NCBI GenBank assembly: GCA_016933965.1
Contig: JAFGTS010000023.1
Coordinates: 1-64,000 of the forward strand
DNA: 64,000 nt
Reading direction: 5' to 3'
From: Deltaproteobacteria bacterium
GTDB lineage: Bacteria; Desulfobacterota; Syntrophia; Syntrophales; UBA2210
This document shows positions 1 through 64,000 of the stretch, one piece after another. Numbering within the stretch: position 1 is the first letter of the stretch; every line of letters starts with the position of its first letter. The notes under the pieces were generated by a model. It was given only the letters and a program-made list of their open reading frames with translations. It was not told where the DNA came from and ran no database searches. Made by a program: the position numbers and the translations under genes.

Positions 1-222
1 AAAGGCGAGGTAAGAGCTCACCAGTTTTCCGGGTGACCGGGAAAGCTTGGTAAACCCCATCCGGAGCAAGACCAAATAGGAGAACGCTTGAGGGTGGCCC
101 GCTCGAAGTTCTCGGGTAGCGTCGCACGAGGCGGCAGGCAACTGCCGTCCCAGATGAATGATCACCGCTCCTTTCGGGGAAACCGGAAAGGGGAACAGAA
201 CTCGGCTTACAGATCTGCTTTG
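1..222 (+). ncRNA. rnpB: RNase P RNA (class A), 3' part
   Basis: This is the catalytic RNA of RNase P, which trims the 5' leader of tRNA precursors. The stretch matches the conserved 3' half of bacterial class A RNase P RNA: the GGTAAGAGCTCACC hairpin near base 9, the core GGTAAACCCCATCCGGAGCA near 49, GACCAAATAGG near 69, the AGATGAATGAT segment near 151, and the terminal ACAGAACTCGGCTTAC near 195. The 5' half lies before the window. The 3' end is set from the usual distance after the CGGCTTA motif and is good to a few bases. No U-run terminator is visible directly after it. Confidence 0.93.
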
Positions 223-353
223 ATAACACACAGATACAGACAGTAGTTCAGAGGGCGTCCGCCGCGCCCGATACATGTCCCTCCCGAACCCGGGCCGATG
301 AGGGTACATCCGCCGTCGCGGTGCCTGTTACCGACCCAAAGGAGATAACGGTC

Positions 354-941
354 GTGAAACATGTCTTGAAGATGGATACTGCCAATATTATTGTGTTTTT
401 CCTTGTCCTCTGTCTGTTCGGCTGTTCAACACGGCAGGTTGTTGATACCTTTTCGGGTTCGACGGAACAACGGTTGTTGACCCACAGCATCGACAAGCTC
501 ATGAGGTCGCTGCCCGAAAAAGATTTTTCTTCCCTTACGGGGGAAAGCATCTTTCTCGAGACGGTCTTCGTCCTGGACTCTTCCGTCTGTGCCTATGCGA
601 CGGCGCGCCTGAAAAAGGAGCTTGAGGAACGGTACCGGTGCGTCATCGTTGATACCCCCGGCGAAGCCGACAGGGAGCTCTTTGTGTTCTTCACGTCTCT
701 CGGAACGGGGAATGACAAGGCGGGGCTATCAACGCCGCCGCTCATGGTTCCCGGGATGGGGGGAACGATGGCCATCGATATCCTGGCCCTTGATATGTAT
801 CATGGTGTCGCCGAACTGTATTATTACCTGCGGGATCCCGCGACGGGGACAACAACCCGGGGAGAGAGGGTCAAGGCCGTGATCAGAACGGACAGCCTGG
901 CGACACCGGTACTGACGATCCCTATATCAACACTGCCCTGA
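354..941 (+). CDS. predicted lipoprotein of unknown function
   Basis: A 195-residue protein with a short charged N-terminus, a hydrophobic stretch and a lipobox (LFGC, near residue 13), so it should be exported, lipidated and anchored in an envelope membrane. I chose the GTG at 354 because GGAG lies at 341-344, nine bases upstream; a GTG at 321 and an ATG at 372 are alternatives. The body contains a glycine- and proline-rich segment (about residues 130-145) followed by a hydrophobic strand. I recognise no catalytic motif or named domain. It follows the RNase P RNA by about 130 bases and ends at a terminator, so it looks monocistronic. Confidence 0.75.
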   Translation: MKHVLKMDTANIIVFFLVLCLFGCSTRQVVDTFSGSTEQRLLTHSIDKLMRSLPEKDFSSLTGESIFLETVFVLDSSVCAYATARLKKELEERYRCVIVDTPGEADRELFVFFTSLGTGNDKAGLSTPPLMVPGMGGTMAIDILALDMYHGVAELYYYLRDPATGTTTRGERVKAVIRTDSLATPVLTIPISTLP

Positions 942-960
942 CAGGAGTGAAGGACCATGA

Positions 961-989
961 AAAAGGGGTGCCGAGGCACCCCTTTTTTG
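961..989. terminator. bidirectional rho-independent terminator
   Basis: GGGGTGC (965-971) pairs with GCACCCC (976-982) around a four-base loop, with AAAA before and a T-run after. The A/T flanks would let it stop the rightward lipoprotein transcript and the leftward ppsA transcript, which converge here. Confidence 0.88.
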
Positions 990-1012
990 ATATCTGTGTC
1001 ATCCAGAGATCC

Positions 1013-3418
1013 CTATTTTCCCAAGCTTTTCTCAAGTTCCAGGATATCCAGGGTCGTTTTCATGACCGTGTCGGAGTTGAGTGAGATACTGCTGATACCG
1101 CACTCGACGAGAAAACGGGCAAATTCAGGATAGTCACTGGGAGCCTGTCCGCAGATGCCGATCTTGCGACCCATCTTTCTGGCCTTGGTGATGGCCTGCT
1201 CCACAAGGTCCATGACGGCCGCGTTCCGCTCGTCGAAGATATGGGCGACCATGAAGGAATCCCGGTCAAGACCCAGGGTAAGCTGGGTCAGGTCGTTGGA
1301 GCCGATGGAGAACCCGTCGAATATCTTGCCGAATTCCTCTATGAGGACGACATTGCTCGGGATCTCCACCATCATGTAAAGTTCCAGGCCGTTCTCGCCC
1401 CTGACGAGTCCATTGTCGGCCATGACCTGGATGACCCGTTTCCCCTCTTGCACGGTCCGGCAGAAGGGGATCATCAGTTTGACGTTGGTCAGTCCCATCT
1501 CGTTGCGGACCTTTTTCATGGCTTCGCATTCAAGGACGAACCCGTCACGGTACCGGTCGTCATAGTAACGCGACGCGCCCCTGAAGCCGATCATGGGGTT
1601 TTCTTCATCTTCCTCGAAGTACTTTCCGCCGATAAGGTTCGCGTACTCGTTGCTCTTGAAGTCGCTCATCCTGACGATGACATCGTTGGGGTAGAAGGCC
1701 GCGCCGATCTTCGCGACACCCTGGGCAAGCATATCGACAAAGAAATCCGACATGTTGTCATATCCCTGGGTGAGGGTCTCGATCTCCTTTCTGACATCGC
1801 TGTCCGTGACCTTTTCGAACTGTATGAGCGCCATGGGGTGGATGCGGATGTAGTTGTTGATGATGAATTCCAGGCGGGCGAGACCGACGCCGTCATTGGG
1901 TATCGCGGCGAGGGCAAAGGCGTTTTCCGGATTTCCGACGTTCATCATGATCTGCGTTTTTGGACGCTCCATATCCGTCAGGTTGATCCTCCGCACATCG
2001 TATTTCAGTATCCCTTCATAGACGGCGCCGAGTTCCCCCTCGGCGCAGGAGACGGTCACCTCCGTTGATCCCTTGATCTTTTCGGTGCCGTCACCGGTGC
2101 CGACGATACAGGGCACGCCGAGTTCGCGGCTCACGATGGCCGCGTGACAGGTCCTACCGCCCTTGTTCGTTACGATGGCGCCGGCTATCTTCATGATGGG
2201 CTCCCAGTCAGGGTCGGTCATATCCGTAACCAGCACCTCGCCCTTCTTGAAGTCCTTGATCTGCTTGACGCTTTCTATGATATTGACGGGGCCGGAACCG
2301 ATCTTCGAGCCCACGGCGGTGCCCGTCACGAGGGGGTCTTTTTTCTCCAGCAGTTCATAGGTTTCAAGGACGTTCATGTCCCGCTGGGACTGAACCGTCT
2401 CAGGCCGCGCTTGGAGAATGAACAGTTCCCCCGTTTTTCCGTCCTTCCCCCATTCAATATCCATGGGTTTGAAAAAACCGGCCTTGACCGAATAGTGATC
2501 CTCGATTATCTTCGTCCATCGCGCCAGGGTCAGGATCTCCTCTTCGGTGACGCAGAAACGTTTTCTCTGCTCTTCAGAGACGGGAACGATCGTGGTCGTT
2601 TCCTCACCGCTGTCGGCATAGATCATTTTCCGTTCTTTGGAGCCCAGTTTTTTCTGAAGGATCGGTTTGAACCCGTCGGCCAGGGTGGGTTTAAAAACGT
2701 AAAACTCATCGGGGTTGACCGTACCCTGCACGACCATCTCGCCGAGGCCGTATGAACCGGTTATCAGGATGGCATCCCTGAATCCCGACTCGGTATCGAT
2801 CGAGAAAATGACTCCCGAGGACGCGAGGTCGGAGCGGACCATCTTCTGAACGCCTATGGAGAGGGCGATGGAGAAATGATCGAAGCCCTTGTCCACCCGG
2901 TAGGAAATAGCCCGGTTCGTGAAAAGGGAGGCGAAGCATTTCCGGCAGGCGTCAATAACGGCGTCAACGCCCCTGATGTTCAGGTACGTCTCCTGCTGTC
3001 CGGCGAAACTTGCGTCCGGAAGGTCTTCCGCCGTCGCCGAACTTCTGACGGCCACGTCGGTGTCCTGCCCGTATTCGTCGCAGAGCTTTTCGTAGGCCGC
3101 GACGATCTCGGCATGCAGGTCTTCCGGCAGGGAGGCGTTGTAGATGAGGGAGCGTACCTTTTCCCCCCTCTCGCTGAGGTTGTGGAAATCATGGGTATCA
3201 AGGTCTGACAGGATATTCTTGATTTCATCATCGATTCCGGCTGATTGGAGCAGGTAGCGATAGGCATGGGCGGTAACGGCGAAACCATCGGGGATCATGA
3301 CGCCTTTCGAGGTGAGTCCGCGCCTCATTTCTCCGAGAGAAGCGTTTTTCCCCCCGACTTGCGGAATGTCATCAAGTTCAAGTTCATCGAACCATAACAC
3401 TAACTTGTCGCTTTTCAT
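1013..3418 (-). CDS. ppsA: phosphoenolpyruvate synthase (pyruvate, water dikinase)
   Basis: Makes PEP from pyruvate with ATP hydrolysed to AMP and phosphate (EC 2.7.9.2), the entry to gluconeogenesis for a cell growing on acids. The 801 residues match the usual length. An N-terminal ATP-grasp region (about 1-340) carries RSSATAEDLPDASFAGQQE near 125. The swivelling phosphohistidine domain has GGRTCHAA with the catalytic His at 425, and the C-terminal PEP-binding barrel ends in the family's CGQAPSDYP and SLNSDT signatures. The ATG is preceded by AGGAGG. It is transcribed away from the glmU-like gene side by its own likely promoter at 3451-3479 and ends at the shared terminator. In anaerobes the enzyme usually serves assimilation of acetyl units or pyruvate; that role here is inference. 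Confidence 0.95.
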   Translation of the reverse strand: MKSDKLVLWFDELELDDIPQVGGKNASLGEMRRGLTSKGVMIPDGFAVTAHAYRYLLQSAGIDDEIKNILSDLDTHDFHNLSERGEKVRSLIYNASLPEDLHAEIVAAYEKLCDEYGQDTDVAVRSSATAEDLPDASFAGQQETYLNIRGVDAVIDACRKCFASLFTNRAISYRVDKGFDHFSIALSIGVQKMVRSDLASSGVIFSIDTESGFRDAILITGSYGLGEMVVQGTVNPDEFYVFKPTLADGFKPILQKKLGSKERKMIYADSGEETTTIVPVSEEQRKRFCVTEEEILTLARWTKIIEDHYSVKAGFFKPMDIEWGKDGKTGELFILQARPETVQSQRDMNVLETYELLEKKDPLVTGTAVGSKIGSGPVNIIESVKQIKDFKKGEVLVTDMTDPDWEPIMKIAGAIVTNKGGRTCHAAIVSRELGVPCIVGTGDGTEKIKGSTEVTVSCAEGELGAVYEGILKYDVRRINLTDMERPKTQIMMNVGNPENAFALAAIPNDGVGLARLEFIINNYIRIHPMALIQFEKVTDSDVRKEIETLTQGYDNMSDFFVDMLAQGVAKIGAAFYPNDVIVRMSDFKSNEYANLIGGKYFEEDEENPMIGFRGASRYYDDRYRDGFVLECEAMKKVRNEMGLTNVKLMIPFCRTVQEGKRVIQVMADNGLVRGENGLELYMMVEIPSNVVLIEEFGKIFDGFSIGSNDLTQLTLGLDRDSFMVAHIFDERNAAVMDLVEQAITKARKMGRKIGICGQAPSDYPEFARFLVECGISSISLNSDTVMKTTLDILELEKSLGK

Positions 3419-3450
3419 GGGGTTCCTCCTGTCTTTGATAGAAAATAATT

Positions 3451-3479
3451 TTTCTACCAGTTTTACGGGTCAAGGTCAA
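3451..3479 (-). promoter_or_regulatory. candidate sigma-70 promoter for ppsA
   Basis: On the minus strand TTGACC (3474-3479) is followed after 17 bases by TAGAAA (3451-3456), about 35 bases before the ppsA start. A second TTGACC overlaps the spacer. The -35 is good and the -10 is weak. Confidence 0.45.
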
Positions 3480-3543
3480 CACTAAAGATGAACGAACCCC
3501 CCCTAATATATTGTTGTTATTACTGAATAAAGTGGCGCGACCG

Positions 3544-4302
3544 TCAAATTTTTCCGACTCTCTCTTCCAGTATTTCCCCCGCCCGGCGCAGTTCTTCGAC
3601 GGTGTTGATGCCCATTGCCTCCTGCGGCTCGTCGGTGATGACCGCCGCGGTCCGGCGGCCTTCGCTCCGGGCGATCTCGAACATGTCAGTCAGATAGTAC
3701 TCTTTCTGGGCGTTGTCGTTTCTGATCCGTTTCACGGCATCAAAGAGGAACCGGTTGTCGACACAATAGATACCCGTGTTTATTTCTCTGATCTTTTTCT
3801 CCTCTTCGTCGGCGTCGCGGGCCTCGACGATCCGGGCAACCAGGTTGTGCCGGTCTCTGACCACCCTGCCGTAATTGCCGGGATCTTCGAGAAGCGCTGT
3901 CAGTACCGTTAGGGTAGCTCGGCGGGCGTGATGTTCCTTCAAAAGGCGCCCGACCGCTTCCGACTGGAGAAGCGGAACGTCCCCGCAGAGAATGACCGTG
4001 GTTCCTTCAAAATGCTCCAGGGCGCCTCTCGCCTGCAGAACGGCATGGGCCGTTCCCAGCTGCGGGACCTGGACTGCGAAGACGAGCTCTTCACCCCGCA
4101 CGGCTTCCCGCACGTCGTCCGCCTGATGTCCAATGACGACCACTATGACTTCCGAGCCGATCTGCCGCGCCAGGTCCACGGAATAGGTGATAAGCGGTCT
4201 TCCACGAAGGGAATGGAGCACCTTCGCCAGATCGGAATTCATTCGGGTGCCTTTTCCTGCAGCGAGGATGATGGTTGCCACTGTATCAACAGGTGAACCC
4301 AT
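3544..4302 (-). CDS. GlmU-N-like sugar-1-phosphate nucleotidyltransferase
   Basis: A 252-residue NTP-transferase. The N-terminal ILAAGKGTRMNSDLAKVLH motif binds the nucleotide and magnesium, GHQADDV (about 59-65) and QLGTAHAV (about 82-89) match the uridyltransferase half of GlmU, and CGDVPLL is the metal-binding Asp region. It should transfer UMP or another NMP to a sugar 1-phosphate such as GlcNAc-1-P. Bifunctional GlmU is about 450 residues with a left-handed beta-helix acetyltransferase half; that half is absent and the frame stops cleanly, so this is a stand-alone enzyme rather than a truncated gene as far as I can see. It follows the CNNM pair with a 136-base gap and may share their transcript. 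The exact sugar is unknown. Confidence 0.82.
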   Translation of the reverse strand: MGSPVDTVATIILAAGKGTRMNSDLAKVLHSLRGRPLITYSVDLARQIGSEVIVVVIGHQADDVREAVRGEELVFAVQVPQLGTAHAVLQARGALEHFEGTTVILCGDVPLLQSEAVGRLLKEHHARRATLTVLTALLEDPGNYGRVVRDRHNLVARIVEARDADEEEKKIREINTGIYCVDNRFLFDAVKRIRNDNAQKEYYLTDMFEIARSEGRRTAAVITDEPQEAMGINTVEELRRAGEILEERVGKI

Positions 4303-4438
4303 CGTTGTGATCCTTTCATGGGGACCCGGGTACCGCCGGCATCCCGGGGAGCCCTTCTTCAGCCGTCCGATGCCGGCCCGGGGGATCGATGTTCACCAGC
4401 CCTTGGCCGGCATGACGTTATCATCGTGTCCTTCGGGA

Positions 4439-5749
4439 TCAATCCCGTTCAGCCAGCTCCATGCCGGGAGGCAGGACGATGAGTACCTCCTTGATCGTCC
4501 GCGCATCGGCATCTTCCACGACGAAGAGCATCTGTCCGTCCCGGTATATCTCGCTTCGAACGGGTATCCGGCCCATCCGGTGCAGAAGGAAGCCGCCCAG
4601 TGTTTCATACTCTCCCGCGGGGATCATATGGGGGATAAGCTCTCTGAGTGTCTCTATCTTTGTCTGGGCGTTGAAGATGTATTTACCCGGCCCCGCTTTC
4701 CGGTATTGCGGCGGTTCCTCGTCACCGTACCCGTCCTCTATCTCACCGACGATTTCTTCCAGAATGTCCTCCACGGTAATGATCCCCACGGCGCCGCCGT
4801 ATTCATCGACGACGACGGCCATGTGCTCGCCCCGGTTCTGAAGTTCGAGGAACAGATCACCCGCCAGTTTCGATTCCGGAACGAAAAGCACATCCTGCTT
4901 TGTACAGGCCTCCACGAGGCTTCCTTTGTCGGGGTCGTGTGAGAAGGCCCGGGAGTCTTTTTCGTAAAATACTTTCAGAAGGTCAAAGGAGTGGAGTATC
5001 CCGATAATGTTGAAGATCTTATCCTGGTAAACGGGAATGCGAGAAAACCCCTTCTCCGCCGCGACCCTGGTGGCTTCCCGCAGCGGCGTGTTCGCCGGCA
5101 GTGCCGTGACATTCGACAGGGGGACCATGATCTCTTCCACCGTTGCGTCGGAGAAATCGAAGATCCGCTGGATCATCTCTTTTTCCGACTGCATGATATC
5201 TCCCTGGTCCCCACCGTCCTTGAGAAGGTGTTCAAGTCCTCCTTTGGTGATGTATGAGGGGTAGATGCTGCTCCCGCCCTCCGAGAAGAGCGTGACGGCC
5301 CCCCGCGAGAGCTTTGAAAGAATGAACACGACAGGGTAGAACAGCCACGAGGTGATCCAGAGAAACCACGATATCCGGAGGGCGACGAATTCGGCATGCC
5401 GCTGGAAGAGGCTTTTCGGGATGACCTCACCCATGATCAGGATAAGGGGGATCATGACGGTGATCGATATCAGTTCACCCCGTTCGACGCCGAACATGGA
5501 GATGAAAAGGGCCGTCGCCAGGGCCGTGTTGGTGATGGCGGAAAGGTTTGTTCCTGTCAGCGTTGTGGCGAGGAACCACTCGGGTTTCATCAGGAGTCGC
5601 AGGGCCAGGGCGGCTGAACGCGAACCGGCATTCGCCTTGTGCCGGATCTTGTTGATGTCGGCGGCCACCAGGGCTATTTCACCACCCGAAAACAGCCCTT
5701 CAAGAAGAAGGAAGAAGAGAATGGTCAGAAAGGACAGAATATTAAACAT
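4439..5749 (-). CDS. CNNM/CorC-HlyC family membrane protein
   Basis: A 436-residue integral membrane protein with the usual three-part plan. An N-terminal DUF21/CNNM transmembrane domain (about residues 1-185) holds the GEVIPKS motif near 106. Next come two CBS domains (about 205-330), and last a C-terminal CorC/HlyC domain (about 345-430) with the VDEYGGAVGIITVEDILEEI signature at its boundary. Relatives are linked to magnesium or cobalt efflux and older databases call them hemolysins; transport of a divalent cation is the family inference. It overlaps its upstream paralogue by 8 bases, with GGAGG before its ATG, so the two are translationally coupled and may form a heteromer. Confidence 0.9.
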   Translation of the reverse strand: MFNILSFLTILFFLLLEGLFSGGEIALVAADINKIRHKANAGSRSAALALRLLMKPEWFLATTLTGTNLSAITNTALATALFISMFGVERGELISITVMIPLILIMGEVIPKSLFQRHAEFVALRISWFLWITSWLFYPVVFILSKLSRGAVTLFSEGGSSIYPSYITKGGLEHLLKDGGDQGDIMQSEKEMIQRIFDFSDATVEEIMVPLSNVTALPANTPLREATRVAAEKGFSRIPVYQDKIFNIIGILHSFDLLKVFYEKDSRAFSHDPDKGSLVEACTKQDVLFVPESKLAGDLFLELQNRGEHMAVVVDEYGGAVGIITVEDILEEIVGEIEDGYGDEEPPQYRKAGPGKYIFNAQTKIETLRELIPHMIPAGEYETLGGFLLHRMGRIPVRSEIYRDGQMLFVVEDADARTIKEVLIVLPPGMELAERD

Positions 5750-7010
5750 TACCGTCCTCCTCTTTCCGGGCCACCTGGATGGTCACGATGCGGGCCTTTT
5801 TGACGGTCTCGGCAGTGAAAACGTACCCGTCGAACGCGACGGACGCCCCCTTCGCCGGCAATTCGCCGAAGAGGTGAAGAATAAACCCTCCCACGGTATC
5901 GAATTCCTCAGGGGAGACGGTAGTGATGCCGAAATACTCGTTGAAGGCTTCAAGATCCATCATTCCTGAGACGCGGTAAAGATCTTTACCGATCAGCGTG
6001 ACGTCTTCCTGCTTGAAGCGACCATCCCGAAGCTCTCCGACAAGGCTTTCGAGTATGTCTGTCAGGGTGACGAGGCCGGCCACACCCCCGTACTCGTCGA
6101 CGGCGATCGCCATCTGAAGGTGGCGGAGCTTGAATTCACCCAGCATGCCGTGGGCTTCCTTTTCCAGGGGGACATAGTAGGGCTTTTTGAGAAGCCCCTT
6201 TATGTTGAACTTTTTCCTGCCCGCGGCCAGCTCCGCCAGGAGATGTTTTGCGTGGAGAATGCCGATGATGTCATCCCTGTCGCTTCCGTAAACGGGTACG
6301 CGGGAATGCCGAGCCTCCATTATCCGGTGTTCCATTTCGCGGACGTTCATGGAAAGAGGAAGGCAGAACATGTCCACACGCGGTGTCATGACCTCTTCCA
6401 CGGTGATATCGGCAAGATCAAAGACCCGGTGGATCAGTTCCTTCTGTGATTTTTCGAGCGCTCCCTCCTGGTGCCCCGCATCAACGAGGGTCTTGAAATC
6501 ATCTTCCGTCAATACCGCTCCTGCTTCGGGTCTCTTTCTCCCTGAGGCGTCGATGAAGAGGTCCGCAATTTTTTCCAGCAGTCTTGTCAGGGGATAGAAC
6601 AATCGCGAGAACAGGATGAGGGGCAATGAGGCGGCATTGGAGAAATTCATTGGATGCGTGACGGCGAAGGTTTTCGGTATCGCCTCACCGAAGATGACGA
6701 CCGCAATGGTTGTCGCCGCGATCGCTCCCCATTTCCCTTCGGTTCCCAGAAAATAGATGAAGACCGATGTTGTCAGGGCCGTGATGGCCACGTTGACCGA
6801 TTCATTGCCCACCAGGATGGTTATCAGAAGCCGCCGAGGAAAGAGAAGCAGGCCCTGGACGGCTTTCGCAAAGGGGTACCGCGCTTCCTTCATTTTGTGA
6901 AGATGAAGCGCCGTCAGGGAAAAGAATGATGCCTCTGATCCCGAGAAAAACCCTGAAAATGCCAGCAGAAGAGCCAACAGGCCGAATTTATAGGCTATTG
7001 CGTAGTCCAA
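5742..7010 (-). CDS. CNNM/CorC-HlyC family membrane protein (paralogue)
   Basis: A 422-residue paralogue of the next gene, with the same order of domains: transmembrane CNNM domain with GEAIPKT near 108, two CBS domains, and a C-terminal CorC/HlyC domain after VDEYGGVAGLVTLTDILE. The start is TTG at 7010 with GGAG three bases upstream; no ATG fits as well. The N-terminal region has a GSEAS motif where the paralogue has GGEIA, so the pore-lining residues differ. It is the first gene of the leftward unit. Divalent-cation transport or sensing is inferred from the family. Confidence 0.88.
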   Translation of the reverse strand: MDYAIAYKFGLLALLLAFSGFFSGSEASFFSLTALHLHKMKEARYPFAKAVQGLLLFPRRLLITILVGNESVNVAITALTTSVFIYFLGTEGKWGAIAATTIAVVIFGEAIPKTFAVTHPMNFSNAASLPLILFSRLFYPLTRLLEKIADLFIDASGRKRPEAGAVLTEDDFKTLVDAGHQEGALEKSQKELIHRVFDLADITVEEVMTPRVDMFCLPLSMNVREMEHRIMEARHSRVPVYGSDRDDIIGILHAKHLLAELAAGRKKFNIKGLLKKPYYVPLEKEAHGMLGEFKLRHLQMAIAVDEYGGVAGLVTLTDILESLVGELRDGRFKQEDVTLIGKDLYRVSGMMDLEAFNEYFGITTVSPEEFDTVGGFILHLFGELPAKGASVAFDGYVFTAETVKKARIVTIQVARKEEDGNV

Positions 7011-7149
7011 TGACTCCGGTATGCCTCCCGGGGCATGATATAAGGGTAAGACATTTCAACCTTATAGTGATTCTCCTTAAAAAGTCAACAGGCCTTTTCC
7101 TGTTCGCTTCCGCGACGGGTATGTATCGTGAGGCGTGAAGCGTTAAATC

Positions 7150-7205
7150 GGATTACGGATTACGATTCCCGAATAACGAATAACAAATCCCGGATCCTGA
7201 ATCCC
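7150..7205 (+). repeat. degenerate 7-bp tandem repeat, about eight units
   Basis: The sequence divides into consecutive 7-mers, including GGATTAC twice, GATTCCC, GAATAAC twice, AAATCCC, GGATCCT and GAATCCC. The period is exact at seven while the units vary. Related units occur on the opposite strand at 54584-54611. It lies between divergent genes and codes for nothing evident. Confidence 0.8.
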
Positions 7206-7227
7206 CGGCCCCGGAGGAACCGAATTC

Positions 7228-7275
7228 TTGACAAGGGTGGGGTGAGTCATTACAATTCATCTTCTATAAATGAAT
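7228..7275 (+). promoter_or_regulatory. promoter for hsp20-lon, with inverted repeat at the start site
   Basis: TTGACA (7228-7233) and TACAAT (7251-7256) are 17 bases apart, a near-ideal housekeeping promoter. ATTCAT (7255-7260) and ATGAAT (7270-7275) form an inverted repeat with a 9-base spacer that overlaps the -10 and the expected start site, so a repressor could act there. I see no CIRCE element (TTAGCACTC-N9-GAGTGCTAA). Confidence 0.7.
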
Positions 7276-7386
7276 GCCGAAGAAGCCCTGTCAGGATAGA
7301 GGCGGGGAACGAATCCACCGGCGGCCGCGTTTGCAGTAGCGCGTGCACATGGCATGAGGGAAATTCCGGCCCCTAGGGAGCAGACG

Positions 7387-7833
7387 ATGGATTATATAAA
7401 AATACGGTTCGATAGTGACCTAGATGCAATGGACCCGGACGGCAGGAGCCGGGTCGACGCCCTCTTTAACATGGTCAGCCCTTCCTTTCGGCGAAGCCGC
7501 CGCGCCTGGAGCCCCCCGGTCGATGTCTATGAGACGCCGGAGGACATTCTGGTGGTGGCGGAGCTCGCCGGCGTGAATGATGACGATATCCGTATCGAGG
7601 TGGGCCACCGGAACCTGAAGATATACGGGATACGGCGGCCGGGGTTGTCAGGGCGGGATATGCGCTATCGAATGGCCGAAATATCATACGGATACTTTGA
7701 GCGGTCCCTTGCTCTTCCTCTGAATATAGACAGGGACCAGGTGGAAGCCACTTACACGAACGGCATTCTTCAAGTGAGGATCAGGAAAACCTCCCACGAT
7801 GTCATCCACAAGATACGCATCCGCGGCGGGTGA
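7387..7833 (+). CDS. small heat shock protein, Hsp20 family
   Basis: A 148-residue holdase chaperone that binds unfolding proteins without ATP. The alpha-crystallin domain spans about residues 38-140, beginning with PPVDVYETPEDILVVAELAG and ending with the conserved NGILQVRI strand. The C-terminus lacks a clear IXI tail beyond KIRIRGG. The ATG at 7387 has AGGGAG six bases upstream and fits better than a further in-frame start at 7354. It is the first gene of a pair with lon; the chaperone holds substrates that Lon can degrade, which explains the pairing. Confidence 0.93.
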   Translation: MDYIKIRFDSDLDAMDPDGRSRVDALFNMVSPSFRRSRRAWSPPVDVYETPEDILVVAELAGVNDDDIRIEVGHRNLKIYGIRRPGLSGRDMRYRMAEISYGYFERSLALPLNIDRDQVEATYTNGILQVRIRKTSHDVIHKIRIRGG

Positions 7834-7871
7834 TCACGTTTTCTTTCCGTAAGGTACAGCGCGAGGCCCAC

Positions 7872-10208
7872 ATGATGGATCAGAAAACCCATGATTTGAG
7901 AGATATCAGGATTCCCGATGTCATTCCCATCGTCCCCATTTTCAATGGCGTGGTATATCCGACCATGACCTTTCCCCTTGAGGTGTCGAGCACCCAGTCC
8001 GTCGCCGTCATCGACGACGCCATGGCGGCGGACCGCCTTGTCGGTCTGGTGACCTCCCGGAAGGGTCCACCCGAGGCGACGCCGGAAGACCTGTACACGG
8101 TGGGAACGACCGCGGTGATCCTGAAAATGGCAAAACCCGATGACGAGAAAGCTCAGCTCCTGATGCAGGGCGTGGGTCGTTTCAGGATCGTGGAGTTTGT
8201 CGGCAGCACGCCCTATATCCGGGCCCGGATAGAGGCTGCGGAAGATACGGGGGTCAAGGATATCGAGTCGGAAGCCCTGATGGCGAACCTCGTGAAATTA
8301 TTCGACCGGATCGTACAATTATCGCCCTTTCTCCCGAAGGAGTTCAGTTTTATAGCCAAATCCATACAGGAGCCGGGTGTTCTGGGCGACATGGTGGCGT
8401 CCATCATCAACACATCGGTGGAGGAGAAGCAGGAGATCCTCGAAACGCTCGATGTCACGGAACGGCTCAAGAAAGTGACACGGCTCGTGAACCACCAGGT
8501 GGAGGTCCTTGAACTGGGAAACAAGATACAGTCCCAGGTCAAGGACGATATGGACAAGAGCCAGCGGGAATATTTCCTGCGCCAGCAGCTCAAGGCCATC
8601 AGGGAGGAACTCGGAGAAGGTGATGAAACGAAGGTCGAGATCGATGAATACCGGGCGAAGATAGAGGAAAAAGAACTTCCCGCGGAAGCGCGGAAAGAGG
8701 CGGAACGTGAGGTTCAGCGTCTTGCCCGGATGCACCCGTCATCGGCGGAATATACCGTCGCCTCGACCTATCTCGACTGGATCCTGGCCCTCCCCTGGAA
8801 TGAAAGCACCAGGGACAACCTTGACATCACCGCCGCCCGCAAGGTCCTTGACGAAGACCATTACGGCCTCGAAAAGCCCAAACGGCGGATTATCGAATAC
8901 CTTGCCGTCAGAAAACTGAAACCCGACTCACGGGGGCCTATCCTCTGTTTCGCCGGCCCGCCCGGGACGGGGAAGACATCCCTGGGACATTCGATCGCCC
9001 GGGCGCTGGGACGAAAGTTCATCCGGATGTCGCTGGGCGGTGTCCGTGATGAGGCTGAGATCCGCGGGCACCGGCGCACTTACATTGGCGCCCTGCCGGG
9101 ACGCATCATTCAGGGTATTCGGAGGGCCGAATCGAACAACCCCGTCTTCATGCTCGATGAAATAGACAAGGTGGGGAGCGACTTCAGAGGCGACCCCTCG
9201 TCGGCCCTTCTCGAAGTGCTTGATCCCGAGCAGAACTTTTCCTTCATGGACCACTATCTCGATCTTTCCTTTGATCTTTCCCGGGTCATGTTCATCACCA
9301 CGGCGAACATCCTCGACACCATTCCTCCGGCGCTCCGGGACCGGCTGGAAGTCATTGAACTGCCGGGATACACCATGGATGAAAAGGTGAAGATAGCTGA
9401 ACGATACCTGATCCCCCGGCAGCGCGAGGAGAACGGTCTCAAGAAGGGGCAGGTCACCATAACCAGGGGGGCATTGAAACAGATCATTTCCGGGTACACC
9501 CGGGAGGCGGGTGTGCGCAACCTCGAGCGTGAGATCGCCACCGTGTGCCGCGGTGTGGCGAGCCGCATCGCCGGGGGAGAGATACGGTCCCAGTCGGTCA
9601 CCAGGGAACGGCTGCACCCCTATCTGGGTCCGATCCGATTCACCTCGGAGGTGGATACAAGGATCACCAAACCCGGTGTCGCCACGGGCCTTGCCTGGAC
9701 GCCGGTGGGCGGGGAACTGCTCTTCGTTGAAGCGACGGCCATGTCCGGAAAGAAGAGTCTTACCCTGACGGGGCAGCTTGGTGAGGTCATGAAGGAATCG
9801 GCATCGGCAGCGCTGAGCTTCATACGGGCGAACGCCCGGAAATTGGGGATATCGGAGAATTTTTTCGACGAACAGGATATTCATATACATGTACCCGCCG
9901 GCGCCATTCCCAAAGACGGTCCTTCGGCGGGGGTCACGATGCTGACGGCCCTGGCGTCGCTCCTGACGAACAGAAAGGTCAGGAAAAGCCTTGCCATGAC
10001 CGGAGAGATAACCCTGCGCGGGCTGGTTCTTCCCGTCGGCGGTATCAAGGAGAAGGTCCTCGCCGCCCACCGTGCCGGTATCAAGAAGATAATCCTGCCC
10101 GAATGGAACAGGAAGGACCTTGAGGATGTGCCGGAAAAGGTTCGCAACGATATCGAATTCATTTTTGTCGATGAGATGTTCGAGGTTCTCAATGCCGCCC
10201 TGTCATGA
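7872..10208 (+). CDS. lon: ATP-dependent Lon protease
   Basis: A 778-residue cytosolic AAA+ protease that unfolds and degrades damaged and regulatory proteins. It has the LonA plan: N-terminal substrate-binding domain (about 1-210), coiled linker, AAA+ module with Walker A GPPGTGKT at 362-369 and Walker B FMLDEIDK, and the peptidase domain with catalytic Ser685 in KDGPSAG and Lys728 in GGIKEK. I chose the ATG at 7872, which has GAGG at 7863-7866; an adjacent ATG at 7875 and a GTG at 7830 overlapping the hsp20 stop are alternatives. The short gap after hsp20 means the two are cotranscribed from 7228-7256. Confidence 0.96.
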   Translation: MMDQKTHDLRDIRIPDVIPIVPIFNGVVYPTMTFPLEVSSTQSVAVIDDAMAADRLVGLVTSRKGPPEATPEDLYTVGTTAVILKMAKPDDEKAQLLMQGVGRFRIVEFVGSTPYIRARIEAAEDTGVKDIESEALMANLVKLFDRIVQLSPFLPKEFSFIAKSIQEPGVLGDMVASIINTSVEEKQEILETLDVTERLKKVTRLVNHQVEVLELGNKIQSQVKDDMDKSQREYFLRQQLKAIREELGEGDETKVEIDEYRAKIEEKELPAEARKEAEREVQRLARMHPSSAEYTVASTYLDWILALPWNESTRDNLDITAARKVLDEDHYGLEKPKRRIIEYLAVRKLKPDSRGPILCFAGPPGTGKTSLGHSIARALGRKFIRMSLGGVRDEAEIRGHRRTYIGALPGRIIQGIRRAESNNPVFMLDEIDKVGSDFRGDPSSALLEVLDPEQNFSFMDHYLDLSFDLSRVMFITTANILDTIPPALRDRLEVIELPGYTMDEKVKIAERYLIPRQREENGLKKGQVTITRGALKQIISGYTREAGVRNLEREIATVCRGVASRIAGGEIRSQSVTRERLHPYLGPIRFTSEVDTRITKPGVATGLAWTPVGGELLFVEATAMSGKKSLTLTGQLGEVMKESASAALSFIRANARKLGISENFFDEQDIHIHVPAGAIPKDGPSAGVTMLTALASLLTNRKVRKSLAMTGEITLRGLVLPVGGIKEKVLAAHRAGIKKIILPEWNRKDLEDVPEKVRNDIEFIFVDEMFEVLNAALS

Positions 10209-10261
10209 TGGGTGGATATCCTTTCCCCGCGGGCACTCGATAGTAACCCGCTTTGCCGCCT

Positions 10262-12277
10262 ATGCGCACGAACAGGTTTAATCTTGTCTCTGAGTATTCC
10301 CCGACGGGCGATCAGCCGCAGGCCATAGACGCCCTTGCGGCCGGTGTGGAAACAGGGGCCCGGCACCAGGTGCTCCTGGGCGTGACGGGTTCGGGGAAGA
10401 CCTTTACCATAGCGAACGTTGCGCAGCGGGCGCAGCGACCCCTCCTGGTGATCGCTCCCAACAAAACACTGGCGGCCCAGCTCTACAATGAGTTCAGGAT
10501 GCTCTTCCCGGATAATGCCGTGGAGTATTTCGTCAGTTATTACGATTATTATCAGCCCGAAGCCTACCTGCCGACCACCGATACCTACATTGAAAAGGAC
10601 TCCTCCATCAACGATGATATCGACAAGCTCCGTCACTCGGCCACCCGTTCCCTGCTGGAACGGCGCGACGTGATAATAGTGGCCAGCGTCTCCTGCATTT
10701 ACGGCATCGGGGAGCCCGAAACATACGGACGGATGCAGATATATCTCGAGCAGGGCATGGAGATCGACCGCGACCGCCTGCTGGCCCGCCTTGTCGAGAC
10801 ACAGTACGAGCGCAACGATTACGATTTTCACCGGGGGACCTTCCGCGTACGGGGTGATGTGGTGGAGATCTTTCCACCCTATGCGGAAAAGCATGTGGTG
10901 AGGGTCGATTTCCTGGGAGATACGATCGAATCCATTGCGATCGCGGACCCCCTGCGGGGACGGACAATACGCGGGGAACGAGCCGTCGTCATCTATCCGG
11001 GCAGCCATTATGTAACGGAGAAGGAGAATCTTCGTCGAGCCGCTGCCACCATCAGGGAGGAACTGGCCGAACGGCTGGCGCACCTCAATTCGCTGGGCAA
11101 GCTGCTGGAAGCCCAGCGTCTGGAGCAGAGGACCCTCTTTGACCTGGAGATGATCGAGGAAATGGGCTATTGTCAAGGGATCGAAAATTATTCACGCCAT
11201 CTGACGGGCCGCCGGCCCGGCGAGCCGCCGCCGACGCTCATGGAGTATCTCCCGTCGGATGCCCTGATCGTCATCGACGAAAGCCATGTCACCGTCCCCC
11301 AGCTGAACGGCATGTTCCGCGGCGACCGTTCACGAAAGGAGACGCTCGTTGAATACGGATTCAGGCTTCCCTCGGCCCTTGACAACCGCCCCCTGATGTT
11401 CCAGGAATTCGAGGCCTTCCCGCATCAGCGTATCTATGTGTCCGCCACTCCCGCCGACTACGAATTGGACCGGGCGGCGGGCAGCATCGTTGAGCAGATA
11501 ATCAGGCCTACGGGGCTGATGGATCCCGAGATCATCGTCAAGCCCGTCACAAATCAGGTCGATGATCTCCTGGGCGAAATAAACCGGCGGGTGGAGCAGG
11601 GGGAACGGGTGCTCGTGACGACATTGACGAAACGTATGGCGGAAAATCTGAGCGAGTATTACCGGGGTCTCGGCATGCGGGTGCACTACCTCCATTCCGA
11701 TATCGATACGCTGGAGCGGGTGAGCATAATCCGCGACCTGCGGCTCGGCACGTTCGATACGTTGATCGGTATCAATCTGCTCCGCGAGGGGCTCGACATT
11801 CCGGAAGTCTCCCTTGTCGCCATTCTTGACGCGGACAAGGAGGGTTTTCTCAGGTCCGAGCGGTCACTGATACAGACGAGCGGCAGAACGGCGCGGAACG
11901 TTAACGGGCAGGTGATCATGTACGCCGACAGGGTCACTCCGTCAATGCGGGCCTGCATTGATGAAACGGATCGCCGCCGGGAGATCCAGCGACGGTATAA
12001 CGAGGAACGGGGCATCACTCCCGAAACGATCAGAAAGGCCGTTGACGATATCCTGGCATCCATTTACGAGGCGGACTATGTGACGGTCCCTGTGGCGGAA
12101 CAGAAGACGCCCTATCTGACCGAAAAGGAAATCAGGCGGTCCATAAAGGAACTGACCAAAGAAATGAAGGATGCCGCACGAAACCTTGAATTTGAGCGGG
12201 CGGCCCTGCTCAGGGATGAGATCAAGGAGCTGTCGCGGCTCGAGACGGAACTGGGGCTCTGGGCCGGAACTGCCTGA
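10262..12277 (+). CDS. uvrB: excinuclease ABC subunit B
   Basis: The damage-verifying helicase-like subunit of nucleotide excision repair. Walker A GVTGSGKT has its Lys at 46; the tyrosine-rich beta-hairpin motif [12 protein letters not shown] lies near 95-106 and clamps DNA at the lesion. Helicase motifs follow, among them VIDESH and the motif VI region QTSGRTARN. The C-terminal UVR motif (about 630-665), rich in Glu and Arg, contacts UvrC. About 671 residues is the normal length. The start lacks a clear ribosome-binding site, and ATG 10262 is chosen over a TTG at 10253. It follows lon by about 50 bases and precedes uvrC. Confidence 0.96.
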
Positions 12278-12321
12278 GCGGGGAGCCGGATGCCGGCAAG
12301 GGCGGTTCAAAGGGTGTTTCC

Positions 12322-14148
12322 GTGAATAATGAATTTCTGGAAAGAAAAATGGGATCGGCGCCGTCGGGTCCGGGTGTCTACCTGATGAAGGACGCCGAAG
12401 GCGCCGTGATATACATAGGAAAGGCAAAGAACCTGAGAACGCGGGTTCGCGCCTATCTGGGAGGGAAGGACACCCGGCCCATGATCCCTTTCCTGGTACC
12501 GAAGATAGGCGATGTGGAATTCATTGTCACCGCATCGGAAAAGGAAGCCCTGATCCTTGAGAACAACCTGATCAAGAAACATCGTCCCCGGTACAACGTG
12601 AACCTGCGTGACGACAAGAATTACTTCAGCATCCGCGTCGATCCCCGGGTGCCCTTTCCGCGTCTTGAACTGGTGCGGCGGATCGCGAGGGACGGGGCGC
12701 GGTATTTCGGGCCCTACTCGTCGAGCGTCGCCGTCAGGGAGACCCTCAATATACTTCACCAGGTGTTCCCTCTGAGGACCTGCAAGGATGCCGTGTTCAA
12801 AACCCGCCGCCGCCCCTGTATCGAACACGAGATAGGCCGCTGCCTCGCGCCCTGCGCTGGCACGGTTTCACCGGAAGCCTACCGGGCCGTCCTTGATGAT
12901 GTCCTGTTGTTCCTTGAAGGCAGGGAGAAAACGCTGGTGGCCGGTCTCAGGGAACGGATGAAGAAGGCCGCGGGGGAACTTCGGTTTGAAGAAGCGGCCG
13001 CCCTGAGAAACAGGATCGATGCCGTCAATACGACCCTTGAGAGGCAGCGGGTCGTTTCCATGGCGCTTCGGGATCTGGATGTTTTCGGATTTTTCCGGTC
13101 CGGTGACGGCCTTCAGGCCTGTGTCATTCATGTGCGGGGCGGCCGTCTGCTGGGGAGGAAGACGTTCCCGCTCCTGAAGACCCGGGAAGAAACGGCCGAA
13201 CTGTTCGAGTCCCTTCTGAAACAGTATTATCACGCCGGGGTGTTCATTCCCCGCGAAGTGATCCTTCCGGTCCCGGTCGGGGACCGTGGTCTCATCGAGG
13301 AGTGGCTGGCAGATAAAAAAGGAAGTGCGGTGAAGCTCATTGTGCCGCAGCGGGGAGAGCGTGCTGATCTTCTCAGGATGGCGATGAGCAATGCAGAGAA
13401 TGCCTTCGCCGCCCAGCGCGACGCAGACATCCGGCAGGAGCGGGTACTGGAGCTTCTCAGAGATGCCCTGTATTTGAGCGAGATCCCCCGCCGCATCGAG
13501 TGTTTTGATATTTCCAATCTGGGCGGCCATGCCGCCGTCGGCTCCATGGTATCCTTCCTCGATGGCGGGCCGGACAGGTCACGATACCGCCGGTTCAGGA
13601 TACGGACACAGGAAACCATGGATGATTACGGCATGATGCGCGAAGTGCTCCTGCGCCGCTACCGGGAAGCCGGGCAGGTTCCCGACCTCCTGATCGTTGA
13701 CGGAGGCCGGGGGCAACTGGGCGTGGCCCGTGCCGTCCTCGGTGAGCTGGGCCTTGAGCGGGTCGCCGTCGCCGGACTTGCGAAGGAATCGAGAATGCGG
13801 ACCGGTACGGGGACGGCGCTGATAAAAAAGGACGAAGACCGGGTGTATCTCCCCAACCGGAAAAACCCGCTCTACCTGTCACGGGTCCCGGCGGCCCTCC
13901 TCCTCCTTCAACGCATACGTGACGAAGCGCACCGTTTTGCCGTTTCCTATCACCGCAGGCTCCGGGAAAAGGAAGGGATGCGCTCACTGCTCGACGATAT
14001 CCCGGGCATCGGGGAAAAACGCAAAAAGGCCCTGCTCGAACATTTCAAGGACGTGCACAGGATCGGGCACGCAACCCGCGAAGAACTGGCGGCCGTGCCC
14101 GGCATCGGGGAAAAGGCGGCCGGTCTCATTTTCGCTCATTTTCACTGA
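12322..14148 (+). CDS. uvrC: excinuclease ABC subunit C
   Basis: The dual-incision nuclease of nucleotide excision repair, 608 residues. The N-terminal GIY-YIG nuclease (about 10-95, with GVYLMKDAEG and VIYIGKAKNLR) makes the 3' cut. A CxxxxxxPCxxxxxxxCxxPC cysteine region lies near 155-175, the UVR motif is near 205-240, and the RNase H-like 5' nuclease domain carries ECFDISNLGG and IVDGGRGQL. Two helix-hairpin-helix motifs (DIPGIGEKRK, AVPGIGEKAA) close the protein. The start is GTG. It lies 44 bases after uvrB, so the two repair genes probably share a transcript, and it converges on the isomerase gene with 16 bases between stops. Confidence 0.96.
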   Translation: MNNEFLERKMGSAPSGPGVYLMKDAEGAVIYIGKAKNLRTRVRAYLGGKDTRPMIPFLVPKIGDVEFIVTASEKEALILENNLIKKHRPRYNVNLRDDKNYFSIRVDPRVPFPRLELVRRIARDGARYFGPYSSSVAVRETLNILHQVFPLRTCKDAVFKTRRRPCIEHEIGRCLAPCAGTVSPEAYRAVLDDVLLFLEGREKTLVAGLRERMKKAAGELRFEEAAALRNRIDAVNTTLERQRVVSMALRDLDVFGFFRSGDGLQACVIHVRGGRLLGRKTFPLLKTREETAELFESLLKQYYHAGVFIPREVILPVPVGDRGLIEEWLADKKGSAVKLIVPQRGERADLLRMAMSNAENAFAAQRDADIRQERVLELLRDALYLSEIPRRIECFDISNLGGHAAVGSMVSFLDGGPDRSRYRRFRIRTQETMDDYGMMREVLLRRYREAGQVPDLLIVDGGRGQLGVARAVLGELGLERVAVAGLAKESRMRTGTGTALIKKDEDRVYLPNRKNPLYLSRVPAALLLLQRIRDEAHRFAVSYHRRLREKEGMRSLLDDIPGIGEKRKKALLEHFKDVHRIGHATREELAAVPGIGEKAAGLIFAHFH

Positions 14149-14164
14149 GAAGGGCCGCGCATGG

Positions 14165-14599
14165 TCACATGCCGGTTTCCACCACCTCAATGTCAAAGAT
14201 GAGGGTCTTGCCCGCCAGCGGGTGATTGACGTCGATCCTCACGACCGCTTCACAGATTTCGTGGACCACCGCCGGTATGGGATTATTGTTGCGGTCCATG
14301 AGCTGAACCATCATGCCTGCTTCCAGTTTCATGTCCGCCGGGATATTTTCTTTCGGCATATCGATGATACGGTCTTCCCTTCTCGTTCCATACCCCTCTT
14401 CCGGTGCCAGGGTCACCTGTTTCTTCTCGCCCACCGTCATACCGATGACGGCATCGTCGAAGCCCTTGATCAATTGTCCCGCGCCGACGGTAAAGTTCAG
14501 AGGTTCTTTCCCCTCCGAAGAATCGAAGATTTCTCCATTTTCGAAACGGCCCGTATAATTGACCGAGATCCTGTCTCCCGCCTTGATCGGTTCGGACAT
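14165..14599 (-). CDS. FKBP-type peptidyl-prolyl isomerase, SlyD/SlpA type
   Basis: A 144-residue cis-trans prolyl isomerase and chaperone, probably cytosolic because no signal peptide is present. The FKBP fold is split by an insert-in-flap domain (about residues 65-125), the hallmark of the SlyD/SlpA group. VNYTGRFENGEIFDSS and GQLIKGFDDAVIGM are the signature strands. It lacks the histidine-rich metal-binding tail of E. coli SlyD, so a role in nickel delivery is not supported by sequence even though hypAB is present elsewhere in the window. GGAGGTACC precedes the ATG. Confidence 0.9.
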   Translation of the reverse strand: MSEPIKAGDRISVNYTGRFENGEIFDSSEGKEPLNFTVGAGQLIKGFDDAVIGMTVGEKKQVTLAPEEGYGTRREDRIIDMPKENIPADMKLEAGMMVQLMDRNNNPIPAVVHEICEAVVRIDVNHPLAGKTLIFDIEVVETGM

Positions 14600-14964
14600 G
14601 CCGGTACCTCCTTTGCTGCCCGTTTTTCGTCATGGTAGGTGCCGGGGCGTACCATGCCGCGTTAATAAAAAAACGACCACCAAACCCTGTAGAGCATGGT
14701 AGCCGTTCCTGCACTACAAAATCAGATTTGAAAGGATACGCTCTCTTCCTCTGACGCAAAGCAGGGAAGATATGCATTTTCGCCACCATAATATTGAGGG
14801 CTGTCAAAGTCAAGTCCCGGGATGTATGCGTTCATGACCGGCGGGCGGAATGTCCGCAATCACGTCGATAATGATTGCATTTGTTCGCGATTGTGAGATA
14901 TGGTGACACCATTCATGTCACGTATTTTCAACCGCAGGGAATTTACAAAAGGAGGAGGTTTACC
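14600..14964. other. divergent intergenic region
   Basis: About 365 bases between the isomerase gene and the outer-membrane protein gene. On the minus strand TTGACT (14808-14813) and TATGGT (14785-14790), 17 bases apart, could drive the isomerase. For the rightward gene I see no convincing promoter. No RNA gene or riboswitch is recognised. Confidence 0.4.
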
Positions 14965-15726
14965 ATGAAAAAACGGGCTGCCTTTTTTGTCGTTCTATTT
15001 GTGTTGTGCCTTTCCGTTTCGGCTCAGGCAATTGAGCTGGGTGCCGGGGTCTTGTACTGGTTCCCGGAATTTACCGGGGACCTGCGCGCCGATACGGAAT
15101 TAGCCAAAGGAACTGATATAGACCTTCAGGATGATCTTGGTGTCGGCGATGAGAGTTATCCGTCGATCCAGGTATTCGCGGGCATGGGCGACCACCATCT
15201 CGGGTTTACCTATACCTATGTCGATTATTCCGGCGATGAAACGATCTCGAAGGAAATCTGGTTCGGCGGAACGAAGTTTGTCGCGGCAAGCCGGGTCAAG
15301 ACCGATCTGGAGTACCACATGCTGGACGTCGAGTACCGCTATGATCTGATCGATTTCGAGAACATCCTGGCGGGATTCTCCCTCGGGCCCATTGCGCGGT
15401 TGAAGTGGCTCACCGGTGACGCGCGACTGGAGAGCTTTCTTGGAAAACACGAGGATACTTTCAACGTACTCGTTCCAATGGTGGGTGCGGGAATGCATGT
15501 GGGGCTCATCGCGGACATGCTGGAGGCGCGTGCCGAGCTGACGGGGCTCGGATATATGGGAAATAAATTTTATGAAGGGCTTGCGGACATTTCATTTACT
15601 CCCATCCCGCTGATCAATATCCACGGCGGCTACAAGCTGATCAAACTTGATGTTGAAGATGCCAATGACATCTATGCGAACTTTGAATTTTCAGGCCCCT
15701 ATATCGGCCTTGACTTCAAGTTATAG
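14965..15726 (+). CDS. predicted outer-membrane beta-barrel protein
   Basis: A 253-residue exported protein. A signal peptide (charged start, hydrophobic core, cleavage near AQA at residues 20-22) is followed by alternating strands rich in aromatic and glycine residues, such as FAGMGDHHLGFTYTYVDY and YHMLDVEYRYDL, typical of a small outer-membrane barrel. The last strand ends in GPYIGLDFKL; the final residue is Leu rather than the usual Phe. GGAGGAGG at 14951-14958 is a strong ribosome-binding site, so high expression is likely. Function beyond a barrel is not recognised. It stands alone. Confidence 0.8.
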   Translation: MKKRAAFFVVLFVLCLSVSAQAIELGAGVLYWFPEFTGDLRADTELAKGTDIDLQDDLGVGDESYPSIQVFAGMGDHHLGFTYTYVDYSGDETISKEIWFGGTKFVAASRVKTDLEYHMLDVEYRYDLIDFENILAGFSLGPIARLKWLTGDARLESFLGKHEDTFNVLVPMVGAGMHVGLIADMLEARAELTGLGYMGNKFYEGLADISFTPIPLINIHGGYKLIKLDVEDANDIYANFEFSGPYIGLDFKL

Positions 15727-15966
15727 GATGGGCCCGAAGGCCCGTGGCGGAGAGAGAACAATCCATCCCCCGGGCGACTGACATGTGAAGACCGGTGCCG
15801 GGATGCTTCTCCCGATGAACAACGGGACATCCCGGCATTTTCTATGGCCTCGACAGCGCGGGCGACGTCCCGATGATCAGGCAACCGCCGTGGAATGGAC
15901 CGCTTTACCCCTCGTCAATAGTGCCGGAACGGTGACGGTCTTCTTCCCGGGTGCGACACAGGACCG

Positions 15967-17199
15967 ATGGCGCAGTACCCGACATTACGCAGGGATTTGC
16001 AGCTTATACCGACCACGGTCGAAGGCCGGCGGGCCATCCTGTTCGTCGATCCTCTGCAGTTCGCCCCGTCAGGGCTAACGATAGACATGGAAGCCCTGCC
16101 GGTGCTGCAACTGCTCGATGGACGCCATGACCTGCGGGACATTCAGACCGTCATGATGCGCGGTCAGGGAGGCCGGCTTGTTCCGCTTGCCGATGTGGAG
16201 TCGCTCCTGCGCCAGCTTGACGACAGTCTCCTTCTGGAGAGCGACGCCTATCGGGAGCGGTACCGAGTCCTTCGCGAGGAATTCACGTCGCTCACGGAAC
16301 GCCCCCCGTCGCACGGCGGGAAATCCTATGATGATGACCCGGCGGCCCTCCGGCGGTTCATCTCCGATAGCGAACAAAGTATACCGCCCGGTACCCCCGA
16401 TTTCGGGAACAGGGTGATCAGCGGACTGGTATCGCCCCATATCGACATCAGGGTCGCCGGGGAGACCTATATCGGTCTGTACCGGCATCTTCGTGACCGG
16501 CGCTACGACCTGGTGGTCATCCTCGGCATCAATCACCAGTGGCAGGACGGTCCCTATTGTCTAACGACGAAAAACTACCGGACCCCCATCGGAACGCTCC
16601 CGACCGACGCCGACGCCGTCGAGGAAGTGAAAAAGAGGGTGTCCGAAGGAACGCTGGCGTCGACCGATTTCGGCCACAGGCTTGAACACTCCATAGAATT
16701 CCAGGCGGTCTTTCTCTCATATTATCTCGCCGAGCCGGTACCGGTCATGCCAATCCTGTGCGGAGGGCTTCACGAGCTCATCATGAAAGGGGACAATATC
16801 CTGCAGGACCGACGTTTCCGGGAAATGGCGGAGGCGTTGAGACGCGTGATCGATGCCCGGAAAAGGGTCCTTCTCGTGGCGGGGGTTGATTTTTCCCACG
16901 TGGGACTGAAGTTCGGTGACCCCCTCCCGGCGGAACGAATGATCGAAAGCGCCCGGGAGCATGACGACCGTCTCATATCGGCCCTGCGCACGGGGATGCC
17001 GGAGAAGATCGTCGAAAACGAGATCGCTGCGGGTGGACGTTACAACGTCTGCGGGTTTCCCGCGCTGGTGCTTTTCTCCGTGCTTATGGGAAAGAGCGAG
17101 GGGACCCTCCTTGCCCATGAAACGTATGCGGAAGAGATGACGGGAAGCGCCGTTACCTATGTCTCGATGGTATTCACGGCCCAAGGGATCGCCCCATGA
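15967..17199 (+). CDS. Memo-like protein (AmmeMemoRadiSam system protein B) with N-terminal extension
   Basis: A 410-residue protein. Residues from about 150 on match the Memo family, a fold related to class III extradiol dioxygenases. VSPHIDIRVAG, ILGINHQW, LEHSIEFQAVFL, GVDFSHVG and NVCGFPALV are the family's His- and Cys-bearing motifs, which form a metal site. Bacterial Memo genes often sit with AMMECR1 and a radical SAM gene; neither is nearby. About 130 extra residues at the N-terminus include LQLLDGRHDLRDIQ, which looks like a small winged-helix or PqqD-like module. Its stop overlaps the start of the next gene (ATGA). The biochemical role is not established. Confidence 0.82.
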   Translation: MAQYPTLRRDLQLIPTTVEGRRAILFVDPLQFAPSGLTIDMEALPVLQLLDGRHDLRDIQTVMMRGQGGRLVPLADVESLLRQLDDSLLLESDAYRERYRVLREEFTSLTERPPSHGGKSYDDDPAALRRFISDSEQSIPPGTPDFGNRVISGLVSPHIDIRVAGETYIGLYRHLRDRRYDLVVILGINHQWQDGPYCLTTKNYRTPIGTLPTDADAVEEVKKRVSEGTLASTDFGHRLEHSIEFQAVFLSYYLAEPVPVMPILCGGLHELIMKGDNILQDRRFREMAEALRRVIDARKRVLLVAGVDFSHVGLKFGDPLPAERMIESAREHDDRLISALRTGMPEKIVENEIAAGGRYNVCGFPALVLFSVLMGKSEGTLLAHETYAEEMTGSAVTYVSMVFTAQGIAP

Positions 17200-17462
17200 G
17201 GTTCGAGAGGGTCCCTGTCGAATGTTACAGCGGACACCGCGCAAATGAACGGCCACTGGCGTTCGTCCACCGGGGCAGGCGATACGAAGTTGCGCATATC
17301 GTGGACCGGTGGTACGAAGGCGGAACGTCCCCGGACAGACCGGTCCAGGATTATTTCAAGGTGGAAACAGCCGGGGGAGAAAGATTCATCCTTCGGTACA
17401 CGTCGCTTTTCGATGCCTGGTCAGTTCTCGTAACAGGTCACGAAGGTCATGAAGACAAATAA
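17196..17462 (+). CDS. small conserved protein of unknown function
   Basis: An 88-residue protein whose ATG overlaps the stop of the Memo-like gene, so translation is coupled. The pattern of short strands with a VAHIVDRWYEGG segment and then YFKVETAGGERFILRY resembles small domains found beside or fused to Y-family DNA polymerases (the DUF6504 type); I am not certain of this. No signal peptide or membrane segment. The coupling suggests a role linked to the Memo-like protein or the oxidase that follows. Confidence 0.65.
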   Translation: MRFERVPVECYSGHRANERPLAFVHRGRRYEVAHIVDRWYEGGTSPDRPVQDYFKVETAGGERFILRYTSLFDAWSVLVTGHEGHEDK

Positions 17463-17479
17463 GAAGGAATCGGGAGCTG

Positions 17480-18604
17480 ATGGAAAGGCCGGATACTTTT
17501 TCAATAACCATCGTCGGTGCGGGCATGGTGGGACTGGCCGCAGCCGAGGAACTGGCGGGTCGCTTCACCCGGGTACTGGTGGTGGAAAAGAACGAATCCT
17601 TCGGGCGGGAGATCAGCAGCAGGCACAGCGGCGTGGTGCATGCCGGTCTCTATTATCCCCCCGGGTCCCTCAAGGCCCGGTTCTGCAGGGAAGGAAACGG
17701 GCTTCTCTACGACATGTGCCGCGCGCGCCGGATCCCTCACAGGAAGACGGGAAAACTCATTATCGCGCTGAATGCCGATGATGAAATGTTGCTGGAGGCG
17801 ATCAGGGACCGCGCCGAATCGAACGGTGTTGGCGACCTGTCGTTACTCTCGAAAAAAGAGGTGGGGCTGAAAGAGCCGGCCCTCAGGGCCCGGAGCGCCC
17901 TTTTCTCTCCCTCGACAGGCATAATCGACGCGCACCTGCTCATGCGCTCCATGATGATCGCCGCCGAATCATCGGGTGCGATCATCGCTTACAGATCACG
18001 GGTGACCGGCATCGAGTTCACGGGACGACGCTACCGGGTGGAGATCAATAACGGTGCATACCGGTTCGAAACAGATGTTCTTATCAATTGCGGCGGGCTT
18101 CATGCGGATTTCCTGGCGTCCCTGGCAGGGATCGACATCGATGCCGCCGGATACCGGCTGCACTACTGCAAGGGGAGTTACTTTTCGGCCTCGCCCGCCC
18201 CGGCCATCACTCACCTTGTCTATCCGGCGATCCCTTACGATGCCGTCGGTCTCGGCATCCATACAACGCTTGATCTGGGCGGCCGGGTCCGCTTCGGCCC
18301 GGATACCGAGTATGTTGAAAGCCCGGAATATACGGTGAGCGAAGCGAAAAGGGAATTCTTCTGGCGGGAGGTTTCATCCTACCTCCCCGCCGTTACGAAG
18401 GGATCCCTTCACCCCGATATGAGCGGCGTACGGCCGAAACGCCAGGGGCCGGGGGACACCTTCCGTGATTTCTGCATCAGCGAGGAAGGAGAAAAGGGGT
18501 GTCCCGGCCTGATCAACCTGATCGGCATCGAATCGCCCGGCCTGACCGCCTGTATTCCCATCGCGCGGCACCTGTCCGGTATCGTGGGCGGGATTGTCAG
18601 ATAA
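17480..18604 (+). CDS. FAD-dependent oxidoreductase, L-2-hydroxyglutarate oxidase (LhgO)-like
   Basis: A 374-residue DAO-family flavoprotein. The N-terminal dinucleotide-binding motif is VGAGMVGLAAAEEL (about 12-25) with an acidic residue closing strand 2 (VVEKN). SSRHSGVVHAGLYYPPGSLKA (about 46-66) closely follows the LhgO signature, and HLLMRSMMIAAESSG lies in the substrate domain. LhgO passes electrons from L-2-hydroxyglutarate to the quinone pool, so that or a related 2-hydroxy acid is the likely substrate. It lies 17 bases after the small protein in a three-gene unit starting with the Memo-like gene. Confidence 0.85.
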   Translation: MERPDTFSITIVGAGMVGLAAAEELAGRFTRVLVVEKNESFGREISSRHSGVVHAGLYYPPGSLKARFCREGNGLLYDMCRARRIPHRKTGKLIIALNADDEMLLEAIRDRAESNGVGDLSLLSKKEVGLKEPALRARSALFSPSTGIIDAHLLMRSMMIAAESSGAIIAYRSRVTGIEFTGRRYRVEINNGAYRFETDVLINCGGLHADFLASLAGIDIDAAGYRLHYCKGSYFSASPAPAITHLVYPAIPYDAVGLGIHTTLDLGGRVRFGPDTEYVESPEYTVSEAKREFFWREVSSYLPAVTKGSLHPDMSGVRPKRQGPGDTFRDFCISEEGEKGCPGLINLIGIESPGLTACIPIARHLSGIVGGIVR

Positions 18605-18631
18605 CACGCACATGGAAGCACCTTTTTCGCG

Positions 18632-18661
18632 TTGACAGACAACGGGGCTTTCCCCTATACT
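18632..18661 (+). promoter_or_regulatory. sigma-70 promoter for the membrane protein gene
   Basis: TTGACA (18632-18637) and TATACT (18656-18661) with an 18-base spacer, about 105 bases before the ATG at 18768. Confidence 0.65.
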
Positions 18662-18767
18662 TCCGAAAGGCCCGGAATCAGATAAAAAAGAGGTTCTTCT
18701 CCCGTTTAGTTGCAGAAAAGGGTTCAAGGGGTCAAGGGTTTGTCATTGTAAGGAAGGAGGGAGTGGT

Positions 18768-19421
18768 ATGACGGAAGCATCACGGTTGGCTCTTGAAGGA
18801 TTGAGGGACCTCACCACGTTGAAGTGGTATGTGATCCCCCTGCTCGCGCTTGTCTTTTATGTCTATACGGCGGAGATGAAAAAGGCCTGGACGACAGGCA
18901 ACTGGAACGCCATTTTCGCAGGTCTTACCATTTTCGGCATGGACTTTTTCAATGAGACCTGGAACGGCTGGGTGTTCCATTTCACCCAGTGGTCGGCTGT
19001 CTGGACCACGCCGGGTGATACGGCGCTGCGCACCCTGGTGGGGTGGAATATCGAGATCATGTTCATGTTCGCGATCTTGGGTATCATTTTTTACAATACC
19101 CTCTTTGAGGACCGGCGGATCAAAATTCTCGGTATTCCGAACTGGTGGTTCTGGGCGGTCGCTTACGCGGCCTTCTGTGTCTTCGTGGAAGTCCTCCTCA
19201 ACATGGGGGGCCACCTGGTCTGGGAGTACGAGTACTGGTTCCGGTCATTCAAGGGGATCTGGTTGATCTTCTTCTTCGGTTACCTGCACTTTTACGTTGC
19301 CGCCGTGATCGTCATCGGCCTGCGGACCATCAAGGCGAAGGCGATCACGGTAAGTATCATCTATGCCGTGCCGATCATCATGAACATTGTGGCCTTCGGA
19401 TTCCTCGGCTGGGTGTACTGA
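18768..19421 (+). CDS. polytopic membrane protein of unknown function
   Basis: A 217-residue protein with six or so hydrophobic segments (about residues 20-32, 45-62, 85-112, 125-145, 158-185 and 190-215) and many tryptophans, for example NETWNGWVFHFTQWSAVW near 62-79. AAGGAGG precedes the ATG. I do not recognise the family. Conserved-looking polar residues inside the hydrophobic stretches (Asp-Phe-Phe-Asn-Glu near 60, Glu in FCVFVEVLLNMGG near 142) could bind a ligand. It has its own promoter and stands alone between the oxidase and a convergent aminotransferase. Confidence 0.75.
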   Translation: MTEASRLALEGLRDLTTLKWYVIPLLALVFYVYTAEMKKAWTTGNWNAIFAGLTIFGMDFFNETWNGWVFHFTQWSAVWTTPGDTALRTLVGWNIEIMFMFAILGIIFYNTLFEDRRIKILGIPNWWFWAVAYAAFCVFVEVLLNMGGHLVWEYEYWFRSFKGIWLIFFFGYLHFYVAAVIVIGLRTIKAKAITVSIIYAVPIIMNIVAFGFLGWVY

Positions 19422-19447
19422 AGGACATTGGATGCGGGTCGGCTGTT

Positions 19448-20362
19448 TCAGAGCGGGAAGAGCCAGTCGGCGAAACGATCGTCTTGTCCCGCCGTGATCC
19501 GGTCCATCAGGTTCGCCAAGTGCCGGGTGAGAGGCCCCGGGGTGCCCTCTATCACCCGGCCTTCTATTTTCCCGATGGGTCGTACCCGGTACAGGGTACC
19601 TCCAAGGAATATCTCATCGGCGTCGGTCAGAATGCCTGAGGAGAGGGGTTCTTCCCGTGTCTCTATGCCCTCCACCGTGGCCGCCTGAAGTAGGGACAGG
19701 CGGGTGATGCTTGCCAGGACCGGTCCGAGCGACGGTGTCAGGAGAACGCCGTCCTTGACAAAGAAGACGGATTCCGTGGCTCCCTCGGCGATTCCTCCCT
19801 CCGTGTCGAGCATGATCACGTAATCAAAGCCCCTCTTGAGCGCCTCCCGGCGGGCCACCATGCCGTTCAGGTAATTTGCCGCGACCTTTGCTTCCACGGG
19901 TACCGTCTCCGGGTCCAGTTTCCGCCATCGTGACAGGCAGGCACTGAACCCGCCCGGTGCCGGTGTCCCTGCTTTTGAAGGATTCACGCTGCCGTTGAAG
20001 GCAAAGATCGCTACATCCAGCGATTCCTGCGGCGGCAGCACTTCATAGGAGATCTGCGGGTAATAACCGATTATTTTAATAAAACCCGCCGCCAGCGAGT
20101 TTTTTTGAACGGTTTGCCTGACCGCGTGAGCGATTTCCTTCTTCGTCAGAGGTACCGTCATTTCGAGCAGTTCGGCGGACCTGAAGAAACGGTGGATGTG
20201 CTCATCAAGCCTGAAGAGAGCCCTTCCGCCCGGTATCTCGTGGAAACTGAGCACTTCGAATATGGCCGAGCCGCGGCCGAAGCTGTGACTTAAGATAGGG
20301 ACCGTTGCACGGCTCTCGGGAATGAAATTTCCGTTGAAATAGGCAATGCCGGTGTCCGTCAT
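19448..20362 (-). CDS. class IV aminotransferase (branched-chain or D-amino-acid type)
   Basis: A 304-residue PLP enzyme of fold type IV. YFNGNFIPE at the start, SFGRGSAIFEVL (about 27-38), the Lys of VEAKVAANYLNGMVARREAL as the likely PLP-binding lysine, and GIAEGATESVFFV (about 200-212) are the signatures shared by branched-chain aminotransferases, D-amino-acid aminotransferases and aminodeoxychorismate lyase. The exact substrate is not decided by these motifs. I chose the ATG at 20362, preceded by AGGA; an earlier in-frame start at 20404 has no support. It is divergent from marR across 274 bases. Confidence 0.85.
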   Translation of the reverse strand: MTDTGIAYFNGNFIPESRATVPILSHSFGRGSAIFEVLSFHEIPGGRALFRLDEHIHRFFRSAELLEMTVPLTKKEIAHAVRQTVQKNSLAAGFIKIIGYYPQISYEVLPPQESLDVAIFAFNGSVNPSKAGTPAPGGFSACLSRWRKLDPETVPVEAKVAANYLNGMVARREALKRGFDYVIMLDTEGGIAEGATESVFFVKDGVLLTPSLGPVLASITRLSLLQAATVEGIETREEPLSSGILTDADEIFLGGTLYRVRPIGKIEGRVIEGTPGPLTRHLANLMDRITAGQDDRFADWLFPL

Positions 20363-20590
20363 GTCCTGTTTTCCTCCATCTCGACAGGGGGTATGCGTGC
20401 ACATAAAAAGGGCACTACTCTATGGCGGTGTGAAGGAAAAATCAATATATTAATGTGGCGTATTCGGAAAAAAGTCCCTGTGCCGCGGCCGGTTGCTTGT
20501 ATAACAAATGGGTGAGACCCCTGTGGAAAATGTGTTGCTCCGGAAGAAACTTCATGATACATTCCTGCATCAGGCGCAATATTTCAACAC

Positions 20591-20614
20591 TGAATATTAT
20601 TGTTATGATATTCA
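20591..20614. promoter_or_regulatory. palindromic operator overlapping an extended -10 promoter of marR
   Basis: TGAATATTAT (20591-20600) and ATGATATTCA (20605-20614) form an inverted repeat with nine of ten positions paired around TGTT. TGTTATGAT at 20601-20609 reads as an extended -10 element, so a dimer bound here would block the promoter. The marR start is 23 bases downstream. Autoregulation by the MarR protein is the simplest reading. Confidence 0.65.
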
Positions 20615-20636
20615 TTGCACAGAAAACGAGGCAACT

Positions 20637-21137
20637 ATGAGCCGGGAACCGACAGGTGAGGAGATCAGGGAGATCATCTACCTGATCCGCAGACTCATTC
20701 AGGCAGGGTACCTGTATAACAAGGAGCTTGATAAACAATACCATGTCAGCGCACCGCAACTGCATTGCCTGATCGCCCTGCGGGAGAAAGGACCGCTTCC
20801 TCCGTCGCAGATAGCGAAAGCCATCATGGTGAAGTCAAGCACGGTAACAGGTATTATCGATCGGCTTGAGTACAAGGGACTCGTGAGAAGAAACCGGAAT
20901 TCCCCTGACCGCCGGGTGATCCATATCGAATTGACCGAGCAGGGCACGGAGCTTGCTCAGAACGCGCCGCCGCCCATTCAGCAGAAGATCCTCGACGGAT
21001 TGAAGGAGTTGCCCCAGGAAGAAGTGGCCCGGATCATCGGCAGCATGAAACGCCTGACCGAGATGCTGGACGTGGATCTGGACCCCGAAGAACTGGATCC
21101 CGGCCAATCCTCATCCTTTCCGGACCATGCCATTTAG
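20637..21137 (+). CDS. MarR-family transcriptional regulator
   Basis: A 166-residue winged-helix regulator. LHCLIALREKGPLPPSQIAKAI, the recognition helix MVKSSTVTGIIDRLEYKGLV (about 61-80) and the wing RNRNSPDRRVIHIELTEQG are classic MarR features. The C-terminal helix forms the dimer interface and is followed by an acidic tail. I chose the ATG at 20637, which has GAGG five bases upstream and leaves the palindrome and promoter outside the gene; a longer in-frame reading from 20508 would place them inside it. The ligand is unknown. The divergent aminotransferase gene is a possible second target. Confidence 0.9.
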   Translation: MSREPTGEEIREIIYLIRRLIQAGYLYNKELDKQYHVSAPQLHCLIALREKGPLPPSQIAKAIMVKSSTVTGIIDRLEYKGLVRRNRNSPDRRVIHIELTEQGTELAQNAPPPIQQKILDGLKELPQEEVARIIGSMKRLTEMLDVDLDPEELDPGQSSSFPDHAI

Positions 21138-21169
21138 GTGCGGGGTCTCTCATATCCCCCGCGATATGG

Positions 21170-21769
21170 TTACTGCCGGACCGTCAAACGCTGCCCCGGA
21201 TATATCGGTTTTTTCTGTGATATGCCGTTGAGGCGGCAGAGTTCGTTGACGCTCATGCCGTAGGTGCCGGCGATCCCCGTCAGGGTCTGGCCCCGGCGAA
21301 CCGTATGGTACTTCGTCGCGGGCGCCGGGAATGCGGATCCCGATGATCCGGCCTTCGTCACTATGGCGGCCGGCACGGCGGGAGGGGCATTCAGGGCTTT
21401 CCGGAGGATCCGGACCTCTTCAGTGAGTATATCGATCCGACCGGCGAGCAGGCTCTTTGTCGCTGAAAGCTCCGTTCTCAATGCCTCGATCTGCGCCGCC
21501 GCGTTGTTCGTTTCCACAGCGATCTCAGGAGTCTTTTCGGGAACAGCCGTCATTTCCCCGTCATTGCCGCAACGGGCGATAAAGAACACAACGAGTACAC
21601 AAATAAGGAGCACCCCCGCGATAAGCTTTTTCCGGGGTGTCGTGCTCGAAAATGTGCTTTTCCCGGGCCGGGAGTCCCCGCCCGGCGGTTCTTCGGCGAT
21701 ACTGTGTATCTGGTCCCGGAGATCGTCAATATCTATTTCGATGTCCCGATCACGCAATTCATCGTTCAT
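21170..21769 (-). CDS. membrane-anchored LysM-domain protein
   Basis: A 199-residue protein with an acidic cytoplasmic N-terminus (about 1-45), one transmembrane helix (about 50-68), a coiled-coil stretch (about 88-125), a Pro/Ala linker and a C-terminal LysM domain (about 153-198, YHTVRRGQTLTGIAGTYGMS to PGQRLTV). It is probably anchored in the inner membrane and binds peptidoglycan. I chose the ATG at 21769 because GAGG sits five bases upstream; an ATG at 21793 is also possible. It converges with marR. Confidence 0.82.
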   Translation of the reverse strand: MNDELRDRDIEIDIDDLRDQIHSIAEEPPGGDSRPGKSTFSSTTPRKKLIAGVLLICVLVVFFIARCGNDGEMTAVPEKTPEIAVETNNAAAQIEALRTELSATKSLLAGRIDILTEEVRILRKALNAPPAVPAAIVTKAGSSGSAFPAPATKYHTVRRGQTLTGIAGTYGMSVNELCRLNGISQKKPIYPGQRLTVRQ

Positions 21770-21980
21770 GATACCCTCATCATAGGTCGTCATTAACGGC
21801 TTTCACCCGTATGCCGTCATACGTAGCAGAGACCGCCTGATCCGTCAAGGTTTCCGCCACCTCCCCCGGAACCCCTGCGGCCGGAGCGTTTTGAACGGTC
21901 AAATATCCCGGTATCAACATGGAAAAAACGGCAGATTGAAGTGTAATATCATTGTGTTGACATAAAAATTGTGACCGCCA

Positions 21981-22021
21981 GTCAAAGATTGGTTGACAGA
22001 AGCAACGTTCCGTTTTATAAA
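21981..22021 (+). promoter_or_regulatory. consensus promoter with inverted repeat over the -35
   Basis: TTGACA (21993-21998) and TATAAA (22016-22021) are 17 bases apart, a near-perfect sigma-70 promoter for the acyl-CoA dehydrogenase that begins at 22087. GTCAA (21981-21985) and TTGAC (21993-21997) form an inverted repeat with 7 bases between, covering the -35, so repressor control is likely. A second TTGACA lies at 21957-21962. The rest of the 21770-22086 gap holds nothing I recognise. Confidence 0.75.
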
Positions 22022-22086
22022 AACACCTTCGACGTTCGCAAATACTCCTGAAAGGGTGTAAATACCGTTAGATCGAAGGAGGCATT

Positions 22087-23910
22087 ATGGCAAGTCAATG
22101 GTTAGACGAAAGGGATATGAGGTTCCTGCTTCATGAAGTATTGAAGATCGGTGACGAGCTTCTTGGAAAGGCCCGTTTTTCGGATCACGATGCAGATATG
22201 GTAAACATGGTGCTGTCCGAGGGTGCCAAGTACACAGAGAACGAACTGGCTCCGACCTACCCCGATGAAGTGCATCGGAAACCCGTGGAAGTTGTGTTCA
22301 AGGATGGGAACGTTTACGTACCCGAGGTATACCACCGGCTCTGGAAGCTTTACTGTGACGGCGGATGGATGGCCGTTGCCGACAGTTACGAGGTCGGCGG
22401 GCAGCAGTTTCCTGCCGTCGTTGCCGCGGCCTGTTCGAACATGTTCCTGGCCGGCAATCAGGCGTTTCTGATGTATGCCGGTCTGACCCATGGAGCGGCC
22501 CGGCTTGTCGAGGACTTTTTCCAGCATGAATTGAGAAGTATCATACTTGAAAAGATGTACACCGGCCAGTGGGCCGGGACCATGTGTCTCACCGAACCGG
22601 GTGCCGGTTCCGATGTCGGTGCCCTGAAGACCACGGCAAAACGGAATCCCGACGGCACCTTTTCCATTACGGGGACAAAGATATTCATTTCCGCCGGCGA
22701 CCATGACCTGACGGAAAACATCATTCACCCCGTGCTGGCCCGTATCGAGGGAGATCCTTCCGGGACCAAGGGGATCTCGATCTTCGTGGTTCCCAAGTAC
22801 CGGATCAATCCCGACAGTTCGATCGGCGAGTTCAACGACGTCGTCACGGGTAACATCGAAAGCAAGATGGGGATCCACGGGAACGCCACCTGCACCCTGA
22901 ACTTCGGTGACAGCGGAAAATGCATCGGATACCTCATGGGTGAGGAACGTGAAGGCATGAAGATCATGTTCCACATGATGAACGAAGAACGGCAGGGCGT
23001 CGGAATGATGGGAGTGTCCCTTGCCACGGCGGCCTACCTGCATGCCCTCAGCTATGCCAAGGAGCGGTTCCAGGGGTCGAGTATCATGGCCATGAAAGAC
23101 CCTAATGCCCCCCAGGTTCCCATCATTCAGCATCCCGATATACGAAGAACACTCCTGAAGATGAAATCCTACGTGGATGGCATGAGGATGCTCGCCTATT
23201 ACTGCTACTTCGCCATGGACAAGCATGCCATTGCCGAGACGGATGAGGACACGGAGAAATGGCAGGGCATGATCGAAATGCTGACGCCCATCGTCAAATC
23301 CTACTGCACCGAGTGGGGAATGATGGTATGTGATCACGCCGTCCAGACCTACGGCGGGTACGGGTATTGCCGCGAGTACCCCGTGGAACAGATGATGCGG
23401 GACCAGAAGATCAACTGTATCTACGAAGGAACCAACGGCATCCAGGCGCTCGACCTGCTCGGCAGGAAACTGGGCATGAAGAAAGGGCTTTACTTCATGA
23501 ACCTCCTCGGTGCCGCCCAGGCGGAAGTCGCCAAGGCAAAGGAAATAGAGAACTTCAAGGATGAAGCGGGCATCGTGGAGAACGCCCTGAATTCCTGCGC
23601 GTCAACGGCGATGCAGTTCAGCCAGTTGATAAAATCAAATCCCTTTGTTCCCCTTATTGCGGCGAGCGATTACCTGAACGCCTTCGGTGACGCACTGCTT
23701 GGCTGGTACCATCTCTGGATGGCGCGGATCGCCACGGAGAATATGCCCAATGCCGTGTCGGATCAGGACAGGATGTTCTACACCGGCAAGATCGAGGGCG
23801 CCAAGTTCTTCATCAACCGGGTGGTGTCACTGGTCCCGGCAAGAATGGAAACGCTGGTCAAGGATGAGACCAGCGCGATGAGGATCCCCGAGGAGGCCTT
23901 TGCCGTATAG
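22087..23910 (+). CDS. acyl-CoA dehydrogenase, long form with C-terminal extension
   Basis: A 607-residue flavoprotein that introduces a 2,3-double bond into an acyl-CoA and passes electrons to ETF. CLTEPGAGSDVGALKTTA (about 172-189) binds FAD, and IYEGTNGIQALDL (about 445-457) includes the likely catalytic base Glu447. Ordinary members have about 380 residues; this one has an N-terminal extension and a roughly 130-residue C-terminal domain, as in the group that includes 3-methylthiopropionyl-CoA dehydrogenase (DmdC) and related long enzymes. Its substrate is not decided. It has a strong promoter, GAAGGAGG before its ATG and a strong terminator, so it is an independent, probably well-expressed gene. 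Confidence 0.93.
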   Translation: MASQWLDERDMRFLLHEVLKIGDELLGKARFSDHDADMVNMVLSEGAKYTENELAPTYPDEVHRKPVEVVFKDGNVYVPEVYHRLWKLYCDGGWMAVADSYEVGGQQFPAVVAAACSNMFLAGNQAFLMYAGLTHGAARLVEDFFQHELRSIILEKMYTGQWAGTMCLTEPGAGSDVGALKTTAKRNPDGTFSITGTKIFISAGDHDLTENIIHPVLARIEGDPSGTKGISIFVVPKYRINPDSSIGEFNDVVTGNIESKMGIHGNATCTLNFGDSGKCIGYLMGEEREGMKIMFHMMNEERQGVGMMGVSLATAAYLHALSYAKERFQGSSIMAMKDPNAPQVPIIQHPDIRRTLLKMKSYVDGMRMLAYYCYFAMDKHAIAETDEDTEKWQGMIEMLTPIVKSYCTEWGMMVCDHAVQTYGGYGYCREYPVEQMMRDQKINCIYEGTNGIQALDLLGRKLGMKKGLYFMNLLGAAQAEVAKAKEIENFKDEAGIVENALNSCASTAMQFSQLIKSNPFVPLIAASDYLNAFGDALLGWYHLWMARIATENMPNAVSDQDRMFYTGKIEGAKFFINRVVSLVPARMETLVKDETSAMRIPEEAFAV

Positions 23911-23941
23911 GATACTCTTGGATCTGTCAGGGAATAAGGAA

Positions 23942-23976
23942 AGCGGGAACGGCCGGAGCCGTTCCCGCTTTTTTTT
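23942..23976 (+). terminator. rho-independent terminator
   Basis: AGCGGGAACGGC (23942-23953) pairs perfectly with GCCGTTCCCGCT (23958-23969) around CGGA and is followed by eight T residues. It ends the acyl-CoA dehydrogenase transcript. Confidence 0.95.
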
Positions 23977-24026
23977 CATCCTGCCGGTCCCGGGGAAAGG
24001 ACCTTCGGGGAAGAAACGACCCGCTT

Positions 24027-25304
24027 TCAACAGACATGCGACCTTTCGTGACGCGGCCCGGCCGCCAGGATCGCCGCAAAACCTGCCACGCAGAAAAGAC
24101 AGGAACCGATGAAGGCGATATCGTAACTGCCGGTTCCGTCGTATATCAGGCCGCCCGCAAAGGGAGACGCCGAGGAGAAGAGCGTGAAAAGCGGTGAGAT
24201 GACCCCCATTATGGAGGCGAAGGCGTTCGGTCCGAAGTAATTGCCGATGATGGTCGGCATCAGGATAAAGGCGCAGCCGAATCCGATGCCGACAAAGACG
24301 GAATAGAGATAGAGAGACAGGGCCTGTTCGGCGTGCATGCACAGAAAAATGCCGGCGCACTCCAGGAGCAGCGCGCCCGCCCACAGGTACCGGGGTTCTA
24401 TCCTGTCGCCGAGCAATCCACCCGCGAGCCTGCCGATGATGCTGAAAAGGGTTATCAGACCGAGGGACAGGGCGGCGGTGATCGGCGGGAACCCCTGGTC
24501 GATGAGATGGATGACGCCATGGGAGACGCAAAAGAGATAGGGAACAAGGAATCCCAGTATCCCCGCAAAAACGAGCCACAGCGTCCCGGTCCGGAGAGCG
24601 TCCCGGGCCGTCCACTGTCTGGTCGTGTGATACACTCCCACGGAGGTATGTGGCGAACCTTCTTCGCTGTATTCCGTCGCTTCATCCGCTCCATAGGGGA
24701 CCTGCCCGAGGTCTGAGGGTCTGTTCTTGACGAAGCACAGGCTGAGAAGAAAGGCCGCGGTGCAGAGAGCCGCCAGACAAAGCCATCCCGTTTTCCAGTT
24801 ACCGCCGGCTTCCGTCATGATGAGGTTCAATGCCGGGGCGGCGATGAAACCGCCGATACCCGCCGCGGTGAGGGCGAGCGACATGGCAAGTGCCCTCTTC
24901 CTGACGAACCAGATCGTCACCCCCGTCTGAACGCCCAGAACGCCGCCGAAGCCGATGCCGAAGCCGATGAGAATGCCGAAAACGGCGAGAAAGAGGATCG
25001 GAGTGGTCACGATCGTGGTCATCAGGACGGCCCCGATCGCGGCAAGGATGGACCCGAGGGCAAGAGTGCAGCGAATCCCTCTGCGATTGATCAGATAGGC
25101 GATGAAGGGTGCGGAAAGACCGCTCTGGATCAGGTGGAAGAGGGCGAAACCGGCCCCCAGGGTCTTGCGGCTCATGGCGAGGTCCTGCACCATGAGAGTG
25201 TTGATCACGTTGGCCCCGTAAAAGACAAAGCCCACATTGATGCAGTAGACACACCAGAAAACGGCGAGAAGCCGCCAACCATAAAATGTTCCGTTATTGT
25301 TCAT
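24027..25304 (-). CDS. MFS transporter, oxalate/formate antiporter-like
   Basis: A protein of about 425 residues with twelve predicted transmembrane helices in two halves. GWRLLAVFWCVYCIN at the start, FGIGFGGVLGVQTGVTIWFVRKRALAMS (about 110-137) in the first half and the RLAGGLLGDRIEPR loop between helices 8 and 9 are typical of the OFA/monocarboxylate group. Import or exchange of a small carboxylate is the likely role. ATG 25304 is chosen; a GTG at 25328 is nearly as good and would leave only 4 bases after the upstream stop. It is the last gene of the leftward acid-activation unit, so it probably carries the acid that the CoA ligase activates. Confidence 0.85.
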   Translation of the reverse strand: MNNNGTFYGWRLLAVFWCVYCINVGFVFYGANVINTLMVQDLAMSRKTLGAGFALFHLIQSGLSAPFIAYLINRRGIRCTLALGSILAAIGAVLMTTIVTTPILFLAVFGILIGFGIGFGGVLGVQTGVTIWFVRKRALAMSLALTAAGIGGFIAAPALNLIMTEAGGNWKTGWLCLAALCTAAFLLSLCFVKNRPSDLGQVPYGADEATEYSEEGSPHTSVGVYHTTRQWTARDALRTGTLWLVFAGILGFLVPYLFCVSHGVIHLIDQGFPPITAALSLGLITLFSIIGRLAGGLLGDRIEPRYLWAGALLLECAGIFLCMHAEQALSLYLYSVFVGIGFGCAFILMPTIIGNYFGPNAFASIMGVISPLFTLFSSASPFAGGLIYDGTGSYDIAFIGSCLFCVAGFAAILAAGPRHERSHVC

Positions 25305-25332
25305 AGATCTCGTGTGAACCTGCCTCACCCGT

Positions 25333-26715
25333 TCAGCGAGCCGGGGAATGCCTGTGGAAGTGTTTCTTTGCCGCTGCGATGAACCTGACCCCTCGTTCGA
25401 TTTCGTCGAAAACGGGGATGCCCGTTTCCTCGACGCCTTTTCTGAACTGCTCGTAGGAGTCGCGCATGCCGAAACCCCAGACGGCGACGGGCTTTGCCAG
25501 GCGGTCCTTTAATTCGTTCAGCGGCTTCAGAACGTCCGGTGTCATCATAAAGGAGAAGACATGAATGATAAGAGAATCGACACCGTCATCGTGCATGATC
25601 GCCTCAATAACGTGTGAATACACCTTTTCGACGCCGTTTTTTTCGATCGCCGGCCAGACATCAACGGGGTTTGACGGTTCCATCCAGGGGGGGAAGACCT
25701 CCTTGACGGCATGGAGGGTCTCGTCGGAGAGTTGTGCCAGGGGGAGGCCGTAATCGTTCAGAAAATCCGCCGTTACGATCCCGCTGCCGCCCGAAAAAGT
25801 GATGACGGCGGTTCCGCCGTTGTTCCTGCTTCCTTTTGTTTTTGAGAATCCCCTCATGAGATCCATCAGTTCCGTCACGTCGTACACGGGTGTGACGCCG
25901 GCTTGTGCAAAAGCGTTTCGCATGATCCTGTCGTCGCCCGCCAGGCTTGCCGTATGGCTCATGGCGGCACGGGCGCCGGAGGGGCTCCGCCCGCCCTTCA
26001 GAACGACAATGGGCTTGTCCGTGGACCGGCACAGTTCCATGAATCGCCGGGGTTCGACGATGGATTCTATGTAAAGTCCGATCACCTCCGAATCATCATC
26101 GGCGATGAGATACTCCAGGAGTTCCGTTTCATTGACATCGCATTTGTTCCCGATCGAGCACATCTTGCTGATATGAAGCCCGCCCCGTTCAAGGATCATC
26201 ATGAGAAATCCCGCCGAGAGCATGCCGCTCTGCACGATGAAAGAACAGTTCCCCGGGTTCATGAGAGTTTTCCAATCTTCGGTGTACATGAAGGAAAACA
26301 CGTGCCGCCGGTGGGCATCTAGGAGCCCCATGCAGTTCGGACCCCAGAGTCGCATATGATGTTTTGCGGCAAGGGACACACATTCCTTCTGAAGCGCACG
26401 GCCTCCCGGTCCGACCTCGGCGAATCCGGCCGATTCGATGATGATCCCCCTGACCCCCTTCCCGGCGCAGGCTTCGATGGTGGATGGCAGATGATCGGCG
26501 GAAATGAAGTATATGACGAGATCGAAGCGCTCCGGAATGGATTCAAGGTTTTGATAACAGGGAATTCCCTGGAGGGATTCGAACCGGGGATTGACGGGGT
26601 ACACAGGGCCCTCGTATCCGCCCAGGACGTTCCGGAGAATATGATATCCGCCTTTCATCGGGTTATCGTTGGCGCCGATGACGGCGATTCCATCAGGATC
26701 AAAGAAAAAGTCCAT
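25333..26715 (-). CDS. acyl-CoA synthetase (ADP-forming) alpha-subunit-like protein
   Basis: A 460-residue CoA ligase subunit. A CoA-binding Rossmann domain at the N-terminus (IAVIGANDNPMKGGYHILRN, about 10-29) is followed by two succinyl-CoA-synthetase-like domains; MSHTASLAG holds the phosphohistidine at residue 254. In ADP-forming acetyl-CoA synthetases this subunit makes acid plus ATP from acyl-CoA, ADP and phosphate, or the reverse. The ATP-grasp beta subunit is not fused and not encoded nearby, so it must come from elsewhere or the protein acts differently. AGAAGG precedes the ATG. It follows an enoyl-CoA hydratase gene and precedes the MFS gene. Confidence 0.88.
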   Translation of the reverse strand: MDFFFDPDGIAVIGANDNPMKGGYHILRNVLGGYEGPVYPVNPRFESLQGIPCYQNLESIPERFDLVIYFISADHLPSTIEACAGKGVRGIIIESAGFAEVGPGGRALQKECVSLAAKHHMRLWGPNCMGLLDAHRRHVFSFMYTEDWKTLMNPGNCSFIVQSGMLSAGFLMMILERGGLHISKMCSIGNKCDVNETELLEYLIADDDSEVIGLYIESIVEPRRFMELCRSTDKPIVVLKGGRSPSGARAAMSHTASLAGDDRIMRNAFAQAGVTPVYDVTELMDLMRGFSKTKGSRNNGGTAVITFSGGSGIVTADFLNDYGLPLAQLSDETLHAVKEVFPPWMEPSNPVDVWPAIEKNGVEKVYSHVIEAIMHDDGVDSLIIHVFSFMMTPDVLKPLNELKDRLAKPVAVWGFGMRDSYEQFRKGVEETGIPVFDEIERGVRFIAAAKKHFHRHSPAR

Positions 26716-26821
26716 CTACCTTCTTGGTTGCCGGGCCGTTCGCCGCCCGGCGCGCATCCCTGTCATGGAAGTGGTCGCATCTTACAATGGACGATCCGCG
26801 CATTCGAATATCAGTCCACTA

Positions 26822-27565
26822 TTATAATGATTTAAGGCACGTAAGGTCACATCCCTGGAACATGCCGACATCCATGGAGCTCCTGATGAACTCCTCATCT
26901 TCCGCAAGCATGGCCCGGGCGGTGGCCCCCCGAAAGGACCGCTTGATCGCCGCGTACGTGGCCGTCGGCTTTGCGGCGAATTCCTTCGCCACCGAGACCG
27001 CCCGCTCGCGTATCGAGCCCGCATCGGCCAGTTCATCTGCGAATCCCATGGACAGGGCCGTTTCGCCCGCATACTGTTTCCCCGAGAGAAAGGCAAGTTC
27101 CGTGTTCCTTGTCCCCAGAGAATGGAAGATGATGCGGAAGCATCCCGGCGGGGGCTGGATGTGGAGGTCTACTTCGGGAAAAACACATGCCGCCTTGTTT
27201 TCCCGGAGTATCCGGTAGTCGGAGCACATGGCGAAGGCCAGGCCGGAGGCGACGGCGTGACCGTTCATGGCGGCGACTACCGGCAGCGGATAGAGGAACA
27301 GCCGATGGAAGAATCTGAAAAGGTCGAGAAAGAAGGCCACGATCTCATCCTTTTCCAGCGTCATGACCCACTCGATATCCATCCCCTCCGTAAAATAGTT
27401 GCCGCTGTCATTGATTATTACCAGTGCTCTCGCCGTACCGTCCCGTTCAAGGGCATCAAGCTCCCCATTGAAGCTCTTCAGAAAATCCCGGTTGAAACGG
27501 TTGTGAGAACCGAAATCCATCGTCAGGACGGCGATGTCATCGTTAATGTCGCACCGTGCCGGCAT
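26822..27565 (-). CDS. enoyl-CoA hydratase/isomerase family protein
   Basis: A 247-residue crotonase-fold enzyme. The oxyanion-hole strand is NGHAVASGLAFAMCSDYRI (about 103-121), with Ser-Gly where many members have Gly-Gly-Gly. FPEVDLHIQPPPG (about 129-141) holds the first candidate catalytic Glu, while the second half of the usual active site is altered. Hydration of a 2-enoyl-CoA, or an isomerase or lyase variant, is possible. I chose the ATG at 27565, preceded by GGGAGGAAG; earlier in-frame codons have no support. It is first in a leftward unit with the CoA ligase and carrier. Confidence 0.87.
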   Translation of the reverse strand: MPARCDINDDIAVLTMDFGSHNRFNRDFLKSFNGELDALERDGTARALVIINDSGNYFTEGMDIEWVMTLEKDEIVAFFLDLFRFFHRLFLYPLPVVAAMNGHAVASGLAFAMCSDYRILRENKAACVFPEVDLHIQPPPGCFRIIFHSLGTRNTELAFLSGKQYAGETALSMGFADELADAGSIRERAVSVAKEFAAKPTATYAAIKRSFRGATARAMLAEDEEFIRSSMDVGMFQGCDLTCLKSL

Positions 27566-27682
27566 TTCTTCTTCCTCCCCTATTCGTGGATTTCCCCGGC
27601 CGCCGGCAGGAACGGGGCATTCATCCCAGCCAGGGGGTTCCCGCCGCGAAGCAGGCTTACAGGACCACGTTGCCCTGTCTTT

Positions 27683-27698
27683 GTCAAGAAATTTTGAC
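27683..27698. promoter_or_regulatory. inverted repeat GTCAA-N6-TTGAC, candidate operator
   Basis: GTCAA (27683-27687) and TTGAC (27694-27698), 118 bases before the enoyl-CoA hydratase start. A similar element with a 7-base spacer overlaps the acyl-CoA dehydrogenase promoter at 21981-21997, so one regulator could bind both. Confidence 0.4.
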
Positions 27699-27826
27699 GA
27701 CTTCATAGAGCGTTCCCCTGCTACGGTGCAGGTCACCCTTTTCATCGCGACCCATGAAAAAGACGGTCATGGATCTCCGGAATGGGTATGCCGTTTCACA
27801 CGGTTCTTGGGACCCGGCGGAAATGC

Positions 27827-27856
27827 GTGACAAGAGAGCCCCTTTTCGTCTATAAC
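27827..27856 (+). promoter_or_regulatory. candidate promoter for the HAD phosphatase gene
   Basis: GTGACA (27827-27832) and TATAAC (27851-27856) with 18 bases between. The start codon is 30 bases downstream, which allows a short leader containing AGGAG at 27874-27878. Confidence 0.5.
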
Positions 27857-27886
27857 AGAGCAATTCCTGAAACAGGAGCGGATGAA

Positions 27887-28711
27887 ATGATCCCTTCAAT
27901 TGCTGTCATCGGCCGTGAAACGGTCCTGGGTATCGAGGGGTTCTTCTTCGATATCGACGATACCTTTACGACAGGAGGAAAGATCCATCCCGCGGCGTAC
28001 GACGCGCTGTGGAACCTGCGGTCCTGCGGGATCAGGATCGTACCTGTGACCGGCAGGCCTGCCGGCTGGTGTGATCATATCGCCCGCATGTGGCCCGTCG
28101 ACGGTGTCGTCGGTGAGAACGGCGCCTTCTATTTCTGGATGGACGAGAGGGAAGGAAAATTGAACAAACGGTTCCTTGATCCCGAAGAGGTCCGGAGAGA
28201 AAAGAGGGTGAGATTGGACAGGATCGGTGATGAAATACTCAGAGCCGTTCCCGGCACGGCCCGTGCGAGCGACCAGCCTTACCGCGAGGCGGATCTTGCC
28301 ATAGATTACTGTGAGGACGTAACGCCGCTGGATCAGACCGCCGTTGAGACGATATGCCGCATTTTCGAGCGTCACGGGGCACACTGCAAGGTATCTTCCA
28401 TTCATGTCAACGGATGGTTCGGGGCCTATGACAAACTTTCCATGGTGAAACACTTCATCAGGGAACGGTGGAACAGCGACCCCGACAGAAAAAAGGACCG
28501 GTTCTTCTTCTGCGGCGACTCACCCAATGATGAACCGATGTTCGAGTTCTTTCCCTGCTCGGCAGGTGTCGGGAACCTCCGTCGCTTTGCCGATCGGATG
28601 AAAGGCCTTCCCGCCTATATCGCCGATCGGGAAGGGGGAGAAGGGTTCGCGGAAATTGTCGCGGTGTTCCTTCGGTACCGGGTTGAAGAAACGGGGGAGA
28701 ACGGTCAGTAG
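27887..28711 (+). CDS. HAD-superfamily phosphatase (Cof/sugar-phosphatase type)
   Basis: A 274-residue cytosolic phosphatase. Motif I is DIDDT at 22-26 with nucleophile Asp22 and general acid Asp24; motif II includes PVTGRP (about 52-57); motif IV is GDSPND with Gly210 and Asp211. The cap lies between motifs II and III, as in Cof, sucrose-phosphate and mannosyl-3-phosphoglycerate phosphatases. The substrate is probably a sugar or polyol phosphate. I chose the ATG at 27887 with AGGAG eight bases upstream. Its 3' end overlaps the convergent ABC ATPase gene by 7 bases, which may link their expression. Confidence 0.86.
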   Translation: MIPSIAVIGRETVLGIEGFFFDIDDTFTTGGKIHPAAYDALWNLRSCGIRIVPVTGRPAGWCDHIARMWPVDGVVGENGAFYFWMDEREGKLNKRFLDPEEVRREKRVRLDRIGDEILRAVPGTARASDQPYREADLAIDYCEDVTPLDQTAVETICRIFERHGAHCKVSSIHVNGWFGAYDKLSMVKHFIRERWNSDPDRKKDRFFFCGDSPNDEPMFEFFPCSAGVGNLRRFADRMKGLPAYIADREGGEGFAEIVAVFLRYRVEETGENGQ

Positions 28712-29802
28712 ATGGAGGCGGATGTCTTCGCGTCGAATATGTGAAGGTGGTTCAGGTTGATCGCCAGTTTCAGTCGCTCTCCCACGCGTATGATACGCCG
28801 CCCTTCGCTCCGCGCGGTGAACCGGACCCCCTGAATGTCCATATGCATGTTGGTCTCACCACCCAGGGGTTCCACCACCTCGACAACACCCTCGACCTTC
28901 CATTCTTCGGGATACCCGTTCGTGCCGTTGTCGATGGAGAAATCTTCCGTCCTGATACCCATAATGACGTCCATGTTTTCCTGAAGAGCGCTGTCGGGTT
29001 TTTCGGGGACCGGCAGCCGGAGGGCGCCGTTGAAATCAAGTTGAAAACCGCCTTTGGTATACATGATCCTTGCCGGGACCAGATTCATGGGAGGACTTCC
29101 GATAAAGCCCGCCACGAAGGTGTTCGCCGGTCCTTCGAAGAGATCGATGGGGCGTCCCACCTGCTCGATATAGCCGTCGTTCATGACAACGATCCGGTCC
29201 GCGAGGGTCATGGCCTCTATCTGGTCGTGGGTGACATAGATGATGGATGACTTGACTTTCTGATGGAGGAGCTTTATCTCCGTTCGCATCTGGGTTCGCA
29301 GTTTCGCATCCAGGTTTGAAAGGGGTTCGTCAAAGAGAAATATCATGGGATCCCGGACCATGGCCCGGCCCATGGCGACACGCTGGCGCTGCCCTCCTGA
29401 AAGTTCGTGGGGTTTTCGTTTCAGGTAATCCTGAAGCTCCAGGATCCCCGCAACTTCCTGAACCCGCTGCCGGATTTTCTCCTTTGGCGTTTTGCTCAGC
29501 TTGAGTCCGAAGGACATATTATCGAAAACGTTCATGTGGGGATAGAGGGCGTAGTTCTGGAACACCATCGCGATACCCCGGTCTTTCGGCGCAATATCGT
29601 TGACGAGTACTTCGTTTATGTAAATCTCGCCTTTCGTTACCTTTTCCAGGCCTGCAATCATGCGGAGTATCGTTGACTTGCCGCAGCCCGATGGGCCGAC
29701 GAGAACGATGAATTCGTTATCGTAAAATTCCAGATTGACGCCGTGAACAACTTCGACCTTGCCGAACCGTTTCACCACATTTTTCAGGAGTACATGGGCC
29801 AT
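28705..29802 (-). CDS. ABC transporter ATP-binding protein, UgpC/MalK type
   Basis: A 365-residue ATPase of carbohydrate (CUT1) importers. Walker A is GPSGCGKST at 36-44, LSGGQRQRVAMGRAMVRDP is the ABC signature near 135-153, Walker B IFLFDEPLSNLDA follows, and the switch His is in VTHDQ. The C-terminal OB-fold regulatory domain (about 240-360) is typical of MalK/UgpC. It energises import by the UgpB-A-E-type proteins encoded to the right. The gene is divergent from the binding protein gene, so importer expression is split over two promoters across a 509-base control region. Confidence 0.92.
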   Translation of the reverse strand: MAHVLLKNVVKRFGKVEVVHGVNLEFYDNEFIVLVGPSGCGKSTILRMIAGLEKVTKGEIYINEVLVNDIAPKDRGIAMVFQNYALYPHMNVFDNMSFGLKLSKTPKEKIRQRVQEVAGILELQDYLKRKPHELSGGQRQRVAMGRAMVRDPMIFLFDEPLSNLDAKLRTQMRTEIKLLHQKVKSSIIYVTHDQIEAMTLADRIVVMNDGYIEQVGRPIDLFEGPANTFVAGFIGSPPMNLVPARIMYTKGGFQLDFNGALRLPVPEKPDSALQENMDVIMGIRTEDFSIDNGTNGYPEEWKVEGVVEVVEPLGGETNMHMDIQGVRFTARSEGRRIIRVGERLKLAINLNHLHIFDAKTSASIY

Positions 29803-29847
29803 GATATATGTTCCCGAGCGTTGATTGCGGATTTCTTTTTGTATATC

Positions 29848-29859
29848 GTCATGAATGAC
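29848..29859. promoter_or_regulatory. inverted repeat GTCAT-GA-ATGAC
   Basis: Perfect 5-base arms, 45 bases before the ATPase gene start. A related GTCA-type element lies at 29922-29934, so the two may be paired operator sites. Confidence 0.35.
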
Positions 29860-29921
29860 AGATATCCTCGAAACAGAACGCTTTTTAGTACAAAGTCACC
29901 ATCCCGTCAAGAAATTGATTC

Positions 29922-29934
29922 CGTCATCATGACG
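29922..29934. promoter_or_regulatory. inverted repeat CGTCA-TCA-TGACG
   Basis: Perfect 5-base arms around TCA; also reads as GTCAT-C-ATGAC, echoing the element at 29848-29859. It lies about 120 bases before the ATPase gene start. Confidence 0.35.
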
Positions 29935-29986
29935 TCGCGGCGAAAAGGGAATAACGCCGATGAAGCGGACATATTTCCGGCACATC

Positions 29987-30013
29987 AAAGCAACAATTTG
30001 AAATCATTGCTTT
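29987..30013. promoter_or_regulatory. 27-bp near-palindrome, candidate operator
   Basis: Arms AAAGCAACAATTT (29987-29999) and AAATCATTGCTTT (30001-30013) pair at 11 of 13 positions around a single G. It sits mid-region between the divergent importer genes, 38 bases before the weak -35 at 30052. Confidence 0.5.
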
Positions 30014-30051
30014 AAAAAGGTTCCGCATAAAGGGATGACGGGAATTATTGC

Positions 30052-30081
30052 TTGACTAATTTCGCGACTCTGGGGTAGTTT
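30052..30081 (+). promoter_or_regulatory. weak candidate promoter for ugpB-like gene
   Basis: TTGACT (30052-30057) and TAGTTT (30076-30081), 18 bases apart. The -10 is poor. The TAP-like TRAP operon promoter at 45243-45271 has the same TAGTTT hexamer. Confidence 0.3.
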
Positions 30082-30278
30082 CTCACAAGGAATCCATGTG
30101 AGCGGCATTCCTGTTTCCGCCCGATTCCCGCAGTATCGGATGTGGGGATATCGTCGGACGTGGCCGGGAATTCCGCTGCCAGTCAGCCCGTTGAGCGGAT
30201 CTTTTTTATAATTCCCGATAACATATGCACGAAAGGGATCCGGAATCCGGGCACGGGCCGTCGAGTAATGAACATATT

Positions 30279-30291
30279 TGTTCCATGAACA
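30279..30291. promoter_or_regulatory. inverted repeat TGTTC-CAT-GAACA before the ribosome-binding site
   Basis: Perfect 5-base arms. It overlaps a direct repeat of ATGAACATA (30268-30276 and 30285-30293) just before the ribosome-binding site of the binding-protein gene. It could be an operator or an mRNA element. Confidence 0.35.
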
Positions 30292-30311
30292 TAAGTGAGG
30301 AGGGGATCAGT

Positions 30312-31640
30312 ATGAATGTGAGAAAATTGTTTGTGTTGTGCGCGTTGGTTGTTGCCGTGATTTTCGTATCAGGACAGGTAATGGCCGAACCGATCACCAT
30401 CAACTGGTGGCACGCCATGAAGGGGGCCCGCGGGAAGGTTGTCGACAATATGATCAAGGCCTTCAACGACTCCCAGTCCGATTACGTTGTCGTCGGCACG
30501 TACAAGGGCGATTATGATGAAACAGTGAATGCCGGGGTGGCCGCCTACCGGGCCAAGAAACAGCCCCACATCCTCCAGTCCTTTGAAGTGGGGACCCAGA
30601 CGATGATGCTTTCCGGCGCCATCTATCCCGTCTATCAGCTCATGAAAAATGAAGGGTATGATATCGACTGGAAGGGATATATCCAGCCCGTCCTTTCCTA
30701 TTACATGGACAAGGACGGGAACCTCATGTCCATGCCCTTTAATTCCTCGACACCCGTTATGTATTATAACGTCGACCTTTTCAAAAAAGCCGGTATTCCC
30801 CTGCTCGACAAGGAAAAGCCGGTTACCTGGGATGAGCTCGGCGAGATCACGGCCAAACTGGTGAAATCGGGGGTTGCCGGGGGGCTGGTGTGCGGCTGGC
30901 AGTCCTGGACACAGGTTGAAAACTACAGTGCCATTCACAATATTCCCTTCGCATCACGGGCAAATGGTTACGAGGGCCTCGATTGTGAACTCCTCATCAA
31001 CAATCCCACCGTGGTGAAACACATTGCCATGCTGAAGGACTGGATGGCCGATAACCGTTTCTTTTACGGCGGGCAGAAATACCAGGGGCCGAAGGCCGAG
31101 TTCCTCGCTCAGAACGCCGGGGTATATATTGATTCCGTCAGCGCCATCGCGAAACTCCAGGCCGAGGCAAAGGATTTCGCCTGGGACGTGGCACCCCTCC
31201 CCGTGGAAGCATGGATGAAAGAACCGCAGAACAGCATCATCGGCGGCGCCTCCCTCTGGGTCTTCAATGGTCACCCCAAAAAGGATTACAAGGGTGTTGC
31301 CGCTTTCCTGAAACACCTGGCGAAACCGGAAATGCAGGTGTACTGGCATAAGGAAACGGGCTATTTCCCCATTACGCTTCAGGCCTACGAGCAGTTGAAG
31401 GAAGAGGGGTATTACAAGGAATATCCCTACCAGGAAGTCGGGATCAAGCAGCTGACGCGGCGGGAACCGACAAAGATCTCCCGCGGACTTCGCCTGGGCT
31501 ATTTCATCCAGATACGCAACATAATCAACGAGGAGCTGGAACTGGTCTGGAACGGGACCAAAACACCGCAGGAAGCAATGGACAGTGCCGTAAAGCGAAG
31601 CAATCAGCAACTCCGGGAGTTTGAGAAAACCTATAAATAA
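30312..31640 (+). CDS. ABC transporter substrate-binding protein, UgpB type
   Basis: A 443-residue periplasmic binding protein. A signal peptide (about residues 1-24, ending near VMA) is followed by a CUT1-type binding fold: TINWWHAMKGARGKVVDNMIKAFN is close to the UgpB start, and PVMYYNVDLFKKAGIP and LVCGWQSWTQVENYSAIHN are family segments. UgpB binds glycerol-3-phosphate and its diesters; the match to that group is good, but other sugars cannot be excluded. I chose the ATG at 30312, preceded by GTGAGGAGGGG. It heads a rightward unit with two permease genes and a hairpin after its stop. Confidence 0.92.
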   Translation: MNVRKLFVLCALVVAVIFVSGQVMAEPITINWWHAMKGARGKVVDNMIKAFNDSQSDYVVVGTYKGDYDETVNAGVAAYRAKKQPHILQSFEVGTQTMMLSGAIYPVYQLMKNEGYDIDWKGYIQPVLSYYMDKDGNLMSMPFNSSTPVMYYNVDLFKKAGIPLLDKEKPVTWDELGEITAKLVKSGVAGGLVCGWQSWTQVENYSAIHNIPFASRANGYEGLDCELLINNPTVVKHIAMLKDWMADNRFFYGGQKYQGPKAEFLAQNAGVYIDSVSAIAKLQAEAKDFAWDVAPLPVEAWMKEPQNSIIGGASLWVFNGHPKKDYKGVAAFLKHLAKPEMQVYWHKETGYFPITLQAYEQLKEEGYYKEYPYQEVGIKQLTRREPTKISRGLRLGYFIQIRNIINEELELVWNGTKTPQEAMDSAVKRSNQQLREFEKTYK

Positions 31641-31668
31641 CCAGGGATAACGAATAGATGATCGTGGC

Positions 31669-31699
31669 AACGCTTCCCCTGCCGTGCAGGGGAAGCGTT
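31669..31699 (+). other. 14-bp intercistronic hairpin after the binding-protein gene
   Basis: AACGCTTCCCCTGC (31669-31682) pairs perfectly with GCAGGGGAAGCGTT (31686-31699) around CGT. There is no T-run, so it is more likely an mRNA-stabilising or attenuating hairpin that keeps binding protein output above permease output. A similar hairpin follows the TAXI gene. Confidence 0.8.
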
Positions 31700-31722
31700 G
31701 TTGTGTAAGAACCGGTCGGACG

Positions 31723-32613
31723 ATGATAAAAAGATCCATCTTCTCTTCACGGACGCTTCCCTATCTGCTGATATTCCCGCAGGTCCTGGTGACCCTCACC
31801 TTTTTCTACTGGCCCGCCGCCCAGGGACTCATGCAGTCCGTTCTGCTCAGCAACCCCTTCGGAGGGGAAAGCAAGTTCGTCTGGCTTGATAATTTCATAT
31901 TACTCTTTACGGACCCGCTCTACCTCACGTCGATCGTCAGAACGCTCCTGTTCAGCGCCTGTGTCGCGATGGTCTCGATCACCATCGGGCTTTTTGTCGC
32001 CACTATGGCCAATCGTGCCCTGAAGGCAAAGGCCGTGATACGGACGATGCTGATCTGGCCCTATGCGGTAGCCCCCGCCATTGCCGGTATCCTGTGGCTC
32101 TTCCTGCTCCACCCCTCCTATGGCGTTGTTTCTTACGCGATAAAGCACTGGCTGGGTCTGGACTGGAATCCCGTATTGCGGGGTTCGGACGCCCTGGCGA
32201 TGGTGATCATGGCCAGTGCGTGGAAGGAGATCAGTTACAATTTCGTGTTCTTCATGGCCGGCCTGCAGGCCATCCCGCGCTCGCTGATAGAAGCGGCGGC
32301 GATTGACGGGGCCAGCCCCTTCAGGAGGTTCTGGACGATCACGGTCCCCCTGCTCTCGCCGACCCTCTTCTTTGTGATGGTCATGAACATTATCTATTCC
32401 TTTTTTGACACCTTCGGCGTCATTCACACCATGACCCAGGGTGGTCCCGGCGGGGCGACGAACATCCTCGTTTATAAAGTCTACCAGGACGGCTTCATCG
32501 GTCTCAACCTCGGCGCGTCTTCGTCGCAGTCCGTGGTCCTCATGACGATCATCATCGTCGTAACGGTCCTTCAGTTCAAGTACGTGGAACGAAAGGTGCA
32601 ATACACCGGGTAA
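31723..32613 (+). CDS. ABC transporter permease, UgpA type
   Basis: A 296-residue inner-membrane permease with six predicted helices. The cytoplasmic loop EAAAIDGASPFRRFWTITVPLLSPT (about 190-214) is the EAA motif that docks on the ATPase, and MTQGGPGGATNILVYKVYQDGF is a CUT1 permease signature. It forms a heterodimer with the next gene product. I chose the ATG at 31723; the ribosome-binding site is poor, so output may be low. A hairpin separates it from the binding-protein gene. Confidence 0.9.
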   Translation: MIKRSIFSSRTLPYLLIFPQVLVTLTFFYWPAAQGLMQSVLLSNPFGGESKFVWLDNFILLFTDPLYLTSIVRTLLFSACVAMVSITIGLFVATMANRALKAKAVIRTMLIWPYAVAPAIAGILWLFLLHPSYGVVSYAIKHWLGLDWNPVLRGSDALAMVIMASAWKEISYNFVFFMAGLQAIPRSLIEAAAIDGASPFRRFWTITVPLLSPTLFFVMVMNIIYSFFDTFGVIHTMTQGGPGGATNILVYKVYQDGFIGLNLGASSSQSVVLMTIIIVVTVLQFKYVERKVQYTG

Positions 32614-32618
32614 CGGAA

Positions 32619-33539
32619 ATGGTAGAGAAAACCCCGATCTTAGATACTCTTACGTATATATTCCTGATGGCGGGGATCCTGATCGTGGGGTTTCCCATCA
32701 TTTATGCCGTGGTTGCCGCCACCCTGCCGCTGGAGGAAGTGTCAAAGGTTCCCATGCCGCTTATCCCCGGCGACCAGTTCTGGGTCAATATGAAGGCGGC
32801 ATGGATCAACGGGAACCTCGGCACGAACCTTTTCAACTCCTTTATCATGGCCTCGGGGATCACCATCGGAAAGATCATTGTTTCCCTCTTCGGTGCCTTT
32901 TCCATCGTCTACTTCGATTACCGCCTGCGCACGGTGGCCTTTGTGTCGGTCTTCTGTACGCTCATGCTTCCCGTAGAGGTTCGAATTCTTCCCACCTACG
33001 AAATGGCCGCGAATATCCTGGGGCCGGTGCAGGGGCTGTGGAACCTCCTTCACCTTGACGGCCTTGCCACCTGGATCGCCGGGCATGATATTGAAGTTAC
33101 CCTTGACTGGAGCCTCCTTGACAGTTACACGGGCCTGATCATGCCCCTTGTCGCCTCCGCGACCTGTACCTTTCTCTTCCGCCAGTTCTTTCTGACCGTT
33201 CCCGAGGAGCTCTGCGAGGCGGCCAAGATGGACGGGGCCTCGGCGATGACCTTTTTCAGAAAGATCCTGCTTCCCCTGTCGAAAACCAATATCGCCGCCC
33301 TCGTCGTCATCGAGTTCGTCTATGGATGGAACCAGTATCTGTGGCCGCTTCTGATCACGACAAACCCCAAGATGATGACCGCCGTCATCGGTCTCCAGAA
33401 CCTCATCCCGGCGGCGGACGACCTGCCTTACTGGAATGTGGCCCTTGCCGGGTCGCTGATCGTCATGCTCCCCCCTATTCTCGTGGTCCTCTTCATGCAG
33501 CGGTGGTTTGTAAAGGGATTGGTCGAACGGGAAAAGTAA
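32619..33539 (+). CDS. ABC transporter permease, UgpE type
   Basis: A 306-residue partner permease, six helices expected. PEELCEAAKMDGASAMTFFRKILLPLS (about 193-219) is its EAA loop, and FVYGWNQYLWPLLIT is typical of UgpE/MalG. It starts 5 bases after the upstream stop with a weak site, so translation is probably coupled. There are about 25 extra residues in the second periplasmic loop (near 135-160). It ends 8 bases before the convergent large membrane protein gene without a terminator that I can see. Confidence 0.9.
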   Translation: MVEKTPILDTLTYIFLMAGILIVGFPIIYAVVAATLPLEEVSKVPMPLIPGDQFWVNMKAAWINGNLGTNLFNSFIMASGITIGKIIVSLFGAFSIVYFDYRLRTVAFVSVFCTLMLPVEVRILPTYEMAANILGPVQGLWNLLHLDGLATWIAGHDIEVTLDWSLLDSYTGLIMPLVASATCTFLFRQFFLTVPEELCEAAKMDGASAMTFFRKILLPLSKTNIAALVVIEFVYGWNQYLWPLLITTNPKMMTAVIGLQNLIPAADDLPYWNVALAGSLIVMLPPILVVLFMQRWFVKGLVEREK

Positions 33540-33547
33540 CGGTTCCT

Positions 33548-36500
33548 CTATGCGAGCAACTGCTTCATTGTGTCCAGGTAGTGTCTCGATCTGTCGAGAT
33601 AGAATGAGAGGGCCCGGGAGAAGTTCCTGCCCACGATACCATCGACGAACAGCTGACTGACCTCGCGATCCTGCTCCAGGACCGCCTGGGTGCCGAGGAA
33701 TATCCGGTGCTCCTCGGGGGACATGTCCTTAAAGATCATCTGCAGGGCGACCCGGGCGCGCGGCTGATACATCCAGAAGTAAAGAAGGTCCAGGGAATTT
33801 ATAATAATGATCTTGTCAAGGTCTCCCGTTCGTTCCTTGACCCGATCAATGAGCCTGTCGGGAAATTCGAACATTTCCAGGACATCCGATTCAGGGAATA
33901 TGATCTCCAGCCGCGAGTAGGTGTCGAAAAGCTGTCCCAGTTTACTGCGATAGTCGCGCAGCCGCGTCCGGATGTTCTGATAGCGGTCCGCAAGGCCTTC
34001 TATGATACCGGCAACGCAGTCGGAGGCGCCTTTGGAAATGATGGCCGCCCATTTCTGAAGTACGCTGTCAACTGCCGCGATACCGAAACCCGAGAGAATG
34101 CCGCCCAGGGCCATATTGAAAAGAACTGCGAGCGGGATGGAAAGGATCGTCCTGAAGAAGTTGCCGAAAACGGCCCCTCTCGGCAGTCCTCGAAACGCGT
34201 TATGTGCCGATATGTACATACCGTTGGTGACGGCCATCACCGTGTAAAGCACAACGGGACCGGTAGCGACGGTTATGCCGAAGATACGGTCGAGGAGCAG
34301 GGTCTTTATGATGTAGTCGAGGAGCGGAACGGAAAATCCCGTAAAGAGGAGCGAATCGCTCAATCGATCCCAGCTTACATAATCATTCCATCGCAAAAGA
34401 GGTGACCGCCGGAGCCCGCCGCCTCCCAGGACGGATTGCAGGATGTTGCGCATCCCCGTGATGCCGAACCATATGAAGGCGCCAAAGTATGCAAGAAGCC
34501 ACCAGTCCTTGGTCAGATAGAACGTGAGAAACGCCGGCACGAATCCGGTAATGACCTTGATCCAGTTCTTCAAACCGCTGTTCAGATAGTCCCATGAAAG
34601 ACCCGGGTTCCGGTTTCCGCTTTCAGGAGGGGTGAGATGGAGCTGATTGGTCCGTTCCATGTCGATCCCGCCGAGGGTTATCACGTTCCCCGTGCCACCG
34701 ATCACCGTCGAGTAAGGCATGATTTCCCAGTCCTCACGCCGTTTCTTTCCCACAAACCGTAATCCCGGCAGAGAACTTACATACCGGTACAGGGTATCAA
34801 GGAACATACTTCGCTGTAACCTGGGGATGTAATGTACTCTCAGGCATACCCTCGTGTTGACGGGCACGTTCAAGCGTGATGTCGGAGGCGATTGTTTTAT
34901 TTCTCTCTGGGCCCGGTGGGGCAACGTGTCCTTGATAACCATCCCCATGCCGTACAGGTGGTGCGAGCGTCCGGTGGAATCGCTTCCGACACGACTCTTG
35001 AGAAGCGTCCCACTGTAAAAGGATTGAAATGATTCGATATCTCGCAGGATAGCGGTCAGTTTTGCGATCCTGTCTTCTCGATCGAGATGATTCGATGTTT
35101 CCAGCCGCTCCAGGATGTCGCGGATTATCCGTTTCAGGGCGATCACGTCGTTGTCGTTTATCGCCCGCTGCAGGGTATTGATGAAACCATAGTGGGGATT
35201 CTTCCCCACCACGTAGTCTTTCAGGTTGAAGTTTTCCAGGTGGGTTATCATGCCCCGACAGTCATAGAGGAGTTCCAGAACATCCTCTATGCTGAGGTCG
35301 CTCAGCCCGAGGGTGATGCTGTAACCGGCATGAAGATGGTCCACCCTTTCTATGATATCCTGCGGTGAGAGCTTGAGGAGCTCGGGCACATCCGGGTCGT
35401 TCCGCGGAACGGAGAAGTCTTCCACTTCCGGATTCTGTGATAGCCTCAGATAGCGCTCAACGATGGTTTCGGAATCAAGGGTGTTCATCTCTTCCACGAG
35501 GGCGCTGACCCCGGTCCGTTCCTCCTGGTCCAGATGGGCGTACCCATCCCTCAGCTCTTCCGTCCGCGCACGCATGAGCGGAAGCAGTTTCGCGTGGATG
35601 AACTCGGCCAGGTGAAGGATGGACACCTGGCCTGCCCCGACGAATGTGAGAAAGTCGGTCTCATCGAGCGGCGGGATGTCGAGTCCGTAGGTTTTACATA
35701 GTACCAGGCGATGTTTTCTGTTGAATTCGTTCAGGATCGAAAAGACGTACCGCTGCTTGTAGTGTGATACCCGGCGTCCCTCCTCCATAAATGCCTGCAC
35801 CTCGGGTTCTTCAAGAAAACGGACGAAATCCTGGGGACTCAGCAATCCCCGGGGGGCCCAGATCAACTGCACGTAACGGTTACGGAACCGGGCCGACAGT
35901 TCAACGCCGATGCGGACCCGGATGTCCATTATTTCGGCAGCCTCCAGCAATTCCAGCGCCACGTCGGTTCTGACGTAATTGTAATAGATGACCTTCAGCC
36001 GCCTGATTCCCTTGATCCAGGCGTCCATAATGAGATGTGTCGGGGATTTTCTCCCCTTGGTGTTCACGTCGTGAACATGGTCGTCCGTTGCGATCTGATT
36101 CCATTCCTCGGACATTTCCAGAAGGTGGTGTTTCCGCAGTTGGTCACGGATTATTCTCGGCTTACCCGACGCGGCCATGCGGAAATCATGAGCAAGTTCA
36201 AGGCGATTGCGGTAATCACCCCGGGAACGGACCAGTTTTTTCATGATCTGAATGAGAACGCGGGCCGTGTTCTTTCGAAGATGACTGTTCGCGCTGAAAA
36301 GAACCTCATCGCGCAGCGAGCGCAATGCGTTCAGCCGGTCCTTTGCTTCGCCGACCTCCAGCGAATTCAACAGGTGAATGACAGCGTAGGCGATGCGCAA
36401 CTCTCTCGATGCGGCCATTTCCTTGATGCCGTGGGGATGCAGATAGGGATTGAGCAGATTTTTTATGTTCTTTCTCGACTCGTCTCTGTTGATGACTTCA

Positions 36501-36565
36501 TTGACGATCACCAGGAGTTCATGGTCCTCCCGGTCGAAAAGGATCCATGGAATGCGTTGGGTCAT
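33548..36565 (-). CDS. large membrane protein with degenerate PHP-like segment, function unknown
   Basis: A 1005-residue protein. Residues 1-155 are helical. DDHVHDVNTKGRKSP (161-175), LIMDAWIKGIRRLKVIYYN and RIGVELSARF resemble the PHP phosphoesterase fold: the HxH (H163, H165) and a GxE survive, but the TDH motif is replaced by IYYN, so hydrolysis is doubtful. A helical middle (about 240-600) leads to three to five transmembrane segments (about 660-710 and 750-850), and the C-terminus is helical and soluble. I know of no assigned role. It is alone, leftward, and flanked upstream by an EEP phosphatase gene that is also leftward. Its long open frame is uninterrupted. Confidence 0.82.
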   Translation of the reverse strand: MTQRIPWILFDREDHELLVIVNEVINRDESRKNIKNLLNPYLHPHGIKEMAASRELRIAYAVIHLLNSLEVGEAKDRLNALRSLRDEVLFSANSHLRKNTARVLIQIMKKLVRSRGDYRNRLELAHDFRMAASGKPRIIRDQLRKHHLLEMSEEWNQIATDDHVHDVNTKGRKSPTHLIMDAWIKGIRRLKVIYYNYVRTDVALELLEAAEIMDIRVRIGVELSARFRNRYVQLIWAPRGLLSPQDFVRFLEEPEVQAFMEEGRRVSHYKQRYVFSILNEFNRKHRLVLCKTYGLDIPPLDETDFLTFVGAGQVSILHLAEFIHAKLLPLMRARTEELRDGYAHLDQEERTGVSALVEEMNTLDSETIVERYLRLSQNPEVEDFSVPRNDPDVPELLKLSPQDIIERVDHLHAGYSITLGLSDLSIEDVLELLYDCRGMITHLENFNLKDYVVGKNPHYGFINTLQRAINDNDVIALKRIIRDILERLETSNHLDREDRIAKLTAILRDIESFQSFYSGTLLKSRVGSDSTGRSHHLYGMGMVIKDTLPHRAQREIKQSPPTSRLNVPVNTRVCLRVHYIPRLQRSMFLDTLYRYVSSLPGLRFVGKKRREDWEIMPYSTVIGGTGNVITLGGIDMERTNQLHLTPPESGNRNPGLSWDYLNSGLKNWIKVITGFVPAFLTFYLTKDWWLLAYFGAFIWFGITGMRNILQSVLGGGGLRRSPLLRWNDYVSWDRLSDSLLFTGFSVPLLDYIIKTLLLDRIFGITVATGPVVLYTVMAVTNGMYISAHNAFRGLPRGAVFGNFFRTILSIPLAVLFNMALGGILSGFGIAAVDSVLQKWAAIISKGASDCVAGIIEGLADRYQNIRTRLRDYRSKLGQLFDTYSRLEIIFPESDVLEMFEFPDRLIDRVKERTGDLDKIIIINSLDLLYFWMYQPRARVALQMIFKDMSPEEHRIFLGTQAVLEQDREVSQLFVDGIVGRNFSRALSFYLDRSRHYLDTMKQLLA

Positions 36566-36676
36566 TCCCTTTATTCCCCGAAATTATTTATTTATTCCTG
36601 TACTGTGTATAAAATTGCCGATGATGTCAATGATTTTTAACATTTCCGGCGGCGCGGTCCGGTTCCGGGCGGCCCG

Positions 36677-37450
36677 TCAGTCCCTTCGCCGTTCAATGTC
36701 GATCATATATGGGAAATGATCCGAGGGGTAGCGTCCGTTGATGTTGTCCCTGACAATACGGGTGTTGGTCACACGGAAACGGGAGCTTGTCAGGATCCAG
36801 TCCATGCGGGTGATACGGGGTGTTCCCTGAAAACCATGATGGGTATAGCTCGCGGGACCCTCGGTCCCGCCGTGACATATCCAGCTGTCGGCCATACCTG
36901 TCTCAGGGGCTGTGAGCACTTCGTGAACGGCGGAACCGGGGCCGTCGTTGAAGTCGCCCATGATGATCACCGGCGCCGTTCTCTGTGATGCCCATCGTGC
37001 GATGATGGCACCTTGCCGGAGCCGGGCGACGGGACCCATGTGGTCCAGGTGTGTGACCGCCGCCCAGAGACAGTGCGGCTCTTCTCCGCTGATGAGCTGT
37101 GCCGCGCTGAACATCCGGGGGAACGCGCTGTCCCAGTTCATGCTGAGGGACGTATGAGGTGTCTTCGACAGCCAGAATTCCTCGCCGCCGACCCGCTCAA
37201 GGGTGTCCCGCCTGATGAAAAGCGTGGGATACTGTGACCGTTCATCCATCATCCGTCCCGGTGCGTGCAGAACATAGCCGGGCAGCCGGTCCCGAAGATA
37301 GATGAGCTGATGCCGTTTTCCTTCCTGGGTTCCCAGTATGTCGGGCCGGTGCCGCACGATGAGATCGACGATCATGTCCCGGCGGTGCACCCACGCGTTC
37401 GCGTCGTCCTGGTCGTTCTCGAACCGGATATTGAAGGTCATGACTCTCAT
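36677..37450 (-). CDS. endonuclease/exonuclease/phosphatase family protein
   Basis: A 257-residue cytosolic metal-dependent phosphodiesterase. MRVMTFNIRFEND, GTQEGKRHQL (metal-binding Glu), AVTHLDHMGPVARLRQ, IIMGDFND (about 150-157) and PSDHFPYMIDI (catalytic Asp-His) are the EEP motifs in the right order. Members cut DNA, phosphoinositides, or other phosphoesters; the short loop layout is like the sphingomyelinase/exonuclease subgroup common in bacteria. It may be cotranscribed with the large membrane protein gene 111 bases downstream. Confidence 0.9.
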   Translation of the reverse strand: MRVMTFNIRFENDQDDANAWVHRRDMIVDLIVRHRPDILGTQEGKRHQLIYLRDRLPGYVLHAPGRMMDERSQYPTLFIRRDTLERVGGEEFWLSKTPHTSLSMNWDSAFPRMFSAAQLISGEEPHCLWAAVTHLDHMGPVARLRQGAIIARWASQRTAPVIIMGDFNDGPGSAVHEVLTAPETGMADSWICHGGTEGPASYTHHGFQGTPRITRMDWILTSSRFRVTNTRIVRDNINGRYPSDHFPYMIDIERRRD

Positions 37451-37611
37451 GTCACGAGTGATCCCCCGGGTTCAGTATCTCATACCATCTCAGACCGGCC
37501 GCTGTCATGCAATCGAAAAGGAACGTGGTGAAGGTCCTGAAAGGAGATTCGTATTTTGACGATTGCCGGTGTACAATAGGAGCACCATTCACCTATCGAG
37601 AAGGGCTATTC

Positions 37612-38079
37612 ATGGGATCGCTGCTTGCCGTTGATCTGGGTGTGCGGGCCGGGCTCGCCCTCTATGGCGGTGACGGACGGCTGCGCTGGTACCGCTCACA
37701 CAATTTCGGGTCCGTCCAGCGTCTTCGGAAAGGTGTGTCGCGAGTCCTGTCGGATGTACCCGATCTTGAATGGGTCATCGTTGAGGGTGGCGGTGACCTT
37801 GCCGGCATCTGGGAACGCGAGGCGCAACGGAGGAACGTATCATTCCTGACGGTGCCGGCCGAAATATGGCGGGAACGGTTTCTCCTCCCCCGTGAGCAGA
37901 GGTCCCGCGTGCTTGCGAAAACACATGCCGAGGTCATGGCACGGCGGATCATTGCGTGGTCGGGGACAAAAAGACCCACTTCGCTCCGCCACGATGCGGC
38001 GGAAGCAATCATTGTCGGTCTGTGGGGTGTGCTCGAGGTTGGGTTGCTTGATCAGCTTCCTTCGCAATTACGTCGATAG
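37612..38079 (+). CDS. RNase H-fold (RuvC-like) protein
   Basis: A 155-residue protein. Asp8 in LLAVDLGVRAG, Glu58 in WVIVEGGGD and Asp128 in LRHDAAEAIIVGLW are placed as the acidic residues of an RNase H-like or RuvC-like nuclease. True RuvC is similar in size but has other signatures, and no ruvA or ruvB is nearby, so I do not use the name. It could be a resolvase-like or mitochondrial-type nuclease homologue. I chose the ATG at 37612 with AAGGG upstream. It is divergent from the EEP gene. Confidence 0.72.
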   Translation: MGSLLAVDLGVRAGLALYGGDGRLRWYRSHNFGSVQRLRKGVSRVLSDVPDLEWVIVEGGGDLAGIWEREAQRRNVSFLTVPAEIWRERFLLPREQRSRVLAKTHAEVMARRIIAWSGTKRPTSLRHDAAEAIIVGLWGVLEVGLLDQLPSQLRR

Positions 38080-38177
38080 GAATGGAGAGCCCCCGAGGAA
38101 CGGTTCCTGAACTGCCCGCCGGGCGTGCGCTGGTATGAGAGTTCTTTCAGCCGAAGGGTATTCGGGAATGCCGAACG

Positions 38178-38399
38178 TCAAACTGACACGACTTCCTTGA
38201 CCGTGGGAATAATGCTTTTCAGCCGTCGCTCGATACCCATCTTCAGCGTCATCTGCGACATGGGACATCCTCTGCAGGCCCCCTGAAGTTTTACCTTTAC
38301 GGTTCCGTCTTCTGTAACGTCTATCAATTCGACATCACCGCCGTCAGCCTGCAGGTGCGGCCTGATGTTTTCGATTTCTTTCTGTACCTGTTCTTTCAT
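38178..38399 (-). CDS. NifU C-terminal-domain (Nfu-type) iron-sulfur protein
   Basis: A 73-residue protein that corresponds to the C-terminal domain of NifU/NfuA, which carries a transient 4Fe-4S cluster to target proteins. [14 protein letters not shown] and [21 protein letters not shown] hold the CxxC pair. I chose the ATG at 38399, with GGAGG six bases upstream. It stands alone. No nitrogenase or SUF genes are in the window, so it serves general cluster delivery. Confidence 0.93.
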
Positions 38400-38513
38400 C
38401 GCTAACCTCCACGGTGCGCATTCTATCAAATATGAGCTAAGATATATCCTTTTCAGCGATTGTCAAATTAAAATTGCCCGGATTCCCGCTTTGCCGGCTC
38501 GAAACGTGACAGG

Positions 38514-38553
38514 CAGTGGCAAAGCGACAAAACGACAAAGTGACAGAGTGAAC
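38514..38553 (+). repeat. degenerate 8-bp tandem repeat, about five units
   Basis: Consecutive 8-mers CAGTGGCA, AAGCGACA, AAACGACA, AAGTGACA and GAGTGAAC. They vary around AAGTGACA and may continue less clearly to about 38570. Confidence 0.65.
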
Positions 38554-38589
38554 ATCGTGAAACCTGTGAAAGTAAAAGTTCCTTCATTT

Positions 38590-38620
38590 CCCCCTTTGCA
38601 AAGGGGGATTAAGGGGGATT
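38590..38620. repeat. C5/G5 palindromic element with repeated AAGGGGGATT
   Basis: CCCCCTTT-GC-AAAGGGGG (38590-38607) is a perfect palindrome and AAGGGGGATT occurs twice in a row (38601-38610, 38611-38620). Elements of this look are dispersed in many deltaproteobacterial and cyanobacterial genomes; membership in such a family is inferred from memory of the pattern. Confidence 0.6.
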
Positions 38621-38782
38621 TTACATACGAAAATCCCTCCCGATCCCAGACCCCTGAGTTTTGTAACGAGGGCACCGTAAACCCCCGTGACATACCGGTG
38701 GAGGAAAGAGCCGTTGTGCTCTGCTGTATCCTATGATATTAAAATAAAGTTTTCCAACCGATCGGTCGCATGGAGTGATTTC

Positions 38783-39664
38783 ATGGAGATAAGCGCCTCC
38801 TGGACAGGTACTTCCCTGCGGGACTTTCATACCGTCATCGACTGGCGTGATACCATGAACTACGCCGCCGCCCTCGACGATGACAATCCCTGCTACTTCA
38901 ATGATGAGCGGCCCGAGGGGGTCCTGGCGCCCCCGCTCTATGCCGTCGCCCTTACCTGGCCCGTTTCCGAGAAGATCTGGGAATTTATCGAGGCGGAAAA
39001 TTTTCCCGTTGAACTGCTTGCAACCCAGGTCCACTATACGGAGCACCTGCATTTCTACCGGCCCCTGGCACCGGGTGTTGCCCTGACCATCAGGGGGAAC
39101 ATAGCGGCCATCCTGCCCCACCGGGCGGGAACTCATGTGGTGATACGATTCGACGGTCTTGATGAAGCCGGTGAACGCATCTTTACGGAACATATCGGGG
39201 CCATGCTGCGGGGCGTTCGCTGCATCGACGGCGAGCGTGGCCGGGAGGACCTTCCCGCGGTCCCGCGCTGTGACGGGATCAGCGGTGAACCCTGCTGGGA
39301 GGAAACGGTTCACGTTCATGCCCTCTTTCCCTTCCTTTACGATGGTTGTTCACGGATCTTCTTTCCCATCCACACCTCAAGGAAATTTGCCCGACAGGTG
39401 GGGTTGCCGGGCATCATCGTGCAGGGGACGGCGACCCTTGCCTTGGCGGTCCGTGAGATCATCCGGCGCGAGGCCGGGGGAGACCCGCGGCGCCTGCGGT
39501 CCCTGTCGTGCCGGTTTACCGGAATGGTATTACCCGGCACCGATATCATTGTCCGGCTCCTGGAACGAAAAAGGACGCAAGGGGCGACGGAATTGTTCTT
39601 TGCCGTTCTCGATCAGGATTGCCGGCAGGCGATCAGCGGGGGGTACGCATCTCTGACGGATTGA
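38783..39664 (+). CDS. MaoC-type double hot-dog hydratase/dehydratase
   Basis: A 293-residue protein with two hot-dog folds. The N-terminal half contains YFNDERPEGVLAPPLYA and the hydratase-like HFYRPLAPGVALTIRG (about 90-105); the C-terminal half includes SRKFARQVGLPGIIVQGTATLALAVREI (about 200-227). This is the layout of fungal-type FAS dehydratase-like and R-specific enoyl-CoA hydratase proteins. Hydration of an enoyl-CoA is the expected reaction. GGAG lies eight bases before the ATG at 38783. The following AMP-forming acyl-CoA synthetase gene is 100 bases away, so the two may form an acyl-CoA unit. Confidence 0.83.
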   Translation: MEISASWTGTSLRDFHTVIDWRDTMNYAAALDDDNPCYFNDERPEGVLAPPLYAVALTWPVSEKIWEFIEAENFPVELLATQVHYTEHLHFYRPLAPGVALTIRGNIAAILPHRAGTHVVIRFDGLDEAGERIFTEHIGAMLRGVRCIDGERGREDLPAVPRCDGISGEPCWEETVHVHALFPFLYDGCSRIFFPIHTSRKFARQVGLPGIIVQGTATLALAVREIIRREAGGDPRRLRSLSCRFTGMVLPGTDIIVRLLERKRTQGATELFFAVLDQDCRQAISGGYASLTD

Positions 39665-39764
39665 GTGAGATCACAGGCGGAATCCGGCCGGAGAAGGGGC
39701 TGATCGTGACAGAGGCTCCCTGCGTCACAGGAGCCCTGTCCATCCAAGGAAAAGGAGGGAAGGT

Positions 39765-41468
39765 ATGGCACGTGAATATGTGAGACTCCCGTTGCTGAAC
39801 TCCTATATAGAGCACTGGGCCCGCGAGACGCCTCATCGAGCGGCCATGATCCAGCACGAGGACGGAAGGTCCTTCACTTACAGCAAATTCCTCAAATTCA
39901 TTGATTATTTCGCCCTGCGACTCCTCGACATGGGGATCGAAAAAGGTGATCGGGTTGCCACCCTTCTCGTCCTGATCCCCGAACATGTCATGCTCATGTA
40001 TGCCTGTTTCAAGATCGGGGCCATTCTCGCGCCTCTCGATGTCCGTCTCAAGGATGATGAGGTGGTCCGCGACCTGAAGAAGATCCGTCCCAAGGCCTTT
40101 TTCTTCCTGGGGAATACGCCTGTCCGTGACTTCCGGGATGCCGGCAGGGCGGTGCGGGATGCCTGCCCGGATGTGAGACATCTTGTTCAGGTCACCCCTG
40201 ACCCGAAACCGGGCGACATTATGGACGGTGCCTTCGGTATCACGGAAATGATGGATAAAAAACGGATCGTCTATCTGATGCTGAAAGAACTTCTGACACA
40301 CCGTCTCCAGGTGGCCGCGCGTGAGATCACGCCGAAGACACCGGCCCTCATCATTTATACAACGGGAACCACCGGCGAGCCGAAACCGGCGCTTCTCAGC
40401 CATGAGAACATTATCGTTCAGAATGAGATACTGGCCCGGGGAGCGGAGATGGAAGATGATGCCCGGATACTGATCAACCTGCCGCCCAGCCATGTGGGCT
40501 GTGTTACGGAAGGGTTCATGACAACCATGTTCGTCGGCGGCACGGCGGTTCTTCTGAGAATATTCGATGTGAAGCATACCCTGGAGGCCATCGAAAAGCA
40601 CCGGGTGAACGCTTTCGGCCAGATCCCCACCCAGTACCGGATGCTCTGGGCTCATCCCGATTATGAGCGCTATGACCTGAGCAGTCTGAAATTTGTTATC
40701 TATGCGGGTTCCGCCGTTGATGTCGGATTTTTGAAAAAACTGTCCTCCATGGCGCCCAAATTCGGTACCGGTATCGGTATGACGGAAAACGCGGGATTTG
40801 CGACTTTCACTCCCCAAGGGATCTCCATCGAGGAGATGGCGGGACAGGTGGGGCGTTCGTTCCCGGACCTGGCGGAAGTGTCGGTCCGCGCCCCCATGAA
40901 CGTGGACGGGACTGCGGGGCTGGAACTGCCCGACGGAGAGATCGGAGAGATCTGCTATCATCCGCCCATCGTGTTCCCGGGGTACTACGATCAGCCGGAA
41001 GAAACGGCAAAGGTCATATCCCGCGAAGGGATCCTGTATACGGGGGACCTGGGCTATTTCAAGGATATGGGTTCCTACCGGGCCCTGTATCTTGCCGGGA
41101 GGCGAAAGTTCGTCATTAAACAAAAAGGGTACAATGTCTTCCCCGATGAGGTGGAAGCGTATATCGCGGAACTTGAAGGGGTCGATGCCGTTGAGGTCAT
41201 CGGCATGGAGCACCGGTTGTTCGACGAGGGCATTTTTGCCTTTGTTCGGCCAAAGCCAGGGGCTCAACTATCTCCCGAGACGGTGATGGAGCATTGCTCC
41301 GGGATAGCCGCCTACAAGCGGCCACAGCATGTGGAGATATGGCAGCCGGGAGAAATGTTTCCCCTGACCCGCAGCACCAAGGTGGACAAACTGGAATTGA
41401 AGAAGATCGCCGAACCGGTCATTGAACAGTTGCGCCGGGAAGGGAAATGGGATGCCCGGGAACAATGA
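39765..41468 (+). CDS. AMP-forming acyl-CoA synthetase
   Basis: A 567-residue ligase that activates a carboxylic acid with ATP and CoA, releasing AMP and pyrophosphate. The ATP-binding loop is YTTGTTGEPK (198-207) followed by PALLSH, where most members have KGA. GIGMTENAG (about 338) is motif A5, YTGDLGYFKDMGSYRALYLAGR (about 425-446) is motif A7/A8, and TRSTKVDKLELK holds the C-terminal catalytic lysine. The substrate is not decided by these motifs. AAGGAGGGAAGG precedes the ATG. Confidence 0.92.
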   Translation: MAREYVRLPLLNSYIEHWARETPHRAAMIQHEDGRSFTYSKFLKFIDYFALRLLDMGIEKGDRVATLLVLIPEHVMLMYACFKIGAILAPLDVRLKDDEVVRDLKKIRPKAFFFLGNTPVRDFRDAGRAVRDACPDVRHLVQVTPDPKPGDIMDGAFGITEMMDKKRIVYLMLKELLTHRLQVAAREITPKTPALIIYTTGTTGEPKPALLSHENIIVQNEILARGAEMEDDARILINLPPSHVGCVTEGFMTTMFVGGTAVLLRIFDVKHTLEAIEKHRVNAFGQIPTQYRMLWAHPDYERYDLSSLKFVIYAGSAVDVGFLKKLSSMAPKFGTGIGMTENAGFATFTPQGISIEEMAGQVGRSFPDLAEVSVRAPMNVDGTAGLELPDGEIGEICYHPPIVFPGYYDQPEETAKVISREGILYTGDLGYFKDMGSYRALYLAGRRKFVIKQKGYNVFPDEVEAYIAELEGVDAVEVIGMEHRLFDEGIFAFVRPKPGAQLSPETVMEHCSGIAAYKRPQHVEIWQPGEMFPLTRSTKVDKLELKKIAEPVIEQLRREGKWDAREQ

Positions 41469-41572
41469 ATCGGGACCATTGCCGGCCGCAGGTGCATACT
41501 GCATAAAAATGTAGATTTTCCGGCGTTCTTCTGATAACGTGTCGCAACAAATTACTGTATTTTCAATGAATA

Positions 41573-41923
41573 ATGCATGAACTGCCGGTAACGGAAAGTA
41601 TCCTGGACATCGTCCTGAAACACGGTGAAGCTCATAAGGTAAAGAAGATCGTCGGCGTCGGTCTGCGGATCGGTGAAATGAGCGATCTCGTTGACGAGTG
41701 GATCCAGAAATACTTCGACTACCTGAGCAAGGGGACGATCGCGGAAGGGGCAAAGCTCGACATTGAGAGGGCCCCCGTGAAATTCACCTGTAATGCCTGT
41801 GGTGCCACCTTTCAGGTGGATATACGGACGATACAAAAGGTGATATGCCCGGAATGCGGAGGGGAGAAGCATCGTCTCGTCTCGGGAAGAGAGTTTTTTA
41901 TTAAAAATATCGCGGTGATATGA
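41573..41923 (+). CDS. hypA: hydrogenase nickel-insertion protein HypA
   Basis: A 116-residue nickel chaperone. It starts MHE, with the nickel-binding His2, and carries a zinc site CNACGATF to CPECGG (Cys near 74, 77, 91 and 94). It delivers nickel to a hydrogenase large subunit together with HypB. No clear ribosome-binding site precedes the ATG. The gene overlaps hypB by 4 bases. No hydrogenase or other hyp gene is in the window, so the target enzyme is encoded elsewhere. Confidence 0.94.
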   Translation: MHELPVTESILDIVLKHGEAHKVKKIVGVGLRIGEMSDLVDEWIQKYFDYLSKGTIAEGAKLDIERAPVKFTCNACGATFQVDIRTIQKVICPECGGEKHRLVSGREFFIKNIAVI

Positions 41924-42633
41924 TGGAAGAAGTACGGCTCATCGAGGTCAAGGAAGAGATCATGGCCGATAACACGGCCGCTGCGGACGAGTTGCGGGAG
42001 AGTCTTTCCCGAAAGGGGGTGTTCCTGCTGAACCTGATGTCTTCTCCGGGGGCGGGGAAAACGAGTCTTGTCGTGCGGACGATCCGGGCGCTGAAGGATA
42101 CCTTCCGGATCGGTGTCATCGAGGGAGATATAGATTCGACGGTGGATGCCCAGACGGTCATGGCGGAAGGGGTGCCGGCGGTGCAGCTCAGAACGGGGGG
42201 GTTCTGCCACCTTGATGCCGCCATGGTCGGCAAGGCCCTGGATGCCATGCCGCTCGACGACCTCGACCTGATCATTATTGAGAATGTGGGAAACCTGGTC
42301 TGTCCGGCGGAGTTCGATACAGGCGCCCGGCTGAACGTCATGATCCTCAGCGTTCCCGAGGGTGATGACAAACCGCTGAAATACCCCCTGATGTTCACAA
42401 TTTCCCAGGTACTCCTGGTGAACAAGATAGATTATCTCAAGTATGAAGAAGCATTCGACATTCGGGTGTTGCGCGAACGGGTGTTCAATCTGAATCCCAC
42501 CATGGAGATATTTGAAATATCCTGTAAAACGGGAGAAGGGTTCGGTACGTGGATAAACTGGTTGGCGGAACGGATCACCCCGCCGGCCCTGTCTGCGGAT
42601 GACGCGGCACCTTCACCGGGAGCGGCGGGATAG
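41920..42633 (+). CDS. hypB: hydrogenase accessory GTPase HypB
   Basis: A 237-residue GTPase that drives nickel release from HypA. G1 loop SSPGAGKTSL is at 41-50, EGDIDSTVDAQ follows, GGFCHLDAAM contains the metal-binding Cys-His at the dimer interface, and VNKIDYLKYE is the guanine-specificity motif. The histidine-rich or CxxCGC N-terminal nickel store of some HypB proteins is missing. It overlaps hypA. A C-terminal tail of about 20 residues rich in Ala and Pro is unusual. Confidence 0.94.
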   Translation: MMEEVRLIEVKEEIMADNTAAADELRESLSRKGVFLLNLMSSPGAGKTSLVVRTIRALKDTFRIGVIEGDIDSTVDAQTVMAEGVPAVQLRTGGFCHLDAAMVGKALDAMPLDDLDLIIIENVGNLVCPAEFDTGARLNVMILSVPEGDDKPLKYPLMFTISQVLLVNKIDYLKYEEAFDIRVLRERVFNLNPTMEIFEISCKTGEGFGTWINWLAERITPPALSADDAAPSPGAAG

Positions 42634-42748
42634 TTTTCACGTCTCTGCCACCGGGGTGTATGATTTTTGGTAACCGCCTCGAAAGAGATGCAATGCCGGG
42701 CAGCGGGTCGTCGACCGGTATTCCGATCCGGGCGGAAAGGGCGGAACA

Positions 42749-43831
42749 ATGAGTGTATACGAGCGGCTTCAGATACTCCTTGATTCTCATCCTTCCAGTG
42801 CCCCCAAATCCAAGCATTTCGACGAGATCCTGAGGATCCTTTTCACTCCCGATGAGGCCGCGCTGGCCCTCTCCATGAACTTTTCGCCCCGGTCCACCGA
42901 TTCCATTGCCGCTAAAGCGGAGATACCGTTGGATGAAGCGGAGGCGCTGCTTGAGTCGATGGCTGAAAAAGTGATTATCTTCAGTCGCGAGAAAGACGGG
43001 CGGAAAGAATACGGACTCATCCCCACCATTCCCGGCCTGTTCGAATTTCCTTTCATGCGGGGTGGCGGAACGGAAACCCTTGAGCGTCTCGGCGAACTCT
43101 GGCACGACTATCACCGTGAAGCCCTCGGAAAGGCCTTTGCCGGGAGCGCGACGCCGCTTGCCCGGGTCATTCCCGTCGAAAAGGCCCTGGATACGGAAAT
43201 TCAGGTCCATCCCTATGAAGAGGTGGCGGTGCTTATCGAGAAGGCCGATTATATCGCTCTGGCCCAGTGCGCCTGCCGTGTCAGTGTCGGCAAATGCGAT
43301 GCTCCAAGGGACACCTGCCTGATCTTCGGGGCACCGGCGCGGTTCCTTGTGGAAAAGGGATACGCCAGAAAGATCACCAGAGCGAAAGCCCTCAAGGTCC
43401 TCGATCGGTCCGAGCGGGCGGGGCTGGTCCATACCAGCAACAACAGCGCCGACCGGGCCGGTTTTATCTGTAACTGTTGTTCCTGCTGCTGCACCCTCCT
43501 TCGGGGACTGACGGAACTCGATCTCCCCAATGCCATCGGACGCAGCGGGTTCCAGGCGCTCGTTGACCCGGAAAAATGCAACGGCTGCGGTATCTGTTCC
43601 GACGAACGATGCCCGGTGGGCGCTGCGGTCATCGAAGAAGAGACGGCGCTGGTCGATGGTGAACGCTGCATCGGCTGCGGGCTTTGCGTGTCGACCTGCC
43701 CCACGGAGGCGATCAGTCTTGTGAGAAGAAGCAGGCAGCCCGATATTCCGGGGACGATGGAGGAAATGGGGATGGCAGTCCTCAGTGAGAAGGGAAAACT
43801 TGAAGCCTTCATGAACGTCATGAACACGTGA
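42749..43831 (+). CDS. cysteine-rich 4Fe-4S protein with N-terminal winged-helix-like region
   Basis: A 360-residue protein. The N-terminal part (about 25-90) looks like a winged helix. A central cysteine-rich part has CACRVSVGKCDAPRDTC (about 172-188) and CNCCSCCC (about 239-246). The C-terminal ferredoxin domain has CNGCGIC (Cys277 first) and CIGCGLCVSTCP (Cys307 first) for two clusters. No signal peptide. The Cys cluster in the middle is unusual and could hold a further metal centre. It sits 116 bases after hypB and is probably in the same transcript. Electron transfer is likely; the partner is unknown. Confidence 0.82.
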   Translation: MSVYERLQILLDSHPSSAPKSKHFDEILRILFTPDEAALALSMNFSPRSTDSIAAKAEIPLDEAEALLESMAEKVIIFSREKDGRKEYGLIPTIPGLFEFPFMRGGGTETLERLGELWHDYHREALGKAFAGSATPLARVIPVEKALDTEIQVHPYEEVAVLIEKADYIALAQCACRVSVGKCDAPRDTCLIFGAPARFLVEKGYARKITRAKALKVLDRSERAGLVHTSNNSADRAGFICNCCSCCCTLLRGLTELDLPNAIGRSGFQALVDPEKCNGCGICSDERCPVGAAVIEEETALVDGERCIGCGLCVSTCPTEAISLVRRSRQPDIPGTMEEMGMAVLSEKGKLEAFMNVMNT

Positions 43832-43975
43832 AAGGGTAACTGGTGACGGTTGTTCGGGTGTATGCCCGGGTAACTTTTCGTCCTGTCTCGACAATCAGGA
43901 CCAATACGACCTCTGAGCCGCCTCGAAGAAGGCGGTTTCGAAACCTGGCTCCCCGTTCCATTGGAAATCCCTGTT

Positions 43976-45181
43976 ATGGTTGAACAAAAAAGAGAGGCCG
44001 CGTCACCCGGCGGCGGTCCGGACCTGATCGCCGGGATCGCCGCCGCCGTTGCATGCCGCATCCTTCTGAACACGGCGCGCCGGTTCCTCTATCCCTTCGC
44101 ACCTGTCCTGAGCCGGGGGTTGGGGGTCCCCCTTACGGCGATCACCTCCCTCATCGCCGTCAATCAGGCGACGGGGATCATGGGGCCTCTCTTCGGTCCC
44201 CTGGCTGATCGATGGGGCTATCGACGCATGCTCGTCGCCGGAATGGGGATCCTTGCGGTGGGAATGCTTGCGGGCGGGATCCTCCCCCTCTATGGTATCG
44301 TCGTGCTCTCATTGTTCATGGCGGGTCTCGGCAAGAACATTTTCGACCCCGCCATTCAGGCCTATGCGGGAACCCGGGTTCCCTTCCATCGCCGGGGAGC
44401 CGTTATCGGGATCATGGAAACGTCCTGGGCGGGAAGCACCCTGATCGGCATTCCCTTGATCGGGTTCCTCATGGAGGCGGAAGGATGGCGCTCTCCCTTT
44501 TTTGCCCTGGGGAGCCTGTCTCTGGTGGGCATGGTGCTGATCGCCCGGCTCATTCCCCGTGATCCCACCGGCCGCGGTCGATCCGGTCCACCTCTGACGG
44601 TGTGGCAGGCATGGCGAATGCTCGGCGGAGAACGAGCGGCCCTGGGACTTATGGGATTCGCCTTTTTCGTCAGCGCCGCCAATGATAATTTCTTTGTCGT
44701 TTACGGCGCCTGGCTTGAGAGCGCCTTCGGGCTGAGCATCGTGACCCTGGGGGTGACGGCCATGGTCATCGGTGTGGGGGAGCTGCTCGGTGAGGGCATC
44801 ACGGCAACCCTGTCGGACCGGCTTGGCCTGAGACGATCCGCCACGATCGGGCTTGTCCTTTCGGGTATCAGCTATGGCGTCCTTCCCTCCATGGGAGGGA
44901 CCCTGCCGATGGCGCTGGTCTCGCTTTTTGTTGTGTTCCTGACCGTTGAATTTGCCATCGTAACGGCCCTCTCTCTGTCCACGGAGGTCCTGCCCGGCGC
45001 CCGGGCCACCATGATGTCCGGATATGTGGGGGCCGCGGGTCTGGGGAGGATTTTCGGCGCCCTCTCTGGAGGGCCCGTCTGGCTCCTTGGCGGCATCGAT
45101 GCCATCGCCGTTGTCTCGGTTGTTCTGACCGGGATGGCGCTCCTTTGTCTCCGGCTGGGATTGCGGGGATGGCCCCGCTGA
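43976..45181 (+). CDS. MFS transporter
   Basis: A 401-residue carrier with about twelve helices. GPLFGPLADRWGYRRMLVAG (about 65-84) is the loop 2-3 motif of the superfamily, and TATLSDRLGLRRSATIGL is its echo in the second half. It has the general layout of drug or small-molecule exporters; substrate unknown. I chose the ATG at 43976 over a TTG at 43961. It begins about 145 bases after the iron-sulfur protein gene. Confidence 0.83.
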   Translation: MVEQKREAASPGGGPDLIAGIAAAVACRILLNTARRFLYPFAPVLSRGLGVPLTAITSLIAVNQATGIMGPLFGPLADRWGYRRMLVAGMGILAVGMLAGGILPLYGIVVLSLFMAGLGKNIFDPAIQAYAGTRVPFHRRGAVIGIMETSWAGSTLIGIPLIGFLMEAEGWRSPFFALGSLSLVGMVLIARLIPRDPTGRGRSGPPLTVWQAWRMLGGERAALGLMGFAFFVSAANDNFFVVYGAWLESAFGLSIVTLGVTAMVIGVGELLGEGITATLSDRLGLRRSATIGLVLSGISYGVLPSMGGTLPMALVSLFVVFLTVEFAIVTALSLSTEVLPGARATMMSGYVGAAGLGRIFGALSGGPVWLLGGIDAIAVVSVVLTGMALLCLRLGLRGWPR

Positions 45182-45242
45182 AACGGCCGTGGGCCGTGGA
45201 TGAAAAACAGGAATGACAAATTGTTCAGCAGTTACAAAGGCA

Positions 45243-45271
45243 TTGACAATTTATCGGAAATATCTTAGTTT
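45243..45271 (+). promoter_or_regulatory. candidate promoter for the TAXI TRAP operon
   Basis: TTGACA (45243-45248), 17 bases, then TAGTTT (45266-45271). The -35 is perfect and the -10 is weak. The leader to the ATG at 45365 is about 90 bases. Confidence 0.5.
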
Positions 45272-45364
45272 CAACCCTGCGACTGTGCGGGGCGTGATTC
45301 AACGGGTCGATTTGAAAACGCTGTCGGTGTTGAGAATATCTTCAAAAGAAAGGAGAGAAGAGGT

Positions 45365-46390
45365 ATGGGAAAAAGGAGGTATGCAGTACTCATTATAGTG
45401 GCGATCGTAGCAATGTCGATGGTTTTTGCCGGTCCCTCCTTTGCGGCGAAGAAACAGTTCTTCGCCATTGTGACCGGTGGAACCGGTGGAACCTACTACC
45501 CGCTCGGGGGGGTCCTGGCCCAGGCATTGTCAAACAAGGTCCCTGATATCATCATTACCGCCCAGTCGGGAAATGCGTCCGTGGCGAACTGTAACCTGAT
45601 ACGGGAGCACCAGGTCGAATCCGCTTTCGTACAGAACAATGTCGCCTTTGCAGCCTTTACGGGAACAGCCCAGTTCGACGGGAACCCCGTCAAGAATCTC
45701 CGGGCGATCGCGTCGCTCTATCCTGAAACGATCCAGATCGTCGCCCGGGCCGACGCGGGCATAAAAGACATAATGGACATCAAGGGTACGAGGCTGGTGC
45801 CCGGTGACAGAGGAAGCGGCACGGAAGTCGACTGCCTGAACGTGCTCAAGGGTGTCGGGCTGGCCTATGAAGATTTCTCGAATGTCGACTGGCTCAGTTT
45901 CACCGGAGCATCGCAGCGTCTGAAAGACAAACAGGCCGACGTGGCGTTCATCACGGCCGGCTGGCCGACGGCAGCCATCACCGAGCTGGCCACGACGTCA
46001 GACATCGTTATGGTACCCCTGGATGATGCCACCATAGCGAAGCTGGTTAAGATGTTCCCCTTCTATGCCAAGGTTGTGATCCCGGCCGGAACGTACAAGG
46101 GTGTTGATGTCGACACGCCGGCAATTACAACCATGGCCCAGTGGGTTGTCGATGCGCAGGTGCCGGAATCCATCGTGTACGACCTGACCCGGGCCCTCTG
46201 GGAACCGGGGAAATTCGTGCTCCGCAAGGCCGGTACTGATGCCGCCGATGCACCGAGCGGCGCGGAACTGATGGCCGCCGCCCATGCCAAGGGCAAGGAC
46301 GTTACACTGGCCACCGCTCTTGACGGTGTGGCAATTCCGCTGCACCCCGGAGCAATGAAGTATTACAAGGAAAAAGGCCTGATCAAGTAG
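45365..46390 (+). CDS. TRAP transporter solute-binding protein, TAXI family
   Basis: A 341-residue periplasmic protein. A signal peptide (about 1-27, ending SFA) precedes the TAXI fold, whose hallmark GGTGGTYYPLGGVLAQ lies near 38-53. SGNASVANCNLIREHQVESAFVQNN and LVPGDRGSGTEVDCLNVL are further family stretches. TAXI proteins bind small acids, often glutamate-like or aromatic, and hand them to a fused TRAP permease. It heads an operon with a DUF1850 gene, the fused permease and a DapB-like dehydrogenase. Confidence 0.94.
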   Translation: MGKRRYAVLIIVAIVAMSMVFAGPSFAAKKQFFAIVTGGTGGTYYPLGGVLAQALSNKVPDIIITAQSGNASVANCNLIREHQVESAFVQNNVAFAAFTGTAQFDGNPVKNLRAIASLYPETIQIVARADAGIKDIMDIKGTRLVPGDRGSGTEVDCLNVLKGVGLAYEDFSNVDWLSFTGASQRLKDKQADVAFITAGWPTAAITELATTSDIVMVPLDDATIAKLVKMFPFYAKVVIPAGTYKGVDVDTPAITTMAQWVVDAQVPESIVYDLTRALWEPGKFVLRKAGTDAADAPSGAELMAAAHAKGKDVTLATALDGVAIPLHPGAMKYYKEKGLIK

Positions 46391-46404
46391 CAGCGGGAAG
46401 CTCC

Positions 46405-46983
46405 ATGCATACAGAGAAAACTGGGCACCGAGCCCTTCGGTGCCCAGTTTGTATCATGAAGGGGGTTGTCCTCCTTGTTCTTGTCGCCTTTGCCGCCGTC
46501 TCCTTCATACCCGTGTCCGTTCTTGAAATACGGGCGGAAAAAACGGGGAAAACGGTGTTTGCCCGGCTCGTATCTCCGGGAGACGCCGTCTGCGTGGGCT
46601 ATACCCACTCCGTTGAGTTCTGCCCTGTTCGGGATTACTTTACGATAGACGAAGAACTTCGTTTTGTGCTCCGCGAAACGACCTTCTCTTCCTGCAATAC
46701 GGGACTTCCCGTATCGCTGGCGGAAGGAGAAACCTTCCATGTCGAAGAGGGGTGCTTTCGCATCGCTCACATGAACAGGGTCGAACCCGCCCTTTCATTG
46801 TGGGTCGACGAAAAATACGGTAATACGCTTGAGATCGAAGGTGATCGCCCGATCGAACTTCCCGCCCTGGCGGGGAATGCCCTGTTGTCGATAGCGGTTA
46901 AAAAAATGTCACTTGCCGCCTATGCCCGCCTGCGGGCGGGAATCTATGTGTTTGCAAAAGGAATCGAGCGTTATGGATACTGA
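46405..46983 (+). CDS. DUF1850 protein of the TAXI TRAP operon
   Basis: A 192-residue protein, or 175 if it starts at the ATG at 46456. It has one N-terminal membrane segment or signal peptide (VVLLVLVAFAAVSF) and a beta-rich domain with VGYTHSVEFCPVRDYF, the DUF1850 hallmark, found with TAXI transporters. Its role is unknown; an accessory part of the transporter is inferred. GGGAAG stands four bases before 46405 while 46456 has no ribosome-binding site, so I list the longer form. In that case a strong hairpin at 46418-46450 is within the coding region. It overlaps the permease gene by 11 bases. Confidence 0.78.
   Translation: MHTEKTGHRALRCPVCIMKGVVLLVLVAFAAVSFIPVSVLEIRAEKTGKTVFARLVSPGDAVCVGYTHSVEFCPVRDYFTIDEELRFVLRETTFSSCNTGLPVSLAEGETFHVEEGCFRIAHMNRVEPALSLWVDEKYGNTLEIEGDRPIELPALAGNALLSIAVKKMSLAAYARLRAGIYVFAKGIERYGY
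46418..46450 (+). other. 14-bp hairpin after the TAXI gene
   Basis: AAACTGGGCACCGA (46418-46431) pairs with TCGGTGCCCAGTTT (46437-46450) around GCCCT. Its position, 27 bases after the binding-protein stop, mirrors the hairpin in the ABC importer operon at 31669. A short T-run could give partial termination; mRNA stabilisation is also possible. Confidence 0.75.
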
Positions 46984-49693
46984 AAAAAAGGTGATGCCTC
47001 AACCGGACACAGACGACGAGATACAGCAGATAGCGAAATACGATCCTGAATTCCGCTTTCGCCAGCTCTCCGGTTTTGCCATGCGGCTTGCCTTTGTGAT
47101 GACGCTGATCCTGTCCATATTTCATATCTATACCGCCGGATTCGGGGTCCTGCAGGAATGGCGGCACCGGGCCTTCCACCTCGCTTTCGTCCTTCCCCTG
47201 GTCTTCTTTTACTATTCGATCAGGAAGGAGGGGACGGATACGGGGAAACATCTCGTCTATGATATTCTGTACGGTATTTTCGGAAGTGCCCTCTTTGCGT
47301 CCATCTTTCGCGAGGTCCTGGATCTGAATCCCTTCACCACAACTCTCATGGGATGCCTGGTTTTTTTCTTCATATTCTATTTCAAGAGACGTGTCTTTCT
47401 GAAACACCATCTGTTCGTCTACCTGGATTTCGTTATTTTCACCGGCATGGGAGCTGCCCTTGTCTATGGTGGATACCTGTCGGCACACTTCATTCATTTC
47501 TCGGAGGTGTTCCGGGACCCGAATCCGACACTTCTCTTCTGGAGCGTTCTTCTCTTTGGTATCTTTGTGACCATCACCCTGCTTTTCTTCACGCAATGGG
47601 CACGGTCTTTCTATGCCATTATCCGACGGGGGAAATTACGGTATGATCCGGATCACCTGCCCTATTTCGATGCCGTCTATGCCCTGCTGGCCTGCGCCGT
47701 TTCACTCTACATATTTCTCGAGTTCAACAGTCTTGTTTTTCGTGCCGGACTCCCCCTTCCGACCGATCTGATCGTGGGGGGATTCGCCATACTCCTGGTG
47801 CTTGAGGGGGCGCGCCGCAGCATCGGTCCTCCCCTGCCGATCATTGCCATAATCGTTCTCATCAACTGTTATCTGGGGCCCTATTTTCTCGATGTTCCGG
47901 GACTTTCCTTTTTCGCCCACCGGGGATACTCAATTGACCGCATCATCGAACACATGTATCTCGGTACCGAGGGTATCTTCGGCATTCCCCTCGGCGTGGT
48001 CGCCACCTTCGTGTTTCACTTTGTCCTCTTCGGCATCTTCATATCAAAGACGGGACTGGGCCAGCTTTTTATCGATCTCGCCATGGCCCTCGCCGGCGGA
48101 ACCGTCGGAGGGCCTGCCAAGGTTTCCGTCATCTCCAGTGGTTTTCTCGGTTCCATAAACGGAAGTTCGATCGCCAATACGGTCACGACGGGTGCCTTTA
48201 CCATTCCCCTCATGAAGCGCGTCGGGTACGCCCCCCGCTTTGCCGGCGCCGTGGAAGCAGCGGCCTCCACGGGAGGACAGTTGATGCCGCCGATCATGGG
48301 AGCGGCCGCCTTCATCATGGCCGAGTTCCTGTCAATACCATATATCAAGATTGCCGCCGCCGCCATTATTCCCTCATTCCTGCATTTTTTCGCCGTTGGA
48401 ACCATGGTGCATTTCGAGGCCCTGAAGCAGGGGTTGATGGGTCTTCCCAAGGAGGCCCTGCCGCGGGTCAGCGAGGTCCTGAAAGAACGGGGGCTCCTGG
48501 TCATGCCGCTCCTGGTGATCGTTTTTCTGCTTATTTCGGGGAGCAGTCCCTTCCTTGCCGCCTTCTGGGGCATTATCTATTCCGTTGCCGTCGGGCAGAT
48601 CCATCGACGAACCGTGCCATTTCTGATCCCGGTCCTGCTGTCCGTCCCCTCCGTTCTTGTGCGCCTGGACCCCTTCCATTATTCACCGCTGGTCATGGTC
48701 ATATGGGCGGGGCTCGGCCTTTCCGGGTTCCTGTATCTTTTCCGAAAAACAGACCTCATGACCTGGTTGCTGGGTGTGCTTGCGACGGCGCTCCTGAGCG
48801 TGCTGCTCCTGTGCGGGATCGAAGCGTCGCTCTGTGCCTTCTGGGCGAATATGGCGGTCATCGGCGCCGGTGTCTTTTACAGCGACAGCAGGATGAAAAT
48901 TCCCGACATTCTCAACACATTGGAACTGGGAACAAAGAACGCCCTCGCCATCGGCGCGGCCTGTGCCTGCGTGGGGTTCATCGTCGGTGCGACCACCCTG
49001 ACGGGGCTGGGATTGAAATTCGCCGCGGCCGTCATTGAACTTGCCCGCGGGGTGGCCATCTTTATCAACAGTATCGATATCCTGCATCTCATCACCCTTC
49101 AGGGGACGACCCTGTTCTTTACCCTCGTGTTCACGGCCATCTCCTGCTTTATCCTGGGTATGGGTATCCCCACGACGGCCCAGTACATCATCGCCTCGAT
49201 GATCGCGGCACCGGCTCTTCTGGAATGGGGAATACACCCCCTCGTGTCCCACATGTTCGTTCTTTTTTACGCCGTTCTCGCCGACGTGACACCGCCGGTC
49301 GCCCTGGCGGCTTACGCGGCATCGGGTATCTCTGGTGGTGATCCGTTCCGGACCGGCTTTACGGCCTTCAGCCTTTCCCTGGCGAAGGTCTATGTACCGT
49401 TTGCCTTCGTCTACTCACCCATCATCCTGTGGCTTCCCCGCCTGCTCGATCCATCGGCACCCTTTGACTTCACGCACTTCGCATTTATCGTCGGTACGCT
49501 GGTTCTCGGTGTTATCGCCCTGGGCGCAACGATCATCGGGTATTTCAGGGATAAATCGACGAGACCGGAACGACTCATAACCGGTATCGCGACGATCTGC
49601 CTCTTTTCAAACGCACCCAACCTCAATATTGCCGGCTTCTGTATGCTTGCGCTCGTCTATCTCCTGCAGAGGCGCAGAAAGAAAAAGAACTAA
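46973..49693 (+). CDS. TRAP transporter fused permease (4TM plus 12TM)
   Basis: A 906-residue inner-membrane carrier that joins the small (DctQ-like) and large (DctM-like) TRAP subunits. The N-terminal third holds the small-subunit helices plus linker helices. GSINGSSIANTVTTGAFTIPLMKRVGYAPRFAGAVEAAASTGGQLMPPIMGAAAF contains the DctM sodium and substrate signature (about 395-450), and LGMGIPTTAQYIIASMIAAPAL is the second repeat. It uses a sodium gradient with the TAXI protein. The ATG at 46973 overlaps the DUF1850 stop. Confidence 0.94.
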   Translation: MDTEKKVMPQPDTDDEIQQIAKYDPEFRFRQLSGFAMRLAFVMTLILSIFHIYTAGFGVLQEWRHRAFHLAFVLPLVFFYYSIRKEGTDTGKHLVYDILYGIFGSALFASIFREVLDLNPFTTTLMGCLVFFFIFYFKRRVFLKHHLFVYLDFVIFTGMGAALVYGGYLSAHFIHFSEVFRDPNPTLLFWSVLLFGIFVTITLLFFTQWARSFYAIIRRGKLRYDPDHLPYFDAVYALLACAVSLYIFLEFNSLVFRAGLPLPTDLIVGGFAILLVLEGARRSIGPPLPIIAIIVLINCYLGPYFLDVPGLSFFAHRGYSIDRIIEHMYLGTEGIFGIPLGVVATFVFHFVLFGIFISKTGLGQLFIDLAMALAGGTVGGPAKVSVISSGFLGSINGSSIANTVTTGAFTIPLMKRVGYAPRFAGAVEAAASTGGQLMPPIMGAAAFIMAEFLSIPYIKIAAAAIIPSFLHFFAVGTMVHFEALKQGLMGLPKEALPRVSEVLKERGLLVMPLLVIVFLLISGSSPFLAAFWGIIYSVAVGQIHRRTVPFLIPVLLSVPSVLVRLDPFHYSPLVMVIWAGLGLSGFLYLFRKTDLMTWLLGVLATALLSVLLLCGIEASLCAFWANMAVIGAGVFYSDSRMKIPDILNTLELGTKNALAIGAACACVGFIVGATTLTGLGLKFAAAVIELARGVAIFINSIDILHLITLQGTTLFFTLVFTAISCFILGMGIPTTAQYIIASMIAAPALLEWGIHPLVSHMFVLFYAVLADVTPPVALAAYAASGISGGDPFRTGFTAFSLSLAKVYVPFAFVYSPIILWLPRLLDPSAPFDFTHFAFIVGTLVLGVIALGATIIGYFRDKSTRPERLITGIATICLFSNAPNLNIAGFCMLALVYLLQRRRKKKN

Positions 49694-49708
49694 AGGAGTA
49701 CAGATACC

Positions 49709-50713
49709 ATGAAAAACAGAAAGATACGGGTTATCCATTACGGCCTGGGACCCATCGGCATTGAAACGGCGCGGTATGTTCTGACGAAGGAATCCATGGA
49801 AATCGTCGGTGCCGTGGACATATCCAAGGACATGGTCGGCAGGGACCTGGCCGACCTGCTCGGTACCGGCGAGCCTTCGGGGGTCATCGTGACCGACAAC
49901 GCGAGCAATCTGCTGTCACGGGTGCCGGCCGACGTGGTGATCCATACGGCCGGCTCACGGATCAAAAATATTTTTCCACAGCTCGTGGAAATCATTGAAA
50001 CAGGAAAGAACATCGTTTCCTCTGCGGAAGAACTGCTCTTTCCCTCGGAAGAAAATGTCGGTCTTGCTGACCAGCTCAATGAAATGGCTACGAATCGCGG
50101 TGCAACGATCCTGGCGACGGGCGTGAACCCCGGTTTCGTCATGGACGCCCTTCCCCTTTTCATGACCGGGGCCTGTCAGGATGTTAAAATTATCCGCGTG
50201 GAGCGTATTGTGGACGCGGCAACCCGCCGCTATCCCCTGCAGAAGAAGGTCGGTGCGGGCATGACTCCGGAGGTCTTCCGGGCCAAGGTGCAGGAAAAGG
50301 CAATGGGTCATGTAGGGCTGACGGAATCACTGCGACTTGTCGCCTTTCACACGAACATGGAGCTTGATGAGATCAGGGAGACCATCGATCCCGTCATGAC
50401 GGAAAAGGCCGTAAAGACCGATTATTTTGAATTGCAGCCCGGAGACATTGCGGGCATAAAAAATGTCGCCCTGGGCATGAGAGGCGGCGAAGCGGTGATC
50501 ACTCTCGATCTGAGGATGTATATCGGGGCCGAGGACCCGCACGATGCCGTATATATCGACGGCACACCGCCGGTGAATCTCCATATCGACGGGGGTATCG
50601 CCGGCGACAAGGCCACGGCGGCCATACTGGTAAATTCCATACCGGCCGTTATCAATTCCCGTCCCGGACTCGTCACGGTGAAGGACCTTCCCAGTCCCCA
50701 CTTTGAGCCATAG
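49709..50713 (+). CDS. dihydrodipicolinate reductase-like NAD(P)-dependent dehydrogenase
   Basis: A 334-residue protein with a Rossmann N-terminus (VIHYGLGPIGIETARYV, about 8-24) and a DapB-like catalytic half with TGVNPGFVMDALP (about 142-154). It is longer than DapB (about 270) and most resembles 2,4-diaminopentanoate dehydrogenase of ornithine fermentation. The reaction may be oxidative deamination of an amino acid derivative or reduction of an imine. It is 15 bases after the TRAP permease gene, so it should act on the imported compound or its product. Confidence 0.82.
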   Translation: MKNRKIRVIHYGLGPIGIETARYVLTKESMEIVGAVDISKDMVGRDLADLLGTGEPSGVIVTDNASNLLSRVPADVVIHTAGSRIKNIFPQLVEIIETGKNIVSSAEELLFPSEENVGLADQLNEMATNRGATILATGVNPGFVMDALPLFMTGACQDVKIIRVERIVDAATRRYPLQKKVGAGMTPEVFRAKVQEKAMGHVGLTESLRLVAFHTNMELDEIRETIDPVMTEKAVKTDYFELQPGDIAGIKNVALGMRGGEAVITLDLRMYIGAEDPHDAVYIDGTPPVNLHIDGGIAGDKATAAILVNSIPAVINSRPGLVTVKDLPSPHFEP

Positions 50714-50772
50714 CATCGGCGGCTGAAAAAGCATCCCACCCGTTCCCGGCATGCGGATGAGCATGGCGGGAA

Positions 50773-51540
50773 TCATGGAGGGGACGGAGAGGAATAGAAT
50801 GTTTGCGAAGCCAGTTCTTCGTAAAGCCGGATACCGATGCTCAGCCCCAGGTCAATGAAATCAGGACCGTACTCCTTTCCCGTGGCCGTTCTGAAGGTGC
50901 CCCTGATCTTTTCTATTCCCTTCAATCCGGGAAGAAAGTGCTCCAGCAGTTTTTCCATGGGAATGTTCAGGGGAGTTACGATATCCCATATCATTTCGGT
51001 GAAATTATCGGGACCCCACCGGAATTTATCGGCGTCGTACAGGGCGCCGGACAGGAGCTGCGCGGCAGGTTCCTCGGGACGGCTGTAAGGCTGAAAGGCT
51101 TCGTGTTTTTCAATGGCGGCCGTTATGGCCTTCCGCTCCGATCCGGTGATATCGAAGTCTTTCAGAAGCCTGTCGGTTTCCTCCGCTCCCGCCTGGGCAT
51201 GGGAAGGTTCCGATCGCTTGATGTCGTGAAAGAGACCCGACAGATGTGACAGGCAGAGGAGACGCTCGACGTTCACAGGTGGTGAAATGGCCGGGGCTTC
51301 GATGAGAATGATCGCCCCGGCGTCGACGGCGACTTTCCGCGCATGGGAGATGCCGTGTCCGTAAGACCCGATACGGTCAAGTACGATCTTCTCACCGGCC
51401 CTGACCAGGGGGTGCGTTTCAAAGGACCGCAGGGACCGTTCAACATCATCGGCTTTCTCCCGGTAAAAACGGGGGACATGGAGGGAGCGGGCGATATTTT
51501 CGGAGATCATTCGTGCCTGTGCGACCAGTTCTTCATTCAT
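50773..51540 (-). CDS. HD-domain phosphohydrolase-like protein
   Basis: A 255-residue cytosolic protein. The HD metal-site residues are spread as GHGISHARKV (about 60-69), LSGLFHDIKR (about 98-107) and EKHEAF (about 147-152), typical of metal-dependent phosphohydrolases acting on nucleotides or phosphate esters. The substrate is unknown. It is leftward, alone, and converges with the TRAP operon across 59 bases. Confidence 0.85.
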   Translation of the reverse strand: MNEELVAQARMISENIARSLHVPRFYREKADDVERSLRSFETHPLVRAGEKIVLDRIGSYGHGISHARKVAVDAGAIILIEAPAISPPVNVERLLCLSHLSGLFHDIKRSEPSHAQAGAEETDRLLKDFDITGSERKAITAAIEKHEAFQPYSRPEEPAAQLLSGALYDADKFRWGPDNFTEMIWDIVTPLNIPMEKLLEHFLPGLKGIEKIRGTFRTATGKEYGPDFIDLGLSIGIRLYEELASQTFYSSPSPP

Positions 51541-51739
51541 GATCCGGCGCCTTTTTGCAGTTACAAACTCGCAAGAGTGTCAGGGGTATAAAGGCTTCGC
51601 AACGAAGCCCCCGGGTTTTTGCAAAGTCGTCGATCTGCATGCATAAAAGCTTGCACAGGACACCCCGTTCGTCAATGGGAAATTTCCTGAAATGCTCAGC
51701 CGGGCCGGTCCCCGGGGTGAGCTCTTTCGAGAGAACCTG

Positions 51740-52885
51740 TCACGGGCTTTCCCGGTCGACCCCGGCAAGAACTGATTCACCGAGCTTCCGCCCTTTTGTT
51801 TCCGCCGCCCGCCCTGCGACAGCGAGAAGGGCGTTAAGGTCCTCCGCCATGTCCCGCAGTTCCGCGCTGTCCGAACGGGGAAACTCGTTCCTGAATGCTG
51901 CTATCCGTTCCTGGAACGTCCGGGCCGCCGTCCTGAAGAAAAGCGTGAGTGAGAGCCGTTCTCCGGCGTTCCTCCACCCGTCGAGCAGCCGCGCTGCCTC
52001 CCGCGCGAGGATCCTGAGGGAATCAATGTAATATCGCAATTCGCCGAGCGGTCCCTTCGCCCTGTCCATATCCGCCGCCTCTATTGCCAATACCCCCGCG
52101 AGGAGTTTCAATTGGTATTCCATGGCGCCCAGGACCGGCCCCATGGTGAGAATGTCTTCATACTCCCTGAGAGGAACGACCATGTCCTCGTAGGCGGTAC
52201 CTGCAGGTCCCAGGACGGCGTCGGCGGTAACCGGGCAGTCATCGAGTATGATACCGCCGTGTGGTGACGGGCGCAGGAAGGGTAGATCAAGAGGGGGTGT
52301 CGGCGAGAGTCCCGGTGTTTCCCGGGGAACGAGGAATGCCGTGCATCGGTTTTTTCCGCCCTCCACGGCTGTGACGGCGATGATGATGAAAAGATCGGCG
52401 ATGGGCCCGTTCGTCAGGTAGGTTTTCTCACCGGTTATTACGAAGCCTTCTTTATGCCGTCGAGCCTTCGTTTTCAGATGTTTCGGGTGTGCGCCGGTTC
52501 CCGGTTCCGAGACCGCCAGACAGGCCGTGGCGCCGCCCCGGGCGAGGCCGGGGAGTAGCAGTTCCTTCTTCCCCTCGTCGGCAACGCGGGCGATGATGCT
52601 CCCCGCCGTTATCTGATGTATCAGCCAGGATACGGCGATCCCGAGATTGTGTCCCTCCCGGACCAGGGCTTCCCCGGCACGCGAAACAGCCTGCAAGGAA
52701 CCTCCCATGCCCCCGAATCGCTCCGGGACCGAGAGACCGAGAAGACCCTCTTCGCCCATCGCCTTCCAGACAGAGAAGGGGAACTCCACACTCCCGCGGA
52801 GGTCCCTGTCGGCGATGTACGCGGCGGCGAACCGTGAAAACATCTTCTCCATATCGTGAGACCGGTCGCTGGGCCTGTCGTTCAT
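51740..52885 (-). CDS. divergent acyl-CoA dehydrogenase-family protein
   Basis: A 381-residue flavoprotein of the acyl-CoA dehydrogenase fold. LGLSVPERFGGMGGSL (about 47-62) and ACLAVSEPGTGAHPKHLKTKA (about 122-142) bind FAD, and GEKTYLTNGPIADLFIII is typical. The C-terminal half lacks the usual QIFGGxGY and YEG(T/S) segments that supply the catalytic Glu, so its reaction may differ. I chose the ATG at 52885, which has GGAGGG three bases upstream. It is divergent from the FGGY kinase gene. Confidence 0.82.
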   Translation of the reverse strand: MNDRPSDRSHDMEKMFSRFAAAYIADRDLRGSVEFPFSVWKAMGEEGLLGLSVPERFGGMGGSLQAVSRAGEALVREGHNLGIAVSWLIHQITAGSIIARVADEGKKELLLPGLARGGATACLAVSEPGTGAHPKHLKTKARRHKEGFVITGEKTYLTNGPIADLFIIIAVTAVEGGKNRCTAFLVPRETPGLSPTPPLDLPFLRPSPHGGIILDDCPVTADAVLGPAGTAYEDMVVPLREYEDILTMGPVLGAMEYQLKLLAGVLAIEAADMDRAKGPLGELRYYIDSLRILAREAARLLDGWRNAGERLSLTLFFRTAARTFQERIAAFRNEFPRSDSAELRDMAEDLNALLAVAGRAAETKGRKLGESVLAGVDRESP

Positions 52886-53059
52886 CGTCCCTCCTTGTGT
52901 CATTCAGTTCCAGTGAATGGTCCGACGACCGCTATGTGCCACAGTTGTTCCCGTTTGTCAAAGCCTGTCGATCGCGATTTCCCATGAGTCGTTTCATCGT
53001 TGCATGACGGGGCGATGAGTGGTACTCTCTTCGGCACACGCATAAAAGGAGGAAATACC

Positions 53060-54580
53060 ATGAACGTGACGGGAAGGGGCACCGGTTCGTGTATCGCCGT
53101 CCTTGATGTGGGAAAGACCAATCAGAAACTGCTGATCTATGACGATTCGCTTACTGTTATCGACTCAAGCTACGAAACCTTTCAGGATCATGATGTTGAC
53201 GGCATCCAGTGCGAGGGTGTGACCGCCATTGCCGACTGGTTTCAGGAAACCCTCGGCGTGATGGGCCGGCGGCATGACATCGGGGCGATATCGGTCACGT
53301 CGCACGGAGGAGCATTCGTGTGTCTTGATGAAGAGGGTAACATAACACTGCCGGTCGTGTCATATACCTACGATCCCGGTGAAGAGTTCCACAGGAGGTT
53401 TTTGCACGTCTGCGGAGACGCCCGCACACTGCAACGCGAGACGGCGACGCCCGATTATCCCGGACTAGGCTGCCTCGGAAAGGGGATATACTTCGCTAAG
53501 GAGCATTTCAAGGAAGAATTTCAAAAGACCAGAGCCATCCTGAACCTGCCCCAGTATTTCGGCTATGTGCTGACGGGGGAAAAGGCCGTTGAACATACCT
53601 ATCTGGGATGTACCACCTTCCTCTGGAATTTCGATGCCATGGAGTGGTCTCCCGTGGTTGATGCCCTGGGGATCAGGGATGTCCTGCCCGCGAGGATCGC
53701 GCGTCCCTGGGATGTGCTGGGAAGGCTGAGCCCCGCCGTGGCCCGGAAAACGGGTCTCAGCGAGAATGTCCGGGTGACCGTGGGAATTCACGATTCAAAC
53801 TCGGCGCTCCTACCCTATCTGATCACCAAGAAGGATCGTCCCTTTGTTCTCAATTCAACGGGGACCTTCTGCGTCGAGATGCATCCGGCGGAGCGGGTGT
53901 ACTTCAGCGATGAAGAACTAGGGAAATTTGTCTTTTACAATCTGGATGCCTTCTCACATCCCGTCAAGACGGCCCTCTTTCTGGGCGGCATGGAATTCGA
54001 CATTTATACGGGGATCCTGGCCGGCGTTCATGGCGGCACGCCCTTCCCGGCTTTCCGTGAGGACCTCTACCGCGGTGTTCTGTCGGACCGGAAGCTCTTT
54101 ATCATTCCCGGCGGGGTGACGGGGGGCGGCATGTTCCCTGACTCGGAGGCCCGCATCATCGAGAACGACATCGTCCATACCTTTGACGAGGTGATCGCGG
54201 GCGTGAAACAGCCGGCCTTCTTCGGGGATTTCGAACAGGCCTACGCGGTTCTCAACATTTCGATCGCTATTGAGACGCAGGTCGCCATGGAGCGGGTGGG
54301 ACTGACGGAGGGGATGGAGATCTTCATCGAAGGAGGGTTCAGAAAGAACGATTCCTATCTGGCGCTGCTCTCGGCCATGAATCCCCGGTCGAGATTGTTT
54401 CTGACGAACCTTGACGAGGCGACGTCCTTCGGCGCCGCGATCCTGGGCAAATGCGCCCTGGAGAACACGTCGCCCGATGCCCTGGGCCACCTCTTTGAAA
54501 TAGAGACCCAGGAAATCGCGTGGCGGGAACTTCCGGAGATCGATGCCTATCGGGAGGCCTTTCTCGGTTTTACCGGGTAG
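53060..54580 (+). CDS. FGGY-family carbohydrate kinase
   Basis: A 506-residue sugar kinase that transfers phosphate from ATP to a sugar, polyol or sugar acid. The N-terminal VLDVGKTNQKLLIYD (about 15-29) is the phosphate-1 motif. The catalytic base is Asp245 in VGIHDSNSALLPY, and GGFRKNDSYLALLSA (about 423-437) is the adenosine motif. The active-site loop is closer to rhamnulokinase and fuculokinase than to glycerol kinase, but substrate specificity cannot be read from it. AAAGGAGG precedes the ATG at 53060. It heads a likely unit with a RuBisCO-like protein and a phosphatase-family protein. Confidence 0.88.
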   Translation: MNVTGRGTGSCIAVLDVGKTNQKLLIYDDSLTVIDSSYETFQDHDVDGIQCEGVTAIADWFQETLGVMGRRHDIGAISVTSHGGAFVCLDEEGNITLPVVSYTYDPGEEFHRRFLHVCGDARTLQRETATPDYPGLGCLGKGIYFAKEHFKEEFQKTRAILNLPQYFGYVLTGEKAVEHTYLGCTTFLWNFDAMEWSPVVDALGIRDVLPARIARPWDVLGRLSPAVARKTGLSENVRVTVGIHDSNSALLPYLITKKDRPFVLNSTGTFCVEMHPAERVYFSDEELGKFVFYNLDAFSHPVKTALFLGGMEFDIYTGILAGVHGGTPFPAFREDLYRGVLSDRKLFIIPGGVTGGGMFPDSEARIIENDIVHTFDEVIAGVKQPAFFGDFEQAYAVLNISIAIETQVAMERVGLTEGMEIFIEGGFRKNDSYLALLSAMNPRSRLFLTNLDEATSFGAAILGKCALENTSPDALGHLFEIETQEIAWRELPEIDAYREAFLGFTG

Positions 54581-54583
54581 CTG

Positions 54584-54611
54584 ATGGATCGTGATTCGTG
54601 ATCCGGGATTT
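54584..54611 (-). repeat. 7-bp tandem repeat, four units
   Basis: On the minus strand the units are AAATCCC, GGATCAC, GAATCAC and GATCCAT, the same 7-base family as 7150-7205, including an identical AAATCCC unit followed by GGATC. It lies directly after the FGGY kinase gene stop. Confidence 0.7.
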
Positions 54612-54750
54612 GAAAGTAACAGATCCGCATTTTCTCAGGTGTTGAAGCCGAACTGTTAAGCCTGTCAGAAAAGTTCGGGGCAGGCGTAACAGAGATTTAT
54701 AAGAAGAGACCGAAAAGATAGAACAAAAACAGGAATAAAGGAGGACATCA

Positions 54751-56064
54751 ATGATAGGGGATTATGAAAGCGAGCCGCGGGCCCTTCCCGAAGGCATCGA
54801 CATGGAGAACCACGTCATCGCCACCTACTACTCGGCGTGGCCGGCAGACTGGAACCTTGACCAGATGGCACCCATACTGTCAATCGAGCAGTCCACGGGG
54901 ACCTTTGAACCGATGCCCGGTGAGACGCCGGAGCTGCGAAGAAATCACCTGGCCAAGGTGATTGGCGTCTATGAGGCTCCCTATTACGAGCACAGCATAG
55001 AACCGGAAATTACCGAACGGCAGTACATAATCCAGATAGCCTTTCCGGCGGTCAACATCGAGAATCAGCTTCCCATGCTGATGACGACCTGCGTGGGGAA
55101 CATCAGTCTCGCGAAAAAACTGAAGCTGCTGGAACTGAGAATACCAAAGGTCATCCTTGACGGATACCAGGGACCGAAATTCGGCATAGAGGGCGTGTAC
55201 GAACTTCTGAACGTCGAGCTCGGCTCCAGGCCCCTGCTGAACAACATGATAAAGCCCTGCACGGGATATTCCGTGGAGGTCGGTGCGGAACTGTTCTACC
55301 AGGCGGCCCTGGGCGGCGCCGATGTCATCAAGGATGACGAGCTGATCGCGGACATGGCGTTCAATCATGCCGTCGACCGGGTCACGGCATACATGGAAAA
55401 GGAACGGAAGGTCTTCGAGGAAACGGGCGAGCACACGCTCTATGCCGTCAATGTGACGGGGCGGCTTCCGCACATGCTGGAAACGGCAAAGCGCGTCATC
55501 GAGGCCGGCGGGAACTGTCTCATGGTGAATTACATTGCCGTGGGGCCGGAAGCGATGCGGGCGCTGGCGGAAGATCCCGACATCAACGTTCCCATCCTGG
55601 CCCACCAGGATGTGGCGGGCGCCTACTTCATGTCGCCCTTTAACGGGGTTTCTTCGCCGATCATGATGGGAAAGATACCGCGCCTCGCCGGGGCGGATAT
55701 CATCGCCTTTCCCTTTGCTCTCGGCGGCAAGGCGACCTACCTTCACGAACGCTATTCGACGGTCGCGCGCTGTCTCACCTATCCCTTCGGCGCCCTCAAG
55801 CCGACCATGCCCATGCCCGGCGGCGGCCTGACCCCGGCAAACGTGCCCGAAGCGGTGCGGGAGCACGGGATCAATTTCATTATCGGGGCCGGCGGGGGTA
55901 TTCACGGTCATCCGCAGGGACCGGTCGCGGGCGCGCGGGCCTTCCGGCAGGCGATCGACGCCGTCATGAAGGGGATCCCTGTTGAGGAATATGCGAGTGA
56001 TCATGAAGAATTGTCCGTCGCCCTGGGGAAGTGGCCGAAGTTCACCATTTTCAAAACGGAGTAA
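54751..56064 (+). CDS. RuBisCO-like protein (form IV type)
   Basis: A 437-residue member of the RuBisCO large-chain superfamily. Metal and carbamate residues are kept: KDDE with Lys194, Asp196 and Glu197; Lys168 of the IIKPKLG region; Glu46 in EQSTGTF; His285; and GGG in GAGGGIHG. Several residues needed for carboxylation are changed: the second Lys of that region is Cys170, Arg295 is Gln, and His327 is Ser by my alignment. GK308 in MMGKIPRLAGAD resembles the loop of the MtnW/enolase group. It is probably an enolase or decarboxylase for a phosphorylated sugar or sugar acid. AAAGGAGG precedes the ATG. Confidence 0.9.
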   Translation: MIGDYESEPRALPEGIDMENHVIATYYSAWPADWNLDQMAPILSIEQSTGTFEPMPGETPELRRNHLAKVIGVYEAPYYEHSIEPEITERQYIIQIAFPAVNIENQLPMLMTTCVGNISLAKKLKLLELRIPKVILDGYQGPKFGIEGVYELLNVELGSRPLLNNMIKPCTGYSVEVGAELFYQAALGGADVIKDDELIADMAFNHAVDRVTAYMEKERKVFEETGEHTLYAVNVTGRLPHMLETAKRVIEAGGNCLMVNYIAVGPEAMRALAEDPDINVPILAHQDVAGAYFMSPFNGVSSPIMMGKIPRLAGADIIAFPFALGGKATYLHERYSTVARCLTYPFGALKPTMPMPGGGLTPANVPEAVREHGINFIIGAGGGIHGHPQGPVAGARAFRQAIDAVMKGIPVEEYASDHEELSVALGKWPKFTIFKTE

Positions 56065-56139
56065 GGTGAAGGATCACGTTGATCGAACAAACCGAGCGCC
56101 GCGTTTCGGTACGGGCGGCGAGTGCAGTGGAGGAAGCGG

Positions 56140-56859
56140 GTGAGCACGGTTCATTTTGTCCGTCACGGCCAGGGAACGCTTGACGGGGGCCGGTACGACC
56201 GCCTGTCGGAGCTTGGGGCCCGACAGGCGGAAATGCTGGGAAAATTCTGGGCGGCGCGGAAGGTGCCGCTTGATCATGTCTATTCGGGTACCCAGGATCG
56301 GCACCGCCAGACGGCATCGATCGTGGCGGACCATTATCGCAGGGCCGGGCTGGTGTTTCCTCCGGTCATGTCCGATGAGCGGTTCAATGAGATCGATTCC
56401 CTCAATATCCTGGAAGAACTCATACCGCTCCTCGCGAAGGAAAACGGGCGTTTCACCGAGCTGATGGAACGGACCAGGAAGGCCCTGCAGGTGAACGCCG
56501 CCGATAAGATACTCCTCTTCGACCGGCTGATGAAAATGGTCATGAACGCCTGGATGGAGGGAACCTGTGCCTCTTACGGGGGCATGTCCTGGGAAGAATA
56601 TCGCTCGCGGGTGCTCGATACGCACCGGGACCTGGTACGCTGCGGTGATGGATCGCGCGTTGCCGTCTTCACATCGGGCAACCCCATCGGCATCTATATC
56701 GGAAAGGCCCTCGAGCTGACCGACGCGAAGATGCTCCAGGTGGTCCATACCCTTTTCAATACGAACGTCACGTCCTTTGTTCTTCGGGATTCAACCGTCA
56801 CCCTCACGACCATGAATGACGTCTCCCACCTCGACAAGGAATTGGTCACCCAGAAATAG
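56140..56859 (+). CDS. histidine phosphatase superfamily protein with altered second His
   Basis: A 239-residue protein of the phosphoglycerate-mutase-like fold. FVRHGQGTL (Arg8, His9) holds the phosphorylated His, and SGTQDRHRQTASIV matches the second Arg region. The usual late His (in SHG or THG) is replaced by VFTSGN with Ser179-Gly180, so full phosphatase activity is uncertain, or the role is filled by another residue. A GTG start at 56140 follows GGAGG at 56129-56133. It is 75 bases after the RuBisCO-like gene and may be in the same transcript. Confidence 0.82.
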   Translation: MSTVHFVRHGQGTLDGGRYDRLSELGARQAEMLGKFWAARKVPLDHVYSGTQDRHRQTASIVADHYRRAGLVFPPVMSDERFNEIDSLNILEELIPLLAKENGRFTELMERTRKALQVNAADKILLFDRLMKMVMNAWMEGTCASYGGMSWEEYRSRVLDTHRDLVRCGDGSRVAVFTSGNPIGIYIGKALELTDAKMLQVVHTLFNTNVTSFVLRDSTVTLTTMNDVSHLDKELVTQK

Positions 56860-56976
56860 GGACGGTCCGGCCGCCCGTCAGGGTGTGCAGCGGCGCGATG
56901 CTTCCTCGGAAATGGTCATTGAAGATGCTTCACAAATCGAGTATGAAGATCAAAATCACTTTCACGGGGGCCGGTC

Positions 56977-59895
56977 ATGACGGAGACACAGGGGTTCGAA
57001 CTTCTCAAGGAACGTGATATTCCCGAGATCGGGACACGGGCACGCCATTACCGGCATACGAAGACCGGCGCCGAGGTGTTGTCCCTGGAGAACGATGACG
57101 AAAACAAGGTCTTCGGCATCACCTTCAGGACTCCTCCGTCCGATTCAACGGGCGTGGCCCACATCCTTGAACATTCCGTCCTGTGCGGTTCCCGGAAATA
57201 TCCCGTCAAGGAACCATTCGTTGAGATCCTGAAAGGTTCCCTTCAAACCTTTCTGAATGCCTTCACGTATCCGGACAAGACCTGTTACCCCGTGGCCAGT
57301 CAGAACATCCGGGACTTTTACAACCTGATCGACGTCTATCTCGACGCCGTGTTCTACCCCCGCATCGAGCCCCATGTGTTCAAGCAGGAAGGCTGGCACT
57401 ATGATCTGGAAGAAAAAGACCTGCCGCTTCAATTCAAAGGGGTGGTGTTCAATGAGATGAAAGGCGCGTATTCTTCGCCGGAACGGTTGCTGGGAGAGTA
57501 TTCCCAGCAGTCCCTCTTTCCCGATACCCCCTACGGACTGGATTCAGGTGGCGATCCCTCACGAATTCCCGAACTTACCTTTGATGCCTTTCAGGACTTT
57601 CACCGGCGGTTCTATCACCCGTCGAACGCCCTGATCTTTTTTCATGGTGATGACGATCCCGAAGAACGCCTGCGACTGGTGAATAAATACCTGAAGGATT
57701 TTGAAAAGAGCGAGACGGATTCATCGATCGCCGTTCAACGTGACTTCGGTGCACCACGGAAAATGGAGCGCTCCTATGCATCGGGACCGGATGAGACCGG
57801 AAGGAATCGGGGCATGGTGACCGTCAACTGGCTGCTGACGGAAACGCCGGACCTGGAAATGAACATGGCCCTTCATATCCTCTCGTACATCCTTCTGGGG
57901 ACCCCCGGTTCACCCCTGCGCAAGGCGCTGATCGACTCAGGCCTGGGTGAGGACCTTGCCGGAGGCGGCCTTGAGGATGAGTTGCAGCAGCTCTATTTTT
58001 CGATCGGACTGAAGGGGATCGACCCCGGCAGGGCCATCGAGGTCGAGAAGCTCATTCTCGATACGTTGGCGTCCCTGGTTCGGAACGGGATCGAACCGGA
58101 TGCGGTTGAAGCCGCCATCAATACGACGGAATTCACCCTGCGCGAGAACAATACGGGAAGCCATCCCCGCGGCCTCATCCTGATGCTCAGGTCGCTGACG
58201 ACCTGGCTTCACGGGGCCGACCCGATCGCGCCCCTGGCCTTTGAGACGCCCCTTGAAGCGATCAAAAACGGGATTTCGAGGGAACGGGGGTTCTTTGAGC
58301 GTATCCTGTCCCGCTGGTTCATTGATAACAACCATCGGACCACGGTTATCCTGCGGCCCGATCCCGATCTGGAAGAACGGGAGAGCCGGCGCGAACGGGA
58401 GGTGCTGGCGGGAGCGAAGGAGCGATTATCAGCGGTCGACGTTGACAGGCTCGTAAAGGACACGAAGGAGCTGAAGAACATCCAGGCCACGCCGGACACA
58501 CCGGAAGCGTTGTCCACCATTCCCATGCTGCGCCTTTCGGACCTGGAGCTGAGGAACAAGGTAATACCACTGGAAATATCCGACCGGCAAGGCATTCCTC
58601 TTCTGTACCATGATCTTTCCACCGGCGGGATCCTCTATCTCGATATTGGATTTTCGCTCCGCGCGCTGCCGGAAGCATACCTGCCCTTCGTTCCCCTTTT
58701 CAGCAGGGCCTTGTTCGAGATGGGGACCGAGAAGGAGGATTTTGTGCAGCTTTCCCGGCGGATCGATCGAAAGACCGGCGGCATCTACGCATCGTCACTT
58801 ACCTCGCCGGTTCGAAATTCACCGGAAACGGAGTCCCGCCTGTTCATCAGGGGAAAAGCCGTATGTGAGCGTGTCGACGATATGCTCGATATTGTCAGGG
58901 ATGTTCTTTTTTCGATCAAACTGGATGACCGGGACCGGTTCAGGCAGATGGTGCTCGAAGAAAAGGCCCGCCAGGAACATGCCGTCGTCCCGGCGGGTCA
59001 TCAGTTCGTGGGGATACGGCTGCACTCGCACTTCGGAACGGCCGGATGGGTGGGGGAGCAGATGGCCGGGATCAGCTATCTCTCCTTTCTCCGTGATCTT
59101 GCCGGGCGTGTTGAGACGGACTGGCCTTCAATCCTGGCCGTGCTCACCGATATGCTTCACCTCAGCGTGAACCGGGCAGGCATGATAGTGAACGCGACCG
59201 TTGACGGTAAGGAGTGGACCCGCCTGGAGCCGTCACTGGCCCGTTTCATGAAAGATATGCCGGACAGGGACCTTCCGGCGGCGTCCTGGGTCCCGCAACC
59301 CCCCGATCCCTTCGAGGCGATGGTCGTCCCCTCGCAGATCAACTATGTAGGAAAAGGATACAATCTCTATTCCCTCGGGTACAAGTATCACGGGTCCGTG
59401 GGCGTCATCACCCGGTATCTGAGAAATTCCTGGCTCTGGGACATGGTGCGCGTTCAGGGAGGGGCCTATGGCGCTTTCTGTACCTTCGACCGGCTCTCCG
59501 GCGACCTTCTGTTCCTTTCCTACCGGGACCCGAACGTGAAAAAGACCATTGATGCCTTTGATGGGGCTGCCGGATATCTGCGGGACCTGCACCTGTCCGA
59601 CGGAGAGTTGACAAAAGGCATCATCGGGACCATCGGTAATATCGATACCTACTTGTTTCCCGATGCGAAAGGATACACGTCGATGGTGCGCCACCTGGTA
59701 GGAAGTACCGAGGAAGAGCGCCAGCGGACGCGGGAAGAGGTGCTCTCCACCACTGCGTCCGATTTCAGGACCTTTGCCGACGTTCTTGAGCAGGTGGCAG
59801 CGGCGGGGCTCGTCAAGGTCCTCGGTTCAAAGGAAGCCCTGCAGAAAGGGGCGGAGGAAAGCGGGATCCCCTTTCATATAATCTCAGTTCTGTGA
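56977..59895 (+). CDS. M16 metalloprotease, presequence-protease (PreP/Cym1) type
   Basis: A 972-residue zinc protease of the M16C group. The inverted zinc motif HILEH has His62, Glu65 and His66, and Glu160 in NEMKGAYSSPE is the third ligand. The two halves close over a peptide. PreP-type enzymes degrade peptides of up to about 65 residues. No signal peptide, so it is cytosolic. It has its own start with a GGGGG-type site and no tight link to its neighbours. The size is normal for the group. Confidence 0.93.
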   Translation: MTETQGFELLKERDIPEIGTRARHYRHTKTGAEVLSLENDDENKVFGITFRTPPSDSTGVAHILEHSVLCGSRKYPVKEPFVEILKGSLQTFLNAFTYPDKTCYPVASQNIRDFYNLIDVYLDAVFYPRIEPHVFKQEGWHYDLEEKDLPLQFKGVVFNEMKGAYSSPERLLGEYSQQSLFPDTPYGLDSGGDPSRIPELTFDAFQDFHRRFYHPSNALIFFHGDDDPEERLRLVNKYLKDFEKSETDSSIAVQRDFGAPRKMERSYASGPDETGRNRGMVTVNWLLTETPDLEMNMALHILSYILLGTPGSPLRKALIDSGLGEDLAGGGLEDELQQLYFSIGLKGIDPGRAIEVEKLILDTLASLVRNGIEPDAVEAAINTTEFTLRENNTGSHPRGLILMLRSLTTWLHGADPIAPLAFETPLEAIKNGISRERGFFERILSRWFIDNNHRTTVILRPDPDLEERESRREREVLAGAKERLSAVDVDRLVKDTKELKNIQATPDTPEALSTIPMLRLSDLELRNKVIPLEISDRQGIPLLYHDLSTGGILYLDIGFSLRALPEAYLPFVPLFSRALFEMGTEKEDFVQLSRRIDRKTGGIYASSLTSPVRNSPETESRLFIRGKAVCERVDDMLDIVRDVLFSIKLDDRDRFRQMVLEEKARQEHAVVPAGHQFVGIRLHSHFGTAGWVGEQMAGISYLSFLRDLAGRVETDWPSILAVLTDMLHLSVNRAGMIVNATVDGKEWTRLEPSLARFMKDMPDRDLPAASWVPQPPDPFEAMVVPSQINYVGKGYNLYSLGYKYHGSVGVITRYLRNSWLWDMVRVQGGAYGAFCTFDRLSGDLLFLSYRDPNVKKTIDAFDGAAGYLRDLHLSDGELTKGIIGTIGNIDTYLFPDAKGYTSMVRHLVGSTEEERQRTREEVLSTTASDFRTFADVLEQVAAAGLVKVLGSKEALQKGAEESGIPFHIISVL

Positions 59896-60102
59896 TCCGA
59901 CGGTTCCCGTCCTCGCGCACTGCTTCCGGCGAAACGGGACCCAGCATCCAATGAGTTTCCCCTTGTAAAAGCAGTGAAAATCAGGTAACGGGCAGTTCGG
60001 GCTCACGATTACGGGAACATCACCGGTGTTGTGTTACCATGCGGAGCAGAGGCGATCCGGAAGGAAGAACAGCGCAGTCCGTGGTGATCATAATATATTG
60101 AT

Positions 60103-62697
60103 ATGATAGACGAAAACAAGACAAAGAAAGAACTCGTTCAGGAAATACAGGAACTCCGCCGCCGCGAGGAGCGATACCGGTCCATCCTTGAGGATATCGA
60201 AGAGGGGTGCTTTGAGCTCGATCTCGCCGGCACCTTTACCTTTGTCAATGACGCCATGTGCCGGGTGGCGGGTTACTCCCGGGAAGAGTTGGTAGGCATG
60301 AACAACCGGGAGTATGCCTCGGTCGATGCCGCACAAAAGATGTTCGAGGTGTTCAATGAAATTTACCGGACCGGCAAACCGGGATATCTCGATGAGTTCG
60401 AGGTCACTACACGGGACGGTTCAAGGAGGTTCGGCGAGCTGTACGCATCTCTGATGCTTGATGCCAAAGGAAATCCCGTTGGATTCCGAGGGGTTGCCCG
60501 GGATATTACGGAGCGGAAAAAGACCGAGGATGTGGCGCTGCGCCGGCAGCGCAGTCTCGAGGCGATCCTCTCGTCATCTCCGGACGCGATCATCACCCTT
60601 GATGAGAACCATCACGTCACCGAGTGGAATCCGGGGGCACAGCGGATATTCGGCTACACGGCGGATGAAGCCCGGGGGCGTAACCTGGATGACCTGGTCA
60701 CAAGCCCCGACTCCGCCGAAGACGCTCGCCGGTATACGAACCTCGTCATCGGTGGTGATTCCATGAAACCCACCGAGGTGATCCGGCACCGGAAAGACGG
60801 GAGGCCCGTCCATGTCATTGCCGCCGGGTCGCCAATCATCATCGAGGGGCGCTTGGTCGGTATCGTGGCGTTCTACACGGATATAACGGGACGAATAGAG
60901 GCCGAAGAGGCCTTGCGAGAAAGCGAGGAACGGTTCCGCTCCATTGTGGAGCACTCCCATGACGGCATCTTCATCGTGAACGACCGGTATCAGTTCATCT
61001 ATGTGAACGACCAGTTCTGCCGGATACTGGGATATGCCTGTGATGAGATACGCGGCCGGGATTTCCGCGAATATCTGACACGGGAGAGCCGTGATATCGT
61101 CATCGAGCGGTATCTCAAGAGACGACGTGGTGAAGATGTCCCGCCCCGTTACGAATTCACCATCGTGCGCAAGGATGGACAGACACGGGTCATTCAGATC
61201 AGTCTGTCCCTCGTTACGGGGCAGGGCGCGAACACGCGGACGATCGGGCAGATCCTTGACATTACGGAGCAACGGGAGGCTGAGAATGCCCTGCGAAGAA
61301 GCGAGGAGAAGTACCGGACCATCCTTGCCAGCATAGAGGACTGCTACTTCGAGGTCGACCTTGCCGGCCGGTTTATCTTCCTGAACGATGCCGTTGAGAA
61401 AATTTCGGGAATTCCGGCGGGTGCTCTCATCGGTCTGAGCAACCTGGACTATACCTCCCCCGAAACGGCGAAGAAGATGTACCGTATCTTCAATGAGATG
61501 TACGAAACGGGAGAGCCGGCGAAGATAAACGATTATGAGATCATACGCCCTGACGGTACCACACGGTTCACGGAGCTGACGGCGTCGCTCATGAGAGATG
61601 AGAAGGGAACCCCTATTGGTTTTCGCGGTATCGCCCGGGACGTGACGGACCGGAAAAGGGCCGAAGAAGAGATCAGGCGAAGCGAGGAAAAGTACCGGAC
61701 GATCCTTGAGAGCATGCAGGAAGGATATTTTGAGGTCGACCTGGCGGGAAACATCACCTTCTGTAACGATTCGGCCTGCAATATCATAGGATATCCCCGT
61801 GAAGAGTTCATAGGCATGAATAATCGCGAATATGCCACGCCGGAAACGGCAAAGAGGATATTTGATCTCTTCAGTGAAATGTATCACACGGGTAATGCGA
61901 TCGATATCACCGACTATGAGATACTGCGAAAGGACGGTACACCGCGGATACTTGAAATGTCCTCCGCCGTGATACGGGATCTTCAGGGAGAACCGGTCGG
62001 TTTCCGTGGTGTGGTCCGCGATATGACGGACCGGAAGCGGGCCGAGGAACAGATACGCCGGTCGCTGAAGGAAAAGGATGTCATGCTTCAGGAAATTCAC
62101 CACCGGGTGAAGAATAATCTGCAGATCGTGTCAAGCATGCTGAGTCTCCAATCGAACTACATCTCGGACCCTGAATCACTGAGGCTTTTCAGGGACAGTG
62201 AGAACCGCGTACGATCGATGGCGCTGATCCATGAAAAGCTTTATCGCTCCGCCGACCTGGGACACATAGAATTCGGCGATTACATAGAAAGCCTCACGGA
62301 TCGCCTCTACATGATATACAATGCCGATCCGTCCCGGATCGGATTGATCTATGATATTGAAAAGGGGGTCTTTTTCGGCATAGAGACGGCGATCCCCTGC
62401 GCTCTGATCGTGAATGAGCTGGTATCCAATGCGCTGAAGCATGCCTTTCCGGAGGACCGGAAGGGCCAGGTCGTCATAGATCTCCATTCCAAAGGGGAGG
62501 GGGCCTTCGCGCTGACGGTGAAGGATGACGGTGTGGGCATGCCGCCTCATGTCACGTTCAATGCCATAGAAACGCTGGGCATGCAGTTGGTCAGCGACCT
62601 GGTATATCAACTCGGCGGTTCCGTCGAGATCGACCGGACCGGGGGGACCACCGTCGTCGTCAGGTTCCAGGAAATGCAGTACCGGAAGAGGCTCTGA
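60103..62697 (+). CDS. multi-PAS sensor histidine kinase (HisKA_2 type)
   Basis: An 864-residue cytosolic sensor kinase. Five PAS domains lie at about 26-146, 153-265, 276-390, 403-522 and 530-650. PAS1, PAS4 and PAS5 are close copies, sharing FELDLAG/FEVDLAG and GFRGVARDIT segments. The kinase core begins with EIHHRVKNNLQ (His666/His667) of the HisKA_2 group, then the ATP domain with NELVSNALKHAF, DDGVGMP and GGTTVVV. No transmembrane segment or receiver domain. Its response regulator is not next to it. Signal unknown; PAS domains of this type often sense redox or small molecules. Confidence 0.92.
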   Translation: MIDENKTKKELVQEIQELRRREERYRSILEDIEEGCFELDLAGTFTFVNDAMCRVAGYSREELVGMNNREYASVDAAQKMFEVFNEIYRTGKPGYLDEFEVTTRDGSRRFGELYASLMLDAKGNPVGFRGVARDITERKKTEDVALRRQRSLEAILSSSPDAIITLDENHHVTEWNPGAQRIFGYTADEARGRNLDDLVTSPDSAEDARRYTNLVIGGDSMKPTEVIRHRKDGRPVHVIAAGSPIIIEGRLVGIVAFYTDITGRIEAEEALRESEERFRSIVEHSHDGIFIVNDRYQFIYVNDQFCRILGYACDEIRGRDFREYLTRESRDIVIERYLKRRRGEDVPPRYEFTIVRKDGQTRVIQISLSLVTGQGANTRTIGQILDITEQREAENALRRSEEKYRTILASIEDCYFEVDLAGRFIFLNDAVEKISGIPAGALIGLSNLDYTSPETAKKMYRIFNEMYETGEPAKINDYEIIRPDGTTRFTELTASLMRDEKGTPIGFRGIARDVTDRKRAEEEIRRSEEKYRTILESMQEGYFEVDLAGNITFCNDSACNIIGYPREEFIGMNNREYATPETAKRIFDLFSEMYHTGNAIDITDYEILRKDGTPRILEMSSAVIRDLQGEPVGFRGVVRDMTDRKRAEEQIRRSLKEKDVMLQEIHHRVKNNLQIVSSMLSLQSNYISDPESLRLFRDSENRVRSMALIHEKLYRSADLGHIEFGDYIESLTDRLYMIYNADPSRIGLIYDIEKGVFFGIETAIPCALIVNELVSNALKHAFPEDRKGQVVIDLHSKGEGAFALTVKDDGVGMPPHVTFNAIETLGMQLVSDLVYQLGGSVEIDRTGGTTVVVRFQEMQYRKRL

Positions 62698-62771
62698 GGG
62701 CGATACGCTCCTTCGCGGGTGAGGCCGTCTTTCCTGATCCATGCAGGGCGGCGGCAGGAAAAGGAAAACCG

Positions 62772-63716
62772 GTGGAAATCGTCATTACCACGTTCGAATC
62801 CGTCGCTGTCCTCCTGGGAATCGGCATCCTGGGATTCAGCATCGTCGTCAGGCGCATCCTGCCCGAGGATGCCCTGGGAGTCCTTACTACCGTTGCCATC
62901 GATATCGCGCTCCCCTGCCTCATTTTCGCCAATATTATCTTGAATTTTCAGCCCGCCGGCATGCCGGGGTGGTATTTCCTTCCGCTCTGGTGGGTCGGGT
63001 TCACCCTGCTGGCCGGTATCCTGTCGGGCCTTTGCTCATTGTTTTCACGGCCCGAAACGCGCAGCGAATTCGCGGCGACCCTCTTCTACCAGAACGCCAT
63101 CTTTTTCCCCCTGGCCGTTCTTACGGGCATGTTCGGGAACTCCTCCACCCAGGTGGTGTCCCTGTTTCTCTTCACCATGTTCAGCCCGTCATTTTTTTTC
63201 AGCACCTATCAGTTCTTTTTCGGCGGTGCGGGCCGTGCCGTGGACTGGAAAAAAGTTTTCAATATCATCCTGATCGTAACCGTGGCGGCCACGGCCCTGT
63301 CCGTTGCCGGAGCACAGGGAGTGATCCCCGGTTTTCTCGTGCGGTCCTTCCTTATGGTAGGCGCTATGGCGATACCTCTGCTCATGATAATTCTGGGAGG
63401 CAACATCTATGTCGATTACCGGAACAAAGGGTCGCTGTACCCCGGCGAGGTGGTGAAATTCGTCATTATGAAAAATTTCCTGTTTCCCCTGGTCATGCTG
63501 GGGGTGCTTCTGATTGTCCGTCCCGCCCATGATGTGGCCCTCATTCTCCTTCTGGAGAGCGCCGTTCCTCCCATTACGGCCATGCCCATCGTCGTCGAAC
63601 GGGCCGGAGGAAACAGGAACATCGTGAATCAGTTCATGTTCGCCAGTTTCATTACGGCCCTTGTATCGATACCGGTGATGGTCCTGCTCTTCGAGTATTT
63701 TTTTGCAAGCCCCTGA
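62772..63716 (+). CDS. AEC-family (auxin efflux carrier-like) transporter
   Basis: A 314-residue membrane protein with about ten helices in two inverted halves. ALPCLIFANIILNF (about 47-60) and ESAVPPITAMPIVVERAGGN (about 267-286) are the paired membrane motifs of the AEC family. Members carry malonate, malate or other organic acids. The start is GTG at 62772 with AGGAAAAGGA upstream. It follows the histidine kinase gene by 74 bases and may be part of its regulon. Confidence 0.86.
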   Translation: MEIVITTFESVAVLLGIGILGFSIVVRRILPEDALGVLTTVAIDIALPCLIFANIILNFQPAGMPGWYFLPLWWVGFTLLAGILSGLCSLFSRPETRSEFAATLFYQNAIFFPLAVLTGMFGNSSTQVVSLFLFTMFSPSFFFSTYQFFFGGAGRAVDWKKVFNIILIVTVAATALSVAGAQGVIPGFLVRSFLMVGAMAIPLLMIILGGNIYVDYRNKGSLYPGEVVKFVIMKNFLFPLVMLGVLLIVRPAHDVALILLLESAVPPITAMPIVVERAGGNRNIVNQFMFASFITALVSIPVMVLLFEYFFASP

Positions 63717-63789
63717 GTGCCGGGAGTGCCGCTGCGAGGGGTTCCCCCGGCGGGTGGTCACACAAATATCTATGAGATGAGGTGCTTTC

Positions 63790-64000
63790 ATGAAGAGGAG
63801 AATGCTGTTCCTGATGATCATGCTGTTCTGGCTGTTGCTGGCGGCGGTTCCCTGCTTTGCCGAGGAAGTGCGGACCGGAGAATGGAATGAGGTCAGCGAG
63901 CTTGACGGCATCGTGGGCTATACGCGATGGACATCGCTGACAAGCGTCGATGAAGTGATGGCCGTCGGGACCGTCGATGCACCCGTGGCCGTGATAGAGG
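63790..64000 (+). CDS. exported START-domain-like protein, 5' part
   Basis: The first 70 residues only; the frame runs off the window. A signal peptide (about 1-24) precedes GEWNEVSELDGIVGYTR and AVGTVDAPVAVIE, which resemble the start of a START/SRPBCC lipid-binding domain. GAGG lies before the ATG. The domain call rests on a short stretch, so it is tentative. Confidence 0.6.
   Translation, partial: MKRRMLFLMIMLFWLLLAAVPCFAEEVRTGEWNEVSELDGIVGYTRWTSLTSVDEVMAVGTVDAPVAVIE

Follow-up and report, generated by a model that had tools for sequence, protein, structure and literature searches.

To our knowledge, very few functions of form IV RuBisCOs have been described. In Bacillus, MtnW (YkrW; 2,3-diketo-5-methylthiopentyl-1-phosphate enolase) operates with MtnK and MtnX, and the final step of the standard methylthioadenosine (MTA) salvage pathway needs O2. 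OiaX, the 3-oxo-isoapionate 4-phosphate decarboxylase, is encoded next to OiaK, a sugar-acid-type kinase of the DUF1537 family. The DeepYkr RuBisCO-like protein (RLP) of Rhodospirillum rubrum and Rhodopseudomonas palustris, from a form IV branch near YkrW, is a 5-methylthioribulose-1-phosphate isomerase that acts on a ketose 1-phosphate without O2; its partner is a cupin, with MtnP and MtnA upstream and no FGGY kinase (PMC5893883). Salvage of 5-deoxyribose by DrdK, DrdI and DrdA uses an MtnK-like kinase and a class-II aldolase on a deoxypentose phosphate, and involves no RLP (PMC6079011).

The window analysed here is a stretch of 64,000 nucleotides (contig JAFGTS010000023.1, positions 1 to 64,000) from a bacterium related to the Syntrophaceae. 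As the initial annotation had described, open reading frames for an FGGY-family sugar kinase of the FGGY_C_2 type (53060..54580), a form IV RLP (54751..56064) and a histidine-phosphatase superfamily protein (HP; 56122..56859) follow one another on the + strand, separated by 170 and 57 bp, and all score above their domain cut-offs. The kinase scored 58.7 bits for FGGY_N (PF00370; cut-off 28.8) and 66 bits for FGGY_C_2 (PF21546; cut-off 27), and the RLP 153.9 bits for RuBisCO_large (PF00016; cut-off 30.1) and 25 bits for RuBisCO_large_N (PF02788; cut-off 20.7). HP scored 64.9 bits for His_Phos_1 (PF00300; cut-off 21.7) and carries the RHG motif, as in branch 1 of its superfamily. The RLP is the sole RuBisCO-superfamily gene found across the 2.85-Mb genome.

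With RuBisCO domains above cut-off and K177, R295 and H327 lost, the RLP falls in form IV; a bona fide RuBisCO of forms I-III was ruled out by the C, Q and A found at these positions. Among named families MtnW scored highest, at 335.2 against a cut-off of 409 (NF007095) and 296.9 against 513.6 (TIGR03332), and the AlphaFold2 model (pLDDT 92.1, pTM 0.91) superposed on MtnW (2zvi) with a Z score of 49.3 and an rmsd of 2.0 over 382 aligned residues, making MtnW the nearest named family by both profile and fold. In the RuBisCO-superfamily tree, the window RLP was placed inside a well-supported clade (50 rows, support 99/97) that lies near MtnW, yet outside MtnW, OiaX and true RuBisCO. The MtnW rows formed a separate group (100/100), and this, the scores below cut-off and the N found at the RuBisCO N123 position ruled out the window RLP as an MtnW. 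An RLP fused to a cupin-like region (L210), presumed to represent DeepYkr and the only such sequence in the tree, was not placed within the clade and sat on a long branch of uncertain position; a search of the PDB with L024, as a bridge to the Photo and DeepYkr structures, gave no match at threshold. Members of the clade occur in Desulfobacterota, Actinomycetota, Chloroflexota, Bacillota and several archaeal phyla, and it is apparently a large, uncharacterised branch across many anaerobic bacteria and archaea. A search of open-access literature yielded no paper on an RLP linked to an FGGY kinase, xylulokinase or sugar kinase, or to apionate.

Residues of the RLP were aligned to RuBisCO numbering in an active-site table. 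On the N-terminal phosphate side, E46, T51 and F52 (54886..54906) correspond to E60, T65 and W66, the last being replaced by F. K168-P169-C170 (55252..55260) retains K175 and has C for K177, K194-D195-D196-E197 (55330..55341) provides the metal and carbamate site (K201, D203, E204), H285-Q286 (55603..55608) keeps H294 and loses R295 to Q, and G326-K327 (55726..55731) is the loop-6 Gly-Lys with K334. In all, E60, T65, N123, K175, K201, D203, E204, H294, K334 and G381/G403/G404 are retained, and K177, R295, H298 and H327 are lost. Form III RuBisCO of archaea has the fold (Z 45-46 to 2cwx/2d69), the metal site, K175 and K334 in common with the window RLP, which differs in lacking the four lost residues. 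The MtnW references carry their base lysine at position 123, where the window RLP has N117; unlike MtnW, it also keeps E60 and K334, and in the clade the RuBisCO active site is better preserved than in MtnW. Since the P1 phosphate side is kept and the P2 side lost, the residues point to a mono-phosphorylated substrate, as for MtnW. The kinase-RLP-phosphatase logic is likewise that of MtnK-MtnW-MtnX.

Of the 53 well-flanked clade loci, 48, from several bacterial phyla and archaea, encoded an FGGY kinase no more than 4 kb from the RLP (46 on the same strand); after removal of RLPs more than 85% alike, the count was 31 of 34. Certain archaeal members had no kinase within 4 kb. This association and an active site suited to a mono-phosphorylated substrate support the earlier proposal that the kinase feeds the RLP, which probably rearranges the sugar phosphate made by its neighbour. 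Its further expectation of a conserved kinase-RLP-phosphatase order held for the first two genes and failed for the full trio. The third partner was instead a class-III aminotransferase (23 loci) or a saccharopine-dehydrogenase-like protein (21), never both, with neither in nine. Their mutual exclusion was significant (Fisher p = 4.5e-8; 8.4e-5 after dereplication; median p = 0.031 for phylogeny-aware pairs) and is a sign of an amine/carbonyl step in the clade's pathway, which the initial annotation had not predicted.

The window is a derived variant within this clade. Its RLP shares the tree position and has an FGGY kinase directly upstream, though this kinase comes from a different subfamily and is about 17-20% identical to the clade's usual partner, and neither an aminotransferase nor a saccharopine-dehydrogenase-like gene lies beside the window genes. 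The amine enzymes of the relatives and the unusual kinase subfamily are not visible from the window sequence alone. No clear orthologue was found in the window genome for the usual kinase (best 26% identity), for one of the two aminotransferase types (best 39%) or for the saccharopine-dehydrogenase-like partner (best 34%), and the pathway here may therefore differ from that of the clade. The idea that the genome retains the usual kinase, aminotransferase or aldolase at another place was rejected on these values, the aldolase reaching 38% over part of its length. An upstream DapDH-like gene was not adopted as the amine enzyme, its syntenic block also existing without an RLP. The kinase itself has N- and C-terminal FGGY domains and, in the alignment, the catalytic Asp (D245) and the ATP-site glycines of an FGGY carbohydrate kinase. 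Its model (pLDDT 77.4) matched the FGGY kinase 3h6e with a Z score of 34.5 and an rmsd of 4.0 over 444 aligned residues, and L-fuculose and L-rhamnulose kinases were also among its nearest folds. Fuculose and rhamnulose kinases form 1-phosphates.

On balance we favour, as the best explanation, a two-step unit of kinase and RLP acting on a mono-phosphorylated ketose, with the amine enzyme belonging to the pathway in relatives and the kinase having been swapped in the window lineage. For the chemistry and the direction of flux we infer the following. The FGGY kinase would phosphorylate a ketose-like compound at a terminal hydroxyl. Using Mg2+ bound at carbamylated K194, and K168 for its base, the RLP would enolise the product next to its carbonyl, yielding an isomer or an enol(one); decarboxylation is another possible output. 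In relatives, the class-III aminotransferase or saccharopine-dehydrogenase-like protein may contribute an amine-to-carbonyl step, or the reverse, to this pathway. An FGGY_C_2 kinase would have taken the place of the usual one in the lineage of the window, the amine step being lost or encoded elsewhere, and HP, we infer, may remove phosphate later or may be a mere neighbour. More tentatively, the clade may represent an undescribed O2-independent pathway: an FGGY kinase would phosphorylate a ketose that has been deaminated or is yet to be aminated, and an RLP would then rearrange it, applying nearly the whole of RuBisCO chemistry to a substrate with a single phosphate. The window would be a branch with a swapped kinase and an acquired or retained HP-family third step. 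The kinase fixed beside the RLP and the mutually exclusive amine enzymes narrow the search for the substrate and make the function directly testable, and the clade bears on the roles of RuBisCO ancestors before carbon fixation.

The third member proposed in the initial annotation received weak and ambiguous support, and it is rather unlikely that the full trio is a single pathway in which HP, as a genuine third enzyme, dephosphorylates the RLP product. The exact trio was seen only in the window and in G039/L025, where the order is the same and identities to the window are 81% (RLP), 60% (kinase) and 44% (HP). The G039 trio contig matches the composition of its own genome, which differs from that of the window: its GC content is 0.418, and its tetranucleotide correlation is 0.73-0.82 with other contigs of that genome and 0.24 with the window. 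Misbinning from a window-like genome was rejected on these grounds, in a test where C5, one of the contigs compared, consisted wholly of N. No close HP was found in the other searched genomes of the G039 family, and phosphatases of other families adjoin the RLP elsewhere in the clade, both of which would fit a genuine third enzyme. Against this, no clade locus examined beyond these two has HP beside the RLP. Membership of HP in the unit is doubtful, because same-family genomes without the pair hold it at the same place and because it lacks the second catalytic His. Its orthologues in G094 (54%) and G096 (53%) sit in the same block without kinase or RLP, and FTSGNPI replaces the distal SHG-type motif in HP and its orthologues, with SSGG/TSGG-type sequences in paralogues. 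The block comprises a divergent acyl-CoA-dehydrogenase-like gene (51740..52903, - strand) and a gene named by sequence inspection as an M16-type peptidase (56977..59895, + strand), which in pair-less relatives (L140, L141) are syntenic with HP and 3' of it, respectively. The former is not thought to belong to the pathway, and the latter is not a member.

A variant of sulfur or 5-deoxyribose salvage, with the RLP acting on 5-methylthioribulose 1-phosphate, 5-deoxyribulose 1-phosphate or a derived diketone between upstream steps encoded elsewhere and a later phosphatase, in parallel to MtnK-MtnW-MtnX, appears unlikely. The reported lack of MTA salvage genes held for the neighbourhood and not for the genome, where MtnA is encoded at G000:C53 (434.6 bits, cut-off 279) and an MTA-phosphorylase-family gene (163 bits, below the cut-off of 274.85) adjoins a saccharopine-dehydrogenase-like paralogue. 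MtnW being the best-scoring named family also fits such a variant, as do an MtnX-like HAD phosphatase between kinase and RLP in G500 (141.6 bits, cut-off 292), acireductone synthase MtnC downstream in G370 (248, cut-off 128.1) and the class-II aldolase-family genes that some clade operons share with DrdK/DrdI/DrdA. However, no MTA-salvage gene adjoins the window RLP, which has neither MtnB/MtnD nor an aldolase alongside and an FGGY kinase rather than MtnK; the MtnW base lysine is replaced by N, an FGGY kinase is needless on the MtnA route, and the O2-dependent last step sits poorly with clade lineages most of which we take to be anaerobes. That the RLP and the kinase are functionally unlinked neighbours is improbable. 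Orthologues of the kinase stand alone or in sugar-acid-like clusters without an adjoining RLP in G112, G264 and G514, so this subfamily can act without one, and the usual amine partner is missing; yet clade RLPs as a rule have an FGGY kinase gene directly 5' of them, and the same pair recurs in G039. We consider it very improbable that the RLP decarboxylates a phosphorylated 3-oxo sugar acid in the manner of OiaX, despite the retained K175 and K334, the RLP-kinase adjacency typical of OiaX loci and the pairing of basal member L225 with an OiaK-like kinase (437.5 bits, cut-off 700). OiaX-like proteins lie outside the clade in the tree, and R295, which the OiaX-like references keep, is lost here. 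The apiose-type acid route named in the initial annotation found no support as such, with an OiaX score of 174.4 against a cut-off of 700 and a trio that has an FGGY kinase and no DUF1537 kinase.

GC contents of the kinase (0.571), RLP (0.593) and HP (0.587) are near that of the window (0.564), giving no compositional signal of a foreign origin, an idea that was not adopted. An in-frame TTG is present upstream of the kinase start, at 53000.

The FGGY kinase (53060-54580), the form IV RuBisCO-like protein (RLP; 54751-56064) and the histidine-phosphatase-family protein (HP; 56122-56859) all scored above the cut-offs of their Pfam families, and their genes lie in this order and direction with gaps of 170 bp (kinase-RLP) and 57 bp (RLP-HP), as the initial annotation had described. 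The RLP was the single RuBisCO-superfamily gene found in a search of the window's genome, and its closest counterpart from a named organism is from a Syntrophaceae MAG (81%). Its best named profile was MtnW, below the cut-offs (335.2 against 409; 296.9 against 513.6), and its OiaX score was far below threshold (174.4 against 700). Placement in a superfamily tree, which had been suggested earlier, was carried out with 75 rows (IQ-TREE, LG+C20). The window RLP fell inside a 50-row clade (support 99/97) apart from MtnW (100/100), OiaX-like proteins and forms I-III, but DeepYkr was represented by L210, a long-branched protein presumed to be of this type by its C-terminal cupin-like region only. 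Within the clade, the window RLP pairs with that of genome G039 (locus L025; 100/100), and the remaining Desulfobacterota members are their sister. MtnW structures were the best matches to the RLP model (pLDDT 92.1), at Z 47-49, with Photo RLPs next at Z 46-47 and form III RuBisCO after them at Z 45-46.

Partner genes were counted at 53 clade loci with flanks of at least 4 kb upstream and at least 3 kb downstream. Conservation of the kinase-RLP neighbourhood in relatives was borne out: the usual FGGY kinase lay within 4 kb of the RLP at 48 loci (same strand in 46), the five exceptions being all archaeal, and at 31 of 34 after RLPs more than 85% alike were dropped. The kinase-RLP pair is genuine, and the clade strongly supports a link between the two genes. 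A class-III aminotransferase was present at 23 loci, a saccharopine-dehydrogenase-like (SDH-like) gene at 21, neither at 9 and both at none (Fisher p 4.5e-8; 8.4e-5 and 0.017 after dereplication at 85% and 75%; median p 0.031 when only pairs independent on the tree were counted). Locus L099, short-flanked and thus outside this set, carries both enzymes on opposite strands. The aminotransferases belong to at least two subfamilies, one GSA-aminomutase-like, and we infer that they and the SDH-like enzymes serve a single amine/carbonyl step. Recurrent in some of the operons are genes for class-II aldolase-family and TetR proteins; G094, from the window's family, has SDH-like, aldolase-like, TetR, kinase and RLP genes in a row. 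This clade-wide pattern is of greater interest than the trio itself. No paper naming the linkage of FGGY kinase, RLP and amine enzyme was found in the literature searched, whose coverage of relevant papers is incomplete; an actinobacterial RLP of unknown function reported from its gene neighbourhood (PMC7325909) has a different neighbour set.

RuBisCO binds the first phosphate of its substrate through T65, W66 and G381/G403/G404, and the second through R295 and H327. Numbered as in RuBisCO, the residues retained across the clade are E60, T65, W66 (replaced by F in the window and G039 RLPs), N123, K175, K201, D203, E204, H294, K334, G381, G403 and G404, with loop 6 residues assigned by sequence alignment. 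Four others are lost in the alignment: K177 is mostly C and H298 mostly A, R295 is mostly M but Q in the window RLP, and H327 is mostly V but A in the window RLP. Unlike MtnW, which has K at 123, G at 60 and S at 334, the clade has N123, E60 and K334. Because R295 and H327 are lost while T65 and G381/G403/G404 are kept, the substrate is probably mono-phosphorylated, and it would be enolised using a carbamate-bound metal.

The window kinase is of FGGY_C_2 type, with about 17-20% identity to the usual clade kinase, and the nearest folds to its model were 3h6e, L-fuculose kinase and L-rhamnulose kinase. The window's genome had no good orthologue of the usual kinase (best 26%), of one aminotransferase type (best 39%) or of the SDH-like partner (best 34%). 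Orthologues of the window kinase in G112, G264 and G514 do not adjoin an RLP; the G514 neighbours (dehydratase-like, DapA-like and oxidoreductase-like), judged by inspection of their sequences, resemble sugar-acid catabolism genes.

The proposed three-gene unit held for its first two members, but its third is doubtful, and the trio itself is a lineage-specific variant. HP orthologues in G094 (54%) and G096 (53%), both of the window's family, lie between a divergent acyl-CoA-dehydrogenase-like gene and a peptidase, as in the window, without the kinase-RLP pair; since these genomes keep the block, either the window lineage gained the pair at the HP locus or G094 and G096 lost it there. The distal catalytic His is missing from HP and every homologue compared. 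Against pure coincidence, G039 has the identical order (TetR, kinase, RLP, HP) on a contig whose composition matches its own genome. On balance, we consider it rather doubtful that HP truly belongs to the unit. Phosphatase-type neighbours of RLPs elsewhere are an MtnX-like HAD protein (G500), MtnC (G370) and another HAD protein (L060). The absence of methylthioadenosine (MTA) salvage genes, noted initially, is true of the window but not of the genome, which encodes MtnA on contig C53 (434.6 bits, cut-off 279) and, on contig C5 (L242:6650-8553), an MTA-phosphorylase-family gene (163 bits, sub-cut-off) adjoining an SDH-like paralogue. We therefore retain, as an unlikely alternative, a role for the RLP in MTA or 5-deoxyribose salvage with upstream steps encoded elsewhere. 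Methionine salvage including its RLP step has been reviewed (PMC6302742), 5-deoxyribose salvage proceeds by kinase, isomerase and aldolase (PMC6079011), and DeepYkr is a 5-methylthioribulose-1-phosphate isomerase (PMC5893883).

Other RLP contexts were also observed. One basal clade member (L225:5683-10900, G449:C69) has beside it an aminotransferase, TRAP-transporter-like genes and a DUF1537 kinase of OiaK-like type, which scored 437.5 bits against a cut-off of 700. Another (L227:4994-11990, G370:C13) has two FGGY kinases around its RLP, together with MtnC, DUF2148 and a glyoxalase-family protein. Many Syntrophales loci have a conserved protein of about 355 aa after the RLP (L030:9034-10107, L028:11314-12453, L231:7622-8734); it had no Pfam match, is HxxxD-rich and by eye may recall zinc-dependent phospholipase C. 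At L041:901-3189 and L023:808-3096 it is apparently fused in frame to the RLP in a 762-aa ORF. L235:8935-10584 (G398:C4), like L210, joins an RLP to a C-terminal cupin-like region in a single 549-aa ORF, much as if the RLP and the cupin methylsulfurylase of the DeepYkr pathway had been fused. A highly divergent RuBisCO-superfamily protein (L024:1408-2811, G025:C105; 26% over part) has an extremely long branch and no PDB match at E 1e-30. A further RLP lineage of uncertain tree position (L233:7618-10849, G462:C37) is clustered with class-II aldolase-like and Tm-1-like genes. Within the window, 45365-50713 encodes a TAXI-like binding protein, a TRAP fused permease and a 2,4-diaminopentanoate-dehydrogenase-like gene; the latter two and the following genes are syntenic with G094, at a place with no RLP.
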